From the NCBI RefSeq assembly GCF_013373065.1, contig NZ_JABXIN010000012.1:62001-126000 (forward strand): a DNA stretch of 64,000 bases, written 5' to 3'. This DNA is from Algoriphagus sp. (GTDB lineage Bacteria > Bacteroidota > Bacteroidia > Cytophagales > Cyclobacteriaceae). The notes under the pieces were generated by a model. That model worked only from the letters and a program-made list of their open reading frames with translations. It was not told the DNA's origin and searched no databases. The number at the start of each line of letters is the position of its first letter. Position 1 is the first letter of the stretch. Positions 1 through 64,000 of this stretch are shown piece after piece. Position numbers and translations under genes: made by a program.

Positions 1-250
1 CAAACCAACCATTCCATATGAAAAGAATGGTTAAGACAAAAGAGAAAATACCGGAGAGCAAGCCAAAACGATAATTCTCCAGTTGATAATTTTTCGATTC
101 TTGGAGTTTCTCTTGACTTAGATATTGAGAAAGGGTATCAGGAATGGCGGGAACAGGCCGCTTAACATTTAGGTAGCTGAGTAATTTCTCAACCAAAAAC
201 CCAAAGCTAACCACCCCTACCAAAAGGTATTTCAAATTCTCAGGACTCAT
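1..250 (-). CDS. M48 family (Ste24/CAAX-type) metallopeptidase, N-terminal fragment
   Basis: The gene starts at 250 (ATG) and runs off the left edge, so only about 83 residues are visible. They show a first membrane segment (around residues 8-25), a short loop with the VPA...P motif and an EK..ES..Y..EN segment, then a second hydrophobic helix (about 60-80). This matches the multi-helix N-terminal domain of Ste24-like M48 peptidases, integral membrane zinc proteases. The HExxH motif would lie outside the window and is not seen. The start lies 9 bases after the stop of the PorP/SprF gene on the same strand, so the two are probably cotranscribed. The family call rests on the N-terminal domain alone. 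Confidence 0.7.
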   Translation of the reverse strand, partial: MSPENLKYLLVGVVSFGFLVEKLLSYLNVKRPVPAIPDTLSQYLSQEKLQESKNYQLENYRFGLLSGIFSFVLTILFIWNGWF

Positions 251-259
251 GAACGAAAT

Positions 260-1306
260 TTAGAATTTTGGACAAGGAAGAATTGTGTCCCTACGCAAAG
301 GTTTTCCCTGAAAGCTATTAGGAAGGGTCCAGGAGATACTTACCTCATGCGCACCTCCTGATTGAATTCCCAATTGGGAAACAGTATAATCAAAACTATA
401 CCCGATGTTCAAGCCATTAAGTAAATTTACTCCTACCATCATCACAATTGCATCGCGATTACTTTGATTGTTTACGGGTTTGTAAGGAAGACCTCTATAC
501 CAAACACCAAAAACGATAGGTTCTACATAAAAATAGGCTCCGACGTCCAGTTGTTCGAAGGGACCTTGACGCTTGTAATTGAAGGTCGGAGTCAAGGATC
601 TTTGTTTCCGTGCATGCGTAAAATCCCCACGATACCCACCTTCACCCAATGGGATACGATAGCCACCATGAAGCGAGAACTTGGCTGGCAGTGGACTCAA
701 ACCATCAATAAACGACTGATTGGGTTGATTTACATGATGTGCAGAAAGACCTAACCAGAAATTCTCTGTGAAAAACAAACCTCCTACGGAAAGAGAAAGC
801 ATACTCACAGGATCGCCTAGACCTGGAATATCTGTTCCTGGAAGCAAAGGACCAAAAGGATCATTTGGATTGATTTCATTAGCGAAAACCAAATTTTCAT
901 AGAAACCAATCTCTCTTCTTATATAGCTCGCTTGAAAACCCGGGCGGAAATAAGAGTTCTCCCCTAGTTTCAATTCATAAGAAACCATGCCCGAAATGCT
1001 AGTCGAACGAAGTTTGGAAGCTCCTTCTGTATCCTGCATGACATGCACCCCAACACCGATATTGTTGTTGGGAAGGTATGTGTCATAAAAAGCGGAAAAG
1101 GTAGTGAATTGAGCATCAATACTCGGCCATTGATTCCGGTAGTTAAACCCCACTCTTCCTGTCAATTCCCCACCTGCCATCGCAGGGTTGAGATATAAAG
1201 GAGCTGCATAATATTGGCTATATTGCGGATCCTGAGCAATTGCCCGACCGGATAATGCCAATAATATCCCCAGAAAAAAAACAAGTTTAAGAGAAGACCG
1301 TAACAA
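260..1306 (-). CDS. PorP/SprF family type IX secretion-associated outer-membrane protein
   Basis: A 348-residue protein with a signal peptide ending in the AIAQ region near residue 25, followed by DPQYSQYYAAPLYLNPAMAG, the hallmark start of PorP/SprF proteins. The rest is a predicted outer-membrane beta-barrel. Family members act with the type IX secretion and gliding machinery and are often encoded beside a giant secreted protein with a CHU_C C-terminal domain. Here that partner is transcribed divergently from 1390. No ATG lies between the upstream in-frame stop and the body of the gene, so TTG at 1306 is taken as start; it gives a normal signal peptide. A specific symbol is not given because the family has many paralogues. 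Confidence 0.88.
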   Translation of the reverse strand: MLRSSLKLVFFLGILLALSGRAIAQDPQYSQYYAAPLYLNPAMAGGELTGRVGFNYRNQWPSIDAQFTTFSAFYDTYLPNNNIGVGVHVMQDTEGASKLRSTSISGMVSYELKLGENSYFRPGFQASYIRREIGFYENLVFANEINPNDPFGPLLPGTDIPGLGDPVSMLSLSVGGLFFTENFWLGLSAHHVNQPNQSFIDGLSPLPAKFSLHGGYRIPLGEGGYRGDFTHARKQRSLTPTFNYKRQGPFEQLDVGAYFYVEPIVFGVWYRGLPYKPVNNQSNRDAIVMMVGVNLLNGLNIGYSFDYTVSQLGIQSGGAHEVSISWTLPNSFQGKPLRRDTILPCPKF

Positions 1307-1389
1307 GGAATTGTTCGTTTATTTGAGTACTCAGTCAGCTTCTAAAACGTTTTAGTGATAAGCTTGTTTTAGAAAGCAGTTGGAAAAAT

Positions 1390-4300
1390 ATGAAAAGCAG
1401 ACCGCAATCCATACATATCACGCTTTTTTTCATCCTCTTTTTTGGATTTGGACTTGTTCAAACTGGTTTTGGTCAAGGTTTTAATGATAATGAATGGATT
1501 TTTGGCTATTGCGGACCTAATTCTACAAACAATTATTTATCCTTTGGAAAAGGGGAAAATCCCACGGTTCAAACTCTTCCCGGCAATGTCATCATAGATA
1601 AATTTAGTAATGCACTTGCAATCGATCCAATTACTGGACAGCCACTTTTCTATTCCAACGGGTCAATTGTATATGACTACAGTGCCTCCCCTATTCAAGG
1701 TCAAGTGGGCAATCTCAATGGACCTATCAATACCCGTCAGCAGGTAGCTACTGGATTTCTGAGTTACGAACCTGACGGAGATAAATTGTTTTATCTTTTT
1801 TATACTTCTCCCGCAGGACAACTGCTTTATTCTTTGATCGACATGAATGCCCCCGGGCAAGCAACCGGAAATGAGCGGCCTTTAGGAGAAATCATAGAAC
1901 AAGACCAAGTAATTGGAAATGCGCAAGGTCCAATTTTAGTGGTCAAAACAGCAGCCTCTCCTTCCTACCTGATCAGCTTTGATGGAGGAAATCTAATCGC
2001 AAGACGGCTAGATGCAAATGCAGGGGATTTTACCCAAACTGACAGCGAAGGAATTCCATTTACTCCTAAGGCTATCCTTTTCGATGCCGAACGAGAGCAG
2101 TTATTGGTCATCCCAGAAAATCCAGGAGATGATATACTAGTAATTGATTTCAATACTTCTTCGGGAAATTTTGGGACAAGCCGAAGTATTTCGAATAGTG
2201 GGGAAACAGAACCCATTGAAGGGGCAGCATTTTCTCCAGATGGTAATTTCATCTATTTCTCAAGGGGCAACGAATTATTGAGAGTTCCTACTTCAGACTT
2301 ATCAGCTGACCCGGAGGTAATTCCTTTAGACCCTGCACCATCAACTATATACGACCTTAAAGTGGGTCCTGATGACCAACTATATTTTCTTTATGAGGAG
2401 GTAATTGGTGGTCCGCAATTGATGGGAAAGGTGGAAAATCCAAACGAGGAAGATCTTGCTGCGATCACTGTAAATATAGACCCCTTTGCAGGCACGGATT
2501 TCTGTGGCACTATCTTTCCGGTCTTTGGTCCCAATGCAGACATCAGCCCAACAGTTGACTTTTCCTGGACACCTGATGAACCTTGTGCGAATAATCCGGT
2601 CCAATTGATTAGCGAAATCAGTCCGGAAAATTACCAACCCGTATCATTCAATTGGGAATTTAATCCACCCCTTACCGATTCAGACGGAAACCCCGTTCCT
2701 GCTGATTATACTCAAGAGCATTTTCTTGTACCAGCAGACGCGACATCGGAGCAGTCCATTTCGGTAACCTTGACGGTTACCTTTGCAGATGGACAAACCA
2801 TCCCTGTAACTAAGGACATTACACTGACAGAAAACAATCTAGAAGCTGATTTTACCCCAGCAGACACGACGATTTGTGAAGGTCAGTGCGTGGATATCGG
2901 CGCATTACTGCAAGCACAATCAACAGCAGGTCAGCAAGATGGAGAAGCTCCTGGTGGTGGTATGGATCAGTACGAATACTTCTGGTCCAATTACAAAGAT
3001 GAAGGCTGGACTAGTCGTCAGGAAAATGAAGTTTGTTTACCAGGGACCTATTGGGTACTCGTTCGTGAACCGAACTCCAGCTGTTATGCTTATGCAGAAA
3101 TAGACGTCAAAGTCTGGGACTTACAGGATCAAAGTAACGGAATTTGGTATTTTGGAAATGGAGCTGGTCTCAATTTCAATCCCGATCCAGATGATGAAAC
3201 AGTACCCGTGCCACGACCGATTGAGGAACCTCATCCACGAGATATTCCGGCTGGGACAACTACCATAACCGATGTCAGTGGAGAAGTGCTCTTCTTTACG
3301 GATGGGGAATCGGTATGGGATTTAAATGGCGATTTGATGGAAAATGGAGATTCCATTGGTGGAGATAATTCTTCTTCACAATCTGTCATTGCTATTCAAG
3401 TCCCCGAAGAACCCACCTTATATTATTTATTTACAACACAGGCCAGCGCTAATGGGACCAATGAGGTTCGATTTTCCTTAGTGGACATTAAGTCTGACAA
3501 TCCAACAGGAGTTGGAAATGTGGTCACGAAAGACAATTTTCTTTTCAGTCCTGCTACGGAGCAATCTGCTGCGTTGGTCAATGGAGATACCACCTGGGTA
3601 CTGTTCCATGAATTAGGCAATAATACGTTCCGGGCTTATCCGGTATCCACTGAAGGAATTGGACAACCTGTATTCAGTTCTGTGGGTAGCAATCACGGGT
3701 TTAATTCCGGCGTAGGTTCTATGAAATTTAGCCCGGACGGGGAAAAAGTTGCGGTAACGATATCAGAGAATGGTTGCAATCGCCTAGAAATATTTGATTT
3801 TGATTCAGATACTGGTGAACTCACAGAATATGCCTTATTGGATTTGGGATGCGATGGTGAAGTTTATGGACTTGAATTCTCGGATAGCGGGGACAAAGTC
3901 TTTGTGTCATATCGAAATGGAGGGCCAGGTATCGAAGAATTCACCATTCGACCTGTAAATGATGAAGATGACCCAGATGCCGCCACTTGTCCGGCTTGTT
4001 TTGGCAACGCTTCAACACGTCCTCAAATCGAAACCTGTATTTTATCAAATCGAAATACTGTAGGTGGAACAGCCGGATTGGATCTGGGAGCCTTACAAAT
4101 TGGTCCTGATGGTAATGTCTATGTAGCTGTAGTAGGTTCCAATCAGATTGGTCAAATCCTTGTCGGGTCTGGATGTAATTCTACCAGTACTTTTAATCAG
4201 GATTCGGTAGAACCTATGCCCGGCACCACCAATCTAGGACTCCCCTCCTTTGCACAATTGAGTGGTAGTTCCATTCCAGAACCAGCCTTAGCAGGTCCTC

Positions 4301-6903
4301 CCAGACTCTGCTTGGATCCAGATGAAGGAGCTTCTGCCCTTTTTGAAGGAGGTGGGGAACCTGACATTGATTCTTATTTCTGGACCATTACCCATGAAGA
4401 TGGAACTGTGATTCTTCAGGATTTTGGAGGGCCTGGCGATCAGTTCCAAACTTTGGAGCAGATTTTCGATACTCCTGGCCTTTACACGGTTAATTTGAAT
4501 GTGACTCGCTGCGCCACTCCGGATTATTACGATGCTAGTCTCGAGGTACAGGTAGATGCCCCGCCGACTTTGACATTAGAGTCTGATATCACGCTCTGTT
4601 CTGGAAGTCCGGTTGTACTAACTGCTATTGAGGGCTATGATCCGTCAACAGGTATTTATGATTTCCTTTGGACCAATGCAGCCGGCCAGGTATTTGGAGA
4701 TGAAAACTCAAACAGTATTACAGTAGATGAGGAAAGCATTTACTCAGTCGAAGTAACCTATCGTATTCCGGATGGACTTTCAGATGAGGAAGCAGCCTTA
4801 TTTGAAACCTGTCCTGCTACTGCTGAAGTTTTTGTCGGCCCAGCATTTGAATTTAACATCAATCAGGATGCTCAGGAGGTCTGTTTTGAAGATTTGGTAG
4901 TCAGCTTCGCACCTGATACACCGATTTCAGGGGAATGGTATTACGAACAAAACCAAGATGGCAACCCTGTTCTCCTAGGAGAGTTTTTCGAACTAGCTTT
5001 AAATGTCAGCACACTTCCTGAACCTGGGAATTATGAAATCATTTTCATCACCGAAGACCCTATTTTGGAGGGATGTACGGTTGAAAAACGTGTGGATTTG
5101 ATTGTGAATGAACTACCATTATTCACTGCTACCCAAACAAATCCTGCCTCAGATTGCGCTACGGCAGATGGGGGATTTGAGATTTCAATGCAAGGAAATG
5201 TAACTACATTGACTATTCAAGAAACTGGAGAAGTCTTTACTAACCTGAATGCTGGAGATATTATTCCAATTTCGAGCGTAATTCCTGGGATCTACACCCT
5301 AGAAGCAGAAAATGATTTTGGATGTAGATATATCGGGACTGTAACAGTGGAAAATAGCAATCCTCCCATAGATTATACTTTTACGGTTACTCCTACAGAC
5401 GAAACTTGCGGGCCATCTGGTGTGGAACCAGGATTAATCACTATAACATTTGACAATGGAATCCCATCTGGAGGAACTTATGTAATTACACGGCGAGGAG
5501 ATGGGCAAGAATTTACAGGCAATTTACCAAGCCAAACAAGTTTTGATGTTCAAGTTCCGTATGGAGACTATGCGGTAGAAATCATTGATCCAAGTAGCTG
5601 TAGCATTCCTGATCCTGATCTATACACCATTGCTCAAAAATTCACTGTAAACTTTTCAGTTCCAACAGACTTCACAGCATGTGAAAGCTTTACATTCCAA
5701 CCAGAGCCCTCTGGAAACCTGACCTTTACCCTTTTGGATAATTCTGGAAATACCATCGACCCAGATGGAAATGGTGATTTCACCATTAATCAAACAGGGA
5801 TCTACACGATGCGGGGAGAGGATCCAACTGGAGAAAATTGCCCATTGGAAATACCAATGAACGCCACCATTACGCAGCCAATTCAATTCCAACTCAACGG
5901 GCCTATTGTTGATTGTCAGGCAGGTGTGGCTTATGAAGCTGTTTTGACTAATGCCAACCCTGCGGATGTCTTGTTTTTGTGGAAGGATGATTTGGGTATA
6001 ATTGTTGGGAGACAACAACGATTCGTTCCTCCTAGAGAAGGTGAATATAGCCTAGAAGTGCAGCCAGCTTTAGGTGCTCAATGCCAAGGAAATTCGATCC
6101 CATTCACAGCTGTGGTTTTGGACGAAGATGTGGATGTAGAATTAGACGTAACTCCATTTTGCGGGGAAGTAACAAGCACCACTATTTTGGTTTCGGCTGA
6201 TTTGACTACTGTTGCCGCAATCGAGTGGTATTTTGTTGAAGGAGGAACACGCACGCGAATCCCACAATTTGACGACCTTCCACTGGTTGAAGTTGATCAA
6301 GAAGGAACTTACGAAGTAATTTTAAGAAGTGCTGCAGGTTGTGATATTGGAAGAGCCAATGGAACGGTAGTTCGATCGACCATCATCCCACCTGTGGTTC
6401 CAACAGGATTTACCATTTGTGCTGTAGAAGGAGTAACAACTAGTATTGATCCAGGTGATTACGACAATTATTCCTGGATATTGAATGGAGAAGTTGTTTC
6501 CAATGATGCCATATTTACTCCTACTCTACCTGGAGTGTACGAAGTGGTTGTCTCTGATAATTTAGGGTGTGAATATGTGGAAACATTCGAGGTATTTGAA
6601 GACTGTGAGTTAAAAGTCCGATTCCCATCTGGAGTGGTATTAGGTGATGAAAACCGAAATTTTGTCATTTATGCCAATGAATACATCGACGAAGCAGAGG
6701 TTTTTGTATTCAACCGATGGGGAGAATTGATTTTCCATTGTTCTCATGAAAATCTCGAACCAGCCCAACCTTTCTGTCCTTGGGATGGACAAGTCAATGG
6801 AAAATTGGTTCCGAATGGAACATATGCCGTAGTCGTGAAGTTTACCAGTAGAGATCAAAATTTAACCGAACAACAAGTAAAAGCAATTACGATTATTCAA
6901 TAG
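1390..6903 (+). CDS. Giant secreted protein with propeller-like, PKD/Ig-like and CHU_C (T9SS type B) domains
   Basis: A 1837-residue extracellular protein. After a signal peptide (about 1-28) come a propeller-like region (about 30-370, opening with NEWIFGYCG), an Ig/PKD-like stretch, and a second propeller-like region from about 578 (GIWYFGNGAGLNF). A PKD-like domain near 970-1060 and a series of Cys-containing Ig-like modules follow. The end (about 1739-1837) has the gliding-associated CHU_C pattern VFNRWGELIFHC, then WDGQVNGKLVPNGTY, which directs export by the type IX system and surface attachment. A PorP/SprF gene lies divergently upstream, as is usual for such cargo. yaaA follows after one base. 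The specific function (adhesin or polymer binder) cannot be read from the sequence. Confidence 0.9.
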   Translation: MKSRPQSIHITLFFILFFGFGLVQTGFGQGFNDNEWIFGYCGPNSTNNYLSFGKGENPTVQTLPGNVIIDKFSNALAIDPITGQPLFYSNGSIVYDYSASPIQGQVGNLNGPINTRQQVATGFLSYEPDGDKLFYLFYTSPAGQLLYSLIDMNAPGQATGNERPLGEIIEQDQVIGNAQGPILVVKTAASPSYLISFDGGNLIARRLDANAGDFTQTDSEGIPFTPKAILFDAEREQLLVIPENPGDDILVIDFNTSSGNFGTSRSISNSGETEPIEGAAFSPDGNFIYFSRGNELLRVPTSDLSADPEVIPLDPAPSTIYDLKVGPDDQLYFLYEEVIGGPQLMGKVENPNEEDLAAITVNIDPFAGTDFCGTIFPVFGPNADISPTVDFSWTPDEPCANNPVQLISEISPENYQPVSFNWEFNPPLTDSDGNPVPADYTQEHFLVPADATSEQSISVTLTVTFADGQTIPVTKDITLTENNLEADFTPADTTICEGQCVDIGALLQAQSTAGQQDGEAPGGGMDQYEYFWSNYKDEGWTSRQENEVCLPGTYWVLVREPNSSCYAYAEIDVKVWDLQDQSNGIWYFGNGAGLNFNPDPDDETVPVPRPIEEPHPRDIPAGTTTITDVSGEVLFFTDGESVWDLNGDLMENGDSIGGDNSSSQSVIAIQVPEEPTLYYLFTTQASANGTNEVRFSLVDIKSDNPTGVGNVVTKDNFLFSPATEQSAALVNGDTTWVLFHELGNNTFRAYPVSTEGIGQPVFSSVGSNHGFNSGVGSMKFSPDGEKVAVTISENGCNRLEIFDFDSDTGELTEYALLDLGCDGEVYGLEFSDSGDKVFVSYRNGGPGIEEFTIRPVNDEDDPDAATCPACFGNASTRPQIETCILSNRNTVGGTAGLDLGALQIGPDGNVYVAVVGSNQIGQILVGSGCNSTSTFNQDSVEPMPGTTNLGLPSFAQLSGSSIPEPALAGPPRLCLDPDEGASALFEGGGEPDIDSYFWTITHEDGTVILQDFGGPGDQFQTLEQIFDTPGLYTVNLNVTRCATPDYYDASLEVQVDAPPTLTLESDITLCSGSPVVLTAIEGYDPSTGIYDFLWTNAAGQVFGDENSNSITVDEESIYSVEVTYRIPDGLSDEEAALFETCPATAEVFVGPAFEFNINQDAQEVCFEDLVVSFAPDTPISGEWYYEQNQDGNPVLLGEFFELALNVSTLPEPGNYEIIFITEDPILEGCTVEKRVDLIVNELPLFTATQTNPASDCATADGGFEISMQGNVTTLTIQETGEVFTNLNAGDIIPISSVIPGIYTLEAENDFGCRYIGTVTVENSNPPIDYTFTVTPTDETCGPSGVEPGLITITFDNGIPSGGTYVITRRGDGQEFTGNLPSQTSFDVQVPYGDYAVEIIDPSSCSIPDPDLYTIAQKFTVNFSVPTDFTACESFTFQPEPSGNLTFTLLDNSGNTIDPDGNGDFTINQTGIYTMRGEDPTGENCPLEIPMNATITQPIQFQLNGPIVDCQAGVAYEAVLTNANPADVLFLWKDDLGIIVGRQQRFVPPREGEYSLEVQPALGAQCQGNSIPFTAVVLDEDVDVELDVTPFCGEVTSTTILVSADLTTVAAIEWYFVEGGTRTRIPQFDDLPLVEVDQEGTYEVILRSAAGCDIGRANGTVVRSTIIPPVVPTGFTICAVEGVTTSIDPGDYDNYSWILNGEVVSNDAIFTPTLPGVYEVVVSDNLGCEYVETFEVFEDCELKVRFPSGVVLGDENRNFVIYANEYIDEAEVFVFNRWGELIFHCSHENLEPAQPFCPWDGQVNGKLVPNGTYAVVVKFTSRDQNLTEQQVKAITIIQ

Positions 6904-6904
6904 T

Positions 6905-7657
6905 ATGTTAATTCTAATTTCACCAGCCAAAACCCTCGATTACAGTACTCCCAAAATTGAAAAATACAGCCACCCTGATTTCACCTCCGAAATCAAATCA
7001 TTGGTGGGAGTTATGAAAAAAAAGTCTGCTAAAGATATCGCCAAGCTGATGTCGGTCAGCGAAAACCTTGCTCAATTAAACGAAGAGCGCTATAAGACTT
7101 TTCAGAAAGAATTTACTCCAGACAATTCCAAGCAAGCTTTATTGGCTTTTAAAGGAGATGTATATACCAAGATTGACGTTGACAATTATTCAGAAGATGA
7201 TTTCGAATTTGCTCAGGAACACCTACGGATTCTCTCTGGACTATATGGACTTTTAAAACCCTTGGATTTGATCCAACCCTATCGACTTGAGATGGGGACA
7301 AGATTAGAAACCAAAAAGGGTAAAAACCTTTACGAATACTGGAATAAAAAAATTGCGAAAGCGATTAATGCAGCTTCCGATGGTTCTCCCATTGTAAACC
7401 TAGCATCCCAAGAATACTTTAAAGCGGTAGACCTAGAAACATTGAAATCCCCGGTTATTAATATCCATTTCAAGGAACATCGTGACGGCAATTATAAAGT
7501 GATTGGTTTATTTGCAAAGCAGGCAAGAGGGATGATGACCGACTTCGCCATCAAAAATCGAATAACAAATCCGGAAGATTTAAAAACCTTTCATGAAGAG
7601 GGGTATGAATTTTCAGAGCCTCTAAGCACAGAATCCGATTGGGTATTTGTTCGATAA
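6905..7657 (+). CDS. yaaA: Peroxide stress protein YaaA (DUF328/UPF0246)
   Basis: 250 residues, the usual family length. It shows the SPAKT motif at residues 6-10, the SGLYGLLKPLDLIQPYRLEM block in the middle, NLASQEYFK, and the C-terminal KEHRDGNYKVIGLFAKQARG block. In E. coli YaaA lowers free iron and limits DNA damage under hydrogen peroxide stress; its fold binds DNA. It starts one base after the stop of the giant CHU_C gene, so it is probably read from the same transcript, an odd partner for a surface protein. A clear intrinsic terminator follows at 7669. Confidence 0.93.
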   Translation: MLILISPAKTLDYSTPKIEKYSHPDFTSEIKSLVGVMKKKSAKDIAKLMSVSENLAQLNEERYKTFQKEFTPDNSKQALLAFKGDVYTKIDVDNYSEDDFEFAQEHLRILSGLYGLLKPLDLIQPYRLEMGTRLETKKGKNLYEYWNKKIAKAINAASDGSPIVNLASQEYFKAVDLETLKSPVINIHFKEHRDGNYKVIGLFAKQARGMMTDFAIKNRITNPEDLKTFHEEGYEFSEPLSTESDWVFVR

Positions 7658-7668
7658 AGAAATTACAG

Positions 7669-7703
7669 AGCCCAAGTCGTTAAAATGACTTGGGCTTTTT
7701 TTT
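7669..7703 (+). terminator. Intrinsic terminator after yaaA
   Basis: A perfect 10-bp stem, AGCCCAAGTC paired with GACTTGGGCT across an 8-base loop, followed by a run of eight T. Confidence 0.9.
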
Positions 7704-7765
7704 ACCTCGAAATCATTTTTCTATCTTTATAGATTGATTATCAGAGATTTTTATTTCCCTAAATT

Positions 7766-10700
7766 TTGAAGGCTATTATTTCACTCACTTGGTTCACTTT
7801 GTTTTTGCTCTTTTTCCAAGTTGGGTTTGAGCCAAAAAATGAAGTTTCCATTAATGACCCGAATAAGTCCTTCAAAGTTCTGAATGACCCGGGAATTTCA
7901 GGGCCAGATCAGCTATGTAATGTCTTCGGGAGTGTTTTGGGTACTTTTTCAGGAGGAGGGATTCCAGAAACGGACGTTTATCAATGGACTATAACAGGAC
8001 CTAATGGACAAGTTTTATTCGACCGTCCCCCAGGTGGGTTTGATGAAATAACCTATACTTTTTCTTTAATAGGAACACACACTATAGCCTTAAAAGTCAG
8101 TAGAGGAGGCATTCAGATTTATGAGGAAGAAAAGGCTGTAGAAGTAATCAAAGGGGCTGAACTCACACTAAATTCAATATACCAAATATGCAATGGCCAA
8201 ACCTTAACTCTTGAAGCAATAAGTCCTAGTTCCAACAATTTTTCGGCTTATGAATTCGAATGGCGAGATGAAAATGGAAATATTGTAGGAAATCAAAACA
8301 CACTTGATGTAAATACTACGGGAAGTTATGAGGTGACATTTTTCTTCACCAATTCCGCTGGTGACCCGGAATGTACAACTACCCTTCAAACAGAAATAGT
8401 AGAGCTTCCCTCTGTGTCTATTGTTGGGACAGATACAAACCTCTGCCCTGGAGAAACTTTAGAATTTACAACCGACCCTCTAATCGCAGGAGACTGGTAT
8501 GTACAGGAATTGGGGAGTTCAAACCCAACCAAAATCGGGAGTGGAAATTCCATATCCATCGCAGGGGGTTCAACTATCAGTCAACCAGGGGATTATGAAC
8601 TTATTTTCCGAGTAGAAAATCCAACCAATCCAAATTGTATTCCAGAGGATGTTCGAACTATTACTTTCAACCCCTTACCAAGTATTGAACTAGTAGAAGC
8701 ATTTGGTGCCTCGGGTTGTTTTATAGCAGATGGAGCATTACGGGTTCGAGCTGTATCAGATATAGAATTGATTTTTATTGAGGGAATCGGACAAAACCAA
8801 GGCCCATTTAAGGCTGGTGATCTTATTGATTTTTCCGGATTGGAATCAGGATCCTATAGCCTTGGTTTCACCTCCAATGGTTGTACATCCTTATTTGGGA
8901 CGGTTGTTCCTCTATCAGACCCTCCGGAGGGTCTTGAATTTGAAATTGAAGATATTCAATCAGAAGTCTGTACAGAGACAGGCAAAACAAAAGGATCATT
9001 CTTGATAAGAATGATTAATGAGCCTTTAGAAGGTTCTTATCGATTATTAAATTTTAGAGGGGAGGAGATATTTACCCAATCAGCTTCAGGTTTGGATACA
9101 TTACGTATAGAGATTGGAGGGGGAAAATATTTCTTTGAAGTTTTTGATCAAGACAGCTGTATACTCCCAAAACGAGAAGAATTTGAAGTTCCTGGATTAG
9201 ACCAAGTAAATTTCAATATTCCCGCAAGCTTAAATATTTGCCAGTCTTATGATTTAATTCCATCAAGCTCCCTGGATTTATCATATACTCTCATCTCTCC
9301 AGACGGTACGGAAATTACAAAAGAGGCAAATGAACCATTTACTCTAACAGAAGCCGGGGAGTACACCATGATAAGCCGATTAGCTGGTCCAGGCGATCTT
9401 TGTCCTACTCAAAAAACATTTACTGTATCCTTGGTCGAACCAGTTGATTTTGAACCTAGGCTCATTGATCAAGACTGCTTTGGCAACATGACTTATGAAG
9501 CAGACATTTACGGAAGAGATCCTAGCTCTGTGAAATTCCGTTGGCTTGACGAAAATGATCAATTAGTTGGTACAGGCCAATTCCTAAATCCCACAAGTTT
9601 TGGGAATTTCAAGCTTGACGTCCAACCTGCAAATAGTCAAGCCTGCCCAATTCCTCCTGTAGAATTTGAAATTAAGCAACCCATCTTAGAGGTGGAAGTT
9701 TCGCTAGAATCTACAAAGCTTTGTGAATTTGGACCTAGAGCAATCCTGGATTTAACCTCTACTTTCCCTGAAGAAATAACAGAAATAGAGTGGAGGCGAT
9801 ATGATTTCGAAGGAAATATTGAGGACTTACCTGAGTTCAACAATCAAACCCAGGTAATTGTTGATGTCGAAGGAATTTATGAGGCTGCTGTATTTAGCAG
9901 AATTCCTACCATTAATAAAGATTGCGAATTAGGCAGATCAATACTTCGAATTGACTTGGTTCCAGAAAAAGTACCCTTTGATATACCCGGAGATCTTTCC
10001 ATTTGTGATCCTTATGAACTCCAACCACAGACAAATGGAGAGCTGGAGTTTCTTCTAATTTTCCCTGATGGCAAAGAAGAAATCAAACCTTCAGGAGAAC
10101 CATTCCTCATTGACCAAGAAGGCGATTTTACTCTTTTGGGTTACGATCCTGATATTTCAGGCCCACTCTGTCCGGACCAAAAAATATTCAATGTAAAGAT
10201 TAATCCTCCCGTAGATTTCGAACCCACTTTTGTCAATTTGGATTGTAGTGGAATTTACGAATACATCGCCGAAGTCACGAATTACCCACCTGACCAAGTT
10301 GATTACTTTTGGAGGGATTCAAATGGTAACATTTTATCAAGGGATCAAACATTCTTATCCAATCAGTATGGAGATTTCTCACTTGAAGTACAGCCTTCAG
10401 GGTCACTTGCTTGCGATATCAGCCCCAAGGAATTCAACCTTACTCAACCTATTCTGTCAATACCCGCTGAAATAATTGCAGAAACACTTTGCCCAGACCA
10501 ACCAGATGCCGCACTTCGGTTAGAAGCAGATTTAGAGCAGGTTCAGACTATTGAATGGTGGTTTACTGACTTGAGTAATAACACGGAACTTCTTGCAACA
10601 AATCAACAAGAGATTTTAGCTGTAGAAGAAGGAAACTATGAAGTCCGAGTATTTAACCGATTTGGCTGCCTACTTGGAAGTGACGAAAACTTTGTGATTA

Positions 10701-11233
10701 GAAGTACCGATCAAGTTCGCCCTAATGTCAAGGAAAAATATCTAATCTGTCCTAATTTAGAGATTGGCCCTCAAATCAACCCCGGTAACTTCGCTTCCTA
10801 CGAATGGTATTTTGAAGGACAATTGGTGTCTACGGCATCCACTTACAAACCACTACAAATCGGACAATATGAAGTAGTAGTTGTAAGTTCCGAGGGATGT
10901 GCTTATGCAACAAATTTTTTCACAGAAGAAGAATGCGAACTACGGGTTCAATTTCCAACAGCCCTTACCCCAGATGACCCTGATAAGCCGTTTTTGATTT
11001 ATACCAATTACTTGGTTGACGAATTGGAACTTTGGATTTTTAATCAATGGGGTGAGTTGATTTTCCACTGTCAAAAAACAGATCTTATTACCGAAGAATC
11101 AACCTGCATCTGGGACGGTTATTACCAAGGAAAGAAAGTGCCAAATGGAGCTTATTCAATTCGAATAAACCTGGTCAACTACGAGAAAAACATCAAAAAA
11201 ACACAATTCGGATCCTTGATGGTGATTGATTGA
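7766..11233 (+). CDS. Secreted CHU_C-domain (T9SS type B) protein, paralogue of the 1390 gene
   Basis: 1155 residues. It lacks the propeller-like N-terminus of the 1390 protein but matches its C-terminal half: a PKD-like domain opening GISGPDQLC near residue 45, Ig-like modules, and a CHU_C end (about 1057-1155) with WIFNQWGELIFHC and KVPNGAYSIRI. A module of about 250 residues is present twice in tandem (about 481-735 and 736-980; compare VNFNIPASLNIC with VPFDIPGDLSIC) and once in the 1390 protein (about 1420-1662). The start is TTG; the hydrophobic N-terminus (ISLTWFTLFLLFF) looks like a signal peptide without an obvious cleavage site. Probably surface-exposed; its ligand is unknown. Confidence 0.88.
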   Translation: MKAIISLTWFTLFLLFFQVGFEPKNEVSINDPNKSFKVLNDPGISGPDQLCNVFGSVLGTFSGGGIPETDVYQWTITGPNGQVLFDRPPGGFDEITYTFSLIGTHTIALKVSRGGIQIYEEEKAVEVIKGAELTLNSIYQICNGQTLTLEAISPSSNNFSAYEFEWRDENGNIVGNQNTLDVNTTGSYEVTFFFTNSAGDPECTTTLQTEIVELPSVSIVGTDTNLCPGETLEFTTDPLIAGDWYVQELGSSNPTKIGSGNSISIAGGSTISQPGDYELIFRVENPTNPNCIPEDVRTITFNPLPSIELVEAFGASGCFIADGALRVRAVSDIELIFIEGIGQNQGPFKAGDLIDFSGLESGSYSLGFTSNGCTSLFGTVVPLSDPPEGLEFEIEDIQSEVCTETGKTKGSFLIRMINEPLEGSYRLLNFRGEEIFTQSASGLDTLRIEIGGGKYFFEVFDQDSCILPKREEFEVPGLDQVNFNIPASLNICQSYDLIPSSSLDLSYTLISPDGTEITKEANEPFTLTEAGEYTMISRLAGPGDLCPTQKTFTVSLVEPVDFEPRLIDQDCFGNMTYEADIYGRDPSSVKFRWLDENDQLVGTGQFLNPTSFGNFKLDVQPANSQACPIPPVEFEIKQPILEVEVSLESTKLCEFGPRAILDLTSTFPEEITEIEWRRYDFEGNIEDLPEFNNQTQVIVDVEGIYEAAVFSRIPTINKDCELGRSILRIDLVPEKVPFDIPGDLSICDPYELQPQTNGELEFLLIFPDGKEEIKPSGEPFLIDQEGDFTLLGYDPDISGPLCPDQKIFNVKINPPVDFEPTFVNLDCSGIYEYIAEVTNYPPDQVDYFWRDSNGNILSRDQTFLSNQYGDFSLEVQPSGSLACDISPKEFNLTQPILSIPAEIIAETLCPDQPDAALRLEADLEQVQTIEWWFTDLSNNTELLATNQQEILAVEEGNYEVRVFNRFGCLLGSDENFVIRSTDQVRPNVKEKYLICPNLEIGPQINPGNFASYEWYFEGQLVSTASTYKPLQIGQYEVVVVSSEGCAYATNFFTEEECELRVQFPTALTPDDPDKPFLIYTNYLVDELELWIFNQWGELIFHCQKTDLITEESTCIWDGYYQGKKVPNGAYSIRINLVNYEKNIKKTQFGSLMVID

Positions 11234-11437
11234 TAATTGGGGATTAAAAATATGTATTTTAAAAAATACCTACGTCCTCATCCTATGGCTTTGAAGAAAA
11301 AGCCAAAGGTTCTCTTCTGGTAATTGATTAGGTAGAGAAATTTTTATAACCGGAAAAGTCAGAATGCAATATTTTTCCTATTTTGACAGCTTTCAATCAT
11401 ATGCATTATCTAACCTAATCCAAAAAAACCTAAATCT

Positions 11438-12667
11438 ATGACGCAAAACATCAACCGAACCGCGCTTTTCAATGCGAGTTGTCTGGCATTGATTACCACC
11501 GCATTTACCTTTGCAATTCGTGCGGGAATTCTTCCGCAATTAGGTGAAGACTTCGGTCTAACTGCTGAACAGTTGGGCTTTATAAACTCCATGTGGTTCT
11601 TAGGCTTTCCCATTTCTATGATTTTGGGCGGACTTTTCTACCATCAGCTTGGTCCAAAAATCATAATGAACATTGCTTTTGTAACCCATACCATTGGGAT
11701 TCTGATGACTCTCTTTGCTGGAGGTTACACTACGCTTTTAATTTCTACCCTTTTCATCGGTTTTGGAAATGGCTGTACAGAAGCTGCTTGTAATCCAATG
11801 ATTGCAGATATGTACACAGGCGTGAAAATGAATAAGATGTTAAACCGATTCCATATGTGGTTCCCAGGCGGAATTGTTTTAGGTTCCTTGATTTCCAAAT
11901 TTATGACAGATGCTGGAATGGGATGGCAGCCTCAAATCTGGGTAATGATGATCCCTACCATTGCTTATGCGGTTTTATTCTTTGGAAAAGCATTCCCTAA
12001 GCCATCCGTAGAAGAGTCTACACATATTTCCAGCAATGTAAAAGCAATGATCAGCCCGCTTTATATCTTCCTATTCATCTGTATGTCAATCACTGCCATC
12101 ACAGAATTTGGAACTCAACAATGGGCGAATGTGGTATTGGATAGCTCTGGTGCTAGTGGTATGTTGATCTTGGCATTGACTACAGGTGTCATGGCAGTAG
12201 CTCGGTTTTTTGCTGGACCTGTGGTTGGAAAATTGGGTCAAACAGGCGTCTTACTCAGCGGTGCGGTTTTAGCTGCAATCGGAACTTACATGTTTAGCGT
12301 TGTGACAGGCCCTGTTGCTTATGTTGCGGCGGTAGTATTTGCTTTAGGTGTTGCTTATTTCTGGCCAGTCATGGTAGGAGCTGTAGCACAGCGAGTACCA
12401 CTAAGTGGGGCATTGGGAATGTCAATTATTGGTGGCGTTGGAATGTTTTCTACAGCCATTTGGCAACCGATTATCGGTAGCTGGATTGATTCTGCAAGAG
12501 CTTCAAATGTCGCTGAAGGGCTTTCTGGTGCAGCCTTGGAATTGGCAACAGGTCAAGAAACTCTCTTAAAATTGACTATGTTCCCTTCCATTCTTATCGT
12601 CCTATTTATAGTATTATTTATTTGGCAAAAAGGAAGTAAACCTGCATTATCATCAGCAGGTCACTAA
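11438..12667 (+). CDS. MFS transporter, FucP/sugar-permease-like
   Basis: 409 residues with about twelve hydrophobic segments, typical of a major facilitator permease of the inner membrane. Features include the GFGNGCTEAACNPMIADMY segment in helix 4 and the RFHMWFPGGIVLGS segment in helix 5, a pattern seen in Bacteroidota sugar-type MFS proteins. The substrate cannot be assigned: the neighbours (secreted paralogue upstream, small lipoprotein downstream) give no metabolic hint. It stands alone, with about 200 bases of upstream space and a terminator directly after it. Confidence 0.8.
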   Translation: MTQNINRTALFNASCLALITTAFTFAIRAGILPQLGEDFGLTAEQLGFINSMWFLGFPISMILGGLFYHQLGPKIIMNIAFVTHTIGILMTLFAGGYTTLLISTLFIGFGNGCTEAACNPMIADMYTGVKMNKMLNRFHMWFPGGIVLGSLISKFMTDAGMGWQPQIWVMMIPTIAYAVLFFGKAFPKPSVEESTHISSNVKAMISPLYIFLFICMSITAITEFGTQQWANVVLDSSGASGMLILALTTGVMAVARFFAGPVVGKLGQTGVLLSGAVLAAIGTYMFSVVTGPVAYVAAVVFALGVAYFWPVMVGAVAQRVPLSGALGMSIIGGVGMFSTAIWQPIIGSWIDSARASNVAEGLSGAALELATGQETLLKLTMFPSILIVLFIVLFIWQKGSKPALSSAGH

Positions 12668-12674
12668 AAATAAG

Positions 12675-12700
12675 ATGCAGCCTTCGGGCTGCATTTTTTT
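12675..12700 (+). terminator. Intrinsic terminator after the MFS gene
   Basis: Stem ATGCAGCC paired with GGCTGCAT around a TTCG tetraloop, followed by T7. It also sits at the 3' end of the convergent lipoprotein gene. Confidence 0.9.
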
Positions 12701-12959
12701 ATTGACAATTATAGCTTTCATATTCCTCCTTAAATAAGGACCAGAGTTTCCCATCTTCATCTCGATAGGTAATGGCTTCTGTTCGGATGCTAATTTCTAA
12801 ACTATGTGGAGTTTCGATGAGCGTTCCATCCACAAGTGTGATGGTACATGGGCCCTTAATCTTCTTGATATCGACTAGGCCAATATCCTGAAGCCAGCTT
12901 TCACATCCGGATAGGATCAATAAAAGTAACCCAATGCAAAAAAGTTTATATCCCCTCAT
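12699..12959 (-). CDS. Small lipoprotein of unknown function
   Basis: An 86-residue protein starting at the ATG at 12959. An upstream in-frame ATG would add 19 hydrophobic residues, but the chosen start gives a clean lipoprotein signal: MRGYK, a hydrophobic core, then the lipobox LSGC with Cys near residue 18. The mature part is about 65 residues, predicted beta-rich (GPCTITLVDGT, then EAITYRDEDGKLWSLF), and may hold a small folded domain. I do not recognise the family. It converges on the MFS gene and lies downstream of tRNA-Arg on the same strand, with the tRNA terminator between them. Confidence 0.6.
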   Translation of the reverse strand: MRGYKLFCIGLLLLILSGCESWLQDIGLVDIKKIKGPCTITLVDGTLIETPHSLEISIRTEAITYRDEDGKLWSLFKEEYESYNCQ

Positions 12960-13094
12960 AAAGCTTATTTTGTACACAAAGTAAATACTAAGGTTACAAA
13001 AAAAAAGCCAAATCAAACTTAGACTTGAATTTAAAAACAGACCTCAAAGCCTCCTTACAAACTTTTTGAGAAAGGTTTTTCTAAAATTAGATAA

Positions 13095-13126
13095 TAAAAA
13101 AGCCCGACTCAATCAAGAATCGGGCT
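13095..13126 (-). terminator. Intrinsic terminator after tRNA-Arg
   Basis: On the minus strand AGCCCGA pairs with TCGGGCT across a 12-base loop, followed by a T run. It begins a few bases past the tRNA 3' end. Confidence 0.85.
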
Positions 13127-13129
13127 ATG

Positions 13130-13203
13130 TGACCTCGTCAGGATTCAAACCTGAAACCTCCTGAGCCGTAATCAGGTGCTCTATTCAGTTGAGCTACGAG
13201 GCC
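13130..13203 (-). tRNA. tRNA-Arg(ACG)
   Basis: A full cloverleaf on the minus strand. The acceptor GGCCTCG pairs with CGAGGTC (one G-U), with discriminator A. The anticodon stem CCTGA/TCAGG encloses TTACGGC, giving anticodon ACG for CGN Arg codons (A34 is normally converted to inosine by TadA). The T arm contains GGTTTGAATCC. CCA is not encoded and must be added. The gene is flanked by its own promoter and terminator. Confidence 0.95.
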
Positions 13204-13214
13204 AAAAGCGAATG

Positions 13215-13244
13215 CAAAGGTATTGAATATCGTTTTGTTTTCAA
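13215..13244 (-). promoter_or_regulatory. Bacteroidota promoter of tRNA-Arg
   Basis: On the minus strand TTG (13244-13242), exactly 19 bases, then TACCTTTG (13222-13215), a full match to TTG-N19-TAnnTTTG. The -7 element ends 11 bases before the tRNA 5' end. Confidence 0.8.
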
Positions 13245-13342
13245 ATACACCTTCTGAGCTTTTTTTATTTCTCAATAAAAATCCATTGGATTACCTTAAG
13301 AATTATTAAGAGCAAAAGCAGGTTAAATCCTTTTGGATTTTC

Positions 13343-13350
13343 TATTTTTG
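13343..13350 (+). promoter_or_regulatory. Possible -7 element for the 13493 barrel gene
   Basis: TATTTTTG matches TAnnTTTG, but no TTG stands 19 bases upstream. If used, it would give a leader of roughly 135 bases that contains the hairpins at 13406-13471. Confidence 0.4.
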
Positions 13351-13387
13351 CCCGCATTAGCATAAAAACAAGTCTAATTTTGGTGAA

Positions 13388-13475
13388 AACTAGCACATCA
13401 AAACTATTCACTCTAGGTGAATGAAGCGATATGCAAAACCCTAACGGCCTACTTTAAAACAGCCGTGGTAGCTAA
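13388..13475 (+). promoter_or_regulatory. Structured 5' leader of the barrel gene (unassigned RNA element)
   Basis: The leader holds a perfect hairpin ATTCAC/GTGAAT with loop TCTAG (13406-13422) and a second hairpin ACGGC/GCCGT (13444-13466). The loop of the second contains CTAC (13449-13452), which could pair with GTAG at 13468-13471 just past the stem, and TAGC (13391-13394) can pair with GCTA (13470-13473). It also encloses an eight-codon ORF starting ATGCAAAAC. The order of motifs (CAAAAC, hairpin, ATGCAAAACC, CGGCCTA, GCCG, GGTAGC) recalls the c-di-GMP-I riboswitch layout only loosely. No ligand is claimed. Confidence 0.35.
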
Positions 13476-13492
13476 AAACAGAATAAAAACGC

Positions 13493-14239
13493 ATGAAAAA
13501 ATTATTCGGATTTCTCCTTTCTCTACTATTTTTGATTCAATTCGTTCAGGCCCAAGAAACCAAAAATCCTAAAGTGCCTATCGGAGGCCGCCCCAATATT
13601 CCTTCTGACTTAGTCATCGAATTTGGTTTCAATGTATTGAACAACCGTCCTGCTGATTTAAGCACACAATTTTTTGGATCAAGAACACTAAACATTTATT
13701 ACCAGCATCCTATTTCGATATTTGGAGAAACCTCCGGCGTCACCTTCAATCCTGGATTTGGGATCGGTACAGACAAACTTGCTTTTTCAGATGAAAACAA
13801 TCTTTTCAATGATCCTGAAAAAGGCCCTGAATCCAGTCAATATTTAGCCATTAGTGATGTCTTTGGCGAAAACATTCAGGTCAACTCCAACACTTTTGCT
13901 CTGAATTATTTTGATATCCCCTTAGATTTCACTTATCATTTCAACAAAAACAATTACTACAAAGGTTTTCGTTTGACTATTGGTGGAAAAGTTGGATTCC
14001 TTTACAATGCCCACAGCAAAATCCAATTTAAGGATGAGGATGGACTGACACGAAAAATCAAGGACTCCCAAAACTATGGTTTAGAAAAAATTAGATATGG
14101 GTTAACCTTTAAAGCGGGCTCTCCAGGTTTTTATGTTTGGAGTTATTTTGGACTGAATCGATTATTCCAAGAAAATCAAGGTCCGTTTAATAACAGAGCT
14201 GCCCAAATTAATTTTGGGATTGCAGTCAACTTGTTTTAA
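13493..14239 (+). CDS. PorT-like outer-membrane beta-barrel protein
   Basis: 248 residues with a signal peptide (1-20, ending FVQAQ). The mature protein is a run of amphipathic beta strands with aromatic girdles, such as LNIYYQHPIS, FDIPLDFTYHF and YGLTFKAGSPGFYVWSYFGL, and it ends with a phenylalanine as outer-membrane barrels usually do. The size and pattern fit the PorT/outer-membrane beta-barrel family common in Bacteroidota. No transport or enzymatic role can be assigned. It has a long structured leader, which suggests post-transcriptional control, and a terminator follows directly. Confidence 0.75.
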   Translation: MKKLFGFLLSLLFLIQFVQAQETKNPKVPIGGRPNIPSDLVIEFGFNVLNNRPADLSTQFFGSRTLNIYYQHPISIFGETSGVTFNPGFGIGTDKLAFSDENNLFNDPEKGPESSQYLAISDVFGENIQVNSNTFALNYFDIPLDFTYHFNKNNYYKGFRLTIGGKVGFLYNAHSKIQFKDEDGLTRKIKDSQNYGLEKIRYGLTFKAGSPGFYVWSYFGLNRLFQENQGPFNNRAAQINFGIAVNLF

Positions 14240-14246
14240 TTCTACA

Positions 14247-14270
14247 CTGGGCAGTTTGCCCGGTTTTTTT
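14247..14270 (+). terminator. Intrinsic terminator after the barrel gene
   Basis: CTGGGCA pairs with TGCCCGG (one T-G) around a 3-base loop, followed by T7. It overlaps the stop of the convergent PAP2-like gene. Confidence 0.85.
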
Positions 14271-14889
14271 ATCCCCATATCCACTGAAATCCGAGGTAAC
14301 AGCTGAGGAAACCAAATGCAAATCCCACATAAACCTCCAATGGTTTGTGAGCATTTAAAAACAAGCGGGAAGAGCCTACTATTCCAGAAAGTAAAACACC
14401 AAGTAAAAGCGGATACAAAGATTGGAAGTTGGAAAAATGAATCCCTAGCACCACAATTAAAGCTACCAAGCCGCCAACTCCGGTCATATGAGCGGACATT
14501 TTCCAAAAAAATGTCACAAGGGTTAAAAACGCAACGACTATTGAAATCAATCCCATTGTTTGCCAAATGATTGGATCGAGTTCTGTGATTCTATAGATAA
14601 AATACGAAGTCAGAAAAAAATAAATACTTGTTACAGTGAATGGAATCATCCGATCCTGCGTACTGTGCATGTGAAGGCTCTTCAAGGTACCACTGAGTCG
14701 TAATCCAAAAATCGTCAACATAGGGATTACCAAAGTAGACATGATGATCAGATAAAAAATTCTGGTTTTGAATTCAAAAGGAACACTACTGGCTTCGGGC
14801 ACACCAAACAAAATCAACCCGAAAACGAACATTGGAATGATCAGTGGCTGAAAAACTACAGATATGACTAAGGCCCCTATTTTACCCAC
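14269..14889 (-). CDS. PAP2-like integral membrane protein
   Basis: 206 residues with about six hydrophobic segments. Near the middle it has KMSAHMTGVGG and near the end SRLFLNAHKPLEVYVGFAFG, which fit motifs 2 and 3 of the PAP2 phosphatase superfamily (PSGH, and SRxxxxxHxxxDvxxG). Motif 1 (KxxxxxxRP) may be represented by the QDRMIPF segment but is degenerate. Known PAP2 proteins act on lipid phosphates such as undecaprenyl pyrophosphate; activity here is uncertain. The start is GTG, overlapping the rpoN stop by one base (TAGTG), so translation is probably coupled. Confidence 0.65.
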   Translation of the reverse strand: MGKIGALVISVVFQPLIIPMFVFGLILFGVPEASSVPFEFKTRIFYLIIMSTLVIPMLTIFGLRLSGTLKSLHMHSTQDRMIPFTVTSIYFFLTSYFIYRITELDPIIWQTMGLISIVVAFLTLVTFFWKMSAHMTGVGGLVALIVVLGIHFSNFQSLYPLLLGVLLSGIVGSSRLFLNAHKPLEVYVGFAFGFLSCYLGFQWIWG

Positions 14890-16346
14890 TACAACTCTTT
14901 TCTTAATCGAGCAACCGGAATTTGTAATTGCTCCCGATATTTTGCAACCGTACGTCTAGCAATATTATATCCTTTTTGGTTGAGTAATTTGACCAGCTTA
15001 TCATCAGAAAGTGGCCGTTTTTTATCCTCTTGGTCTACCATAGACTGGAGAACCGACTTAACCTCCCGATTACTCACATCTTCACCACTATCTGTAGCAA
15101 TACCTTCAGAGAAAAAGTATTTGAGTGGATACACCCCAAACTCCGTCTGAACCGCTTTACTATTTGCAACTCGCGATACGGTAGAGATATCCATATCAAT
15201 TTTTTCTGCAATATCTTTTAAAATCATCGGACGAAGATTTGTCTCATCTCCATCTAAGAAAAATTCATGTTGATACTCCACGATAGCATCCATGGTTCTG
15301 AGCAGGGTGTTCTGACGTTGCTTTATCGCATCAATAAACCATTTGGCAGCATCTAGCTTTTGCTTCACAAAGGTGACCGTCTCTTTCAGTTTTTTGTCCT
15401 TTTTGTCCGACTTGTCATAAGCGTCAAACATCTCCGCATAGGACCTAGAAATCCGAAGTTCTGGAGCATTTTTTGAATTTAGGGAAACTTCAAGTTTTCC
15501 TGAATTATTGGTTAAAATGAAATCAGGAATGATATACTGCGTACGGACCAACCCATCCGAAGTTCCTCCTGGCTTGGGATTAAGACGGGTTATCAAATTA
15601 ACCGCTTCTTTGGTTTCCTCTTCGGTCAAATCACACTTCCGCTGAATCTTGGAGTAGTGCTTTTTGGTAAATTCATCAAAGCAATCCTGAACAATCTGTA
15701 GTGCATGCTGTACCACCGGATCATCGGGATGTTCTTTCCGCTCAAGCTGAATTAAAAGACATTCCTGAAGATTTCGGGCAGCTATCCCGGCAGGATCAAA
15801 GTTTTGGATTTTGACCAAAATCTCCTCCAACTCATCAATATCCGTCTCTATATTTTGACTGAATGCCAAATCATTGATGATGGCTTCCAAATCTCTTCGG
15901 ATATATCCATCATTTTCAATACTTCCTATTAATTGCTGACCGATTAATTTTTGTCGATGATCTAGTTTTAAAAAATTCAATTGCTGAATCAATTGCTCGT
16001 GGAGAGAAGTCTGAGAAGAAATCGGTATTTCGCGATCTTCATCATCTGGATTATAATTTCCATCTCCCTGCATCTTATACCCACTATACTCCTCATCCAA
16101 ATAATCATCCAAATTGATATCCCGATCATCTACAGAAATATCCTCCTCATAGTTGTCCTCAAAAGGATCCTCTTGTGAGGATTCTTCTTTCTCCTCCCTT
16201 CCTTCTTCCAAGGCAGGATTGATTTCCAACTCTTCCTCAATTCGTGCATCCAATTCCGCAGTGGGAACCTGCAGTAGCTTTATAAACTGAATCTGCTGAG
16301 GCGAAAGCTTCTGAGAAAGCGTCTGACTGAGATTTAACTTCTGCAT
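14889..16346 (-). CDS. rpoN: RNA polymerase sigma-54 factor
   Basis: 485 residues, the normal sigma-54 size. The N-terminal activator-interaction region is Gln/Leu-rich (LSQTLSQKLSPQQIQFIKLL). A strongly acidic linker (about 50-105) follows, then the core-binding domain, a helix-turn-helix region around IDMDISTVSRVANSKAVQ, and at the C-terminus the RpoN box ARRTVAKYRE (about 463-472) that contacts the -24 element. Sigma-54 needs AAA+ activators, none of which is encoded in this window. Upstream is a terminator-like hairpin at 16378-16404. The gene is followed by the overlapping PAP2-like gene. Confidence 0.97.
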   Translation of the reverse strand: MQKLNLSQTLSQKLSPQQIQFIKLLQVPTAELDARIEEELEINPALEEGREEKEESSQEDPFEDNYEEDISVDDRDINLDDYLDEEYSGYKMQGDGNYNPDDEDREIPISSQTSLHEQLIQQLNFLKLDHRQKLIGQQLIGSIENDGYIRRDLEAIINDLAFSQNIETDIDELEEILVKIQNFDPAGIAARNLQECLLIQLERKEHPDDPVVQHALQIVQDCFDEFTKKHYSKIQRKCDLTEEETKEAVNLITRLNPKPGGTSDGLVRTQYIIPDFILTNNSGKLEVSLNSKNAPELRISRSYAEMFDAYDKSDKKDKKLKETVTFVKQKLDAAKWFIDAIKQRQNTLLRTMDAIVEYQHEFFLDGDETNLRPMILKDIAEKIDMDISTVSRVANSKAVQTEFGVYPLKYFFSEGIATDSGEDVSNREVKSVLQSMVDQEDKKRPLSDDKLVKLLNQKGYNIARRTVAKYREQLQIPVARLRKEL

Positions 16347-16377
16347 CTGGGTAAATTAAAACCTTTCCTGTGGGTTT

Positions 16378-16404
16378 AAAAAAAGCTTTTTCTATCGAAA
16401 AAGC
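16378..16404 (-). terminator. Terminator-like hairpin in the rpoN 5' region
   Basis: On the minus strand GCTTTTTC, loop GATA, GAAAAAGC, then T7, ending 31 bases before the rpoN start. No minus-strand gene ends here: the upstream neighbour asnS is divergent. It may be a leader attenuator of rpoN, or it may simply lie upstream of the true promoter. The stem is AT-rich. Confidence 0.5.
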
Positions 16405-16438
16405 CTTGAATTCAAAGTTAGGAAAAACACGCAATTTT

Positions 16439-16469
16439 TTGATAAAAAGCTTATTTAATCGTTTTTTTG
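16439..16469 (+). promoter_or_regulatory. Possible asnS promoter
   Basis: TTG (16439-16441), a 20-base spacer, then TTTTTTTG, which differs from TAnnTTTG only at the A. It lies about 50 bases before the asnS ATG. Confidence 0.35.
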
Positions 16470-16521
16470 CAGACCATTTTGAGTGACTAAGGCCACTCGA
16501 ATCAATTTTAATAAAACAAAT

Positions 16522-17973
16522 ATGGCATTTAACAATCGGGTCAAAATCAAATCTTTACTGGAACAGCCGCTTATAGGAGCTGAAGTTACCGTTATGGGAT
16601 GGGTGCGAACCAAACGTTCAAACAAAAATGTATCCTTTATCGCGCTAAATGACGGTTCCATCATCACGAATTATCAAGTGGTGGCCGACCCGAATGTGAT
16701 TTCGGAGGATATTTTAAAAAAATGTAGCACTGGAGCATGCGTAAAGGTGGTGGGAACCATTGCAGAATCCCAAGGTGCTGGACAAGCAGCTGAACTTCAT
16801 GCCCAATCCATTGAAGTTTTGGGAGAGGCAGATCCAGAAAAATATCCACTTCAGCCTAAAAAACACTCCTTAGAATTCTTAAGGGAAATAGCGCACCTGA
16901 GAATGAGAACCAATACTTTTGGTGCTGTTTTCAGAGTAAGACATGCTTTGGCCTTTGCGGTACACAAATATTTCAATGACAAAGGCTTTTTCTACATTCA
17001 TACCCCAATCATTACAGCATCTGACGCAGAAGGAGCAGGAGAAACATTCAAGGTCACTACACTTGATATTGGAAATCCTCCTCGTAATGAAGAGGGCGCA
17101 GTGGATTTTAAGCAGGACTTTTTTGAGCGTGAAGCAAACCTGACGGTATCAGGACAATTGGAAGGGGAGCTAGCGGCTATGGCCTTGTCTGAAATTTATA
17201 CCTTTGGTCCTACATTCCGTGCGGAAAATTCCAATACCACTCGGCACTTAGCTGAATTCTGGATGATTGAGCCGGAAATGGCTTTTTACGATGCGGAAGA
17301 CAATGCTGATTTAGCAGAGGATTTTCTGAAATACCTTATACGATATGCACTTGAGAACTGTAAGGAGGACTTGAATTTCTTGGAGTCTCGTTTATTGGAT
17401 GAGGAGAAATCCAAGCCTGCAGATCAGCGCTCAGAAATGGGATTGATTGAGAAGCTTAAGTTTGTCGCAGAAAATGATTTTGTAAGAATCACCTATACAG
17501 AAGCCATCAACATCCTGAAGCGATCCAAACCAAATCAGAAGAAAAAATTTCAGTATCTAATTGAGGAATGGGGAGCTGACCTGCAATCAGAGCACGAACG
17601 CTATTTGGTTGAAAAGCATTTCAAAAAACCAGTAATCCTAACTGACTATCCCAAAGACATCAAGGCCTTCTACATGCGTCAAAATGAAGATGGAAAGACA
17701 GTAGCGGCTATGGATATCCTTTTCCCAGGCATCGGTGAAATCGTCGGAGGATCACAACGGGAAGAGCGAATGGATAAATTGGTTCAACGAATGGAAGAAA
17801 TGCACATCCCTACCGAAGAGATGTGGTGGTTCTTAGATACGCGAAGATTTGGAGCCACGCCTCACGCTGGTTTTGGACTGGGATTTGAACGAATGGTTCA
17901 GTTTGTCACTGGGATGGGGAACATCCGAGATGTGATCGCTTTCCCAAGAACGCCAGGAAATGCAGAATTTTAA
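16522..17973 (+). CDS. asnS: Asparagine--tRNA ligase
   Basis: 483 residues from the ATG at 16522. A GTG 39 bases upstream is also in frame but would add an atypical tail before [10 protein letters not shown]. The N-terminal OB fold binds the anticodon ([21 protein letters not shown]). The class II catalytic core follows, with motif 2 ([21 protein letters not shown]) and motif 3 ([15 protein letters not shown]). The AsnRS/AspRS family signatures [10 protein letters not shown] and GGSQREER are present, and the Asn type is shown by overall similarity to bacterial AsnRS, including the long insert with bound acidic helices. It charges tRNA-Asn in the cytoplasm. It is divergent from rpoN and monocistronic. 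Confidence 0.95.
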
Positions 17974-17979
17974 TTTCAA

Positions 17980-18008
17980 TCCCCGTCCAAAAGATCGGGG
18001 ATTTTTTT
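17980..18008 (+). terminator. Probable terminator after asnS
   Basis: ATCCC(C)G pairs with CGGGAT with one bulged C, followed by T7. It overlaps the 3' end of the convergent folK gene. Confidence 0.6.
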
Positions 18009-18495
18009 AGGACTCTTCCAAAATGGAAACTGAAGTAGTATCGGTACATTCTCGTAGAAGTTCCAGGATACTTTTTCCTAATACCGGATGAACCAAATCA
18101 GGCAGCACATCTGCCAAAGGCTCCAGCACAAATCGCCTATTTGCAATCTCAGGATGGGGCACTTTCAAAACCGGTAAATCGATTTGATTTTGATCCCAAA
18201 ATAGAATATCAATATCCATGGTTCGGTCTCCCCATTTGACATATCGCCTTCTGCCTAGATTTCGTTCGATTTGCTGAATCTGTTTTAAAAATCGCAAGGG
18301 CACTAACTGAGTTTTTAAAACCACAACTTGATTTAGGAAAGGCTCATCAGCCACTCCTCCCCAGGCCTCTGTCACAAAGATTCGGGATTCTACCTGAAGT
18401 TCACCGAGTTGAACTAATGCTTTTTTGGCATTTTCAAGGAGTTTTTTCCGATCTCCCTGATTTCCGCCCAATATCAAAACCGCCTCATGAACCAT
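18007..18495 (-). CDS. folK: 2-amino-4-hydroxy-6-hydroxymethyldihydropteridine diphosphokinase
   Basis: 162 residues, normal for HPPK. It opens with LILGGNQGDR (substrate loop) and has EAWGG, FLNQVV for pterin binding, RRRYVKWGDRTMDIDILFW with the paired metal-binding Asp residues of DIDIL, and HPEIANRRFVLEPL. The enzyme transfers pyrophosphate from ATP to 6-hydroxymethyldihydropterin in folate synthesis. It stands alone and is divergent from sppA, with 69 bases between the starts. The other folate genes are not in the window. Confidence 0.95.
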   Translation of the reverse strand: MVHEAVLILGGNQGDRKKLLENAKKALVQLGELQVESRIFVTEAWGGVADEPFLNQVVVLKTQLVPLRFLKQIQQIERNLGRRRYVKWGDRTMDIDILFWDQNQIDLPVLKVPHPEIANRRFVLEPLADVLPDLVHPVLGKSILELLRECTDTTSVSILEES

Positions 18496-18564
18496 TTCTA
18501 TGAAAAAATTGATTTTTAATACTACGCCAAATTAAACTAATTTAGGCTCGGAAATAAAATTACT

Positions 18565-20331
18565 ATGAAATTCTTAGGGAACGTTTTAGCAGTTATTGTA
18601 GGCTTATTTATCTTCAGCATTTTGAGTTTTTTACTCTTTTTTGGGCTGATTGGAATTATTGCAGCATCAGGTGAAAAGGAAGTAAGTGTAGAGGATAATT
18701 CAATTCTACATCTAAACCTCAACGGGCGGGCTTTGGTCGAACGAACCTCAGATGAAGACCTCAATTTTGGACCTTTTGGAAACCCATTTGGAGGTGGACT
18801 TCAGGCAGGTTTGGTGAATTTGAAAAAAGCGATTCGCGAAGCAAAAACCAATGATAAAATCCAAGGAATTTATTTGAATACCGGGCTTATTTTAGCAGGC
18901 CAAGCCAACTTATTGGAACTTCGGGAAGAGCTTGAAAGCTTCAAAGAATCCGGTAAGTTCATCATTGCCTATGACGAAGCCTATTCTGAAGGAGGATATT
19001 ATTTAGCGTCAGTTGCCGATGAAGTTTACCTAAACCCAATGGGCGCTATTGATTTTAATGGATTGGCCTCTGAAGTAATATTCCTTAAAGGCTTTTTCGA
19101 AAAAGTGGGGATTAAACCTGTTGTTTTCCGAGTGGGTGAATTTAAAAGTGCCGTTGAGCCTTTTATCCTTGATAAAATGAGTCCGGAAAACCGACTGCAA
19201 ACACAATATTTTCTTGATGACATCAACCAAGAAATGATCCGCTCAGTAGCCAATTCCCGAGAAATTGCTATTGACAGCATGCTAGTCATCAATAACCAAA
19301 TGCTCGTTCGAAAAGCACAAGATGCGCTAGGTTATGGATTGGTAGACGGACTAACCTACGAAGATGAAGTCCATGCAATCCTCCGAGAAAAATTAGGTTT
19401 GGGTGAGGATGATGAAATCAAGACGATCAATGCAACCAATCTCGGTTCAGTTGCAAAAAGCTCAAACTTAACGTCAAAGAATCGGATTGCGGTCATCTTG
19501 GCGGAAGGTGAAATCATGAGCGGAAATATGGATGGCGTAATCAGCTCGGACAAATTCGCAAAGGAAATTCGAAAAGCTCGAAAGGACGACAACATGAAGG
19601 CAATCGTCCTTCGTGTCAATTCTCCAGGGGGATCCATTTTGGCATCTGAAGTTATTTGGAGAGAGATGAATGAAGCAAAGAAGGTCAAACCAGTCATTGT
19701 TTCAATGGGAGAAGTGGCAGCTTCCGGGGGCTATTACATTTCTGCTCCAGCGGATACCATCGTTGCTCAACCCAACACCATCACAGGGTCAATAGGAATT
19801 TTTGGGCTTTGGTTTAATGTTCAGGAACTGATCAACGACAAGTTGGGTATTACCACCGATGTAGTTTCTACAGGAGAGCTTTCGGATTTCATGAATGTGG
19901 CCAGACCACTCTCTGAAGTAGAAAAAACCATTGTTCAAAACTCTATTGAAGAAGGGTATGAAATCTTTATTTCTCGGGTCGCTGAGGGTAGAAACATGAG
20001 TCCAGAAGCTGTGAAGGAAGTAGCATCTGGCAGAGTTTGGACGGGTAGCCAGGCTAAAGAGCGAGGATTGGTGGATGTCTTGGGAGGATTGGATACTGCA
20101 ATTGAAATTGCTGCTGGTAAAATCGAGGCAGGAGATGATTATCGGGTTATCTATTATCCACAGGAAAAACCTTGGTTTGAAAAATTAATGGATGATTTAT
20201 CCAACAATGTTCAGACTAAAATTCTTCAAGCGAGACTAGGGGAATATTTTGAACTTTATCAAAACCTTGAAAAAGTGAAAAATTACCAAGGTATTCAGGC
20301 GCGAATGCCTCAAGAAATAAAAATCTACTAG
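18565..20331 (+). CDS. sppA: Signal peptide peptidase SppA, 67 kDa type
   Basis: 588 residues, the long double-domain form. One N-terminal membrane helix (about 7-33) anchors it in the inner membrane. The N-terminal half carries the catalytic Lys in GEFKSAVEPF, and the C-terminal half carries the nucleophile Ser in GEVAASGGYYIS, preceded by LRVNSPGGS. These form the Ser-Lys dyad shared between repeats in the tetramer. Its role is to degrade cleaved signal peptides and membrane remnants. It is divergent from folK and ends in the large palindromic repeat at 20339. Confidence 0.95.
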   Translation: MKFLGNVLAVIVGLFIFSILSFLLFFGLIGIIAASGEKEVSVEDNSILHLNLNGRALVERTSDEDLNFGPFGNPFGGGLQAGLVNLKKAIREAKTNDKIQGIYLNTGLILAGQANLLELREELESFKESGKFIIAYDEAYSEGGYYLASVADEVYLNPMGAIDFNGLASEVIFLKGFFEKVGIKPVVFRVGEFKSAVEPFILDKMSPENRLQTQYFLDDINQEMIRSVANSREIAIDSMLVINNQMLVRKAQDALGYGLVDGLTYEDEVHAILREKLGLGEDDEIKTINATNLGSVAKSSNLTSKNRIAVILAEGEIMSGNMDGVISSDKFAKEIRKARKDDNMKAIVLRVNSPGGSILASEVIWREMNEAKKVKPVIVSMGEVAASGGYYISAPADTIVAQPNTITGSIGIFGLWFNVQELINDKLGITTDVVSTGELSDFMNVARPLSEVEKTIVQNSIEEGYEIFISRVAEGRNMSPEAVKEVASGRVWTGSQAKERGLVDVLGGLDTAIEIAAGKIEAGDDYRVIYYPQEKPWFEKLMDDLSNNVQTKILQARLGEYFELYQNLEKVKNYQGIQARMPQEIKIY

Positions 20332-20338
20332 ACGAGAT

Positions 20339-20483
20339 AGAGGCTGGCTCGAAAGCCCAAGGTTACGTCATCGCGAGGGAAACGAAGCGATCTCAATATT
20401 GATTTAAATTAAATCGGGATAGATTGCTTCTCCGCCACGACGGATCGCAATTACGTAACTCTTTTGAGCCAGCCTCTTTTTTT
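20339..20483 (+). repeat. Composite palindromic intergenic repeat that also looks like a terminator
   Basis: Outer 12-bp arms AGAGGCTGGCTC (20339-20350) and GAGCCAGCCTCT (20466-20477) are perfectly complementary and are followed by a T run. Nested inside are GTTACGT/ACGTAAC arms and a core of the type CGTCATCGCGAGG...GAAGCGATCT...GATTGCTTC...GATCGCAATTACG, the dispersed CGTCATTGCGAG-like element often met between Bacteroidota genes. The long stem with U tract may end sppA transcription. Confidence 0.75.
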
Positions 20484-21375
20484 AAGCTTTTTGTAATAAA
20501 ATCAACCAGGCCTTTTTCACATCCCCTCCTTCCAAAACTTCTTGGGCATAGCGATGTAAATGATCAATCCAACTCGCTTGGTCATTTTGAAAACGAGCCC
20601 GCATTTCTTCAATCATTGGACTCTTTCCAAAATCCAAAATCTCTTCCTCAGCAGGCAGGCTTTCTACATTCCCTAACCTCCCTAAATTATTTCCAGTCAA
20701 AACAGGACTGTTTCTTATTTCCTCTGGTATCTGATCTACTCCTATCCCCATCGTGCTCAAAGGCTTGGGAATCTCAAAAAGACAGGGGCCATGAGTACGG
20801 GAGTACCAATTACCTCCCAGCCTTGCAACTAAATCGAGCTTATGAGGATCTATGACTCCTTTTTCGTTGAATATTGCTTCGTCCACATGTACACACAGAA
20901 CCTCACAAATTACTAAGTTCCCAGAGCCTCCTTGATCTCCTAAGGGTTTTACCTCATTCACTTTACACTCAAATGAAACTCTCGCCTCTTTAATTCGGGG
21001 AGGTTTAACATGGGTAGATGCCACGGGAGTAAATCCAGCTTTCACAAATTCATCAACACCCTTTGGATACTCGGTACTTGCCAAAGACATCTGCTCAACC
21101 ATTCCAAAATGAACCACATGGATGACGACTTCCGGAACCTCATGAACATTTTCCAAGGTATGCTTGGTGGTGTTGTCACGAACACGGCGAGAAGGGGAAA
21201 AAATCAAAATGGGTGGATTGGTACTGAATAAATTGAAAAAACTAAAGGGACTCAAATTCACATTTCCCTCTGCATCGATTGTACTGGCGAATGCTATCGG
21301 ACGGGGTGCAATACTCCCCTGCAACAAGGCATGAAATTGAGGAATCGGTAGGTCTTTGGGATAAATTGTCTTCAT
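20482..21375 (-). CDS. Flavin reductase family protein (FMN-binding split barrel)
   Basis: 297 residues. The N-terminal two-thirds is a flavin-reductase-like split barrel: QGSIAPRPIAFASTIDAEGNVNLSPFSFFN (start and FMN-binding strand region), PPILIFSP, and VVIHVVHFGMVEQM. Such proteins bind FMN and reduce flavins or act as oxidoreductases; the substrate is unknown. The C-terminal segment after about residue 200, with GVDQIPEEIRNSPVLTGNNL and an Asp/Glu-rich helical tail, is typical of the longer Bacteroidota form. It is a single gene converging on sppA. Confidence 0.85.
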   Translation of the reverse strand: MKTIYPKDLPIPQFHALLQGSIAPRPIAFASTIDAEGNVNLSPFSFFNLFSTNPPILIFSPSRRVRDNTTKHTLENVHEVPEVVIHVVHFGMVEQMSLASTEYPKGVDEFVKAGFTPVASTHVKPPRIKEARVSFECKVNEVKPLGDQGGSGNLVICEVLCVHVDEAIFNEKGVIDPHKLDLVARLGGNWYSRTHGPCLFEIPKPLSTMGIGVDQIPEEIRNSPVLTGNNLGRLGNVESLPAEEEILDFGKSPMIEEMRARFQNDQASWIDHLHRYAQEVLEGGDVKKAWLILLQKA

Positions 21376-21496
21376 TTAATTTTTAAGATTCAGGGATTCA
21401 GATTTCAAAAGAGCCTATGAATTACACTAAGGCTTTTCTTTTCTTCAAATTAAAAGGCATTTTTAAATGATAAACAAAAAGAATCCGAATAGTTCC

Positions 21497-22348
21497 ATGA
21501 AGAATCTCACAAATCGTCTCAGCTTGGCTTTTTCCCTCTTTTTTCTAGTAGCAATTAATGCTACCATATCGGCTCAAAATCACCAAGTGGCCACGTTTAA
21601 TATCCGCTGGGACAATCCCAATGATGAGGGAAATCTTTGGAAAGATCGGCTTCCTCATGTAGTTGGGTTAATAGAGTTTCATAAAATTGGTCTTTTCGGT
21701 ATTCAGGAAGGCTTGCATCACCAAGTAACCCAACTTCAGGATGCGCTAGGTTATCAATACTTGGGTGTGGGCCGGGATGATGGAGATGAAAAAGGAGAAT
21801 ACACTGCAGTATTTTTTGATCCCAAGGAATTTAAAGTGCATGAGGAAGGGACATTCTGGCTCTCCCCCACTCCTGAAAAACCGAGCAAGGGATGGGATGC
21901 AGCCTTGAACCGAATTTGCTCTTGGGGAAAATTTGAAGATTCTGATGGAAACCAATTTTATGTTTTCAACATTCATTATGATCACATTGGTCAGCAGGCA
22001 AGAGAAGAAAGCAGCAAACTCGTTGTCCAAAAAATTGAGGAAATCAATACCCAAAGTTTACCGGTAATTTTGCTTGGAGATTTTAATGTGACTCCTGACA
22101 ATCCCGCATACACCACCATCATCCAATCTTCAGGCTGGAAAGACACACGTTTGATATCCAAAAATCCATCCTATGGCCCAAGAGGAACATTTACTGGCTT
22201 CGATTGGGAGGTTTTACCGGATGGCATCATCGATCACATATTTATCAACGGTGACGCACAGGTTCTCCGACATGGAATTCTTAGTGATAATTATGGCAAA
22301 AAATACCCTTCGGATCACTTTCCTGTCATGGTAGAAGTCAAATTCTAA
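21497..22348 (+). CDS. Secreted endonuclease/exonuclease/phosphatase family hydrolase
   Basis: 283 residues from the ATG at 21497, chosen because it gives a compact signal peptide (MKNLTNR, hydrophobic core, ATISAQ); an ATG at 21467 would add ten polar residues and cannot be excluded. The mature protein shows the EEP fold: ATFNIRWDNP, the metal-binding Glu in GIQEGLHHQ, GDFNVTPDNPAY, and the catalytic SDHFPVM at the end. Family members cleave phosphodiesters of nucleic acids, sphingomyelin or phosphoinositides; export suggests nutrient or phosphate scavenging. It has its own terminator. Confidence 0.88.
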   Translation: MKNLTNRLSLAFSLFFLVAINATISAQNHQVATFNIRWDNPNDEGNLWKDRLPHVVGLIEFHKIGLFGIQEGLHHQVTQLQDALGYQYLGVGRDDGDEKGEYTAVFFDPKEFKVHEEGTFWLSPTPEKPSKGWDAALNRICSWGKFEDSDGNQFYVFNIHYDHIGQQAREESSKLVVQKIEEINTQSLPVILLGDFNVTPDNPAYTTIIQSSGWKDTRLISKNPSYGPRGTFTGFDWEVLPDGIIDHIFINGDAQVLRHGILSDNYGKKYPSDHFPVMVEVKF

Positions 22349-22355
22349 AACTGAA

Positions 22356-22379
22356 AAAGCCCCAATTGGGGCTTTTTTT
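22356..22379. terminator. Bidirectional terminator
   Basis: AAAGCCCC, loop AATT, GGGGCTTT, with T7 on the plus strand and A5 before it. It serves the EEP gene and probably the convergent peptidase gene. Confidence 0.9.
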
Positions 22380-23667
22380 ATGCATTCATCAACTCTTCGA
22401 TTTCTTCTACTTCGATGGGAATATTCCGCATCAAATCGAAATAACCATTTTCTTTAATAACGATATCATTTTCCAAACGAACCCCCAAGCCTTCTTCTTG
22501 AATGTAAATTCCCGGTTCTACCGTAAATACCATTCCTGCCGTAATTGGGTAATGCATGGTCCCTACATCATGGACATCCAATCCCAAATGATGGGAAGTG
22601 CCATGCATAAAGTATTTTTTATAGGCCGGCCAATTCGGATCTTGGTTTTTGATATCGGTTTGATCAATTAATCCAAGTCCCAGAAGCTCGGATTGCATAA
22701 TCAACCCTACTTCTTTATGATAATCCTGAATGGTTACCCCTGGTCTCAAAATATTCATGGCTTCCCGTTGAACCCGAAGGACCGCATTATAAACTGCTTT
22801 TTGTCTATCGGTAAAACGGCCATTCACAGGAATGGTCCTAGTCATATCCGCGTTATAATTTCCGTATTCGGCTCCCACATCCATCAACAATAAATCTCCA
22901 GCCTGACACACCTTGTTGTTTTCAATGTAGTGCAACACGCAAGCCGCAGGTCCAGAAGCAATAATCGGTTCATAAGCAAAACCCTTACTTCTTCTGCAAA
23001 CAAACTCATGCAAAAACTCTGCTTCGATTTCGTATTCAGTAACTCCCGGTTTAACAAAATTCAGGATTCTACGAAAGCCTTTCTCTGTGATATCACAGGC
23101 TATTTGAAGCTGATCGATTTCCTCTTGTTCTTTTACTCCACGCAATTCGTGCATGATTGGTGCTAGGCGCTCGTATTCATGAAGCGGATAGCGTTCTTTA
23201 CAGGATTTGATAAAACGAGCATCTCGGGTTTCCACCACCACTCCGGCTCGAAGATGTTCATTGGTGTTGAGAAAAACCCGCTCAGACAAAGCCATTACCG
23301 AATTAAAAATGAGGTCAAAGTCAGCGAGCCAATGAATGTTTTTAATACCTGATGCACTTTCGGCTTCCTCCTTTGTGTACTTATGTCCTTCCCAAATTGC
23401 AATATGCTCATTTGTCTCCCGAAGAAACAATACCTCCCTCCAAGCAGGATTTGGGCAATCTGGAGCTAGCAATAAAATAGTCTCTTCCTGATCGATCCCA
23501 CAGAGATAAAACAAGTCATTATTCTGCCGAAACTTCATCGTGCCATCTGCATTAGTAGGCATAATATCATTGGAATTGAGGACAGCGACTGAATTTTTGG
23601 CTAATTTCTGTGCTAATTTTGCTCTGTTTCGAATGTAGAGATCCGCTGGAAGTGGGGTATATTTCAT
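22378..23667 (-). CDS. Xaa-Pro aminopeptidase (M24B, PepP-like)
   Basis: 429 residues. The N-terminal creatinase-like domain (1-170) includes FRQNNDLFYLCGID. The C-terminal pita-bread domain carries the five metal ligands: Asp in LLLMDVGAEYGNYNADMTRT (two), His in MHGTSHHLGLDVHD, Glu in FTVEPGIY and Glu in VRLENDIVI. It removes N-terminal residues preceding proline and is usually a cytoplasmic Mn enzyme; no signal peptide is seen. It is a single gene, divergent from the M16 peptidase. Confidence 0.94.
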   Translation of the reverse strand: MKYTPLPADLYIRNRAKLAQKLAKNSVAVLNSNDIMPTNADGTMKFRQNNDLFYLCGIDQEETILLLAPDCPNPAWREVLFLRETNEHIAIWEGHKYTKEEAESASGIKNIHWLADFDLIFNSVMALSERVFLNTNEHLRAGVVVETRDARFIKSCKERYPLHEYERLAPIMHELRGVKEQEEIDQLQIACDITEKGFRRILNFVKPGVTEYEIEAEFLHEFVCRRSKGFAYEPIIASGPAACVLHYIENNKVCQAGDLLLMDVGAEYGNYNADMTRTIPVNGRFTDRQKAVYNAVLRVQREAMNILRPGVTIQDYHKEVGLIMQSELLGLGLIDQTDIKNQDPNWPAYKKYFMHGTSHHLGLDVHDVGTMHYPITAGMVFTVEPGIYIQEEGLGVRLENDIVIKENGYFDLMRNIPIEVEEIEELMNA

Positions 23668-23805
23668 TCCGATAATAAATTTGAAATTGAATTAAGTACC
23701 GGTTGGAAAATTACTTTCTTTGTAAAACCGGAGATTGAAATTGAGATAATCTTCTCAGTATTCCAAAAGACTTTGGATTTTGATTTTTGGTTGATTAAAA
23801 AAGCT

Positions 23806-25032
23806 ATGCATCAAGTAAAAGAACTTGCCAATGGCATTCGGATTGTCCATCAAGAAGTGACCCATACCCGATTGGTTCATTGTGGATTTATCCTGAATAT
23901 TGGGAGTCGCGACGAGACGAAAGAACAAGAAGGATTAGCCCATTTTTGGGAACACATGGCCTTCAAAGGAACGAAAAAGCGAAAGACCTTTCACATCCTT
24001 AATCGTCTCGAATCTTTGGGAGGAGAGTTGAATGCCTACACAACGAAAGAAAAAATCTGTTTTTATGCTTCTGTCTTGAAGGACCATTATGCGAAAGCGG
24101 CCGAATTACTTTTTGATATCACCTTCAATTCTACTTTTCCAGCCAAAGAAATCGAAAAAGAGCGTCAAGTGATTTTGGAGGAAATGGCCATGTACCGGGA
24201 CTCGCCGGACGATTCTATTCAGGATGAATTGGACGCCTTGGTCTTTGAACATCATTCGCTCGGTCGAAATATTCTTGGAAGTGAAGAAACAGTCGGAAAA
24301 TTCACTCAGCAGGATTTTTTTGATTTCATCGCAAGTCGCCTTGACACTTCACAGATCGTGTTTTCGGTGGTAGGAAACATTTCATTCTCCAAAGCAATCA
24401 GAGCTATTGAAGGAATGCTTTCCGAAATCCCAACCAAACGAACCCTCTATTTACGAAGTGGATTTAAAGATTATCAAGCAAAAACTGAACAAGTCAAGCG
24501 AGACATTACGCAATCTCTATGTGGAATGGGAAGACCTGCCTATTCCCTCCACGACCCCAAGCGATATAAATTATATCTGCTAAATAATATTTTGGGAGGT
24601 CCGAGTATGAATAGCAGGTTGAATATGGCCCTTCGGGAAAAGCATGGCTTGGTTTACAGCATCGAATCAAGTTATCAGCCATTTTCCGATGTTGGATTCT
24701 TTGGTATTTTTTTCGGCACCGAAGAAAAAACCTTGAATAAAGCCATCAAAATTGTCCAAAAAGAAATGAATCGGCTTCGGGACAAAAAATTGGGCACCCT
24801 TCAGCTTCACATGGCAAAAGAACAAGCCATGGGGCAAATGGCTATGGCTGAAGAAAATTATGCTGCCTTGATGTTGGTCTTTGGAAAAAGCCTAATCGAC
24901 CATGGGAAAATCGACCCCTTAGAACGGATTTTTGACCAAATCAGGCAAACCACAGCCGAAGAATTGTTGGAGATTGCCAATGAGATTTTTGAGCCGAATC
25001 AAATCACCCAACTCACTTATTTACCGAATTAA
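23806..25032 (+). CDS. M16 family zinc peptidase
   Basis: 408 residues from the ATG at 23806; a TTG 33 bases upstream is in frame but unlikely. The inverted zinc motif HFWEH lies near residue 47, within LAHFWEHMAFKGTKKR, with the distal Glu ligand in VILEEMAMYRDSPDD. The C-terminal half has the inactive R/Y-type domain (GPSMNSRLNMALREKHGLVYSI). This is the single-chain bacterial processing-protease type. It is predicted soluble with no signal peptide. The O-methyltransferase gene starts two bases after its stop, so the two form an operon. Confidence 0.93.
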   Translation: MHQVKELANGIRIVHQEVTHTRLVHCGFILNIGSRDETKEQEGLAHFWEHMAFKGTKKRKTFHILNRLESLGGELNAYTTKEKICFYASVLKDHYAKAAELLFDITFNSTFPAKEIEKERQVILEEMAMYRDSPDDSIQDELDALVFEHHSLGRNILGSEETVGKFTQQDFFDFIASRLDTSQIVFSVVGNISFSKAIRAIEGMLSEIPTKRTLYLRSGFKDYQAKTEQVKRDITQSLCGMGRPAYSLHDPKRYKLYLLNNILGGPSMNSRLNMALREKHGLVYSIESSYQPFSDVGFFGIFFGTEEKTLNKAIKIVQKEMNRLRDKKLGTLQLHMAKEQAMGQMAMAEENYAALMLVFGKSLIDHGKIDPLERIFDQIRQTTAEELLEIANEIFEPNQITQLTYLPN

Positions 25033-25034
25033 GC

Positions 25035-25679
25035 ATGGAGTTCATTGATCCTGAATTGCTCGCCTATTGTGAGGCTCATACCAGTTCCGAAGAAGAAATT
25101 CTTCAAAAAATCACTCGGGAAACCCAAGCCAAGGTACTCATGCCCCGAATGCTTTCGGGACCATTACAAGGAAAATTCCTTGAGCTTCTAGTCAAAATGT
25201 ATCGCCCTCAGACTATTCTTGAAATAGGAACATACACCGGGTACTCTGCCATTTGCCTTGCGAAAGGGCTTGGTGAAAGTGGAAAACTGATTACGCTGGA
25301 TATCAATGATGAATTGGAGGATCGTGTACGGGGATTCTTTGAAGAAAGTGGTCTGAATGAGAAAATAGACTATCGATTGGGAAATGCCTTGGATTTAATC
25401 CCTCAAATCCCAGGAGATTTTGATTTTGTTTTCATTGATGCTGATAAGGAAAATTATCTAACCTACTACCAATTAGTAATTGATCGGGTACCTTCAGGTG
25501 GAGTAATCCTAGCGGATAATGTACTCTGGTCTGGAAAAGTCCTTCCCAAAGGGAGAAAAAAACTGGATAAAGACACCGCTGCTTTATTGGATTTCAATCA
25601 ATTTGTTGAAGAAGATAGTCGGGTGGAAAACATCCTTCTCCCCCTTCGGGATGGAATCATGCTAGCAAGAAAGCTTTAA
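25035..25679 (+). CDS. O-methyltransferase (class I SAM-dependent, COMT-like)
   Basis: 214 residues. The SAM-binding motif ILEIGTYTGYSAICLAKGL is near residue 60, the acidic ribose contact lies in LITLDIN, and FDFVFIDADKENY with the metal-binding Asp follows. GGVILADNVLWSGKV completes the metal site. This is the small-molecule O-methyltransferase family 3 that uses Mg and acts on catechols or similar substrates; the substrate is unknown. It directly follows the M16 peptidase gene and precedes the LysM protein by 58 bases on the same strand. Confidence 0.92.
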   Translation: MEFIDPELLAYCEAHTSSEEEILQKITRETQAKVLMPRMLSGPLQGKFLELLVKMYRPQTILEIGTYTGYSAICLAKGLGESGKLITLDINDELEDRVRGFFEESGLNEKIDYRLGNALDLIPQIPGDFDFVFIDADKENYLTYYQLVIDRVPSGGVILADNVLWSGKVLPKGRKKLDKDTAALLDFNQFVEEDSRVENILLPLRDGIMLARKL

Positions 25680-25737
25680 TCATATTTTAGGAATCATTTT
25701 TGCAACAGGGTGAGGCAGTAAAATTCTTATCCTGAAA

Positions 25738-27315
25738 ATGAAGATTATTTCCAGACTCGCTTTTTCTATTTTTCTTTTGATTAGCCTTTGGGGAGAAGCA
25801 TTGGCCCAAATCCCCCAAGTTCCTGCCGAGATGGAATTTGCCAATATGATTGTCCGAATCAATCCGCAGGCAAGACGTGAAATTCAGCTGGATGTGGATG
25901 CACTTTATCGAAGTCCCAAACATTTTCAAATCAAACTCGATCGAGTTAAGCTTTACATGCCGATTGTCGAGCGTGAATTTCAAGCAGTGGGAGTTCCTCA
26001 GGATTTGAAATATTTAGTCATTCAAGAAAGCGGTTTGATTGCGGATGCCGTCTCCACTTCCAATGCGGTGGGTTTTTGGCAGTTCAAACAAGGTACAGCA
26101 GAAGAAGTATTTCTTCAGGTAGATCGACAAATCGATGATCGAAAAAATATTGTCAATTCTTCCCGCGGCGCGGCACTTTACCTGAAAAAACACAATGAAA
26201 GTTTCGATAATTGGATGTGTGCGCTTGTTTCCTATCAAATGGGATTGGGCGGGGCCAAAGGCTACTTTGGAACTCGATACAATGGAAAACGAATCGTAGA
26301 TATCGACCGAAACTCGCATTGGTATTTCAAGAAATTCCTGGCTCACAAAGTCGCCTTCGAAAATCAATTGACCGTTTTCGCAAGTGCAGGAAGTCCGAGA
26401 TTAGTAGAAGTGAAGGTTCAAGGTCCTACTACCCTCTCTGATTTAGCTAAAAAATACAAGGTCTCTGAAGAACATCTACAGGAAATGAACAAATGGACAT
26501 CCAATGGGAAAATTCCAGGAGGAAGAACGTATTCGCTGGTGTTTATTTCCACGGATGAATTGGATTTCAAACCTGCAATTGTCGAAAAAAACAAATCTAC
26601 CAACCCGGCAACGAGTACTTCACCAAAATATAGTACTGCAAATTCCTATCCGAGAATTGGGGGAAATACCAGCAAATCAACCCAGCCTGACCAAATTACC
26701 GTCAATGAATTAGATGGGGTCCAGGCAGGCAAAACAACAACTCAAGCAAATTTTGCAGATCAAATCGGAATCAAAGAGAAAAAATTCAGACGCCTAAACG
26801 ACCTAGAAGCTGGTGAGCGGATCGAAGCGGGAGAGTACTATTATACCGAAAAGAAGAAAACAAAAGCAGATGTAGCGACTCATATCGTTCAACCCGGAGA
26901 AACCCTATGGAGCATTTCGCAGAAATACGGGATCAAGCTTTCTGCTTTGAAAGCGAAAAACCGAATTCGAAGAGATCAAGACTTGAAGGCGGGAATGGTA
27001 TTGAATCTGCAGGAACACAGAAAAAGAGGGGAAGATATTCCGATTGTTCCAATAAGGCAAGCCTCCAAAGAGGTGGTCGCAAAAAACACAAACACTTCAA
27101 GTCAGGGAAATTCGGGACGAATGCAATCCTCAAAATCACAGCCAACAGCTTCTAGCGCAGGAAGTAGCTTAACACATATTGTTTCTCCTGGAGATACATT
27201 GTATGGGATCAGTAAAAAATATGGAGTGACAGTGGACCAACTGAAAAGTTGGAATCGAATCGGGAATCAAAATATCATCAGTGTGGGGCAGAAATTAACT
27301 ATCTTCAAGCCCTGA
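25738..27315 (+). CDS. Lytic transglycosylase with two LysM domains (MltD-like)
   Basis: 525 residues. A signal peptide ends near ALAQ (residue 24). The SLT domain spans about 80-230 with the catalytic Glu in YLVIQESGL and the NAVGFWQFK segment. A third degenerate LysM-like segment lies near 225-260 (LSDLAKKYKVSEEHLQEMN). Two clear LysM repeats follow at about 380-425 (HIVQPGETLWSISQKYG) and 478-523 (HIVSPGDTLYGISKKYG). It cuts peptidoglycan glycan strands in the periplasm. The Ser/Thr/Gln-rich linkers are low in complexity. The DUF3078 gene follows after 23 bases. Confidence 0.93.
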   Translation: MKIISRLAFSIFLLISLWGEALAQIPQVPAEMEFANMIVRINPQARREIQLDVDALYRSPKHFQIKLDRVKLYMPIVEREFQAVGVPQDLKYLVIQESGLIADAVSTSNAVGFWQFKQGTAEEVFLQVDRQIDDRKNIVNSSRGAALYLKKHNESFDNWMCALVSYQMGLGGAKGYFGTRYNGKRIVDIDRNSHWYFKKFLAHKVAFENQLTVFASAGSPRLVEVKVQGPTTLSDLAKKYKVSEEHLQEMNKWTSNGKIPGGRTYSLVFISTDELDFKPAIVEKNKSTNPATSTSPKYSTANSYPRIGGNTSKSTQPDQITVNELDGVQAGKTTTQANFADQIGIKEKKFRRLNDLEAGERIEAGEYYYTEKKKTKADVATHIVQPGETLWSISQKYGIKLSALKAKNRIRRDQDLKAGMVLNLQEHRKRGEDIPIVPIRQASKEVVAKNTNTSSQGNSGRMQSSKSQPTASSAGSSLTHIVSPGDTLYGISKKYGVTVDQLKSWNRIGNQNIISVGQKLTIFKP

Positions 27316-27338
27316 TTTCAGCCTGTCTCAAAAATCCT

Positions 27339-28331
27339 ATGAGCCGATTTTTATTTTTTGTTTGCCTTATTTTCATGGGGCTTGGGGGAAAACTACTCGC
27401 CCAAGACAGGCAGATTATTCCTGATACAGTCTTGATCAATGGGGACACACTTCTTATGCTTGGAGATTCTTTGTTGATTGAAGAGCCCGTGAAGGAAATC
27501 TTCTGGAAAACGGGAGGCAATTACAACCTGAATATTCAGCAAGTTACCCTAAGCAACTGGGCTGCTGGTGGGGCATCTTCCTTTGCCCTCAACTCAGGAG
27601 TTTCCCTTTTTGCTAATTACAAGAAAGATAAAAAGGTTTGGGATACGCAGCTTACCATCAATCTTGGTTTCAACCGCCAATCTGATCGGCAATATCAGAC
27701 TCGGAAAACCAATGATAACTTCGTATTTGTCAGTAATTATGGCCGGGAGCTTTCTGAAGTCTATTACCTCTCCACACAAATTGATGCTCGAACGCAACTG
27801 TTGGAAGGTTTTAAATACTCCAGGCCTTCCGGAAGCGAAACAGACGTACGGACCAAAATTTCTGACTTGCTTTCACCAGGATATGTACAGTCTTCAACGG
27901 GTCTGAATTATCGAAAGACCTATGAAAAGGGAGGAAAGTTATCCGTCATTTTATCTCCATTTACAGGACGATTCACCATTGTCATGAATGACTCCTTAAG
28001 TAATGCTGGAGCCTTTGGGGTGACCCCGGGAGAAAATGTCAGAGCGGAAGCAGGAATGTCCCTCAACACATCCATCAATGGCTTTCAGTTGATGGAAAAT
28101 GTGACATGGAAAGCAGAGCTGAACCTTTTTTCCAATTATGAACGCTTCGGAAATATGGTTGTGAACTTAAATTCAATCATCCGATTGAAAGTAAACAAAT
28201 ATATTTCTACCCGGATTGAGACTGCTATTATTTATGACGAAGAGGTTTTTATCAAACAGGACAACGGTACTTCCAAACAGGCCGTGCAGCTCCAAAACCT
28301 GATTAACTTTGGGATATCCCTGGATTTTTAG
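27339..28331 (+). CDS. DUF3078 domain outer-membrane-like protein
   Basis: 330 residues from the ATG at 27339; a longer in-frame start at 27249 would overlap the LysM gene and spoil the signal peptide MSRFLFFVCLIFMGLGGKLLAQ. The mature part begins with a short Thr/Leu-rich stretch, then FWKTGGNYNLNIQQVTLSNWAAGGASSF, the signature of DUF3078, and continues in alternating strands to a terminal phenylalanine, as in outer-membrane barrels. The function is unknown. It probably shares a transcript with the lytic transglycosylase. Its stop overlaps that of the convergent dnaX. Confidence 0.85.
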   Translation: MSRFLFFVCLIFMGLGGKLLAQDRQIIPDTVLINGDTLLMLGDSLLIEEPVKEIFWKTGGNYNLNIQQVTLSNWAAGGASSFALNSGVSLFANYKKDKKVWDTQLTINLGFNRQSDRQYQTRKTNDNFVFVSNYGRELSEVYYLSTQIDARTQLLEGFKYSRPSGSETDVRTKISDLLSPGYVQSSTGLNYRKTYEKGGKLSVILSPFTGRFTIVMNDSLSNAGAFGVTPGENVRAEAGMSLNTSINGFQLMENVTWKAELNLFSNYERFGNMVVNLNSIIRLKVNKYISTRIETAIIYDEEVFIKQDNGTSKQAVQLQNLINFGISLDF

Positions 28332-28921
28332 AAGTCGGTATCCAACTCAAATTTCTTAGCCAACTCCATCAAAGCAGGATGCTTTTTTAGAAGAAAATTC
28401 ATCTTGTCTCGATCGGTATAAAGTTTCTGATGGGACTCATGAACTTCCTCTTTGACCTCTAATTGAACTGAAAAAGAGTTAGCTCCGGTCAATTTTCTAA
28501 CCAAACCAATCAATTCCGGTTTCATCTTTTCAGCGATCTCTTCTTGGACCGTACCAATCACCTCAATCACCAAATCCCCATTTTGGACTTTAATTGGTTG
28601 TTGAAGAATGGCAAGCTCCAAGTTTTTCCCCTGACTTTTAAAATGAGCAAGAATATCAGGGAGATGCTTTTCTACCAATTCTCGAGAAAGATGCTGAACA
28701 GAAGTGGAAGGAATTAGCTCAACCGGGGATTCTTTTTCTTTAGCTGCCTCAGAAACTTCTTGTTTAGGCGTTGAAACCTCCTGCTTGCGGAATTTTTTGG
28801 CTTGTGCCAAATTGGTTGGAACCGAGATAGTCCTTTGGACAGGGGTTACCTTGGTGTGTATTTCAGTCGAAGCTTGCTGGTTGGAAGTCTCAGAACCAGG
28901 ACTTGACTCAGCTTTTAGACT
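28328..28921 (-). CDS. dnaX: tau-specific C-terminal part of DnaX (-1 frame continuation)
   Basis: This frame is open from the A10 tract (28921-28930) to 28328 without a stop, 197 codons, and lies in the -1 frame relative to the upstream dnaX reading frame. It has no convincing start of its own: the first candidate is a TTG at 28810 inside a Gln/Thr-rich linker. The visible content is a flexible linker (about 70 residues), then a folded domain with LVEKHLPDILAHFKSQGKNLELAIL, a strand-rich segment, and DRDKMNFLLKKHPALMELAKKF. This layout fits the C-terminal tail by which tau contacts the replicase. I infer that slippage at A10 fuses it to the first 380 residues, giving a 577-residue tau. Confidence 0.75.
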   Translation of the reverse strand, partial: SLKAESSPGSETSNQQASTEIHTKVTPVQRTISVPTNLAQAKKFRKQEVSTPKQEVSEAAKEKESPVELIPSTSVQHLSRELVEKHLPDILAHFKSQGKNLELAILQQPIKVQNGDLVIEVIGTVQEEIAEKMKPELIGLVRKLTGANSFSVQLEVKEEVHESHQKLYTDRDKMNFLLKKHPALMELAKKFELDTDF

Positions 28922-28930
28922 TTTTTTTTT
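28870..28930 (-). promoter_or_regulatory. Slippery A10 tract and downstream stem-loop in dnaX
   Basis: The coding strand has ten consecutive A (28930-28921), followed at once in frame 0 by GTC TAA. Six bases past the tract a stem-loop can form: outer AAGCT/AGCTT (28914-28910 with 28874-28870) and inner CTGGTT/AACCAG (28899-28894 with 28882-28877) around an 11-base loop. This resembles the -1 frameshift signal of E. coli dnaX and the A-tract slippage site of Thermus dnaX. Confidence 0.7.
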
Positions 28931-30060
28931 GAATCCTCCACCGACAAGGCAGCCAATTGCAATGCGGCTGGAATTTTTGCCATTTTCATCAACGCCAATT
29001 CCACATGCAAGCGTTGATTTTTGCTGGCTTTATAATGGATATCACACTGATTCGCCAAATTAAGTGCTGAAAGTAAAAACGATTGGCTCGTCTGTCTCGC
29101 TTGCTCTAGGTAACGGACTTTCACTTCATCAGAAACTTCCATCAAGTCAACCGTCTGCTCATCCTGAGATACCAGCAAATCCCTGAAATGCTCGGAAAGA
29201 CCAACGATGAAATTGTGACCATCAAATCCATTCCGTTGGATTTCATCAAAAATCAACAAACTCTTTGAAATATCTCCTTCGAGCAGAGCATCAACTACCT
29301 TAAAATAGTAGTCATAATCCAAAATATGAAGGTTGGAAATGGTCTCTTGGTAGGTGACCTTTTTGCCGGCAGAGTAAGTGACAATTAAATCGAAAATAGA
29401 GAGAGCATCCCGAAGGGCTCCATCAGCTTTTGCCGCAATCAAGCGAAGGGCCTCTTCTTCATAATCTACCTGCTCTTGCTTGGCGATGTATTGCAAGTGT
29501 TCGGAAATATGCTTGACTTGGATTCGATTGAAATCAAAAATCTGACATCTGGAAAGAATAGTCGGAAGAATTTTATGCTTTTCAGTCGTGGCCAAAATAA
29601 AAATCGCATACTTCGGCGGCTCCTCTAGTGTCTTCAAAAAGGCATTGAAGGCACTGGCTGAAAGCATGTGAACCTCATCAATGATGTATACTTTGTATTG
29701 GCCTTTTTGAGGAGCATAACGCACCTGTTCTACGAGATTCCGAATATCATCTACGGAATTGTTAGAGGCCGCATCTAGCTCATAAATATTGAAAGAAGCG
29801 TTATTTTGGAAGGAAACGCAAGACTCACAAGAGCCACAAGCCTCCTGATCTTCTCCGCGATTTTCACAGTTGATGGTTTTTGCCAAAATACGTGCGCAGG
29901 TGGTTTTCCCTACACCACGAGGGCCACAAAATAAAAATGCTTGTGCTAAATGGTTGTTTTTGATTGCATTCTGTAGTGTCGTTGTAATATGCTGCTGCCC
30001 AACTACACTTTTGAAATTATCAGGTCTGTATTTACGTGCCGAAACGACAAAATTTTCCAT
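28915..30060 (-). CDS. dnaX: DNA polymerase III subunit gamma (frame-0 product of dnaX)
   Basis: 381 residues in frame 0. AAA+ clamp-loader ATPase with Walker A GPRGVGKT near residue 45, the zinc-binding Cys cluster CENRGEDQEACGSCESC, Walker B IIDEVHML, the LSRCQIF sensor segment, and domain III to about residue 365. It ends SVEDSKKKV just after the A10 tract, which is a gamma-like length. The clamp loader opens and places the beta sliding clamp. The tau-type tail continues in the -1 frame (28921 down to 28328), so both products are likely made. It starts with ATG (MENFVVSARKYRPDNF), is divergent from tmRNA, and converges on the DUF3078 gene. Confidence 0.95.
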   Translation of the reverse strand: MENFVVSARKYRPDNFKSVVGQQHITTTLQNAIKNNHLAQAFLFCGPRGVGKTTCARILAKTINCENRGEDQEACGSCESCVSFQNNASFNIYELDAASNNSVDDIRNLVEQVRYAPQKGQYKVYIIDEVHMLSASAFNAFLKTLEEPPKYAIFILATTEKHKILPTILSRCQIFDFNRIQVKHISEHLQYIAKQEQVDYEEEALRLIAAKADGALRDALSIFDLIVTYSAGKKVTYQETISNLHILDYDYYFKVVDALLEGDISKSLLIFDEIQRNGFDGHNFIVGLSEHFRDLLVSQDEQTVDLMEVSDEVKVRYLEQARQTSQSFLLSALNLANQCDIHYKASKNQRLHVELALMKMAKIPAALQLAALSVEDSKKKV

Positions 30061-30195
30061 CGCTGCAAGATATAAAAATCTCTTTGATTGGAATGAAAGA
30101 TTGGAAGATTTGAAAATTGAAAAATTTCAAAAAGGGCGGGAAGGTTTCTAGTTTTCGTTCTTTTTATCGGCCACAAACATCCTCTTATTTTTTCC

Positions 30196-30225
30196 TTGAA
30201 GGGAACCAAATTAGATTTACATTTG
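30196..30225 (+). promoter_or_regulatory. Bacteroidota promoter of tmRNA
   Basis: TTG (30196-30198), exactly 19 bases, then TACATTTG (30218-30225), a full match to TTG-N19-TAnnTTTG, 15 bases before the tmRNA 5' end. Confidence 0.85.
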
Positions 30226-30240
30226 TCTTCCCATTGAATT

Positions 30241-30641
30241 GGGGCTGACCGGTTTTGACAGTAAGTGTAAAGATCGGGCTCGCATGCAGGCTGGAGTATG
30301 TACGGCCTTGAAAGATTCATACGAACGATAAATGGCGAAACTTCTTACGCCATGGCTGCATAATCTAACCTCAAGAGGATAGATCGCTTAAAGGGTTGAG
30401 TCCGCAAGGCGGATTCCCCAGCCACATCTCACCGTCTGTTGTCTGATCCGGGCGGATTCGAGGTGTCGACTTGATCGGGCTGCGGCTTGTGATGCGATTA
30501 TGCGAGCTTAAGTTTTAATCGCTAAGCCAGACTCAGGTGTGTCACCCAGCATAGTCTGGTCGAAAACCCAATCGGTGACTAAGCATGTAGACGGTACGGT
30601 GTTTCCTTATCTGGACGCGAGTTCGAATCTCGCCAGCTCCA
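30241..30641 (+). ncRNA. ssrA: Transfer-messenger RNA (tmRNA)
   Basis: One-piece tmRNA of about 400 bases. The 5' GGGGCTG pairs with 3' CAGCTCC (30634-30640), followed by discriminator A. The T arm GCGAGTTCGAATCTCGC (30617-30633) is intact. The tag reading frame runs GGC GAA ACT TCT TAC GCC ATG GCT GCA TAA at 30334-30363, giving the tag (A)GETSYAMAA, close to the Cytophaga-type tag. It rescues stalled ribosomes and marks products for proteolysis; smpB is not in the window. CCA is not encoded. It has a consensus promoter and a terminator. Confidence 0.96.
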
Positions 30642-30645
30642 CACC

Positions 30646-30678
30646 AAATCCCTCCATTTTAGTTGGGGGGATTTTTTT
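30646..30678 (+). terminator. Intrinsic terminator of tmRNA
   Basis: AAATCCCTCCA pairs with TTGGGGGGATTT (one T-G) followed by T7. It abuts the 3' end of the convergent permease gene. Confidence 0.85.
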
Positions 30679-31942
30679 ATGCCTCAGATTTCTTCCCAAA
30701 TTCCTTAGGGTATTTGGCAGAATAGGCCATGATAAAACTTGGAATCGTAGCAATCACAACCCATACGAAGAAGCCGGGATAGCCCAACCATTCCTGCATA
30801 TATCCTGAGATCATTCCCGGAACCATCATTCCCAAGGCCATAAAACCTGTAGCCAAGGCATAATGGGCTGTTTTATATAATCCTTCAGCCAGGAAAATCA
30901 AAAACACCATATATGCCGCAAAACCAAACCCATAACCCAACTGCTCAATCAGTACAACTGTCGCTGGAAAAAGAATACTTTCAGGCTGATACCAAGAAAG
31001 TAAGACATAACCCAAATTGGGTGCGTTGATGGCGAAAACCATGGGAATCATCCATTTTCCTAGCCCATGTCTCGAAATCAGGATTCCGCCGACAATCCCT
31101 CCTACGAGCAAAGCAATTACCCCTAGAGTCCCATACAAATATCCTACTTCGGTTACCGTCAGTCCCAAGCCTCCTTTTGCCCGATCATCCAAAAAAAACG
31201 GTGAGGCCATTTTAACCAATTGCGATTCCCCAAGCCGGTAGAGGAGAACAAAAGCTAGTGATAAACCAATGTTTTTCTTGGTAAAAAAACTAGAAAATAC
31301 TTTCCCAAAACTAGGTTGATCTTCTTTAGAAACACGCTCCTCGATTACTTTCGGAGTAGCAAGGAAGTTAATCCCAGTCAAAAGCAACATCAAACCGGCC
31401 ACCCCAATCATGGTCCAAGACCAAGCGGTCGAGGGATCGCCGAATTTTTCTTCCAAAAAGCCTGCTCCAATGACAATCAAACCCTGACCTGTAATCATCC
31501 CAACCCGATAAAAAGTACTCCGCATCCCCACGAAGAAACTTTGCTGGTCAGGTTTTAAAGCGATCAAATAAAGCCCATCGGAGGCAATATCATTAGTTGC
31601 AGAAGCAAAAGCTCCCATCCAGAAAAAGGCAAGCGTGATCAGAAAAAATTGATTCAAACCTGTCGTCAAGCCTACGCCCAAAAAGACTAGAGAAAGGATC
31701 AATTGCATTGTTAAAAACCATTGCTTCTTATTACCAAACAACTCCAGGATGGGACTCCAAATAGGTTTGATGACCCAAGGCAAATACAAAAAGGAAGTGT
31801 ATAAACCGATATCGGAATTAGATACGCCGAGGCTTTTGTACATGATCACCGAAACCGTAATGATAATAACATAGGGCAGAGACTCGGTCAAATACAAAGA
31901 AGGCACCCAAATCCAAGGGTTTTTCGATTGATGTTGGGTCAT
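30677..31942 (-). CDS. AmpG-like MFS permease (probable muropeptide or amino-sugar importer)
   Basis: 421 residues with about twelve membrane segments. It has LPYVIIITVSVIMYKSLG and the SFLYLPWVIKPIWSPILE segment between helices 2 and 3, which is characteristic of AmpG/acetyl-CoA-type MFS proteins that import anhydro-muropeptides. It is the last gene of a four-gene run with an amidase, a GHL10 glycosidase and an acetyltransferase; its start overlaps the acetyltransferase stop by 4 bases. The context supports uptake of cell-wall fragments. The exact substrate is inferred, not shown. Confidence 0.8.
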   Translation of the reverse strand: MTQHQSKNPWIWVPSLYLTESLPYVIIITVSVIMYKSLGVSNSDIGLYTSFLYLPWVIKPIWSPILELFGNKKQWFLTMQLILSLVFLGVGLTTGLNQFFLITLAFFWMGAFASATNDIASDGLYLIALKPDQQSFFVGMRSTFYRVGMITGQGLIVIGAGFLEEKFGDPSTAWSWTMIGVAGLMLLLTGINFLATPKVIEERVSKEDQPSFGKVFSSFFTKKNIGLSLAFVLLYRLGESQLVKMASPFFLDDRAKGGLGLTVTEVGYLYGTLGVIALLVGGIVGGILISRHGLGKWMIPMVFAINAPNLGYVLLSWYQPESILFPATVVLIEQLGYGFGFAAYMVFLIFLAEGLYKTAHYALATGFMALGMMVPGMISGYMQEWLGYPGFFVWVVIATIPSFIMAYSAKYPKEFGKKSEA

Positions 31943-32418
31943 GATTTTCTTAATAAATGCTTATAAATACTGACTTCAGAGCCTTCAATAATTTGAGCTC
32001 CAACTGCCTTTTCATAAAACTCCGCCGGGCCTACTCCCCCAATAATTGCATAGGCATATCCCATTTCCCGAAGGGATTCCAAGGATTTGATCAAAAGAAC
32101 TTTGCCAATCCCTTTGCCCCTTTCGGTTTCTTTGGTCCCAGTAGGGCCAAAAAAATTCCTGGCTGTGCTCTCATAGCAAGCAAATCCCAGGATTTGATTT
32201 TCCCGTTGGGCGATCCAGCAAGTAATGGGCTGCCGGGAAAAGGCTACCTCCACTTCTGATTTCCAATACTCTCCAAATTGCTCTAGGACCCATTCACTTA
32301 CCAAATGCTTCTCTGGAGCAATGGCTCTTCGAAATACGACCTTGTCTTTTTCAAAAAGTCTTTTTTGCAAATCGGAAACATCCGGGAGTTCAAGGAGTCT
32401 AACGAGCATATCTTTCAT
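31939..32418 (-). CDS. GNAT family N-acetyltransferase
   Basis: 159 residues. The acetyl-CoA site is recognisable as GTKETERGKGIGKVLLIKSL (R/Q-x-x-G-x-G motif A), followed by YAYAIIGGVGPAEFYEKAVGAQII, the typical motif B and C-terminal strand. The acceptor is unknown. Its location between a predicted muramyl-glycan hydrolase and an AmpG-like permease, with 4-base overlaps on both sides, suggests acetylation of an amino sugar or peptide released from the wall, but that is inference from context. Confidence 0.82.
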   Translation of the reverse strand: MKDMLVRLLELPDVSDLQKRLFEKDKVVFRRAIAPEKHLVSEWVLEQFGEYWKSEVEVAFSRQPITCWIAQRENQILGFACYESTARNFFGPTGTKETERGKGIGKVLLIKSLESLREMGYAYAIIGGVGPAEFYEKAVGAQIIEGSEVSIYKHLLRKS

Positions 32419-34046
32419 GGCAAAGAAGGGCTTAGATTATGAAATACCTGCGATCCTAGGATCCTACCAAAATGATCAAGCCAATGGATAGCCAAAAACT
32501 CCTGATTACTTGTTCTGATAGCCAGATTTGATACTCGGGAACCTCCCACCCAAATTTTTTGAATAGGAGCAGTTTGTAAGCTTTCAAGGCTTTTCCCCTC
32601 TCGAAACAGGACATATCGGATCGCTGGATCAAGAGGACCATCAAGTTCCAATCGGAGTTCTTGTCCTTCATTACTCAGGCCACGAACCTGCGGCATACTA
32701 ATTTCAACTTGCTGTCTAGGTTCAAATGCCGGTGGAAGCACGGGTTTATCATACAATTGATTTTTTAGTAATCCTGCTACATCCTGATTTTTGGAATAGA
32801 GCGATTTTGCAGAAAAATAAGAATTGCCACCCAATGCAGGCAAGGTACGGATATAAGCTACCTGTCGGATTAATTCTTCGGGATCATTCCAAGCCACATC
32901 AGCATTATCGCGAATTTTGTAAGGACCATTACCGATGTAAACGGCAGTTCCAAAAGATCGCTCATTCCACCAGTCACTGAGCACCCGATAACTTGCCAAG
33001 GAAAAGTCCATACTCCAGTAAAGCTGTGGAATCAGGTAATCGATCCACTTATTTTCCATCCAGGTTAATGGATCTGCGTAGAGATCATCAAAGTTTGTTT
33101 GTCCAGCTTGTGTGGCAGAGCCATTGGGGTCTTTGTCTTTATTTCTCCACACTCCAAATGGGGAAATCCCAAATTGAACCCATGGTTTGGAAGCTTTGAT
33201 CGTCTGACACACTTCTTTCACCAAGGTATTTACATTTTCTCTTCGCCAATCGGCTATGCTTTGACCTGATTTCTTGAATTTTTGAAAGGTAGCCTGATCG
33301 GGAAATTCTTGGTTAGCTACCTTATATGGGTAGAAATAGTCATCAAAATGAATGGCATCCACATCATAATTATAAACTATTTCCTGAATGATTTTTTTCA
33401 AATGTTCTTTGACTTCAGGCAAACCTGGATTGTAATAATACTTAGAACCATAATTCAACATCCAATCGGGATGTAGAAAAAAATCATGATCTGGACTCAG
33501 TAATTCTGTCTTATCATCAAAGGTTGCCCGGTAGGGATTGAGCCAAGCATGAAATTCTATTCCTCGAAGATGTGTCTCGCGAATCATCCAGGAGAGGGGA
33601 TTTTCTAAGGTTTGGGGAGACTTTCCTTCCTGCCCCGTAAGATATCGGGACCAAGGAGCGTAATTACTTGGATAAAATGCATCCCCTGCAGCTCGAATCT
33701 GCACAATTGCTGCATTGAAGTTCAAACCTTGATAATAATCTAGAAGCTTCAAAAAATCAGCCTTTTGCTTTTCCCAGGAATCGGTACCTGATTCCGGCCA
33801 ATCAATATTTACCACTGTGGCCACCCAGAATCCTCTAAATTCCCGAGGTTGTTGTGGCAATTCAAAATTCACCTCTACAAAATCTGTTTTTTCAGAAGGT
33901 GGTATAGGTTCTATTTTAGGGGTTTCTTCTCTCGGGGTTTCCGGTTTCGGTTCAACTTTTTGAGGAATGGTTTGCTGCGTTTTACAAGCTACCATCAGAA
34001 ACAAAAATCCGAAAAGCAAAAAAAGTAATGAAACGTATCGATTCAT
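32415..34046 (-). CDS. GHL10 (DUF187) family glycoside hydrolase lipoprotein
   Basis: 543 residues. A lipoprotein signal ends in MVACK near residue 20, followed by a Pro/Glu-rich linker (about 25-55). The GHL10/DUF187 TIM barrel begins REFRGFWVATVVNIDWP and contains FNAAIVQIRAAGDAFYPS, FHAWLNPYRA, DAIHFDDYFYPY and FGISPFGVWRN, with an Ig-like C-terminal end. Characterised relatives cleave peptide-free, deacetylated or denuded peptidoglycan glycans. It is probably held on the outer membrane. Its start lies 3 bases after the amidase gene, and it overlaps the acetyltransferase by 4 bases. Confidence 0.9.
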   Translation of the reverse strand: MNRYVSLLFLLFGFLFLMVACKTQQTIPQKVEPKPETPREETPKIEPIPPSEKTDFVEVNFELPQQPREFRGFWVATVVNIDWPESGTDSWEKQKADFLKLLDYYQGLNFNAAIVQIRAAGDAFYPSNYAPWSRYLTGQEGKSPQTLENPLSWMIRETHLRGIEFHAWLNPYRATFDDKTELLSPDHDFFLHPDWMLNYGSKYYYNPGLPEVKEHLKKIIQEIVYNYDVDAIHFDDYFYPYKVANQEFPDQATFQKFKKSGQSIADWRRENVNTLVKEVCQTIKASKPWVQFGISPFGVWRNKDKDPNGSATQAGQTNFDDLYADPLTWMENKWIDYLIPQLYWSMDFSLASYRVLSDWWNERSFGTAVYIGNGPYKIRDNADVAWNDPEELIRQVAYIRTLPALGGNSYFSAKSLYSKNQDVAGLLKNQLYDKPVLPPAFEPRQQVEISMPQVRGLSNEGQELRLELDGPLDPAIRYVLFREGKSLESLQTAPIQKIWVGGSRVSNLAIRTSNQEFLAIHWLDHFGRILGSQVFHNLSPSLP

Positions 34047-34049
34047 AAA

Positions 34050-34727
34050 TCAGAACTTGGGAAGGGGTTGAAGTCCTAGATCAGAGAGGTTTTTTCGAAG
34101 TTTGTTCATAAAAGCATCCCCAGGATCGGTTTTGACAGTCCGATAATCAGGGTCAGCCTCTTTCCAAAGTGGTGTCTCCTGAAAAAGCTGATACTCGTGA
34201 TGCCCGATCACATAGTCAATCGCAGGGTATTTTTTCTTCAAATAGCGAATAAGTTCTTCGTTTGCCACCAGTTGCTCATCTGTCAGAGGAGCATCAGGCC
34301 CTCCCACATTTTCAATTCCGATGGCACAATAATTCAAGCCGATGGTATGCCTGGCAAATGTAGTATCTGGTAAAAGCCGAAAGATAGTCCCATCTCGATC
34401 GATCAAAAACTGGCTCGACACATTGAGATTACTCGCGCTGGTAAGATCTTCTCTACCCCCTAAAGTTGGACTATCAAAAACATCAAAGGTCACTTCGATA
34501 TTATCAATAGCTGTCCAATGCACTACCACCATTTGAGGTTTGATAGTAGCAGTTTCTTGAATCAGCCCATGACGGTCTTTGAGGTATTGAATCGACAAAG
34601 CCTCTCGCTCATCATTCCAAGTGATGGGTTTTTCAAAAATCCGAAAGGTTGATTTGGGAGCACAGGAAAAAATCATCAAGGGTAAAAACCCCAGTAAAAA
34701 GGAGAATGAAAACCAACTTTTTTTCAT
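34050..34727 (-). CDS. N-acetylmuramoyl-L-alanine amidase (Amidase_2) lipoprotein
   Basis: 225 residues. A lipoprotein signal ends in MIFSC (Cys near 22). The Amidase_2/PGRP-type domain shows the zinc His in MVVVHWTA, GTIFRLLPDTTFARHTIGLNYCAIGIENVGG, the second zinc His in YVIGHHEYQ, and KTDPGDAF with the catalytic Lys/Asp region. It removes stem peptides from MurNAc. It is the first gene of the apparent wall-salvage operon and is followed by a glycosidase that would act on the denuded glycan. Confidence 0.92.
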   Translation of the reverse strand: MKKSWFSFSFLLGFLPLMIFSCAPKSTFRIFEKPITWNDEREALSIQYLKDRHGLIQETATIKPQMVVVHWTAIDNIEVTFDVFDSPTLGGREDLTSASNLNVSSQFLIDRDGTIFRLLPDTTFARHTIGLNYCAIGIENVGGPDAPLTDEQLVANEELIRYLKKKYPAIDYVIGHHEYQLFQETPLWKEADPDYRTVKTDPGDAFMNKLRKNLSDLGLQPLPKF

Positions 34728-34896
34728 AATGCAATCAAATTTCTGGTTGAGCTAAACTACCTAGAAAATCGCATTTTCGGGAAGCAAACTCGACAATATT
34801 TACCAGCCTATCACAATTTTCTCATCCACTTCCTTTGGATTTTCCTCAATAAATGAGAAAAAGAGCAGATCGATTTTTTAATGAAAAATCGAGAAA

Positions 34897-36267
34897 TTAT
34901 TCACCACGACCAGTTTCCATCAAAGGAATATCTGTCAAATCTTCAATCCTCACCTGCTTGCCTTGCTCAATCGAATTTCGAGCTGCAATTCCTACCAAGA
35001 TAGACATCGCTCCATCCCTGCTTCCCGCGGATTGCCGCCAAGGATCAGGCATATTCGGGTCTTTAAATAACTTATCCTTTAAGCGGGTATCCCCTCCTCC
35101 ATGGCCACCTCCACCATGCGGAATGATGATCTCTTCTCGTTTCCCAAAATTTTTGATCAGGTAAAGCACATCCTCCGCTTTCTCTTCCCAAGGCTGCCGC
35201 TCTTTGATCCATGCTTCCAAACGACCCTTTGTTCCATTAAAAGCAATCCGATATCCCTCATATGGGGAATATGAAGTCAAGGAATAGCTGACTTGAACTT
35301 TGTTTTTGTACTTGATTTGAACAGCCATTTTATCATAAATATCTACATCTTCCTGGAAGACACAGCCGTCCCGATCATAGCCATCGTATTCATAATTATC
35401 CACATAGAGCTTCTTTAAATGTTCATTTCGGGTGATATCCCAGAAAAAATCACACTCACCTTTGTGTGGACAGGTTCTACAATTTTTACCACGAAAAGGT
35501 CCATTTTTTCCATAAAATTCCAATTCTCCATAAGCAAAAACTTCCTCTGGATCTGAATCAATCCACCAGTTCAACAAATCGAAATGATGGGTTGACTTAT
35601 GCACCAATAAGGATCCTCCAAACTCTTTTCTTCGATGCCATCTTCGGAAATAATCAGCCCCATGATAAATATCCAAATACCAATGAAAGTCGACTGAGGT
35701 TAAATCTCCAATCTCTCCAGTCCGCAAAATCTCATACATCCGTTGGCGATGGGGCGAGTACCGATAGTTGAAGGTAACAATCAACTTTTTCCCGGACTTT
35801 CGTTCTGCATCCAATATTGCCTGACACTTGAATTCATCTGTGGTCATTGGCTTTTCAGATATGACATGGAGCCCTGCTTTTAGTCCCATTATGATATATT
35901 CATGGTGTGTACTGTCCATCGTCGTCACAATAAGCACATCGGGCTTGGTTTCCTGAATCATTTGAGCACCATCCGTGAAAATTGGACAATCGACACCAAT
36001 ATATTCTTTGGCATAGTTCAACCGCCCTTCATTGATATCACTAAGCCCCACAAATTCCACTTGATCTCCATAAGCTCGAACCACATCTCTACCAAACATG
36101 GTCGTTCCTCGAATTCCTGTTCCTATCAGGGCTATTCGCATTTTTTCACTAGGCCTATTAAAAATTGACAAAGCCTCCGCTACCGGATGAACAAAAAATG
36201 ATCCTGCTAATAGGCTTCCAGAAAGTGCAATAAAATCTCTTCGGGATTGGGCATTTTTAGAATTCAT
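34897..36267 (-). CDS. Tat-exported Gfo/Idh/MocA family oxidoreductase
   Basis: 456 residues from the ATG at 36267, which puts the twin-arginine signal SRRDFIALSGSLLAGS at residues 8-23; an ATG at 36294 would add nine residues. The Rossmann fold starts RIALIGTGIRGTTMFG, with DVLIVTTMDSTHHEYI and the EKPMTTD catalytic Lys motif. The C-terminal sheet domain contains an unusual Cys group CRTCPHKGEC and a His/Gly stretch HGGGGHGGGD. Relatives act on sugars and inositols, sometimes as glycosidases with bound NAD; the substrate here is unknown. It is a single gene, divergent from the UbiA gene. Confidence 0.9.
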   Translation of the reverse strand: MNSKNAQSRRDFIALSGSLLAGSFFVHPVAEALSIFNRPSEKMRIALIGTGIRGTTMFGRDVVRAYGDQVEFVGLSDINEGRLNYAKEYIGVDCPIFTDGAQMIQETKPDVLIVTTMDSTHHEYIIMGLKAGLHVISEKPMTTDEFKCQAILDAERKSGKKLIVTFNYRYSPHRQRMYEILRTGEIGDLTSVDFHWYLDIYHGADYFRRWHRRKEFGGSLLVHKSTHHFDLLNWWIDSDPEEVFAYGELEFYGKNGPFRGKNCRTCPHKGECDFFWDITRNEHLKKLYVDNYEYDGYDRDGCVFQEDVDIYDKMAVQIKYKNKVQVSYSLTSYSPYEGYRIAFNGTKGRLEAWIKERQPWEEKAEDVLYLIKNFGKREEIIIPHGGGGHGGGDTRLKDKLFKDPNMPDPWRQSAGSRDGAMSILVGIAARNSIEQGKQVRIEDLTDIPLMETGRGE

Positions 36268-36405
36268 GGTTTTGGGGTTTAAAAAGGATTCCATCTAAGA
36301 TAAAAATCAAAAGTGGCTACTCCCAACTAATCCTCGGAAACCATTTCATTTTGTCAATTTCTGTTTTTGCAAAACTTTAAAGTGTACTAATTAGTATTTT
36401 TGAAT

Positions 36406-37281
36406 ATGAATCAAACAGCCACCCTAGAGCGAAACATCTCTATTAGCGGTCTTTTACGAATCAGTAGACCGATCAATTTACTTTTGGTGGCTTTCACCCA
36501 ACTGATGACTGCTTATTTTTTGATTGAAAGCAGTCCCCAAGGCACGCCGGTATTGGAAGACTTCCGACTATATCTCCTGATTTTCTCCACCCTATTGATT
36601 ACCGCCGCCGGCTACATGATCAATGATTATTACGATGTGAAAATTGATTATGTCAATCGCCCGGAGGAAGTAATTATCGGAAAAGGAATCAAGCGTCGGG
36701 TAGTTCTTGTGTTACATACACTTTTCAATTTCGCCGGAATTGGATTAGGCTGGATCGTCTCTCCTAGGATTGCCCTGGTTAATTTTTTTGCAGCTTTCCT
36801 GCTTTGGCTTTACAGCAACCGATTAAAACGGGAACCCTTCATTGGCAATCTAACCGTAGCTTTTTTGACAGGCCTTTCGGTTTACATGCTTGAGTTCTAC
36901 TATCAGAAAAACGAGCTATTGGTTTTTACTTATGCCATTTTTGCGTTTTTCTTGAACCTAATTCGTGAAATCATCAAAGACATTGAAGACCGACAGGGAG
37001 ACCGAAAACACGGTTGCAATACGCTTCCCATCGTCTTGGGTTTTCGGAAAACAAAACAGATCATTTTTGTAATTGCAGCGAGTTTCGTGACGGCGATTGT
37101 GATTGTCACCATTCAGCTAAATGACCCAAGACTCTTCATCTATTTCGGAGCCTTGGGAATCCTTTTTTCTTGGTTTATGCGTCGAGTATATTATGCGGAC
37201 CGCAAGACTCACTTCACTCAATTGAGCTCCTTTGCAAAAATCCTAATGTTATTGGGAACGCTAAGCATGGGATTCCTCTGA
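36406..37281 (+). CDS. UbiA-family prenyltransferase (GGGP geranylgeranyltransferase-like)
   Basis: 291 residues from the ATG at 36406. It has about eight membrane helices and the two Asp-rich motifs: NDYYDVKIDYVNRPE near residue 77 (NDxxDxxxDxxNxP) and DIEDRQGDRKHGCNTLP near 195. The short spacing and sequence resemble the digeranylgeranylglyceryl-phosphate synthase-like group found in archaea and many Bacteroidota, rather than ubiquinone or menaquinone MenA enzymes. The bacterial role is uncertain, possibly isoprenoid ether lipid. It sits 81 bases upstream of proB on the same strand. Confidence 0.82.
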   Translation: MNQTATLERNISISGLLRISRPINLLLVAFTQLMTAYFLIESSPQGTPVLEDFRLYLLIFSTLLITAAGYMINDYYDVKIDYVNRPEEVIIGKGIKRRVVLVLHTLFNFAGIGLGWIVSPRIALVNFFAAFLLWLYSNRLKREPFIGNLTVAFLTGLSVYMLEFYYQKNELLVFTYAIFAFFLNLIREIIKDIEDRQGDRKHGCNTLPIVLGFRKTKQIIFVIAASFVTAIVIVTIQLNDPRLFIYFGALGILFSWFMRRVYYADRKTHFTQLSSFAKILMLLGTLSMGFL

Positions 37282-37362
37282 AAATTGACTTTTTATAATA
37301 GAAAGCTTTATTTTTTTACCAATTTTTTAATTTATCTGATACTTTTATTAAAATTTTACAAT

Positions 37363-38445
37363 ATGTCCAGCCAGCAAACCCTTGTGATAAAAATTGGCTC
37401 CAATGTCCTAACACAAAGCAATGGCCTTCCGGACCTTTCCCGAATGGAGCATTTGACGGGACAAATCATGGCCCTTCGAAAAACTGGTAAAAAAGTAGTG
37501 TTGGTCAGTTCCGGGGCGGTTGCTTTTGGAAAGCAACACAACCCACTTCCTGAAAAACTAAACCCAATTCTTAAGAAACAGATTTGGGCAGCAACTGGCC
37601 AAGTTCGGTTGATTCAAGAATATCAGCATCTCTTTCAAGCAAAAAACCAAGGCATCGCGCAGGTTTTGGTTACTAAAGAAGACTTCCGGGACCGGAAACA
37701 TTATTTAAATATGAAAAATTGTGTGGAAGCCCTTCTTCAACAGGACATCATCCCCATCGTAAATGAAAATGATACGGTGACGATCACCGAACTGATGTTT
37801 ACTGACAATGATGAGCTTGCAAGTCTTACGGCTGCCATGATAAATGCCGACTCCTTGCTTATTTTGAGTAATGTGGATGGGATTTTTACAGGAAATCCTG
37901 AAGACCCAAGTTCGGAATTAATTGAATCAGTCAATGCTTCAGTGGCTGAAATTTCCAACTACATTACTGCTTCAAAATCCTCTTTTGGACGCGGAGGCAT
38001 GCTAACCAAGTTTGCAATGGCAAAAAAATCAGCGGACTTAGGAATAGAAGTAATTATCACCAATGGGAAAAAAGATGGATGTCTGACGGATTTTTTGAAT
38101 AATAGGCTTCGATGTACGCGTTTTGAGACCAAGAAGAAAAAGCAGGCGAGTAAAAAATGGCTGGCACATGGAAGCGACTATTTCAAAGGGGAGGTCTTCA
38201 TCAATGAAGGGGCAAAAAAATCCCTGACTTCGACTGTTATCAGGAGTCTATTACCGATAGGTGTAACTCAAATAAAAGGAGAATTCGAAAAAGGAGATAT
38301 CATTTTGATTCGGGATGAATCCAATGAAAAGATTGGTCTGGGAAAGGCGGCCTATTCCTCCAAATCTGCAAATGAGAAAATCGGTCTCAAAAACCAAAAA
38401 CCCATCATCCACTACGATTACCTCTACTTATTTGATCATGACTGA
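37363..38445 (+). CDS. proB: Glutamate 5-kinase
   Basis: 360 residues from the ATG at 37363; an in-frame start at 37285 would add 26 hydrophobic residues not seen in the family. The amino-acid kinase domain shows VIKIGSNVLTQ, VVLVSSGAVAFGK, PIVNENDTV and the SSFGRGGMLTKFAMAK segment. A C-terminal PUA domain follows (SDYFKGEVFINEGAKKSL onwards). It phosphorylates glutamate in the first step of proline synthesis and is usually proline-inhibited. The last 8 bases (ATGACTGA) overlap proA, so the two are coupled. Confidence 0.96.
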   Translation: MSSQQTLVIKIGSNVLTQSNGLPDLSRMEHLTGQIMALRKTGKKVVLVSSGAVAFGKQHNPLPEKLNPILKKQIWAATGQVRLIQEYQHLFQAKNQGIAQVLVTKEDFRDRKHYLNMKNCVEALLQQDIIPIVNENDTVTITELMFTDNDELASLTAAMINADSLLILSNVDGIFTGNPEDPSSELIESVNASVAEISNYITASKSSFGRGGMLTKFAMAKKSADLGIEVIITNGKKDGCLTDFLNNRLRCTRFETKKKKQASKKWLAHGSDYFKGEVFINEGAKKSLTSTVIRSLLPIGVTQIKGEFEKGDIILIRDESNEKIGLGKAAYSSKSANEKIGLKNQKPIIHYDYLYLFDHD

Positions 38446-39679
38446 TTTTACACCGATTTTTCAATCTGCAAAGATATCCAGTCGCAAACTGGCTTCACTT
38501 GAAAACAATCAAGTCCAAAAAATCCTATTCAACTTGGCAGATTTCATGGTCAGTCAATCCGATTTTTTAATTCAAGAAAATCAACGCGATCTAGAGCGAA
38601 TGGATCCATCAAACCCGATGGTTGATCGCTTATTGCTCACCCCGTCTCGAATAGAAGGAATCGCCCAAGAAATGCGACAGGTCGCTGAACTTCCAAGCCC
38701 TCTTCATATTTCATTGGAAGAAAAAGTACTCCCGAATGGGCTTTTTCTAGAAAAAATCACTGTTCCTCTTGGGGTAATTGGGATTATTTATGAAGCCCGA
38801 CCCAATGTCACGTTTGATGTGTTTTCACTAGCATTGAAATCCGGGAACGGCTTGATCCTCAAAGGTGGTTCAGATGCTGATTTTTCAAATCGTGCGATTA
38901 TGTCATTAATCCATCAAGTGCTTGAAAAGTTTGGTATCCCAACCGATGCTTTTCTACTATTGCCGGCAGATCGAGCTGCCACAAAAGCTCTTTTGGAGGC
39001 AGTCGATGAAGTGGATGTGATAATTCCCAGAGGTTCTCAAGGGCTCATTAATTACGTTCGACAACATGCAAAAGTCCCTGTAATTGAAACCGGTGCGGGA
39101 ATCGTCCATACCTATGTAGATGAAACCGCGGATTTGGAAAAAGCAAAAACCATCATTCATAATTCCAAAACCCGACGACCTGGCGTATGTAATTCCTTGG
39201 ACTGTTTAGTGATTCAAGAAAAACAGCTATCGAATTTATCGGAACTGATCCAACCTCTATTAGACAGTGGTGTCAAAATTTTTGCGGATGAAAAAGCATT
39301 TGCTTCTCTCCCAAAACATGATCTGGTTCAATTGGCAGAAACGGAGCATTTTGGAATAGAATTTCTAAGCCTTCAACTAGCCATCAAAACGGTAAAAAAT
39401 ATAGATGAGGCCTTAGAGCATATCGCCACCTATTCTTCCCGTCACTCGGAAGCGATTGTTTCGGAAAATCAAGAGAACCTAAATCGGTTTTTAAGAGAAG
39501 TGGATGCTGCTGCAGTTTACGCAAATGCCTCTACTGCATTTACCGATGGGGCTCAATTTGGTTTGGGTGCCGAAATCGGAATTTCTACACAAAAACTTCA
39601 TGCGCGAGGACCTATGGCCCTACGTGAATTGACCAGCTACAAATGGATTATTCGAGGAAACGGGCAAATCCGAACTTAG
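38438..39679 (+). CDS. proA: Glutamate-5-semialdehyde dehydrogenase (gamma-glutamyl phosphate reductase)
   Basis: 413 residues from the ATG at 38438, inside the end of proB. Aldehyde-dehydrogenase fold: VPLGVIGIIYEARPNVTFDV, GNGLILKGGSDADFSN, DVIIPRGSQGLINYV, and the catalytic Cys in RRPGVCNSLDCLV. It reduces glutamyl-5-phosphate with NADPH to the semialdehyde that cyclises toward proline. proC is not in the window. Its stop overlaps that of the convergent hisIE by a few bases, so there is no room for a terminator. Confidence 0.96.
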   Translation: MTDFTPIFQSAKISSRKLASLENNQVQKILFNLADFMVSQSDFLIQENQRDLERMDPSNPMVDRLLLTPSRIEGIAQEMRQVAELPSPLHISLEEKVLPNGLFLEKITVPLGVIGIIYEARPNVTFDVFSLALKSGNGLILKGGSDADFSNRAIMSLIHQVLEKFGIPTDAFLLLPADRAATKALLEAVDEVDVIIPRGSQGLINYVRQHAKVPVIETGAGIVHTYVDETADLEKAKTIIHNSKTRRPGVCNSLDCLVIQEKQLSNLSELIQPLLDSGVKIFADEKAFASLPKHDLVQLAETEHFGIEFLSLQLAIKTVKNIDEALEHIATYSSRHSEAIVSENQENLNRFLREVDAAAVYANASTAFTDGAQFGLGAEIGISTQKLHARGPMALRELTSYKWIIRGNGQIRT

Positions 39680-40278
39680 GATTTTTGAGCATGCCGCTGA
39701 ATCAAGACTTCCATTACTTCGTCCAATTCGATTTCTTTCGCTTCCAACAAAACCAAGTAATGGAAAAGCAAGTCTGCAGCTTCTCCTAAGAAAAGATCCT
39801 TGTTGTCATCTTTGGCCTCAATGACGATCTCAACCGCTTCTTCCCCGACTTTCTGTGCCACCTTATTGATTCCTTTGGCAAAAAGGGAGGCGGTATAAGA
39901 TTTATCAGATGGGTTATTTTTCCGATCCTTAATTATCGACCGAAGTTGATCGATAAAACCTGTTTTAGATGAATTCACTTCAAAAAAACAAGTATCTGCT
40001 CCCGTATGACAAACGGGGCCTTTTGGATTGGCCTTGATTAAGATTGAATCACCATCACAATCAACAGCCATTGAAACCAACTCCAAAAAATTTCCAGAAG
40101 TCTCTCCTTTGGTCCACAATCTGTTTTTGCTTCTGCTAAAAAAAGTAACCATACCCGTATCTTGTGTTTTGCTGAAGGCCTCTTCATTCATATAACCCTG
40201 CATGAGCACTTTCCCGCTCACCGCATCCTGCACAATTGCCGGCACCAAGCCGTTCATTTTATTGAAGTCGATATTCAT
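39676..40278 (-). CDS. hisIE: Bifunctional phosphoribosyl-AMP cyclohydrolase / phosphoribosyl-ATP pyrophosphatase
   Basis: 200 residues, the fused HisI-HisE form. The HisI part (1-108) has VLMQGYMNEEAF, FFSRSKNRLWTKGETSGN, VDCDGDSILI and GPVCHTGADTCF with the zinc Cys residues. The HisE part (about 109-200) is helical with KVGEEAVEIVIEAK and DLLFHYLVLL. It performs steps 2 and 3 of histidine synthesis. It is the last gene of a run hisH-hisA-hisF-hisIE, 131 bases after hisF. Confidence 0.96.
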   Translation of the reverse strand: MNIDFNKMNGLVPAIVQDAVSGKVLMQGYMNEEAFSKTQDTGMVTFFSRSKNRLWTKGETSGNFLELVSMAVDCDGDSILIKANPKGPVCHTGADTCFFEVNSSKTGFIDQLRSIIKDRKNNPSDKSYTASLFAKGINKVAQKVGEEAVEIVIEAKDDNKDLFLGEAADLLFHYLVLLEAKEIELDEVMEVLIQRHAQKS

Positions 40279-40409
40279 CTTTATCCTTACTATTTAACTG
40301 AATTTTAAAAAGATAGCTACGCAGATATTTGAAGATATATCCGCTTTCGCAGATAAGATATTTAACCAATTATCACGTGTCAAATTGCCAATATCTTGCC
40401 AAGCTTATC

Positions 40410-41165
40410 TTATTTTCTAATCGATATCCCCTCCCCAATCAAATATTCTTTCAGTTCAGGAATAGGAATTTCTTTAAAATGGAAAATACTTGCTGCCAAT
40501 GCTGCATCTGCTTTCCCAAAGGTAAAGACATCTTTGAAATGAGGCATACTTCCCGCTCCTCCTGAAGCAATAACCGGAATGGATAAAGCCGAAGAAATTT
40601 CAGCTGTCAATTCATTCGCGAAGCCAGATTTGGTTCCATCGTGATCCATCGAAGTCAACAAAATTTCTCCAGCTCCACGGTCGGCAACTTCCTTAGCCCA
40701 AGCTTGGGTTTTAAGTAAAGTAGGTTTTCTTCCTCCATGTGTATGAACAAAGTCTATCCCATCCATATTTCGGGTATCAATGGCCACCACCACACATTGA
40801 GATCCAAATTCCTTGGCCATTTCATCAATCACTCCGGGATTTTTTACCGCTGAGGAATTAATTGAAATCTTATCTGCGCCAGCTGCCAATAGCACTTTCA
40901 CATCTTCCACCGTGGAAATCCCACCTCCTACCGTGAAAGGAATATTGATGGCTTTCGCAACATTGGTCACCAATTCAGCCAAGGTTTTTCGTTTATCGAC
41001 TGTGGCTGTGATATCCAAAAAAACCAATTCATCGGCACCTTCATCGGAATAGATTTTTGCCAATTCTACTGGATCTCCAGCGTCCCGCAATTGGACAAAA
41101 TTGACCCCCTTGACGGTGCGGCCGTCTTTGATATCAAGGCAAGGAATGATTCGTTTGGTTAGCAT
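40410..41165 (-). CDS. hisF: Imidazole glycerol phosphate synthase, cyclase subunit
   Basis: 251 residues from the ATG at 41165 ([20 protein letters not shown]); longer in-frame starts reach into hisA and are rejected. TIM barrel with catalytic Asp residues in CLDIKDG and [13 protein letters not shown], and phosphate loops TVGGGIST and VIASGGAGS. It uses ammonia from HisH to form IGP and AICAR. It follows hisA after 68 bases. No sign of truncation. Confidence 0.97.
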
Positions 41166-41233
41166 ACGATTGAAATAAATAGAACTAAGTAGGTACTTCA
41201 AGTTTGGGAAATACTCCGCGAAGCATTTTTCTA

Positions 41234-41953
41234 TCAAGAATTAAATGCCGCTAGTTCGTCCAAACTCACCTTCCCTTCATAATAGGCTTTTCCGACAATC
41301 GCTCCATAAACACCGATTTTCTGGAGCTCCTCTAAGTCTTTAACCGAAGAAACGCCTCCACTAGCGATCAACTTCAGCTCAGGGATTTCTTGTAAAATCT
41401 CTCGATATAAGTCTACAGAAGGTCCTTGCAATAAGCCGTCCTTCGCAACATCGGTACAAATGACATAGCGAATTCCTTTTTCAACATAGCTTTTGATAAA
41501 AGGAATCAAATCGACCGAAGTTGTCTCCTCCCAACCACCAACAGCTATTTTCCGATTCTTTGCATCAGCTCCGAGAATGATTTTATCCGAACCATACTTC
41601 GTAATCCATTCATCGAAGAGTACAGGATTTTTTATCGCAATACTCCCACCAGTCACCTGCTTTGCTCCTAAGGAAAATGCCTTTTCGATTTCGGAGTCCG
41701 ACTGAATTCCTCCACCGAAATCCACTTGTAGATTCGTTCCTTCACAAATTCGCCTCAACACTTCTCCATTCTTTATTTTTTTGGCTTTCGCACCATCCAA
41801 ATCGACTAAATGAAGCCGCTGAATTCCAGCATCCTCAAAACGTTTGGCCATTTCTAGCGGATCATCATGGTACTCTTTTTTACTACTATAATCGCCCTGA
41901 CTGAGGCGAACGCATTTTCCTCCGATTAGGTCGATGGCGGGAATGATGTGCAT
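41234..41953 (-). CDS. hisA: 1-(5-phosphoribosyl)-5-[(5-phosphoribosylamino)methylideneamino]imidazole-4-carboxamide isomerase
   Basis: 239 residues. TIM barrel homologous to HisF: catalytic Asp in [34 protein letters not shown], the second catalytic Asp in [15 protein letters not shown], and LIASGGVSS. It carries out the Amadori isomerisation in histidine synthesis. It is separated from hisH by 155 bases filled with dispersed repeats, wider than the other gaps in the block. Confidence 0.97.
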
Positions 41954-41959
41954 ATTTTA

Positions 41960-41987
41960 GATTCAAGAGCCAAGATTCAAGGATCAA
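41960..41987. repeat. 14-base tandem repeat between hisA and hisH
   Basis: GATTCAAGAGCCAA is followed directly by GATTCAAGGATCAA (two differences). It lies between hisA and the palindrome at 42027. Confidence 0.6.
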
Positions 41988-42026
41988 GACTGTTTGATTT
42001 AAGGGTTACAGATATGTGTTTTTTGT

Positions 42027-42085
42027 GGTCTCGACTCCGCTCGACCTGACCGCAAAACATTGTCAGGCTGAGCGGAGTCGAAGCC
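42027..42085. repeat. Intergenic palindrome, CTCGACTCCGCTC family, copy 1
   Basis: Arms GG-CTCGACTCCGCTC-CCTGAC and GTCAGG-GAGCGGAGTCGA-GCC form a stem of about 20 bp with few mismatches around an 11-base loop. The same core recurs in reversed order at 52006-52052. Confidence 0.8.
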
Positions 42086-42108
42086 TAATAAAATAACTAG
42101 ACTACTAT

Positions 42109-42705
42109 TTAAATACTTAGAAAATTACTCAACAACTTCTCCCCGACCGTACTACTTTTTTCAGGGTGGGCTTGAATCGCCCAATAATTATCCCGGTGAA
42201 GAATAGCTGTAAAATCATGAATGTAATGGGTAGTTGCAATGGTTACCTCACTTAGTTCTGCATAGTAGCTATGAACATAATACAAAAACTTGGGGTCTGG
42301 CAAATCCCTCAACAAGGGGTTTTCCGCCAAATTTTCAATTTCATTCCATCCAATATGAGGGACTTTGAACTCCTGAGAATTTTCGGGAATGAAGCGCTTT
42401 ACCTTCACAGGAAATATTCCCAAGCAGTCCGTATCATTTTCTTCTGAATGCTCACAAAGCAACTGTAAACCCAAACAAACTCCCAGAAAGGGTTGCTTGA
42501 TCTCACGAATGATTTGATCCAAGCCTCGGGATTTTAGATATGCCATGGCTGAACTGGCTTCTCCTTGTCCAGGAAAGACAATCTTATCAGCTGACAAAAT
42601 TTTCTCCGGATCATCTGTCAATTCAGCATCAGCACCCAAGCGCTCCAAAGCGTAAAGCACTGACTGCACATTGCCTGCGTTATATTTGATTACAGCTACT
42701 TTCAT
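42109..42705 (-). CDS. hisH: Imidazole glycerol phosphate synthase, glutaminase subunit
   Basis: 198 residues. Class I glutamine amidotransferase: KYNAGNVQSVLYAL at the start, oxyanion region FPGQGE, nucleophile Cys in FLGVCLGLQLL, and the His-Glu pair in AIQAHPEKSS. PHIGWNEI and YYVHSYYAE are HisH-specific. It supplies ammonia to HisF. It starts 34 bases after phhA on the same strand. hisG, hisD, hisC and hisB are not found in the window. Confidence 0.96.
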   Translation of the reverse strand: MKVAVIKYNAGNVQSVLYALERLGADAELTDDPEKILSADKIVFPGQGEASSAMAYLKSRGLDQIIREIKQPFLGVCLGLQLLCEHSEENDTDCLGIFPVKVKRFIPENSQEFKVPHIGWNEIENLAENPLLRDLPDPKFLYYVHSYYAELSEVTIATTHYIHDFTAILHRDNYWAIQAHPEKSSTVGEKLLSNFLSI

Positions 42706-42739
42706 TTTTTATTCAATAGGGAGAAATCCTAATTAGCTT

Positions 42740-43522
42740 CTATTTTACCTTACTTTCAGCTAACATCTCCTCTAAAACTGATTCGATTTCAGGAATGGAA
42801 TTATATAGTTGCTCGTAACTCTCAATGACGAAATACTTGTCCTGAAATTTATTCTTCCAGTATTCCTGATTCATGATTCTTCGGACATCATATGGATAGT
42901 GTGCTGGTTCATCAGAAAGAGAAAATTTAGTCTCACCTGCCGAACTCAAAATACCCGCCCCATAGATACGCAACTCCCCATTTTCACGGATCAAACCAAA
43001 TTCAATAGTAAACCAGTAAATACGACTAAGCAACTGAATAGCCCAAGGATCATCGATGTGCTTCAATGCAATCCCTGACAACTGTTCCAAGAAGTCTACA
43101 TATGGCTGATTGGTCAACATCGGCATGTGTGCAAAAGCATCGTGGAACATATCCGGTTCTTCGAGATAGTCAAGTTGATCCATGGTTCGCAACCAAGTAG
43201 ATGAAGGAAAACGCTTGTTATTCAGCAAACCGAAAAACAAATCATCATCAATTAAACCTGGAACAACCTGTACAGCCCAGCCAGTTGTTTCTGCCAAAAT
43301 TTCGTTCAGTTCCTCAAAGTTGGCGATGCGATCAGCAGTAAATTTGACTGTCTTTACCCCATCCAAATAGGCTTGGGAAGCCGCATCAGGTAAATTTGGC
43401 ATTTGACGCTCAAAAAGGATTTTCCAAACCTTGAAATCCTCTGGCGTGTAGGCTGCGTAGTCTTGTTTCAGATCCTGTAATCTCGGGTCGCTAAACACCC
43501 AGTCTTTTGGTTTATCAGTCAT
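42740..43522 (-). CDS. phhA: Phenylalanine 4-monooxygenase
   Basis: 260 residues, the bacterial single-domain form without the regulatory ACT domain. Iron-binding His residues lie in EEPDMFHDAFAHMPML and the Glu ligand in WFTIEFGLI. IYGAGILSSAGE and SDEPAHYPYDVRRIMN are characteristic. It hydroxylates phenylalanine to tyrosine with tetrahydropterin and O2. It lies just upstream of hisH and probably shares its transcript, which is an unusual pairing. No pterin-carbinolamine dehydratase gene is in the window. Confidence 0.95.
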   Translation of the reverse strand: MTDKPKDWVFSDPRLQDLKQDYAAYTPEDFKVWKILFERQMPNLPDAASQAYLDGVKTVKFTADRIANFEELNEILAETTGWAVQVVPGLIDDDLFFGLLNNKRFPSSTWLRTMDQLDYLEEPDMFHDAFAHMPMLTNQPYVDFLEQLSGIALKHIDDPWAIQLLSRIYWFTIEFGLIRENGELRIYGAGILSSAGETKFSLSDEPAHYPYDVRRIMNQEYWKNKFQDKYFVIESYEQLYNSIPEIESVLEEMLAESKVK

Positions 43523-43622
43523 CGTTTCCGTATTTGGGTTTATATTTTATCTAACTTTTAATCTTCGATTGGGTTTCAGTTTTTTTTATTCCAACCCTCT
43601 GAGGGCTAAAGGCAATAAAACC

Positions 43623-43655
43623 AAAAAAGCCTATCCCTGAGTCGGAATAGGCTTT
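43623..43655 (-). terminator. Intrinsic terminator after the trp-aroF operon
   Basis: On the minus strand AAAGCCTAT(T)CC pairs with GG(G)ATAGGCTTT around GACTCA, followed by a T6 tract. It lies 135 bases past the aroF stop and before phhA. Confidence 0.8.
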
Positions 43656-43789
43656 CATATCGTTTTCCAAAAAAACATACTCATCCTATTCCATCATTGA
43701 AGATAGTAGTGAGAGTGATGAATATATGTTCTTGGAGTTGGATTCATGTTTCGAATTTAATCAGCTAAGCGCCTGATTGCAAAATTATT

Positions 43790-44809
43790 TTACAGCAAGT
43801 CGAAAGTTTTTCTTTTTTCGAAGATTTCTCTAATCCAAGCGGTTAACCTGGCACTTTGTGCAAAATCGAGAGTTTGCTGACCATCAGAAAAAGCTTTCTC
43901 TGGAATCTCATGGGATTCATAGATAACCCCATCCGCTCCTGCCATTACTCCGGCTAAAGCCATCTGTGGCACATAAGCCCGAATTCCAATTCCATGGGAC
44001 GGGTCAACGATCACAGGAAGATGAGATTTAGCCTTCAAAATCGGAATAGCATTCAGATCCAAGGTATTTCTTGAAGCCTTTTCATAAGTTCTGATTCCTC
44101 TTTCACAGAGAATCAGCTTTTCATTTCCTCCCGAGAAAACATACTCCGCAGACTGTAGCAATTCTTCGATCGTACCAGAAATCCCCCGCTTAATCATGAC
44201 CGCTTTATCTACTTTCCCGAGCTCATCAAGCAAATTGAAATTTTGGGAGTTTCGAGCCCCCACTTGATAGATATCCACATATGGATACATTTCCTCAATT
44301 TGGGAAGTCTGCATCACCTCAGTGACGATTTTGATTCCAGCTTCCGATGCGATGGAATGCCAAAGCTTGAGTCCCTCAATCCCCATGCCCCTGAAGGCGT
44401 AGGGAGAAGTTCGTGGTTTAAACACACCGCCTCGCATCATTCGGATACCGTTTTCTACACAATGATCGACCACTTTTCGGATTTGCTCTTCTGACTCGAT
44501 GGAACAAGGTCCGGTGATAATGGCCATTTCCCCATCCTTTATAAAGACCCCATCTCCCAAATCAATAGAAGTGGGCTTGGCTTTCCATTTTTTGGAAACC
44601 AACTTGTATTCATCAGAGACGATGTGAATATCCCGAATACCATCTAACTGGCCGATCTTCCGGATATCGAATTCCTTCTTACCAATACCGATGATGTAAT
44701 CACCTAATTGGGTTTTTACTTCGGTGGTTTTATATCCGATTCCATTGACCTTTTCGATCAAATTTTCCTTTTGCTTTGAGGAAATATCGGGTTGTAATTG
44801 AATAATCAT
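43790..44809 (-). CDS. aroF: 3-deoxy-7-phosphoheptulonate synthase (type I beta)
   Basis: 339 residues. The N-terminal ferredoxin-like regulatory domain (1-95) begins MIIQLQPDISSKQKENLIEK. The catalytic barrel follows with GPCSIESEEQI, GGVFKPRTSPYAFRGMG, QVGARNSQNF, CERGIRTYE and VDPSHGIG. It condenses PEP and erythrose 4-phosphate, the entry to aromatic synthesis. It is the last gene of the trp operon, 87 bases after trpA, so the pathway entry is under the same attenuator. A terminator follows. Confidence 0.95.
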   Translation of the reverse strand: MIIQLQPDISSKQKENLIEKVNGIGYKTTEVKTQLGDYIIGIGKKEFDIRKIGQLDGIRDIHIVSDEYKLVSKKWKAKPTSIDLGDGVFIKDGEMAIITGPCSIESEEQIRKVVDHCVENGIRMMRGGVFKPRTSPYAFRGMGIEGLKLWHSIASEAGIKIVTEVMQTSQIEEMYPYVDIYQVGARNSQNFNLLDELGKVDKAVMIKRGISGTIEELLQSAEYVFSGGNEKLILCERGIRTYEKASRNTLDLNAIPILKAKSHLPVIVDPSHGIGIRAYVPQMALAGVMAGADGVIYESHEIPEKAFSDGQQTLDFAQSARLTAWIREIFEKRKTFDLL

Positions 44810-44820
44810 AACGATTTTTG

Positions 44821-44844
44821 ATTTACGAAGTACGATTTACGAGA
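44821..44844. repeat. ACGAA/TACGA-type repeat, copy downstream of trpA
   Basis: GATTTACGAAGTACGATTTACGAG, two imperfect TTTACGA units, related to the repeats at 45675 and 45811. Confidence 0.6.
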
Positions 44845-44896
44845 CTTCAGAGCACTTCATGTTTAATTGAACGGTAATTGTAGAATCAATAGTTTT

Positions 44897-45670
44897 TCAA
44901 TTCAAAACAGATTGTAGGTAACCTTGTATATCTTGGTTTAATTTTTTTGACTCTTTGATTTTCTTGATAAAAGCCGAACCGATAATGGCTCCATTGCTAT
45001 AATTAGAGGCAGTGGTAAAGGTTTCTGAATCGGAAATCCCGAAACCAATCAATCGAGGATTTTTCAGATTCATGGCCTTCACTCTTTCGAAATAGGCTAT
45101 TTGCTCCTCACTGATCCCGCTTTTTGCTCCTGTAATCGAATGGGAAGAAACCATATAGATAAAGCCATCTGTATTTTCGTCAATCTCCCGAATTCGCTTT
45201 TCAGAAGTTTGTGGTGAAATCAGAAAAGTATTTACCAAGCCATACTCCTCAAATAAAGATTTGTAATCATCTAGATACTGCTGCATGGGCAAATCAGGAA
45301 CGATCAACCCATCAACTCCTACCTCTTTACACTTCTGGCAAAATTCTTCCATCCCAAATTGAATTATAGGATTTAAATACCCCATCAAGACGACAGGAAG
45401 GTTGACTTTTGCACGAAAGCCACGCAATTGCTCAAAGAGCTTTTTCATACTCATCCCATTTTCCAAAGCAATTTTATTGCTATCCTGAATGGTGGGACCA
45501 TCTGCAATGGGATCGGAATAAGGAATTCCAATTTCGATGATGTCAGCACCCCCAGCTTGAATCGCTTCCATGATCGGTAGCGTATCTTCCAGATTGGGAA
45601 AACCAGCTGTAAAGTAGATCGAGAGTACTCGCTCCTGCTTGTTGTTGAATAAATAATGTATTCGGTTCAT
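44897..45670 (-). CDS. trpA: Tryptophan synthase alpha chain
   Basis: 257 residues. TIM barrel with catalytic Glu in IIEIGIPYSDPIADGP and Asp in GLIVPDLPMQQ. VSSHSITGAKSG and GFGISDSE complete the phosphate site. It splits indole-3-glycerol phosphate and passes indole to TrpB. It is separated from trpB by 165 bases, much wider than the other gaps in the operon; the spacer holds inverted repeats. Confidence 0.96.
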   Translation of the reverse strand: MNRIHYLFNNKQERVLSIYFTAGFPNLEDTLPIMEAIQAGGADIIEIGIPYSDPIADGPTIQDSNKIALENGMSMKKLFEQLRGFRAKVNLPVVLMGYLNPIIQFGMEEFCQKCKEVGVDGLIVPDLPMQQYLDDYKSLFEEYGLVNTFLISPQTSEKRIREIDENTDGFIYMVSSHSITGAKSGISEEQIAYFERVKAMNLKNPRLIGFGISDSETFTTASNYSNGAIIGSAFIKKIKESKKLNQDIQGYLQSVLN

Positions 45671-45674
45671 TTTA

Positions 45675-45830
45675 AATACGATTTACGAAATACGAAATAC
45701 GAGGCTTTTTTGAGCTTTTGACCCTGAAACTTAATCTATTCGTAAATTCAAATAGATATTTCTTTGCGATTGAAAGTGGCTTTTGGAATGAGGTTCAAAA
45801 TCAGCTCGTGATTCGTACTTCGTATTTCTT
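45675..45830. repeat. Inverted ACGAAATACGA repeats in the trpB-trpA spacer
   Basis: AATACGATTTACGAAATACG with its continuation (45675-45703) is matched in inverse by ATTCGTACTTCGTATTTCTT (45811-45830), with one mismatch over about 17 bases. Transcribed, the arms could pair across a loop of about 107 bases within the operon mRNA. Confidence 0.65.
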
Positions 45831-45835
45831 AATTT

Positions 45836-47014
45836 TCAATATCCTCCCCATTTGATATACGTCTCCAGATCCTTGTCTCCTCGACCGGAAAGATTGATGA
45901 CGATCACATCGTCTTTTCGGTATTCGATCATATTCAAGGCATGGATTGCGTGTGCAGATTCGATAGCCGGGATGATTCCTTCCAATCGACTTAATTCAAT
46001 CCCTGCTTTCATGGCATCTTCATCCTCAACAGCCACAAATTCCGCCCGCCCCACGTCATATAAATGTGCATGTACGGGTCCAATTCCAGGGTAGTCTAAT
46101 CCTGCAGAAATAGAGTGTGGCTCGACTACTTGACCATCTTCCGTCTGCATCAAGATGGTTTTTGAACCATGCAAAATACCCGGCGTTCCCAAAACGGTGG
46201 TTGCCGCTGATTTTCCCGAACTCACTCCCAAACCTGCAGCTTCAGCAGCTACCAATCGAACTTCAGGAGTATTGTAATAATGGTAAAAAGCTCCCGCTGC
46301 ATTTGACCCTCCTCCGACACAGGCGATCACCAAATCGGGATTTTCCTGACCTTCTTTTTCCTGCAATTGCCATTTCATTTCCTCGGAAATTACGGATTGA
46401 AACCTGGCAACCATCTCGGGATAAGGATGCGGGCCGACAACGGATCCAATGATATAATGGGTATCAACTGGATTATTGATCCACTGCCGCATGGCCTCAT
46501 TGGTTGCGTCTTTTAGCGTCTTGGATCCGGAGGTCGCTGCAACAACGGTTGCTCCAAGAATTTTCATACGCTCTACATTTGGACGTTGTCGTTGAATATC
46601 CAGCTCTCCCATGTACACCGTACATTCCATGCCCATCAGAGCACATACCGTTGCAGTTGCCACTCCATGTTGGCCAGCGCCTGTTTCTGCGATGATTCGC
46701 TTCTTCCCCAGCTTCTTAGCCAGGATAATCTGACCGATGGTATTGTTGACTTTATGGGCACCGGTATGACAAAGATCTTCCCGCTTCAGATAGATCTTAG
46801 CACCGTACTTTTCTGATAATCGCTGTGCCAAATACAAAGGAGTCGGTCTTCCCACATAGTCTTTCAAAAGCATTCGAAACTCCTTTTGAAACTCAGGGCT
46901 TTCCATGATTGCCTCATAATTTTCTCGAAGCTCCTCCACATTCGGATGAAGCATTTCAGGAATATAGGCTCCTCCGAATTTGCCATAAAAGCCTCTTTCA
47001 TCCACTCTAATCAT
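45836..47014 (-). CDS. trpB: Tryptophan synthase beta chain
   Basis: 392 residues. PLP enzyme with the cofactor Lys in [27 protein letters not shown], the phosphate loop [12 protein letters not shown], and [14 protein letters not shown], all typical of TrpB1. It joins indole with serine. It begins 11 bases after trpF. The protein is full length. Confidence 0.97.
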
Positions 47015-47025
47015 ATCTTGTCCAA

Positions 47026-47664
47026 TTAATTGACTTCCTCAAAAAGAAGTCTATGTTTAAATTCTTTCAGTTTCTCAATGTTTTTCAGCCCTGGTGCATC
47101 CTCAAATTTAGAATTGAGATCAACCCCTTCTAGTTGAGGAATTTCCTTTTGCAAAGCCTTTATTTCTGCAATACTTTCTTCATCCAATCCCCCGCTTAAA
47201 AGAAATTCTTTGTTGAAGGGATAAGTTTTCAAAAGCTCCCAATCAAATTTTCTCCCCGTGCCCCCATGTTTGGGACTAGCGGTGTCAAATAGAAATTTGC
47301 TAACATAAGGCAAAAAGCCCTCTAAATCTTCCCAGTTAATTTCACTTGCTACCGATACTACTTTCCACAATTCACAAGTAGATTTTTTAGATAGGTTTTT
47401 AACTAGTTCAATTCCTTCATTTCCGTGAAGTTGAATTGCAGAAAGATCAAAGAGTTGAACCTTTCTGAGAATTTCATCTAATGATTCATTCACAAAGACT
47501 CCAACCTTCTTGATTGGAAAATCCTTCAGTTCCTCCGCATATTCATCTGAAACATAACGGGGAGATTTGGGATAAAAAATCATCCCCATCCAGTCTGGAT
47601 TTACTTCTGAAATCAGACTCTGGATATTATCCGAATCCCGCATGCCACAGACTTTGATTTCCAT
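47026..47664 (-). CDS. trpF: Phosphoribosylanthranilate isomerase
   Basis: 212 residues. Opens [10 protein letters not shown] with the catalytic Cys, then [50 protein letters not shown] with the catalytic Asp, and [12 protein letters not shown]. It performs the Amadori rearrangement after TrpD. Its start overlaps the trpC stop (TGATG), so the two are translationally coupled. Confidence 0.96.
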
Positions 47665-48482
47665 CAGGCTTTTGATAAAGCTTCAGCTCCCAATAATCTT
47701 TTGTATTCCTTTATGAAATTATAGGCTGCTTGCTCAGGACGACTTGACTTCATGAAGTTTTCACCGATCAAAAACCCATCAAATCCAGCCTTATTAAGTT
47801 TTACAAGGGTATTCGGGTCAGAGATTCCGCTCTCAGAAATCTTTACAAAGGAAGATGGAATTTGATCCACCAAGCTCAAAGAGGTGTCAAGTGACACTTC
47901 AAATGTTTTTAAATTTCGGTTATTGATCCCAACCAAATCCACTCCATCGTTCAAGCTTTTTTTCAATTCTTCACCATCATGAACTTCCAGCAAAACTTCC
48001 AGCCCAAGACTTTTTGCGAAGTAAGCCAATGACTTTAGCTTCTCGGGTTCCAATGCTGCTGCAATCAAAAGCACACAATCGGCTCCAATGGATTTTGCCT
48101 CAATCAATTGATATTCATCCACTACAAAATCCTTTCGCAAAATTGGGCAAAAGTTGAATTTTCGAGCAGTCTTCAAATCTTCATTGGATCCCCCGAAGTA
48201 TTCCTTATCGGTTAAAATGGAAAGTGCTGAAGCGCCTGCTTGCATATAGCCAATACTCACTGTTTCGACCAGAGCATTTCCATTAATCAAGCCTTTAGAT
48301 GGGGACTTTCGTTTGAATTCAGCTATAATTCCTGATTTTTCAGGATGCTGAATATATTTTTTCATGGATACCACCTGACCTTCGAAAAAGATGCTTTTTT
48401 CCAAAAGCTTTACTGGAATTAAGCTTTTCCGCTCCTCAACCTCTTTGTATTTATCTGCAATTATTTTTTCTAAAATATTCAT
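47664..48482 (-). CDS. trpC: Indole-3-glycerol phosphate synthase
   Basis: 272 residues. TIM barrel with catalytic Lys in IAEFKRKSPSKG, ALSILTDKEYFGGS, CPILRKDFVVDEYQL, the Glu in LEVLLEVHDGEEL, GINNRNLKTFEV and ISESGI. It is the stand-alone form, not fused to TrpF. It starts 9 bases after trpD and overlaps trpF by one base. Confidence 0.96.
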   Translation of the reverse strand: MNILEKIIADKYKEVEERKSLIPVKLLEKSIFFEGQVVSMKKYIQHPEKSGIIAEFKRKSPSKGLINGNALVETVSIGYMQAGASALSILTDKEYFGGSNEDLKTARKFNFCPILRKDFVVDEYQLIEAKSIGADCVLLIAAALEPEKLKSLAYFAKSLGLEVLLEVHDGEELKKSLNDGVDLVGINNRNLKTFEVSLDTSLSLVDQIPSSFVKISESGISDPNTLVKLNKAGFDGFLIGENFMKSSRPEQAAYNFIKEYKRLLGAEALSKA

Positions 48483-48491
48483 AAGTAACTC

Positions 48492-49502
48492 TTAATTAAA
48501 CGAAACTGAAGTTTTGGGATTAACCAATCCATTAAAGACATCCAATGCTTTCCCACCTAATAAAACTTCTTCTGCCTTAGCTACCGCATTTTCAAAAGAA
48601 AGCGAAGGATCCGCTGTCACCAAGGCTGCTGCCGAATTTGCCAGAACCACCTGATTTTGAGCTTTGGTACCTTTTCCTTTCAAGATGGATTCAAAGATTT
48701 TTGCTGACTCCTCTACTGTAGCTCCTCCTTTTATTTCGGATGCCTTCAGCGTAGAAAGACCGATTTGCTCTGGCTTGTACAATTTTTCTCCAGTATTTGA
48801 AATCATCTTGAAATCACCTGTCAAAGAAATCTCATCATAGCCATCTAAGGAATGTAAAATCGAAAACTGGGCATCAGATTCCTGATACAAATAGGCGTAA
48901 AGCCGGGCCAACTCAAGACTGAATACTCCAACCAATTGCTTCCGCGGAAAGCTTGGATTTACCATAGGGCCAAGCATATTGAAAAAGGTTTTGACCCCTA
49001 ATTCCTTTCGCACTGGAGCGACATTTTTCATTGCAGGATGGAATAAAGGCGCATGCAAAAAGCAAATTCCTGCCTCATCCAAAGAACGACGAATTTCATC
49101 AATATTATTGGTGAATTCGTAGCCAAAATACGCTAGAAGATTGGATGAACCACAGATAGAAGAAACCCCTGTATTTCCATGCTTAGCAACATTTTGACCC
49201 GCACCGGCCACAATAAAAGATGAAAGTGTAGAAATATTGAAAGTATCTTTCCCATCGCCACCGGTTCCGCACAGATCCATCGCATCGTATTCAGAAATTT
49301 CTACTGGAATACACAGTTCCAACATCGCTTCTCTAAAGCCACGCAACTCTTCGACCGTAATACTACGCATCAAATACACTGTCATAAAAGCAGCGATTTG
49401 ACTGGAATTATAACCACCTGTTGCAATATTTTTTAATACTTCCCGAGCTTGATCCTGTGAGAGGGTTTTATGCTCGATCAATTGATTTAATATTTCTTTC
49501 AT
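48492..49502 (-). CDS. trpD: Anthranilate phosphoribosyltransferase
   Basis: 336 residues. The PRPP-binding signature DLCGTGGDGKDTFNIST lies near residue 80, VAKHGNTGVSSICGSS follows, and MKNVAPVRKELGVKTFFNMLGP completes the anthranilate site. It is the stand-alone form. It starts 31 bases after trpG. A full-length family member. Confidence 0.97.
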   Translation of the reverse strand: MKEILNQLIEHKTLSQDQAREVLKNIATGGYNSSQIAAFMTVYLMRSITVEELRGFREAMLELCIPVEISEYDAMDLCGTGGDGKDTFNISTLSSFIVAGAGQNVAKHGNTGVSSICGSSNLLAYFGYEFTNNIDEIRRSLDEAGICFLHAPLFHPAMKNVAPVRKELGVKTFFNMLGPMVNPSFPRKQLVGVFSLELARLYAYLYQESDAQFSILHSLDGYDEISLTGDFKMISNTGEKLYKPEQIGLSTLKASEIKGGATVEESAKIFESILKGKGTKAQNQVVLANSAAALVTADPSLSFENAVAKAEEVLLGGKALDVFNGLVNPKTSVSFN

Positions 49503-49533
49503 ACTCTTCTTTCTTATCGATTTTCAACTTCTA

Positions 49534-50100
49534 TCAGGATTCCAGCCAGTTTTTAATGATTTGGACACCATGTTCGGTCAAGATACTTTCCGGATGAAAC
49601 TGAACCCCTCGAACCGCAAATCGCTTATGCCTAACCGCCATGATTTGATGATCGGCTGTTCGGGCAATTACTTCCAAATCCGGGGATAAAGTTTCTTCAT
49701 TGATCACCCAAGAATGGTATCTACCAATTTGAAATGATTCTGGAATACCTTCAAACAGCAAATCCCTTTCCACTTTTACTTGCGAAGCAACTCCATGAAG
49801 AACCTCAGAAAGATTAATCAAACTACCACCAAATGCTTCTCCAATAGCTTGATGACCTAAGCAAACCCCCAAAATGGATTTTTCTGAAGAATACATCTTT
49901 AGTAATTCCGGCATTATTCCCGCTTCGGACGGAATTCCAGGACCTGGTGAAAGTAGGATTTTATCATAAGAAGCCACTTCTTCCAGACTGATTTTATCAT
50001 TCCGAAAAATATCCATTTGCTGCCCATACCCCAATTGCCTGATAATATATACCAGATTATAGGTGAAGGAGTCGTAATTATCGAGGACTAGAATTTTCAT
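49534..50100 (-). CDS. trpG: Anthranilate synthase component II (glutamine amidotransferase)
   Basis: 188 residues. VLDNYDSFTYNLV at the start, LSPGPGIPSEAG, nucleophile Cys in LGVCLGHQAIGEAFGG, and VRGVQFHPESILTEHG. It releases ammonia from glutamine for TrpE. It overlaps the trpE stop by 4 bases (ATGA). It could also serve 4-amino-4-deoxychorismate synthesis, as in other bacteria with one such subunit. Confidence 0.95.
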   Translation of the reverse strand: MKILVLDNYDSFTYNLVYIIRQLGYGQQMDIFRNDKISLEEVASYDKILLSPGPGIPSEAGIMPELLKMYSSEKSILGVCLGHQAIGEAFGGSLINLSEVLHGVASQVKVERDLLFEGIPESFQIGRYHSWVINEETLSPDLEVIARTADHQIMAVRHKRFAVRGVQFHPESILTEHGVQIIKNWLES

Positions 50101-51509
50101 ATTTCTTCCGCTGCTCTTAATGCTACCCTTAACGCTTCCAACTTATTCGCCACTTCCTGTAACTCGGATGGGATGGAGCTTTTGGCAACGACTCCTGCAC
50201 CTGCTTGGAATCGCAATTGATTGTTTTCAGACACAAAAGACCGGATCAAGATGGCGTGATTGAAATCTCCGTTAAATCCCAAATAACCAATGGCTCCTCC
50301 ATAGAATTGTCTACTGGTATTTTCCAATTCATCAATCAATTCCATGGCTCGGTATTTTGGAGCTCCTGACAAGGTACCTGCCGGAAAGGTATCGGCCACC
50401 AATTGAAGTGGATTAGCCCCTTCTGCCAATTGACCCGTCACTTTGGAAACGAGGTGGATCACATGAGAATAATATTGGATTTCCTTGAAGACCTCAACTT
50501 CCACTAAATCAGAGGATCTGGATAAATCATTTCGCGCTAAGTCCACCAACATTACATGCTCTGAATTCTCCTTAGGGTCATCGTAGAGCTTACGAGCCAA
50601 CTCCGCATCCTCAGCATCATTGCCTGTGCGTCGAAAGGTGCCTGCAATAGGATAAATCGTAGCTTTTCGGTTTTTGACTACAATCTGGGCTTCGGGTGAA
50701 CTCCCAAAAACCTTGAATGAACCGTAATCAAAATAAAACAAATAAGGCGATGGATTGACCGAACGAAGTGCTCGATACACATTGAATTCATCTCCTTTGA
50801 ATGCTGTTGTAAAGCGTCTTGATAATACAATCTGAAAGACATCTCCTCGAAAACAATGCTCCCGACCTTGATTTAAAATTTTCAGGAATTCTTCATCGCT
50901 GTAATTGGAAATCTCCTCTCCCACAGTTTTGAAGGAATAAGCCGGAATATTTTTATTGTTGAGCAACGTTTCGATTTCTGAAATGTATTCTTGATTTTTT
51001 GCCCCAGCTACCCGGTGTTCGAAGAGATACAATTCATTTTTATAATGGTCCACCACGATGATATTCTGATACATCGCATAGTACATCATAGGGGTATCAT
51101 TCGGCTGAGTTTTGCTCAACTTGATATCTTCAAACCACCCAACTGTATCGTATTGAATGTATCCAAAAAGTCCATTGGTACTGAACTTAAATTTATCTGG
51201 AGTCGGATCGAATTTATTCCCAAAAGCCCGAAGAGAATCCATCAAAGACTTTTTTGAACCGACTTCGTACTGAATCTCCTCCCCATCAGGAAGCTTTTCG
51301 GTGATCTTGCCTCCATTGAAGGAAAATGTAGCTAATGGATTAAAGCAGATATACGAATAACTATTTTCCTGACCGTGGTAATCAGAACTTTCCAACAAAA
51401 TCGGATTGGCAAAACGGTCCCGAATCTGCAGGTAAATACTAACTGGAGTGATCGTATCAGCCAATCGCTTTCGGAACGTCGTCAGAATAGGAAATTTTAC
51501 GTGGTTCAT
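50097..51509 (-). CDS. trpE: Anthranilate synthase component I
   Basis: 470 residues. The N-terminal LLES motif (FANPILLESSDY) is the tryptophan feedback site. The chorismate-binding domain has EEFLKILNQGREHCFRGDVF, VLSRRFTT, PSPYLFYFDYG, GSSPEAQ, YPIAGTFRRTG, ARNDLSRSSD and FPAGTLSGAPK. The feedback motif and the leader with Trp codons favour TrpE over PabB. It starts 19 bases past the attenuator T run. Confidence 0.96.
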   Translation of the reverse strand: MNHVKFPILTTFRKRLADTITPVSIYLQIRDRFANPILLESSDYHGQENSYSYICFNPLATFSFNGGKITEKLPDGEEIQYEVGSKKSLMDSLRAFGNKFDPTPDKFKFSTNGLFGYIQYDTVGWFEDIKLSKTQPNDTPMMYYAMYQNIIVVDHYKNELYLFEHRVAGAKNQEYISEIETLLNNKNIPAYSFKTVGEEISNYSDEEFLKILNQGREHCFRGDVFQIVLSRRFTTAFKGDEFNVYRALRSVNPSPYLFYFDYGSFKVFGSSPEAQIVVKNRKATIYPIAGTFRRTGNDAEDAELARKLYDDPKENSEHVMLVDLARNDLSRSSDLVEVEVFKEIQYYSHVIHLVSKVTGQLAEGANPLQLVADTFPAGTLSGAPKYRAMELIDELENTSRQFYGGAIGYLGFNGDFNHAILIRSFVSENNQLRFQAGAGVVAKSSIPSELQEVANKLEALRVALRAAEEI

Positions 51510-51528
51510 TTTGAAATTTTTTAAACAT

Positions 51529-51560
51529 AAAAAAAGGCTTACCGGGAAATCCAGTAAGCC
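51529..51560 (-). terminator. trp attenuator terminator and competing antiterminator
   Basis: On the minus strand GGCTTACTGG pairs with CCGGTAAGCC (one T-G) around ATTTC, followed by T7, only 20 bases before trpE. The first arm (51552-51560) can instead pair with CAGCAAGCC at 51603-51595 in the leader ORF (8 of 9 positions), which would prevent the terminator. Confidence 0.9.
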
Positions 51561-51585
51561 ATTTTATATTCATTGCAACTCAAAT

Positions 51586-51663
51586 TTAGGCAAGGGCTTG
51601 CTGTACTTTCCCGGGGAAAGAATTCAAATGCCACCACCAATATTTGTTTGTTGTTGTTTTCAT
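51586..51663 (-). CDS. trpL: trp operon leader peptide
   Basis: A 25-codon ORF, beginning M-K-T-T-T-N-K-Y and followed by three consecutive TGG Trp codons (residues 9-11, 51639-51631), ending QQALA and TAA. It stands just after a consensus promoter and before the attenuator hairpin, in front of trpE. Ribosome stalling at the Trp codons under Trp starvation would favour the antiterminator (51603-51595 with 51560-51552). The leader transcript must begin only a few bases before the ATG, so no Shine-Dalgarno site is expected. Confidence 0.9.
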   Translation of the reverse strand: MKTTTNKYWWWHLNSFPGKVQQALA

Positions 51664-51673
51664 AAGTCTGTGA

Positions 51674-51702
51674 CAAATTTAGAAAGGGATTGGAATTGTC
51701 AA
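51674..51702 (-). promoter_or_regulatory. trp operon promoter
   Basis: On the minus strand TTG (51702-51700), 18 bases, then TAAATTTG (51681-51674), matching TTG-N19-TAnnTTTG within one base of spacing. It lies 10 bases before the leader ATG. Confidence 0.75.
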
Positions 51703-51726
51703 AGCCCATTCCTAAAATTTATCGCC

Positions 51727-51734
51727 TATTTTTG
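51727..51734 (+). promoter_or_regulatory. Possible -7 element for the small acidic protein gene
   Basis: TATTTTTG matches TAnnTTTG and lies 22 bases before the ATG; no TTG is found 19 bases upstream. Confidence 0.35.
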
Positions 51735-51756
51735 AAAAAAAATTAATCGATCCCAC

Positions 51757-51984
51757 ATGGCCAAGGCAATCACTCAGTATTTCAAGCGAATTTTTGACGA
51801 TTACCAAGTTTTGGTACAAGTGAATCCAGAGGACTTCACGGGTATCGAACTGATCGTACACCCTGATGGGAAAATTGAAAAGACTGAGATGGAATTTGAT
51901 GAAGAGATATTTGAGGACCTAGAAGAAGATGAATTTCAACCCTGCAGTCCTTTGGAATTTCAACTTCTTTTGGCGAAGGCCTAA
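51757..51984 (+). CDS. Small acidic conserved-looking protein of unknown function
   Basis: 75 residues. Basic N-terminus (MAKAITQYFKRIFDDY), a central strand (YQVLVQVNPEDFTGIELIVHP), then a strongly acidic stretch (EEIFEDLEEDEFQP) and a C-terminal helix. It begins with ATG and a plausible -7 element and is divergent from the trp operon with 93 bases between the leader ATG and this start. I do not recognise the family. Codon use looks like that of its neighbours, so it is likely a real gene. Confidence 0.7.
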   Translation: MAKAITQYFKRIFDDYQVLVQVNPEDFTGIELIVHPDGKIEKTEMEFDEEIFEDLEEDEFQPCSPLEFQLLLAKA

Positions 51985-52005
51985 TCAGAAAGTTATCGAA
52001 TCTTT

Positions 52006-52052
52006 GTCAACCTGAGCGGAGTCGAAGGGTCCTCGACTCCGCTCGGACTGAC
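52006..52052. repeat. Intergenic palindrome, CTCGACTCCGCTC family, copy 2
   Basis: GTCA-CTGAGCGGAGTCGA-GG, two-base loop, CC-CGACTCCGCTC-ACTGAC: a nearly perfect hairpin of about 20 bp between the small acidic gene and the convergent peptidase gene. It shares its core with 42027-42085. Confidence 0.8.
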
Positions 52053-52105
52053 AAGTAATTACTTTATGGGAAGCGCGAAGTGGGATAAAAAATTTCCCCA
52101 AAAAA

Positions 52106-53740
52106 TCACTTCTTCATATACCCATCTCTGATCGCTTTAAACTCAGAACCTTCTTTCCAATTGGGCCATTGAATGGAGTTTGAAATGTTTTGTCCGACGT
52201 TGTAAAGCAATTGCACGTCATCTACAGCACCCTCTAAGTTCCATCGGCCCGGATCATATTCATCCGATGGTTTGTGATAATATTCCATCGTATAATTGTC
52301 TTCCATTTCCATCCCATATTCCTTCCCCTTTTCTTCGTGGTCTACCCCATTTTGAAAGTACAAGGCAGGTACGCCTACTTTTGCAAAATTGAAATGATCC
52401 GAACGGAAATAATAGCCGGCAACAGGGTTAGGGTCAGGCGCGGCATAGCGTCCTTGCTTTTCCAATTCAACTTCCAACAAATCTTCCATCTCAGACTGTC
52501 CTTTCCCAATCACGGAAACATCCCGCATTTTCCCATAAGGATTCACCCCATCAATATTGATATTGGCAACGGTTTTATCCACTGGATAAATTGGATTTTG
52601 TGCGTAGAAAGCAGAACCTAACAATCCTTGCTCCTCAGCAGTCACCGCCAAGAAAACAACAGTCCGTTTTGGCGCCTTCGACTCATGAAAAGCCTTTGCT
52701 AAGGCCAACAAGGCAGCTGTTCCTGAAGCATTGTCCAAGGCTCCATTGTAGATGCTATCACCTGTTTCATCCGGTTTTCCGATTCCAAAATGATCCCAAT
52801 GTGCCGAATAAATTACATATTCTTCAGGACGTTCCGTTCCGGTGATTTTTGCAACCACATTTTTGGAAGCATTGTAAGTTGCTTTGACCGTCATGGACGA
52901 ACTTGCAGTCAAGCCCAATGGAATAGCTTCAAAATCTGCCTTTCTGGCTTTTGCCAACAACTCCCGCTCATTGAGACCTGCCATTTCAAAAAGCTTGTTT
53001 GCTGTAGGAAGCGTAACCCACCCTTCGATCGCTAGCTTATAGCCCTCTTTTCCACGATCATCCAAGTACAATTTGGAGGCATTCCAAGAATTTTGAATCA
53101 CATTAAAGCCATAACCTGCAGGAATGGTATTATGAACTATCAGACACCCCAAAGCTCCTTGACGAATAGCCTCTTCATATTTGTAGGTCCATCGTCCATA
53201 GTAGGTCATGGTATTCCCTTTGAAAAATGAAGCATCTTCGGTTCCAAATCCCGGGTCATTCACTAAAACCACGACGATCTTTCCTTTCACATCGATGTTT
53301 TTATAATCATCCCAACCATATTCAGGAGCTACGATCCCAAAACCGGCAAAAACAAGCTCAGCATCTTGAAAAGCGATGGCAGAATCTGTTCGTTGAGTCC
53401 AAAAAACATAATCTTTTAGCCCCTCCAATGTCAGAGATTCTTTGGAAGATTTAATTTCCATCGATGGAGCAGCCTCTGTAAATACTGAAACCAAAGGAAC
53501 ATCCTGAATGTAGGAATCACCATTTCCGGGCTCCAAACCATAAGATTCAAATTCATGAACCAAAAAATCAATCGTCTTCTTTTCTCCTTCCGAAAAAGGC
53601 ATTCGACCTTCAAAATAATCCGAAGACAAACTATCAATAAGTGGCTCAAGATCAGAAACCTGAAATTGATAGGGCTTTTCAGGACTACAGGCTACCCAAG
53701 CAAGTAGGGAGGCAAGAAGAAATAAGTTAATTCGTTTCAT
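52106..53740 (-). CDS. M28 family aminopeptidase lipoprotein with PA domain
   Basis: 544 residues. A lipoprotein signal ends in LLAWVAC (Cys at 18). A PA-type insert lies at about 135-260 (YKYEEAIRQGALGCLIVHN). The M28 zinc site follows: His and Asp in IYSAHWDHFG, bridging Asp in GALDNASGTAALLAL, the Glu pair in TAEEQGLLGS, Asp in NINIDGVN, and His near the end (MEYYHKPSDEYD). It is an exported aminopeptidase, probably on the outer membrane, involved in peptide use. Single gene. Confidence 0.92.
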   Translation of the reverse strand: MKRINLFLLASLLAWVACSPEKPYQFQVSDLEPLIDSLSSDYFEGRMPFSEGEKKTIDFLVHEFESYGLEPGNGDSYIQDVPLVSVFTEAAPSMEIKSSKESLTLEGLKDYVFWTQRTDSAIAFQDAELVFAGFGIVAPEYGWDDYKNIDVKGKIVVVLVNDPGFGTEDASFFKGNTMTYYGRWTYKYEEAIRQGALGCLIVHNTIPAGYGFNVIQNSWNASKLYLDDRGKEGYKLAIEGWVTLPTANKLFEMAGLNERELLAKARKADFEAIPLGLTASSSMTVKATYNASKNVVAKITGTERPEEYVIYSAHWDHFGIGKPDETGDSIYNGALDNASGTAALLALAKAFHESKAPKRTVVFLAVTAEEQGLLGSAFYAQNPIYPVDKTVANINIDGVNPYGKMRDVSVIGKGQSEMEDLLEVELEKQGRYAAPDPNPVAGYYFRSDHFNFAKVGVPALYFQNGVDHEEKGKEYGMEMEDNYTMEYYHKPSDEYDPGRWNLEGAVDDVQLLYNVGQNISNSIQWPNWKEGSEFKAIRDGYMKK

Positions 53741-53840
53741 AGCTCTAGAGAATAATTAGCAGGTAGTAAGCTACATAAAATTTGAATTTGGAGATAATTT
53801 TTAAAAAATTAGAGCTAGATAAAAACCTTCACTTTTTAAA

Positions 53841-54914
53841 ATGAAAATCGCAATCATCATTATTTCAATCATTCATGGGCTAATCCATCTCCTCGGTTTT
53901 TTGAAAGCCTTTAAACTTGCAGAAATCTACCAATTAAAACAGCCCATTTCTACCTTGGCAGGTGGGTTTTGGTTATTGGCAAGCGTCCTCTTTTTGGCTT
54001 TTGCACTTATTACTTATCTGGAAAAATCCATCACTGGATATCTAGGTCTAGTTGCCATTATTTTATCCCAGATTTTAATTTTCACAGTTTGGCAGGATGC
54101 AAAATTCGGAAGCTTGGCGAATCTTTTTTTGCTATTAGTTTCCATCCAAATGATTTTCTATGCGATTTGGGAGCAAAAACTAACTCGCGAAAAATCCGAT
54201 TTCATTAACAAAATGGAAGCTGTAGAATTGCGCAAAGTTCAAGAGGCTCCAGCTATTATTCAAAAGTGGCTAAACAGGATTGGATTTGATGAAAATCACT
54301 CCATGATATCAGCTGAAATTCATCAGCTCGCCCAAATGAAAATGAAACCTGACCAGGAGGATTGGAAAAAGGCAACCGCGTATCAAATCAGTCGAATAAA
54401 TTCTCCTGCCTTTCATTGGGAAGTAAAAATGGAAATGATGCCCGGATTGACCATTTATGGAAGAGATCAATTTTTAGAGGGGAAAGGAGAAATGCTCATT
54501 CGACTGGGGGCAATTCTTTCCATTGTTGACGAAAAAGGGTCGAAAATTGATAAGGGAAGTCTACAACGGTTACTTGGAGAATTGGTTTGGATACCAAGCT
54601 TGGCACTTCATCCTCAGGTTTCATGGAAAGAACTTGACGATCATTCCTTAGAGGGAAGTCTGAAGGTAGGCAAAACAACAGGAAAGGGTATCTTTTACTT
54701 CAATGAGGACGGGGATTTCACAAAGTTTGAAGCGCTTCGATATTATGAAAACAAACCCGAATCAAACCGATTTCCTTGGATCCTAACCGTAAAAGAATAT
54801 CGAGATTGGGATGGAATTAGAATTCCAAATCACATGGAAGCCACTTGGATCCTACCTGACGGAGATTGGACTTGGCTAGATCTAAAAATCACCTCATTAA
54901 AATATTCCTACTGA
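53841..54914 (+). CDS. DUF6544-like protein with N-terminal membrane helices
   Basis: 357 residues. Four membrane helices in the first 115 residues (IIIISIIHGLIHLLGF onwards), then a cytoplasmic or periplasmic beta-rich domain: FHWEVKMEMMPGLTIYGRDQF, KGEMLIRLGAILSIVDEKG, GELVWIPSLALHP, and FPWILTVKEYRDWDGIRIPNHMEATW. This layout resembles the DUF6544 (formerly DUF6920) family of unknown function. The assignment is by pattern. It lies alone between the peptidase gene and Hsp20. Confidence 0.6.
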   Translation: MKIAIIIISIIHGLIHLLGFLKAFKLAEIYQLKQPISTLAGGFWLLASVLFLAFALITYLEKSITGYLGLVAIILSQILIFTVWQDAKFGSLANLFLLLVSIQMIFYAIWEQKLTREKSDFINKMEAVELRKVQEAPAIIQKWLNRIGFDENHSMISAEIHQLAQMKMKPDQEDWKKATAYQISRINSPAFHWEVKMEMMPGLTIYGRDQFLEGKGEMLIRLGAILSIVDEKGSKIDKGSLQRLLGELVWIPSLALHPQVSWKELDDHSLEGSLKVGKTTGKGIFYFNEDGDFTKFEALRYYENKPESNRFPWILTVKEYRDWDGIRIPNHMEATWILPDGDWTWLDLKITSLKYSY

Positions 54915-54933
54915 TCACTTTTTTTTGATGCTA

Positions 54934-54987
54934 ATCACCTCAAGATGTGATGGATATCATTCAATTTTCATTCGAAAGAAATGATAT
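54934..54987. promoter_or_regulatory. Inverted repeats upstream of the Hsp20 gene
   Basis: ATCAC(54934)/GTGAT(54947) with an 8-base spacer, then ATATCATT (54954-54961) and AATGATAT (54980-54987) with an 18-base spacer. They may be operators for heat-shock control. They are not the classical CIRCE sequence. Confidence 0.35.
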
Positions 54988-55014
54988 TCATTTCATCATT
55001 TAAACAACAAAAAA

Positions 55015-55461
55015 ATGGGCACTATAACTAAACGAAGTAGAGGTTTTTGGCCCAAAATGGCCCAAGACTTCTTTGGAGCAGAAAATCCCTTCGAATGGGA
55101 TAACAAGTTTTGGATGACGGATAAATCCGTAGAGGTTCCCTCAGCGAATGTAATCGAAAATGACAAAGAATTTAAGATCGAACTTTCCGCTCCGGGATTT
55201 GATAAGAAGGACTTTAAAGTGGAAGTTGAAGATGGCGTTTTGAACATTTTTGCTGAAAAAGAGCACAGAGACGAGGAGGAAAAAGAAAACTATCGTAAAA
55301 AAGAATTCTCTTATACCAGCATCAGGAGATCCTTTGTACTTCCTGAAAATGTTGCCGAAGAAACCATCGATGCCAAATACGAAAACGGTCTATTGAGATT
55401 AGTCCTTCCAAAAAGTAAAATGGCTCAAAAAGACCATAAAAAAGCCATTGAAGTAGGTTAA
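55015..55461 (+). CDS. Hsp20/alpha-crystallin small heat-shock protein
   Basis: 148 residues. A short Trp/Phe-rich N-terminal arm (GFWPKMAQDFFGAENPFEWDNKFW), then the alpha-crystallin domain from about 40 to 135: VPSANVIENDKEFKIELSAPGFDKKDFKVEVEDGVL, a charged loop, SYTSIRRSFVLPENVAEETIDAKYENGLLRLVLPK. An I-x-I/V-like end (IEV) may cap oligomers. It holds unfolded proteins in the cytoplasm under stress. Inverted repeats lie upstream and a terminator follows. Confidence 0.94.
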   Translation: MGTITKRSRGFWPKMAQDFFGAENPFEWDNKFWMTDKSVEVPSANVIENDKEFKIELSAPGFDKKDFKVEVEDGVLNIFAEKEHRDEEEKENYRKKEFSYTSIRRSFVLPENVAEETIDAKYENGLLRLVLPKSKMAQKDHKKAIEVG

Positions 55462-55500
55462 GTAGCTTCCGTAGGGAAACACTTTTTTGTTAGTAAAAGG

Positions 55501-55536
55501 AAAGCCTCGGTTTAAATAAGCCGGGGTTTTCTTTTT
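55501..55536 (+). terminator. Intrinsic terminator after the Hsp20 gene
   Basis: AAGCCTCGG pairs with CCGGGGTTT (G-T pairs) around a 10-base loop, with T-rich sequence after it. Confidence 0.65.
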
Positions 55537-55604
55537 CCTGTGGGCAAAGCCCCTTCATTGGAATTATGCAATTATTTGCAGAAATTACTTCAAACCCAAA
55601 CGCC

Positions 55605-58022
55605 ATGAACTTCAATCTAAAACCTTCTTTGGTTGCATTTTTCTTATTGGTAATTGTAAGCGCTTGCCAAAAGAATCAAATCCAAATCCCAGGACTTCAG
55701 GCAGAGGTGGAAGTCATCCGGGATGAAAACGGAATCAATCATATTTTCGCTCAAAACGAACAGGATCTTTTCTTTTCCCAAGGCTATTTAGCTGCGAAAG
55801 ATCGACTGTTTCAATTTGAACTTTGGAGAAGACAGGCTACTGGGACACTTTCTGAGATTTTAGGAGAACGGGAATTGGAACGGGACCGAGGGGTGCGTTT
55901 ATTCAAATTCAGAGGTGATAAGGAAACCGAACTTCGTCACTATCATCCGAGGGGAGTAGAGATCGTTGATGCGTTTGTGGCAGGAATCAACACCTATATA
56001 GAAGAAGCGAGACAAAACCCCGAAGAACTCCCCATAGAATTTAAGATGTTGAATATTCTTCCCGAACCATGGACTTGGGAAGTTGTTATTTCCCGCCATC
56101 AGGGACTTTTGGAAAATGTGGTGGACGAATTAAACATCAGTCGAGTTGTTAGTCAAATCGGAGTTGAAAAAGCAAAAGAGCTATATTATTTCCATCCCAA
56201 TGAACCCATTTTGGAACTGGATCCTGACATCCCAGAGGAGTTATTAATGAAGGATATTTTAGCTCCTTATCAAGCTTTTCGAAAGCGTGTGGAATTTCTA
56301 CCGAAGGACATTACAGAACCCTATAGAATTCAAAATGAAAACTTTGATGAATCCACCGCAGAATTAGAAGAATCCATTGAATACACGCTGGCTTCGGATG
56401 CCTTTGCACAAGGAAGTAATAATTGGGTTGTTTCAGGAGAAAAAACGGATACAGGCTTCCCTTTAATGGCGAATGATCCCCATCGGCTGCAAGCCATTCC
56501 CTCACTACGATATTGGGTCCATTTAAACGCTCCGGGATGGAATGTGATTGGAGCAGGAGAACCTGAAATTCCGGGAGTATCCATCGGCCACAATGAATAT
56601 GGGGCTTGGGGCTTGACGATTTTCTCTACAGACAATGAAGACTTGCGCATCTATGATCTCGACCCCGAGAATCCGAAACGTTATTATTACAAAGGGGAAT
56701 GGCTGGAATTAGATGAGATTCAGGACACCATTCACATCAAAGGAGGAAAAACAAAAGTTGTCACACACCAATATACCATTCATGGTCCCGTCACCTTCGT
56801 CGATCAAGAATTGAATAAGCTTGTAGCTGTCGAATGTGCCTGGCTCGAACCCGGGTCGGCGCCTTATTTGGCGAGCCTGCGAATGGATCAATCACAGACT
56901 TGGGAAGAGTTTCGGGAGGCTTGTACTTACAATAATATTCCTGCTGAAAATATGGTATGGGCTGGCAAAGATGGAACGATCGGTTGGCAGGCTACCGGTA
57001 TTACCCCCATTCGAAAAGGATTTTCAGGTTTGGTGGCTACTCCGGGAAGGGGCGACCATGAATGGGACGGCTACCTACCCATTGCAGACCGCCCTCATAA
57101 AGTCAATCCAGAATCAGGATTTATTGCAACCGCAAATCAAAATGTTGCCGAAGAAAACTACCCCTATCCAGAAGCTTTGGGCTATGAGTGGGCAGACAAT
57201 TTCCGAGGCGAACGGATCAAAGAAGTCTTAAGCAAAGACCGGAAGTTCACAATCGAAGAAATGGGGGACTTACAAAATGACTACCTCTCCCTACCGGCAC
57301 GAAAGTTAGTCCCCTTCTTGAAAAACTTAACTTGGAATAATCCGCTTGCAGATTCATTAAATCAAAAATTACAAGAATGGGATTTTGTATTGGATAAAAA
57401 TTCGTTTGAAGCTGGGGTATATGTAATGTGGGAGCGGATTTTAAGAAATAAAGTCTCGGATTTTATGATCCCAGATGAAATAAAACCTTGGCTCGGAAGC
57501 ATTCAATTGACACGAGTTTTAGAATGGATGGAAAAGCCTGAATTGATGTATTCCAATAACCCATTGGAAAATCGGGACCGCCTTTTGGCTGACAGCTTTG
57601 AAGAGGCACTTCAAGCTCTTGAAAATAAATTAGGCCCAAATCCCAAAAATTGGAAGTATGGTCAGGCGGATTACAAACATGCCCAAATAGTTCATCCTTT
57701 GGGTAAAGTCGTGAATGAAGAATGGCAAGCCAAATTAAACACCGCTATTCTCCCCCGCGGAGGCTATAGCTATACGCCTGGAGCCAATGCCTATGGAGAC
57801 AACAATACTTCAGGTGCTTCCTTCCGAACCGTAGTCAATACGGGAGATTGGGAAAAAGCGATAGGAATTAATACCCCTGGCCAGTCAGGAAATCCCGAAA
57901 GCTCATTTTACAAAAACCTGTTTCCAATTTGGGCAAATGATGAGTTTGTAGATCTCCCTTTTTCAAAGGAGCATATTCAATCTAAAAAAGCATATGTGGA
58001 ACAGTTAATTCCCGAAGATTAA
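55605..58022 (+). CDS. Penicillin acylase family (Ntn-hydrolase) lipoprotein
   Basis: 805 residues from the ATG at 55605, which yields a lipoprotein signal ending VSAC near residue 22; an ATG at 55566 would add 13 residues. The N-terminal part has VIRDENGINHIFAQNEQDLFFSQGYLAAKDRLFQ, typical of the family. The autoproteolytic nucleophile is Ser271 in AFAQGSNNWVV, and GAWGLTIFSTDNED and TANQNVAEENYP follow. Such enzymes cleave amides such as acyl-homoserine lactones or beta-lactam side chains; the substrate is unknown. The end overlaps the glycosyltransferase stop within TTAA. Confidence 0.92.
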   Translation: MNFNLKPSLVAFFLLVIVSACQKNQIQIPGLQAEVEVIRDENGINHIFAQNEQDLFFSQGYLAAKDRLFQFELWRRQATGTLSEILGERELERDRGVRLFKFRGDKETELRHYHPRGVEIVDAFVAGINTYIEEARQNPEELPIEFKMLNILPEPWTWEVVISRHQGLLENVVDELNISRVVSQIGVEKAKELYYFHPNEPILELDPDIPEELLMKDILAPYQAFRKRVEFLPKDITEPYRIQNENFDESTAELEESIEYTLASDAFAQGSNNWVVSGEKTDTGFPLMANDPHRLQAIPSLRYWVHLNAPGWNVIGAGEPEIPGVSIGHNEYGAWGLTIFSTDNEDLRIYDLDPENPKRYYYKGEWLELDEIQDTIHIKGGKTKVVTHQYTIHGPVTFVDQELNKLVAVECAWLEPGSAPYLASLRMDQSQTWEEFREACTYNNIPAENMVWAGKDGTIGWQATGITPIRKGFSGLVATPGRGDHEWDGYLPIADRPHKVNPESGFIATANQNVAEENYPYPEALGYEWADNFRGERIKEVLSKDRKFTIEEMGDLQNDYLSLPARKLVPFLKNLTWNNPLADSLNQKLQEWDFVLDKNSFEAGVYVMWERILRNKVSDFMIPDEIKPWLGSIQLTRVLEWMEKPELMYSNNPLENRDRLLADSFEEALQALENKLGPNPKNWKYGQADYKHAQIVHPLGKVVNEEWQAKLNTAILPRGGYSYTPGANAYGDNNTSGASFRTVVNTGDWEKAIGINTPGQSGNPESSFYKNLFPIWANDEFVDLPFSKEHIQSKKAYVEQLIPED

Positions 58023-58996
58023 ACCCACCACCAGTCTTTTCCTTCCTTGAGACCGATTTGAGCAAGGTTCTTATGAATCTCAATCCGCTCTTTCTCGTCA
58101 GGATATTCTGTTATCAACAATTGGGGTTGCGTAAGTTTTTCAATCCGATGAAAATCGCCCATCTCCTGAATTTTGAAGTGGATATGATGGGATTTGAGCA
58201 ACTTGGAAATCAACTCTGATTTTTGGTTTTTACCCCATATGATCAAGGGGGCTCCACGAAAATCATTTTTTAAAAAAGCATTGATTTTTAATTCAAAAAA
58301 CAAACGTTGATTGTAAAAATTTGAATTATGAGAGGCACGGTCTGGATGATCTCTCCAATACAAAGTCAATTCCTGAACCGCCTCAAAAGCAATCTGATTC
58401 TCATACCATTTGATCGCCAAGTCGTAATCCTCAGGATAATGAAGGATTCCGAATCCGCCTATTAAATCAATATTTTCCCGATAGGTAAGCCAATTCGGAG
58501 AAGCGATGACACAATCCCTGTAAATATTGGCATATTGATTACCATGCATGTTTACATCATTCAGCCAACTTTGATAATCCAAATAACCTGGACTCACCTC
58601 ATGTTCAGAAAAGTACAATACTTTTCCAGTGACTACCGTCCGTTTGTCGCAGCGAAGTAGGCGATTCCGCATGATTTCCAATCGATGATCCGGCATGCGG
58701 TCATCGGGATCCATTCGGGTGATCATATTTCCTTTGGAGGCAACAAAGGCCAAGTCCAAGGCAGGAATAATCCCATGGTTGGTATTGGAAAATAAAAGGA
58801 ATCGGGAATCCTTTTTTACAAATTTTTCAAAAATCGCCTTGCTCCCATCGGAAGAAAAATCATCCACCCCAATCACTTCAAAATCAGCAAATGATTGATT
58901 TTCAATAGACTCTAAACATTCCTCTATCCAAGCTTCAGCATTTTTAAAAGGAATCAATATGCTGATCTCGGGTGATTCTTGTTTTTTTCCAGACAT
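58019..58996 (-). CDS. Glycosyltransferase family 2
   Basis: 325 residues. GT-A fold: SILIPFKNAEAWIEECLESIENQSF, FEVIGVDDFSSDGS, the DxD-like metal site in ITRMDPDDRM, and the acceptor region GGFGILHYPEDYDLAIKW. The C-terminal 90 residues (LIIWGKNQKSELISKLL) look like a small Rossmann-type domain. No membrane helices, so cytoplasmic. Sugar donor and acceptor are unknown. It sits directly downstream of the M28 peptidase gene (no gap between start and that gene's stop) on the same strand. Confidence 0.9.
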   Translation of the reverse strand: MSGKKQESPEISILIPFKNAEAWIEECLESIENQSFADFEVIGVDDFSSDGSKAIFEKFVKKDSRFLLFSNTNHGIIPALDLAFVASKGNMITRMDPDDRMPDHRLEIMRNRLLRCDKRTVVTGKVLYFSEHEVSPGYLDYQSWLNDVNMHGNQYANIYRDCVIASPNWLTYRENIDLIGGFGILHYPEDYDLAIKWYENQIAFEAVQELTLYWRDHPDRASHNSNFYNQRLFFELKINAFLKNDFRGAPLIIWGKNQKSELISKLLKSHHIHFKIQEMGDFHRIEKLTQPQLLITEYPDEKERIEIHKNLAQIGLKEGKDWWWV

Positions 58997-60358
58997 TTAA
59001 ATCCCCTCCTGCTCTATCAAGTACACCAAAGCCGTCATGGCTGCAGCACCCAATTCTAATTCCCGTTGATCAACGGCCTCAAAGACATCTGCAGGCGTAT
59101 GATGATAGATGAAATAGCGTTGGGAATCCGGATGCAATCCTATCAAAATCGGCCCTTGATCCCGAAGCGGACCAATGTCTGCTCCTCCACCCGGCACATC
59201 AAATTTCCAAATATTATAAGGGGTAAAAAGATCCTTCCAACTGACTAGTTTTGATCGTTGGGCATCGGTACCGGAAGATGAAAAACCAAGAGGTAAAAAT
59301 CCTCCCGCATCGGATTCAATAGCCGCGATGTGTTTCTCTCCTTTCTCTTTAGCTACCCTGGCATATTCTCGACCTCCCATCAGGCCATTCTCTTCATTCA
59401 TCCACATCACAGCCCGTATGGTGCGTTTTGGTTTCCAACCAAGCTCCTTATAAATCCTTAAAACTTCGATTGCCTGTATACATCCTGCACCATCATCATG
59501 CGCTCCTTCTCCCACATCCCAAGAGTCCAAATGCCCTCCAACAGCAATGATTTCTTCTGGTTTTTCGGTGCCTCTTATTTCTCCAATAACATTGTAGGAA
59601 AGAACTTCTCCTTTCATCTCCCCTTCAGACTTAAGGAAAACCTTTAGATCAGATTGTTCCTCCAGGAGATCACTTAATAATTCTGCATCCTTGGTACTAA
59701 TAGCCAAAGAAGGAATTTCAGTATATTCCGGATTGTAACGTTGATTTCCAGTATGGGGAATTTCGTCAATTCGATTACTCATGGAACGGACAATCACTCC
59801 CACAGCTCCAAATTTTGCAGCTTCGGCGGCACCGGAACCCCGCTGCCCTACAGCACCACTATAAGCTTGAAAAGTGTTGACTTTGGTGGGATCCATTGGT
59901 TGATTATAAAACACAATCTTTCCTCTCGCACCCTCTCCAAGTGCCTGTAGGCCATCTAACCCTTGTACTTCTACAACTTCGCCGAGCAAACCTGAAGGTC
60001 CTGTTCCCTGCGTATTCCCCAAAGCCAAAGCATGGAGATCAACAGTTCCCAATTTTTCAGAATTGACAATCTTTACCTCATCTTTTCCACCGCGTACCCA
60101 ATGCGGAACCATTACAGGCTGTAAATACACTGTGTCGAATCCGTAGCTTTCCATAAGTTGTCTGGTATATTCCACAGCAGCTGCAGCTTGTGGAGAACCT
60201 GATAGCCGATGACCAATTTCTTTGCAGAGGTAGCGCAGATTTTCATAGGTATGGCCTTGCGTCAACTCCAGATTGAAAATAGTTTGAATCTTTTCTTTAT
60301 GGCTTTGTGCCCAAGAAAAGGCAGGAATTAGAAAAAGAAATAGAAGTAATTTTTTCAT
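58997..60358 (-). CDS. Secreted M28 family peptidase (carboxypeptidase Q/PGCP-like)
   Basis: 453 residues from the ATG at 60358, which opens with the signal peptide MKKLLLFLFLIPAFSWAQ. A PA-domain insert spans about 115-250. The zinc-binding core has VGGHLDSWDVGEGAHDDGAGCIQAIE, MWMNEENGLMGGREYA, ESDAGGF, GADIGPL and the final His in YHHTPADVFEAVD. It is probably periplasmic or secreted and cuts dipeptides or short peptides. It is cotranscribed with the glycosyltransferase. A second M28 enzyme lies at 52106-53740, so peptide scavenging is well represented here. Confidence 0.93.
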   Translation of the reverse strand: MKKLLLFLFLIPAFSWAQSHKEKIQTIFNLELTQGHTYENLRYLCKEIGHRLSGSPQAAAAVEYTRQLMESYGFDTVYLQPVMVPHWVRGGKDEVKIVNSEKLGTVDLHALALGNTQGTGPSGLLGEVVEVQGLDGLQALGEGARGKIVFYNQPMDPTKVNTFQAYSGAVGQRGSGAAEAAKFGAVGVIVRSMSNRIDEIPHTGNQRYNPEYTEIPSLAISTKDAELLSDLLEEQSDLKVFLKSEGEMKGEVLSYNVIGEIRGTEKPEEIIAVGGHLDSWDVGEGAHDDGAGCIQAIEVLRIYKELGWKPKRTIRAVMWMNEENGLMGGREYARVAKEKGEKHIAAIESDAGGFLPLGFSSSGTDAQRSKLVSWKDLFTPYNIWKFDVPGGGADIGPLRDQGPILIGLHPDSQRYFIYHHTPADVFEAVDQRELELGAAAMTALVYLIEQEGI

Positions 60359-60509
60359 GCTTGATTGGGTTTGGGATGAAATGAATAAAAAGTTCGGAAT
60401 TTTCAAACCCAAATCAGGATAAAGAGGAAAATTAGCCTATCACTTGAAGACCAGAATCAATAGAGCGGCAGGAATTTCGTATCTTATTTTTTCATCTAAT
60501 CCCATAACC

Positions 60510-60881
60510 ATGAAACTAGGAGCATTCTCAATCAGTCTCTCAGTGAAAAACTTAGAAACCTCCCGAAAATTCTATGAGCATTTAGGCTTTTCGGTTTTTG
60601 CTGGAAGTGAAGAGATGAATTATTTAATCATGAAAAATGAGGAAACTTTAATCGGACTTTTCCACGGAATGTTCGAAAAAAACATCCTCACCTTTAATCC
60701 AGGTTGGGATCAAAATGCCCAAGAATTAAAAGAATTTGACGATGTGCGAAAAATCCAACAGACCTTGAAAGAAAATGGGATCCCACTAGCTCAAGAAACC
60801 GAACCTCAGAAAAAAGGCCCGGGAAGCATTTTATTATTCGATCCGGATGGAAATGGAATTTTAATTGATCAGCATATTTGA
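60510..60881 (+). CDS. VOC (glyoxalase/bleomycin resistance) family protein
   Basis: 123 residues from the ATG at 60510 (MKLGAFSISLSVKNLETSRKFYEHLGF). An in-frame TTG 66 bases upstream is unlikely. One pair of beta-alpha-beta modules: GFSVFAGSEEMNYLIMKNEETLIGLF and the end LLFDPDGNGILIDQHI. Only a few possible metal ligands (His, Glu) are present, as in many family members of unknown reaction. It is divergent from the M28 peptidase gene. Confidence 0.88.
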   Translation: MKLGAFSISLSVKNLETSRKFYEHLGFSVFAGSEEMNYLIMKNEETLIGLFHGMFEKNILTFNPGWDQNAQELKEFDDVRKIQQTLKENGIPLAQETEPQKKGPGSILLFDPDGNGILIDQHI

Positions 60882-60931
60882 GCAGAGTTTTTTGGTAATT
60901 TTTCTCACAGAAAAATGCCTTTTATTAACCC

Positions 60932-60939
60932 TACATTTG
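60932..60939 (+). promoter_or_regulatory. Possible -7 element of the rhodanese gene
   Basis: TACATTTG matches TAnnTTTG and lies 16 bases before the ATG; no TTG stands 19 bases upstream. Confidence 0.4.
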
Positions 60940-60955
60940 TCAAAAAACCTTTCCA

Positions 60956-61363
60956 ATGAGAAATTTCGCCCCTTTTTTCCTCTTTCTAATTCTAGTTTTC
61001 ACTTCCTGCCAATCCGAAAAAGGATCCCAACAGGATTCAGTCGCAGGAGAAGTGGTGAATCTTAACCCCCAAGAGTTTCAGAAGTTGGGAGCTACTGGAA
61101 ATGTACTTGATGTCAGGACTCCTGGAGAAATTGCCCAAGGAAAAATAGAGGGAGCTATTGAGATTGATTATTACCAACCTGATTTCAGGAAAAAAGTTGA
61201 AGGACTTCCAAAAGACGAACCTGTTTTACTTTATTGTGCGGTAGGTGCCCGAAGTAGAGAAGCTGCAGATTTATTGTTAGAGATGGGATTTACAAAGGTC
61301 TACCATTTACAGGGTGGAATTCAAGCTTGGTATCAGCAAGGCCTTCCCATAATCCGAGAATAA
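60956..61363 (+). CDS. Rhodanese-like domain lipoprotein
   Basis: 135 residues. The lipoprotein signal ends LVFTSC (Cys at 18). A short polar linker is followed by a single rhodanese domain: GNVLDVRTPGEIAQGKIEGAIEIDYY, the active-site loop YCAVGARS with catalytic Cys, and VYHLQGGIQAWYQQGLP. It is likely a periplasmic or outer-membrane sulfurtransferase or persulfide carrier. The acceptor is unknown. Single gene converging on the GreA-like gene. Confidence 0.92.
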   Translation: MRNFAPFFLFLILVFTSCQSEKGSQQDSVAGEVVNLNPQEFQKLGATGNVLDVRTPGEIAQGKIEGAIEIDYYQPDFRKKVEGLPKDEPVLLYCAVGARSREAADLLLEMGFTKVYHLQGGIQAWYQQGLPIIRE

Positions 61364-61366
61364 AAA

Positions 61367-61822
61367 CTAATACACATCCAGAATGAAATAGCGGATTCCT
61401 CCATACTCGAAGGAATCCCCTTCGACTTTTCCTTGCATCACTGGAAAAATCGGGGCTTTTGTGGATATTCCGAACAATGATTTTCCTTCCACATCAAACT
61501 GTTCGATCGAAGTAGAAACAAAGAATATCCGCTGATCCGTTTCTACAACAGCTCCCTCATTGACTCGTTCCAAAATCTTTTCCGGGTCAATGGAATCTAG
61601 CGTTTGCAATTCTTTCTTCAAAAACATGAGCTCGTGTTCCAATCGCACAATCATTTCATTGTCGCTGCTACTCCCTTTTTGAGATTGGCTGGCACTTTCA
61701 TCGTGATTGGTAAGATTTTCACGAATATTTTTTAGTTCCTGATCAAAATCTGCAATCGTCTGCTTTTGCTTTTGTTTACAGGCCTCTATAATGCTTTTCT
61801 TGGAAAGTCGATCGGATGTCAT
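61367..61822 (-). CDS. GreA/GreB-like C-terminal domain protein with coiled-coil N-terminus
   Basis: 151 residues. Residues about 15-80 form a charged coiled coil (NEMIVRLEHELMFLKKELQTLD), and the end (about 95-151) resembles the FKBP-like C-terminal domain of transcript cleavage factors: QRIFFVSTSIEQFDVEGKSLFGISTKAPIFPVMQGK, then GDSF and YFILDVY. In Bacteroidota such proteins are often mislabelled as 3-oxoacyl-ACP synthase. The acidic tip needed for GreA cleavage activity is not evident. A role at RNA polymerase is inferred from fold resemblance only. Confidence 0.6.
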   Translation of the reverse strand: MTSDRLSKKSIIEACKQKQKQTIADFDQELKNIRENLTNHDESASQSQKGSSSDNEMIVRLEHELMFLKKELQTLDSIDPEKILERVNEGAVVETDQRIFFVSTSIEQFDVEGKSLFGISTKAPIFPVMQGKVEGDSFEYGGIRYFILDVY

Positions 61823-61956
61823 AGCTCTTGGAGTTTATTATCAATATTAGCCACCAAATCCCAGTCTAAAAATGACAATTATCACCTCTTATCCTGAATA
61901 ACACCAGTAAGGCAAACAGCATTTTAAATCCAACAGAGCAAGAACTATTCAAATCT

Positions 61957-64000
61957 TCAATTTTGAGGTTGAAAGACCTCGTGATTTTCATTTCCTCCCG
62001 AAATCAGGTATGCCATCAAATCCTTCAGTTCTTCCTCATTTAGGCGATTAATGAGCCCCGGAAGCATGATGGAAACATCTGAATTTTTGGTAAAGGCGAC
62101 TGTATTTTTTGGTACAGTCCGTAGGTTATCAGGCGCAAAAGGATTCTGTGACACATAAAAATTTGCATCATCCTCATTGGTCAGTCGTCCTACGACTGAG
62201 CCCCCTTCTCTCAATTCAAAGACAGTCGCATGATATTGCTCTGAAATCACGGCACTGGGGTGGATGGTGGCTTCCAAAATATCCTTTTTCGAGAAGCGAG
62301 TTCCCAATTGGGTTAAATCTGGTCCAATGATTCCTCCTTCTCCTTGCATGGTATGGCAAGACTGACAAAGCGTAGCCTGATACATGGCTTTTCCTTTGAT
62401 AAAATCTCTGCCTTCAAGTGTATCTACCACGGCGAGCGCCTCGTCAACTGTCCAGCTTCTTCCGGGACCTTCAGGTTGGATACCTGTATTCGCGATATCA
62501 TTGCCACTAGCAGTCAATAATTTTCCACCAGAAAGCTCATCATACTTTTCGAAATCTTCTGATGCCACATGAGACAAAGCCATTTTGCGGCTACGATCCA
62601 AGAAGCCTACATAGCTCCTACCCCCCTTGTAATTGGTAAGAGCATTCTTGATCCAGGCAAAATATTCTTCCCGCATTTCAGGAGTCCAACCTGTCTCAGC
62701 TCCTCCCAAAACGGTGGCAAAATAAGTAGCTTGGGCTGGTGGAACATTCGCTAGCATATTGGCAATATCCAAGCCGTATTGAGGATTTCGGAATACCAGT
62801 TCAGCAGAAGAAGTGAAGGTCTTTTGATAGTCTGAATCGTCTTTGGCTGTTTTCAACAATGCCAAGGTCTTTTCCACTGCATCTGGTGCATTAAGGTGGG
62901 TCAAAAGCACCGAAAGTGAACGGTTCAAAAGATTGTCATCAGCCGGGAAATTCGGAGAAAGATAAGTTACTAAATCTGATTTAATTGGATTTGCAGCCTC
63001 ATCAAATCGATATAAAATCACTTCAATCGTCCGAAGTAAATCCTGCCTTTCTTTTTCCGAAAGTCCAGAATAATCAATGCTCATCAAGGCCTGCAGCATC
63101 GGAACAGCATCTGCATTTTGACCGTGTCGGGCCAAAGCTAATATTGCCTGGGTTTTCTTCACAGCATTGGGTTCGGTTAATGCTTTTTCCTTCCAAGAAT
63201 CAATCGGTTGATGCTCTAAGGCTATCCTTGCTGCATATTGAACAAAACGATCTGTATGATTGAGATTTTCCCAAGCCAGTTCCAGTCCAGCCGGATCTGC
63301 CGGACTTTGATGGTATTTTTCTAAATCACGACGAAGTTTTGCCTCCGCCGGAAGAGCTGATTCTGTTAAAGGTTGGTATGAATCCGGAGATCCTTCATAA
63401 TAAACGCGATACAAATCCGACTCTAGCCTTCTACCTCCTGTCGCAAAATACATTGCACCATCTGGACCAATCGTACCATCAGTCAAGGGTAGCGGGGAAC
63501 CTGAAAGAAACTCTTCAGCTGTTGCTTGATAACTTGCACCTAAAGGTGTCAGATGGATAGCGTAGATAATGCCAAAACTCCAATCAAATGCAAACAAGGC
63601 TTTTCGGTAATTGGATGGAAAGTTTGCTTCCGTTCCAAACATCACGTTGGTGGGAGAACCTTGCCCAATATTCAAAACAGCGGGAAGGTTGTCAGGGTAA
63701 TTGGGAGACCACTTGGCATTCCCTGTTCGCCAACCGAATTCCGCCCCACTCGTCACGTGATTGATTCGTGTAGGACGATACCAAGGCATCCCAAAGTCCC
63801 ATTCCATATCCGAATCGTAGGTGAATAGATCTCCCACTTCATTAAATGCAATGTCAAACTCATTTCTGAATCCCGCTGCAATCAATTCCCAATTTTTACC
63901 TTCAGGATCAATTTGTGCAATCCAGCCTCCCGGTGCTTTTCGGTTATTCGCATGCCCCCTAGGATCCTTAATCAAAGGAAATAAATTGTCTTCATCCCAA
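61957..64000 (-). CDS. Sorbosone-dehydrogenase-like propeller / HEAT-repeat / cytochrome c protein (5' partial)
   Basis: The frame stays open to the right edge, so at least 681 residues are present and the start is outside. In order: the end of a six-bladed PQQ-type propeller (GWIAQIDPEGKNWELIAAGFRNEFDIAFNEVGDLFTYDSDMEWD, and GTIGPDGAMYFATGG), an alpha-helical HEAT-like region (about 230-480), and a C-terminal cytochrome c domain with heme site CQSCH near residue 550, ending with Met in SIMLPGLINRLNEEELKDL as probable axial ligand. This is the layout of Planctomycete/Bacteroidota-type membrane-bound dehydrogenases. The substrate is unknown, probably a sugar; periplasmic. Confidence 0.88.
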   Translation of the reverse strand, partial: WDEDNLFPLIKDPRGHANNRKAPGGWIAQIDPEGKNWELIAAGFRNEFDIAFNEVGDLFTYDSDMEWDFGMPWYRPTRINHVTSGAEFGWRTGNAKWSPNYPDNLPAVLNIGQGSPTNVMFGTEANFPSNYRKALFAFDWSFGIIYAIHLTPLGASYQATAEEFLSGSPLPLTDGTIGPDGAMYFATGGRRLESDLYRVYYEGSPDSYQPLTESALPAEAKLRRDLEKYHQSPADPAGLELAWENLNHTDRFVQYAARIALEHQPIDSWKEKALTEPNAVKKTQAILALARHGQNADAVPMLQALMSIDYSGLSEKERQDLLRTIEVILYRFDEAANPIKSDLVTYLSPNFPADDNLLNRSLSVLLTHLNAPDAVEKTLALLKTAKDDSDYQKTFTSSAELVFRNPQYGLDIANMLANVPPAQATYFATVLGGAETGWTPEMREEYFAWIKNALTNYKGGRSYVGFLDRSRKMALSHVASEDFEKYDELSGGKLLTASGNDIANTGIQPEGPGRSWTVDEALAVVDTLEGRDFIKGKAMYQATLCQSCHTMQGEGGIIGPDLTQLGTRFSKKDILEATIHPSAVISEQYHATVFELREGGSVVGRLTNEDDANFYVSQNPFAPDNLRTVPKNTVAFTKNSDVSIMLPGLINRLNEEELKDLMAYLISGGNENHEVFQPQN

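Follow-up and report, generated by a model that had tools for sequence, protein, structure and literature searches.

A conserved A10 tract in dnaX of Algoriphagus and other Bacteroidia as a putative slippage joint for the gamma and tau subunits

The dnaX gene of Algoriphagus sp. contains ten consecutive A residues that are very probably a programmed recoding joint, at which RNA polymerase slippage would give two clamp-loader subunits from a single gene. The gene is located in a window of 64,000 nucleotides, by which we mean the whole stretch of DNA analyzed. In the proposed mechanism, RNA polymerase would slip on the T10 template and produce transcripts with mixed numbers of A. Transcripts with A10, together with those that continue in the third frame, would terminate translation within a few codons and yield gamma (381 aa), the unslipped ones at the frame-0 stop codon TAA at 28,915–28,917. 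If a transcript carried one additional A, or any other number of A that gives the same frame, the downstream ORF would come in frame and yield tau (577 aa), the C-terminal part of which would bind the alpha subunit of the polymerase. We infer that RNA polymerase, and not the ribosome, makes the slip, and that both products would accumulate in some ratio.

The gene is encoded on the minus strand and starts with an ATG at position 30,060. The frame-0 ORF (28,915–30,060, minus strand) encodes a gamma-like product with the AAA+ ATPase, the lid and domain III. The joint reads TCA AAA AAA AAA GTC TAA in frame 0, and the A10 tract, which was delimited from the sequence and the survey of relatives, occupies 28,921–28,930 of the minus strand (T10 on the plus strand). 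The frame-0 TAA ends 6 nt past the tract, and a TGA in the +1 frame (28,908–28,910, minus strand) ends 13 nt past it and closes the third frame. The -1-frame ORF (28,328–28,924, minus strand) covers 197 codons beyond the tract plus the stop codon at 28,328–28,330; it encodes a linker and the tau C-terminal part, and its translation runs from SLKAESS to ELDTDF. The original prediction had described a frame 0 that ends two codons past the ten A, at 381 residues, and a -1 frame that is open for 197 codons from the tract, and both statements agree with the sequence and its translation. It had also given product masses of 42 and 63 kDa, which are slightly lower than the computed values of 43.1 kDa for the predicted gamma and 65.1 kDa for the predicted tau.

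Profile searches with the frame-0 ORF matched NF011531 of NCBIfam over residues 1–366 (E 1.6e-220) and TIGR02397 (E 1.9e-132), as well as the Pfam families PF13177, PF22608 and PF12169, and a search of the PDB returned E. coli-type gamma/tau chains at E values of about 1e-70. These matches indicate that the ORF contains the N-terminal ATPase domains of DnaX. By this protein, the nearest relatives that bear a name are Algoriphagus species. Upstream of the gene and divergent from it lies a tmRNA gene (30,241–30,642, plus strand) with the tag GETSYAMAA, the only RNA family recovered in an Rfam scan of positions 28,000–31,000. In 27 of 80 named relative loci, a tmRNA gene likewise lies on the opposite strand and precedes dnaX.

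Runs of A10 are few in the source genome, a draft assembly of 38 contigs and 3.65 Mb, where five were counted on both strands together. Apart from the one in dnaX, two are located within ORFs (L259, at about 1,427–1,436, and L260, at about 1,447–1,456), and the remaining two lie between ORFs (L261 and L262) when ORFs of at least 80 aa are considered. Reading the letters by eye, we take the gene that holds the L259 run to be methyltransferase-like, with a glycosyltransferase-like gene nearby, and place the L260 run at the start of a gatB-like gene. Both are possible slippage or phase-variation sites.

The product of the -1 ORF (P0001) matched positions 426–613 of the 614 positions of NF011531 (PRK14971) with an E value of 4.6e-9; its score of 35.6 bits is far lower than the whole-protein cutoff of 685, as it must be for a fragment. 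The match indicates that the C-terminal part of tau is encoded in the -1 frame. No Pfam family matched P0001 at the cutoff, and no second tau C-terminus was found in the source genome up to an E value of 1. In the AlphaFold2 model, residues 78–198 (28,331–28,693, minus strand) form a folded domain in the order helix-helix-strand-strand-helix-strand followed by two helices, with block-mean pLDDT values of 92–98 for residues 81–160. The folded C-terminal domain that the original prediction had placed in the -1 frame, behind a linker, agrees with this confident model and with the match to the C-terminus of PRK14971.

Among the best 50 alignments of the modelled core with VIA-align, the highest Z score was obtained for chain 4tps_B of the SirA-DnaA domain I complex (Z 8.5), followed by 8a3v_C, a chain of the DnaB-DciA complex (Z 7.7), the N-terminal domain of DnaA (2e0g, Z 7.3) and DciA (7ykm, Z 6.7). 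Many ribosomal KH-type chains also aligned, at Z scores of about 6, and all of these values are middling. A Foldseek search of the tau C-terminal model against the PDB gave no matches at E values of 0.001 or lower, and a profile search for a solved structure of the C-terminal part gave six matches up to an E value of 5, the best at 0.036 and none of them DnaX. Domain V of E. coli tau did not appear among the best 50 VIA-align alignments; we take it to be of the same KH-like kind as the modelled fold. The C-terminus of E. coli tau is described as contacting the polymerase and tying the cores together (PMC3290774).

The coding sequence of the -1 ORF shows signs of purifying selection. Compared with its counterpart in a relative (pair L001-L141), dN was 0.13 and dS 1.54 over 191 codons, as calculated with a script of the Nei-Gojobori type. 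The dS values were saturated in 8 of 11 pairs of tau C-terminal parts (dN 0.09–0.48); individual estimates were 0.026 (dN) and 0.101 (dS) for the pair L120/L123, and 0.229 and 2.74 for L173/L175. An alignment of 48 C-terminal parts gave the majority consensus KLYT..DKF.YL.EK.PAL.EL..RFGLETDF at the end of the protein, with one invariant Leu. A reading in which gamma alone is made, with the -1 ORF left over and decaying, draws on the split itself and on nothing further. It is contradicted by the low dN relative to dS in the L001-L141 pair, by the conserved end, by the confidently predicted fold and by the open -1 ORF in 101 split loci, and we assign it virtually no probability.

The survey of dnaX in relatives was based on 58 genomes including that of the window (26 regions), 80 named loci and a draw of 296 genomes from the class (60 regions). 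A total of 224 loci had a match in these three sets, of which 214 remained after weak non-DnaX matches and identical loci had been removed; two further loci were too short (L154 and L228) and one had no single open frame (L138), leaving 211 evaluable loci with the window's own included. An additional draw from the phylum comprised 118 genomes and 40 regions. The tract was defined as the longest run of A between -30 and +220 of gamma residue 360, and the tau frame as the frame that is open 130–430 nt past this residue; where two frames were open, in the loci L118, L121 and L095, frame 0 was assigned.

A run of A9–A11 was present at the joint in 186 of the 211 loci and was exactly A10 in 169 of them, in a sample that is weighted towards the genus of the window and its near relatives and in which a few distant runs may be unrelated. 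Tau was located in the -1 frame in 101 loci and in the +1 frame in three, and the other 107 had it in frame 0, as part of a single ORF; this ratio of split to single genes is not a population estimate, the 60 regions of the class draw having been chosen by hand from listed rows without a locus, with all 22 split-looking ones included. Of the -1-frame loci, 99 of 101 retained the tract, as did all three +1-frame loci and 84 of the 107 single-ORF loci. The other 23 single-ORF loci had either A7 or A8 (15 loci) or no run of A7 at all (8 loci), so that only a minority of relatives combine an unbroken frame with the lack of a homopolymer, which the original prediction had considered incompatible with a recoding joint. 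The runs begin at every codon position, in split and in single-ORF genes alike. Outside the class, A9 or more was found in 25 of 39 readable loci and was absent in 14; the loci with a tract are 18 members of family f96, both split and single, and seven others (L312, L315, L321, L323, L324, L325 and L327). One locus of the phylum draw, L278 of family f72, has tau in the +1 frame past an A10.

The two split loci without a tract were L110, from an Arcicella MAG, and L185, from the same class as the window. In L185, tau is in the -1 frame, there is no run of A7 or longer, and one TAA lies inside the match, so that the split is either an assembly error or the result of another mechanism. In ten Pontibacter loci (L088, L091, L095, L097, L101, L103, L104, L107, L109 and L112), dnaX consists of a single ORF in which a G follows an A7, and the other frames are closed 5 and 10 nt beyond the A7. 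This A7-G looks like a shortened joint.

Homopolymers are prone to sequencing and assembly errors, and the split could in principle be such an error in a gene that is really a single ORF. The original prediction had named an indel of this kind as its main alternative, and the draft status of the 38-contig assembly is in its favour. However, the same joint carries A9–A11 in nearly all loci with tau in the -1 frame, across several genera and families, and the split recurs in congeneric assemblies that consist of a single contig (G009, G021 and G033, corresponding to L018, L023 and L015). Stop codons are also retained just past the tract in both non-tau frames. The conservation refutes this explanation at the level of the family, and for the gene in the window its probability is close to nil.

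Mononucleotide runs are also known sites of phase variation, and DNA replication slippage might switch the gene between cells with A11, which make tau, and cells with A10, which do not. The one-base difference in the tract between L153 and its relatives speaks for such a switch. However, exactly A10 was found in 169 of the 186 tract-bearing loci and the genome has no other tau C-terminus. The off state should moreover be harmful, given that the E. coli tau C-terminus is reported to tie the cores together (PMC3290774). A phase-variable switch is therefore extremely unlikely.

A further indication of the mechanism came from the stop codons that follow the tract. Both non-tau frames were closed within 24 nt past the tract in 169 of the 186 tract-bearing loci, compared with a mean of 23 and a maximum of 37 in 5,000 draws from matched control positions 24–117 nt farther downstream in the same genes. 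After dereplication at 85% nucleotide identity, both frames were closed in 144 of 158 loci (null mean 20.3, maximum 35). The result was reproduced with loci of the phylum draw that do not overlap the first set, 35 of 41 of them closed in both frames (null mean 4.1, maximum 11); they comprise 16 loci of the same class and 25 from outside it, after 6 duplicates, 2 short loci (including L288) and 15 without A9 or more had been left out. Two stop codons four bases apart and within 16 nt of the tract were observed in 78 of 186 loci, as compared to 44 of 3,162 control windows. In the single-ORF genes with a tract, the two other frames were closed within 24 nt in 69/84 and 83/84 of the loci, versus 34% and 42% at the control positions.

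Closure of both non-tau frames is what a mixed population of transcripts would select for, or ribosomes that slide into all frames. The slippage genes of the Thermus type are characterized by an A/T run of 9 or more, by near stops in both non-tau frames and by mRNA in which the number of A varies; the gene in the window has A10, its stops end 6 and 13 nt past the tract, and its mRNA would be mixed in this way. With the third frame, too, closed directly past the tract, transcriptional slippage is favoured over -1 ribosomal frameshifting.

The slip could instead be ribosomal, by a -1 frameshift on A_AAA_AAA or by sliding on the A run, perhaps with the help of an upstream Shine-Dalgarno-like stretch, in which case tau would be translated from a homogeneous A10 mRNA. 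The heptamer A_AAA_AAA is in register in all 186 loci, as follows from the length of the tract. Slipping on it is possible because a single tRNA-Lys (UUU) was seen among the 30 tRNA loci scanned, a list that is probably incomplete, since only part of the candidates were scored and no Ile tRNA was seen. The direction required is -1 in 101 of the 104 split genes, for which the same-direction criterion, as presented in the GeneTack paper (PMC3711429), would favour ribosomal frameshifting. Sliding of ribosomes on A runs has been reported and could also reach all frames, as described in PMC4363877.

Shine-Dalgarno-like motifs are frequent near the tract, and in the window a GGAGG is located 4 nt before it. 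Relative to four control offsets, they were far more common here: the 20 nt preceding the tract contained 4-mers of this type in 45 of 99 split genes (controls 0–8) and in 34 of 84 single-ORF genes (controls 2–7), and 5-mers in 29/99 (controls 0) and 6/84 (controls 0–1), respectively. With the amino acids and codon usage held fixed, the single-ORF genes retained an excess of 4-mers (31 of 74 dereplicated genes versus 18.9 expected, a number reached in 0 of 2,000 draws), and their 5-mers were as expected (6 versus 5.4). The same control removed the excess in the split genes, with 23 of 81 for the 5-mers versus 19.1 expected (309 of 2,000 draws) and 36 versus 32.0 for the 4-mers (345 of 2,000 draws). 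Near the tract, GAG was preferred over GAA in the split genes (69/105 versus 228/501 farther upstream) and, to a slight degree, in the single-ORF genes (22/56 versus 126/377).

Several observations argue against a ribosomal slip. The +1 frame was closed within 24 nt in 97 of the 99 split genes with a tract versus 36% at the control positions; a -1 frameshift visits only frames 0 and -1 and does not need this closure, although sliding would. The tract is maintained near 10 A in all codon phases, though 7 A in one phase would be sufficient to form the heptamer, and three genes require a shift to +1. Only 20 of the 186 loci have the strong E. coli heptamer A_AAA_AAG in register, and the window, with the joint TCA AAA AAA AAA GTC, is not one of them. 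Finally, the relatives show no excess of structure downstream of the tract.

This last result also bears on the stem-loop in the original prediction. A stretch of 73 nt folds at -13.6 kcal/mol, with a predicted stem-loop at 28,865–28,908 (minus strand) near the one originally named; the inner stem CTGGTT/AACCAG does form, whereas the outer stem differs from the AAGCT/AGCTT that had been described. The structure is no more stable than expected from shuffled sequences (z -0.65; 52 of 200 shuffles were as stable or more so). In the relatives, the mean z for the 60 nt past the tract was -0.53 in split genes, -0.47 in single-ORF genes and -0.48 in a control stretch, and the shares with z below -1.5 were 19%, 21% and 16%, respectively. 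On both grounds, the hairpin is not supported as a stimulator of frameshifting.

The Arcicella locus L110 has tau in the -1 frame and GGC GGG GGA AAG TAG about 57–69 nt past gamma residue 360, in the place of A10. Here, G_GGA_AAG is in register directly before the frame-0 stop, and by the general heptamer pattern it constitutes a -1 ribosomal site. This lineage has possibly switched from slippage to ribosomal frameshifting, and the occurrence of such a site at this joint is a point in favour of the ribosomal route, which may be used in L110. For the gene in the window, we consider this route unlikely, and slippage by RNA polymerase is the preferred explanation. The proposal of gamma and tau as the two products is supported, as are the position of the joint and the direction of the slip, which is needed for the long form.

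The frame in which tau is encoded has changed repeatedly around the tract. An unrooted FastTree phylogeny was built from 209 gamma proteins, excluding L139 and L140, which were too short. At least 21 changes of the tau frame are required among the 184 tract-bearing loci on this tree, a count that could be inflated by single assembly errors in draft genomes. In 500 shuffles of the labels, the mean was 62.7 changes and the minimum 50, and 14 changes remained on the tree when nodes with support below 95 were collapsed. By this analysis, the tau-frame state is inherited but labile. A one-base example is provided by L153 (A9, tau in -1), which is placed beside L148, L156 and L157 (A10, single ORF), all of one genus according to the taxon codes. 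Neighbouring loci of family f60 include L227 (A10, frame 0), L173 and L175 (A10, -1) and L177 (A11, +1).

It is likely that these observations reflect a frame-indifferent joint of about A10 in dnaX that is kept throughout most of the class Bacteroidia, provided the sampling is representative, and also in certain groups elsewhere in the phylum. Slipped transcripts would reach all three frames and the wrong ones would be closed at once, so that the tau frame would drift freely between 0, -1 and +1, with at least 14–21 changes, while the tract is kept. The single-ORF genes with A10 would then also be recoded to give gamma. This reading contradicts the view, expressed in a 2012 review, that most other bacteria lack signatures of dnaX frameshifting and may not make gamma (PMC3290774).

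Genes of this layout have been described previously. The GeneTack study of 2013 reported two-ORF dnaX genes in 12 genera, 17 genes in all and nine of them with 10 A; tau requires recoding in these genes, and transcriptional realignment was proposed as the mechanism (PMC3711429). The gene in the window is of this published type: it has two adjacent ORFs that differ by -1 at the DNA level and a poly-A joint, the gamma ORF terminates just past the poly-A, and tau requires the -1 shift, as in the genes of that paper (PMC3711429). Its supplement lists which species carry the nine A10 genes, and these may include near relatives. Closure of the third frame and single-ORF genes that share the tract, both covered by the present survey, are left untreated in the GeneTack text on dnaX (PMC3711429). 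In the literature searched, which mostly excluded subscription journals, we found no report that A10 is conserved across the class, that the third frame is closed, or that the tau frame turns over while the tract persists.

In dnaX of Thermus thermophilus, transcriptional slippage occurs at an A9 with stops in the other frames just past it, according to PMC1088944 and PMC5009743. The gene in the window resembles it in the homopolymer and in the near stops, but full tau is described for Thermus as the frame-0 product and gamma as the slipped product, with slippage established experimentally, whereas here the unslipped transcript would yield gamma and the slipped one tau, as predicted from the sequence. 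Such a reversal of the gamma and tau roles was noted in a 2016 review (PMC5009743). The Thermus layout with tau in frame 0 is not seen in the window, but it is present in the 84 single-ORF loci with A9–A11. The tracts also differ in length, A10 here as compared to A9 in Thermus. A homopolymer is likewise used in mxiE, which differs from dnaX both as a gene and in its function, and its short product presumably does not serve alongside the long one as a subunit of one complex. In Shigella flexneri, slippage at this homopolymer is reported to be required for the long mxiE product (PMC1088944). With dnaX of E. coli, the gene in the window shares its identity, the two products and the -1 relation of the frames. 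The E. coli gene is described as having A_AAA_AAG, an upstream Shine-Dalgarno-like element and a hairpin, with the shift giving the short form (PMC3711429, PMC5009743). In the window, by contrast, A_AAA_AAG is out of register, the hairpin is unsupported, and the shift gives the long form.

The part of these results worth following is how the tau frame has evolved around the persistent tract. The natural changes of frame constitute a ready test bed for distinguishing slippage from ribosomal frameshifting. There is also a consequence for annotation, in that tools that record the first ORF will report a DnaX of 381 aa that lacks the C-terminal part of tau. If the proposed reading is true, the single-ORF and split layouts would represent one mechanism in different frames, and stuttering of RNA polymerase would supply tau and gamma together in much of a major bacterial phylum, which would bear on the question of whether gamma is made, or needed, beyond a few model bacteria.
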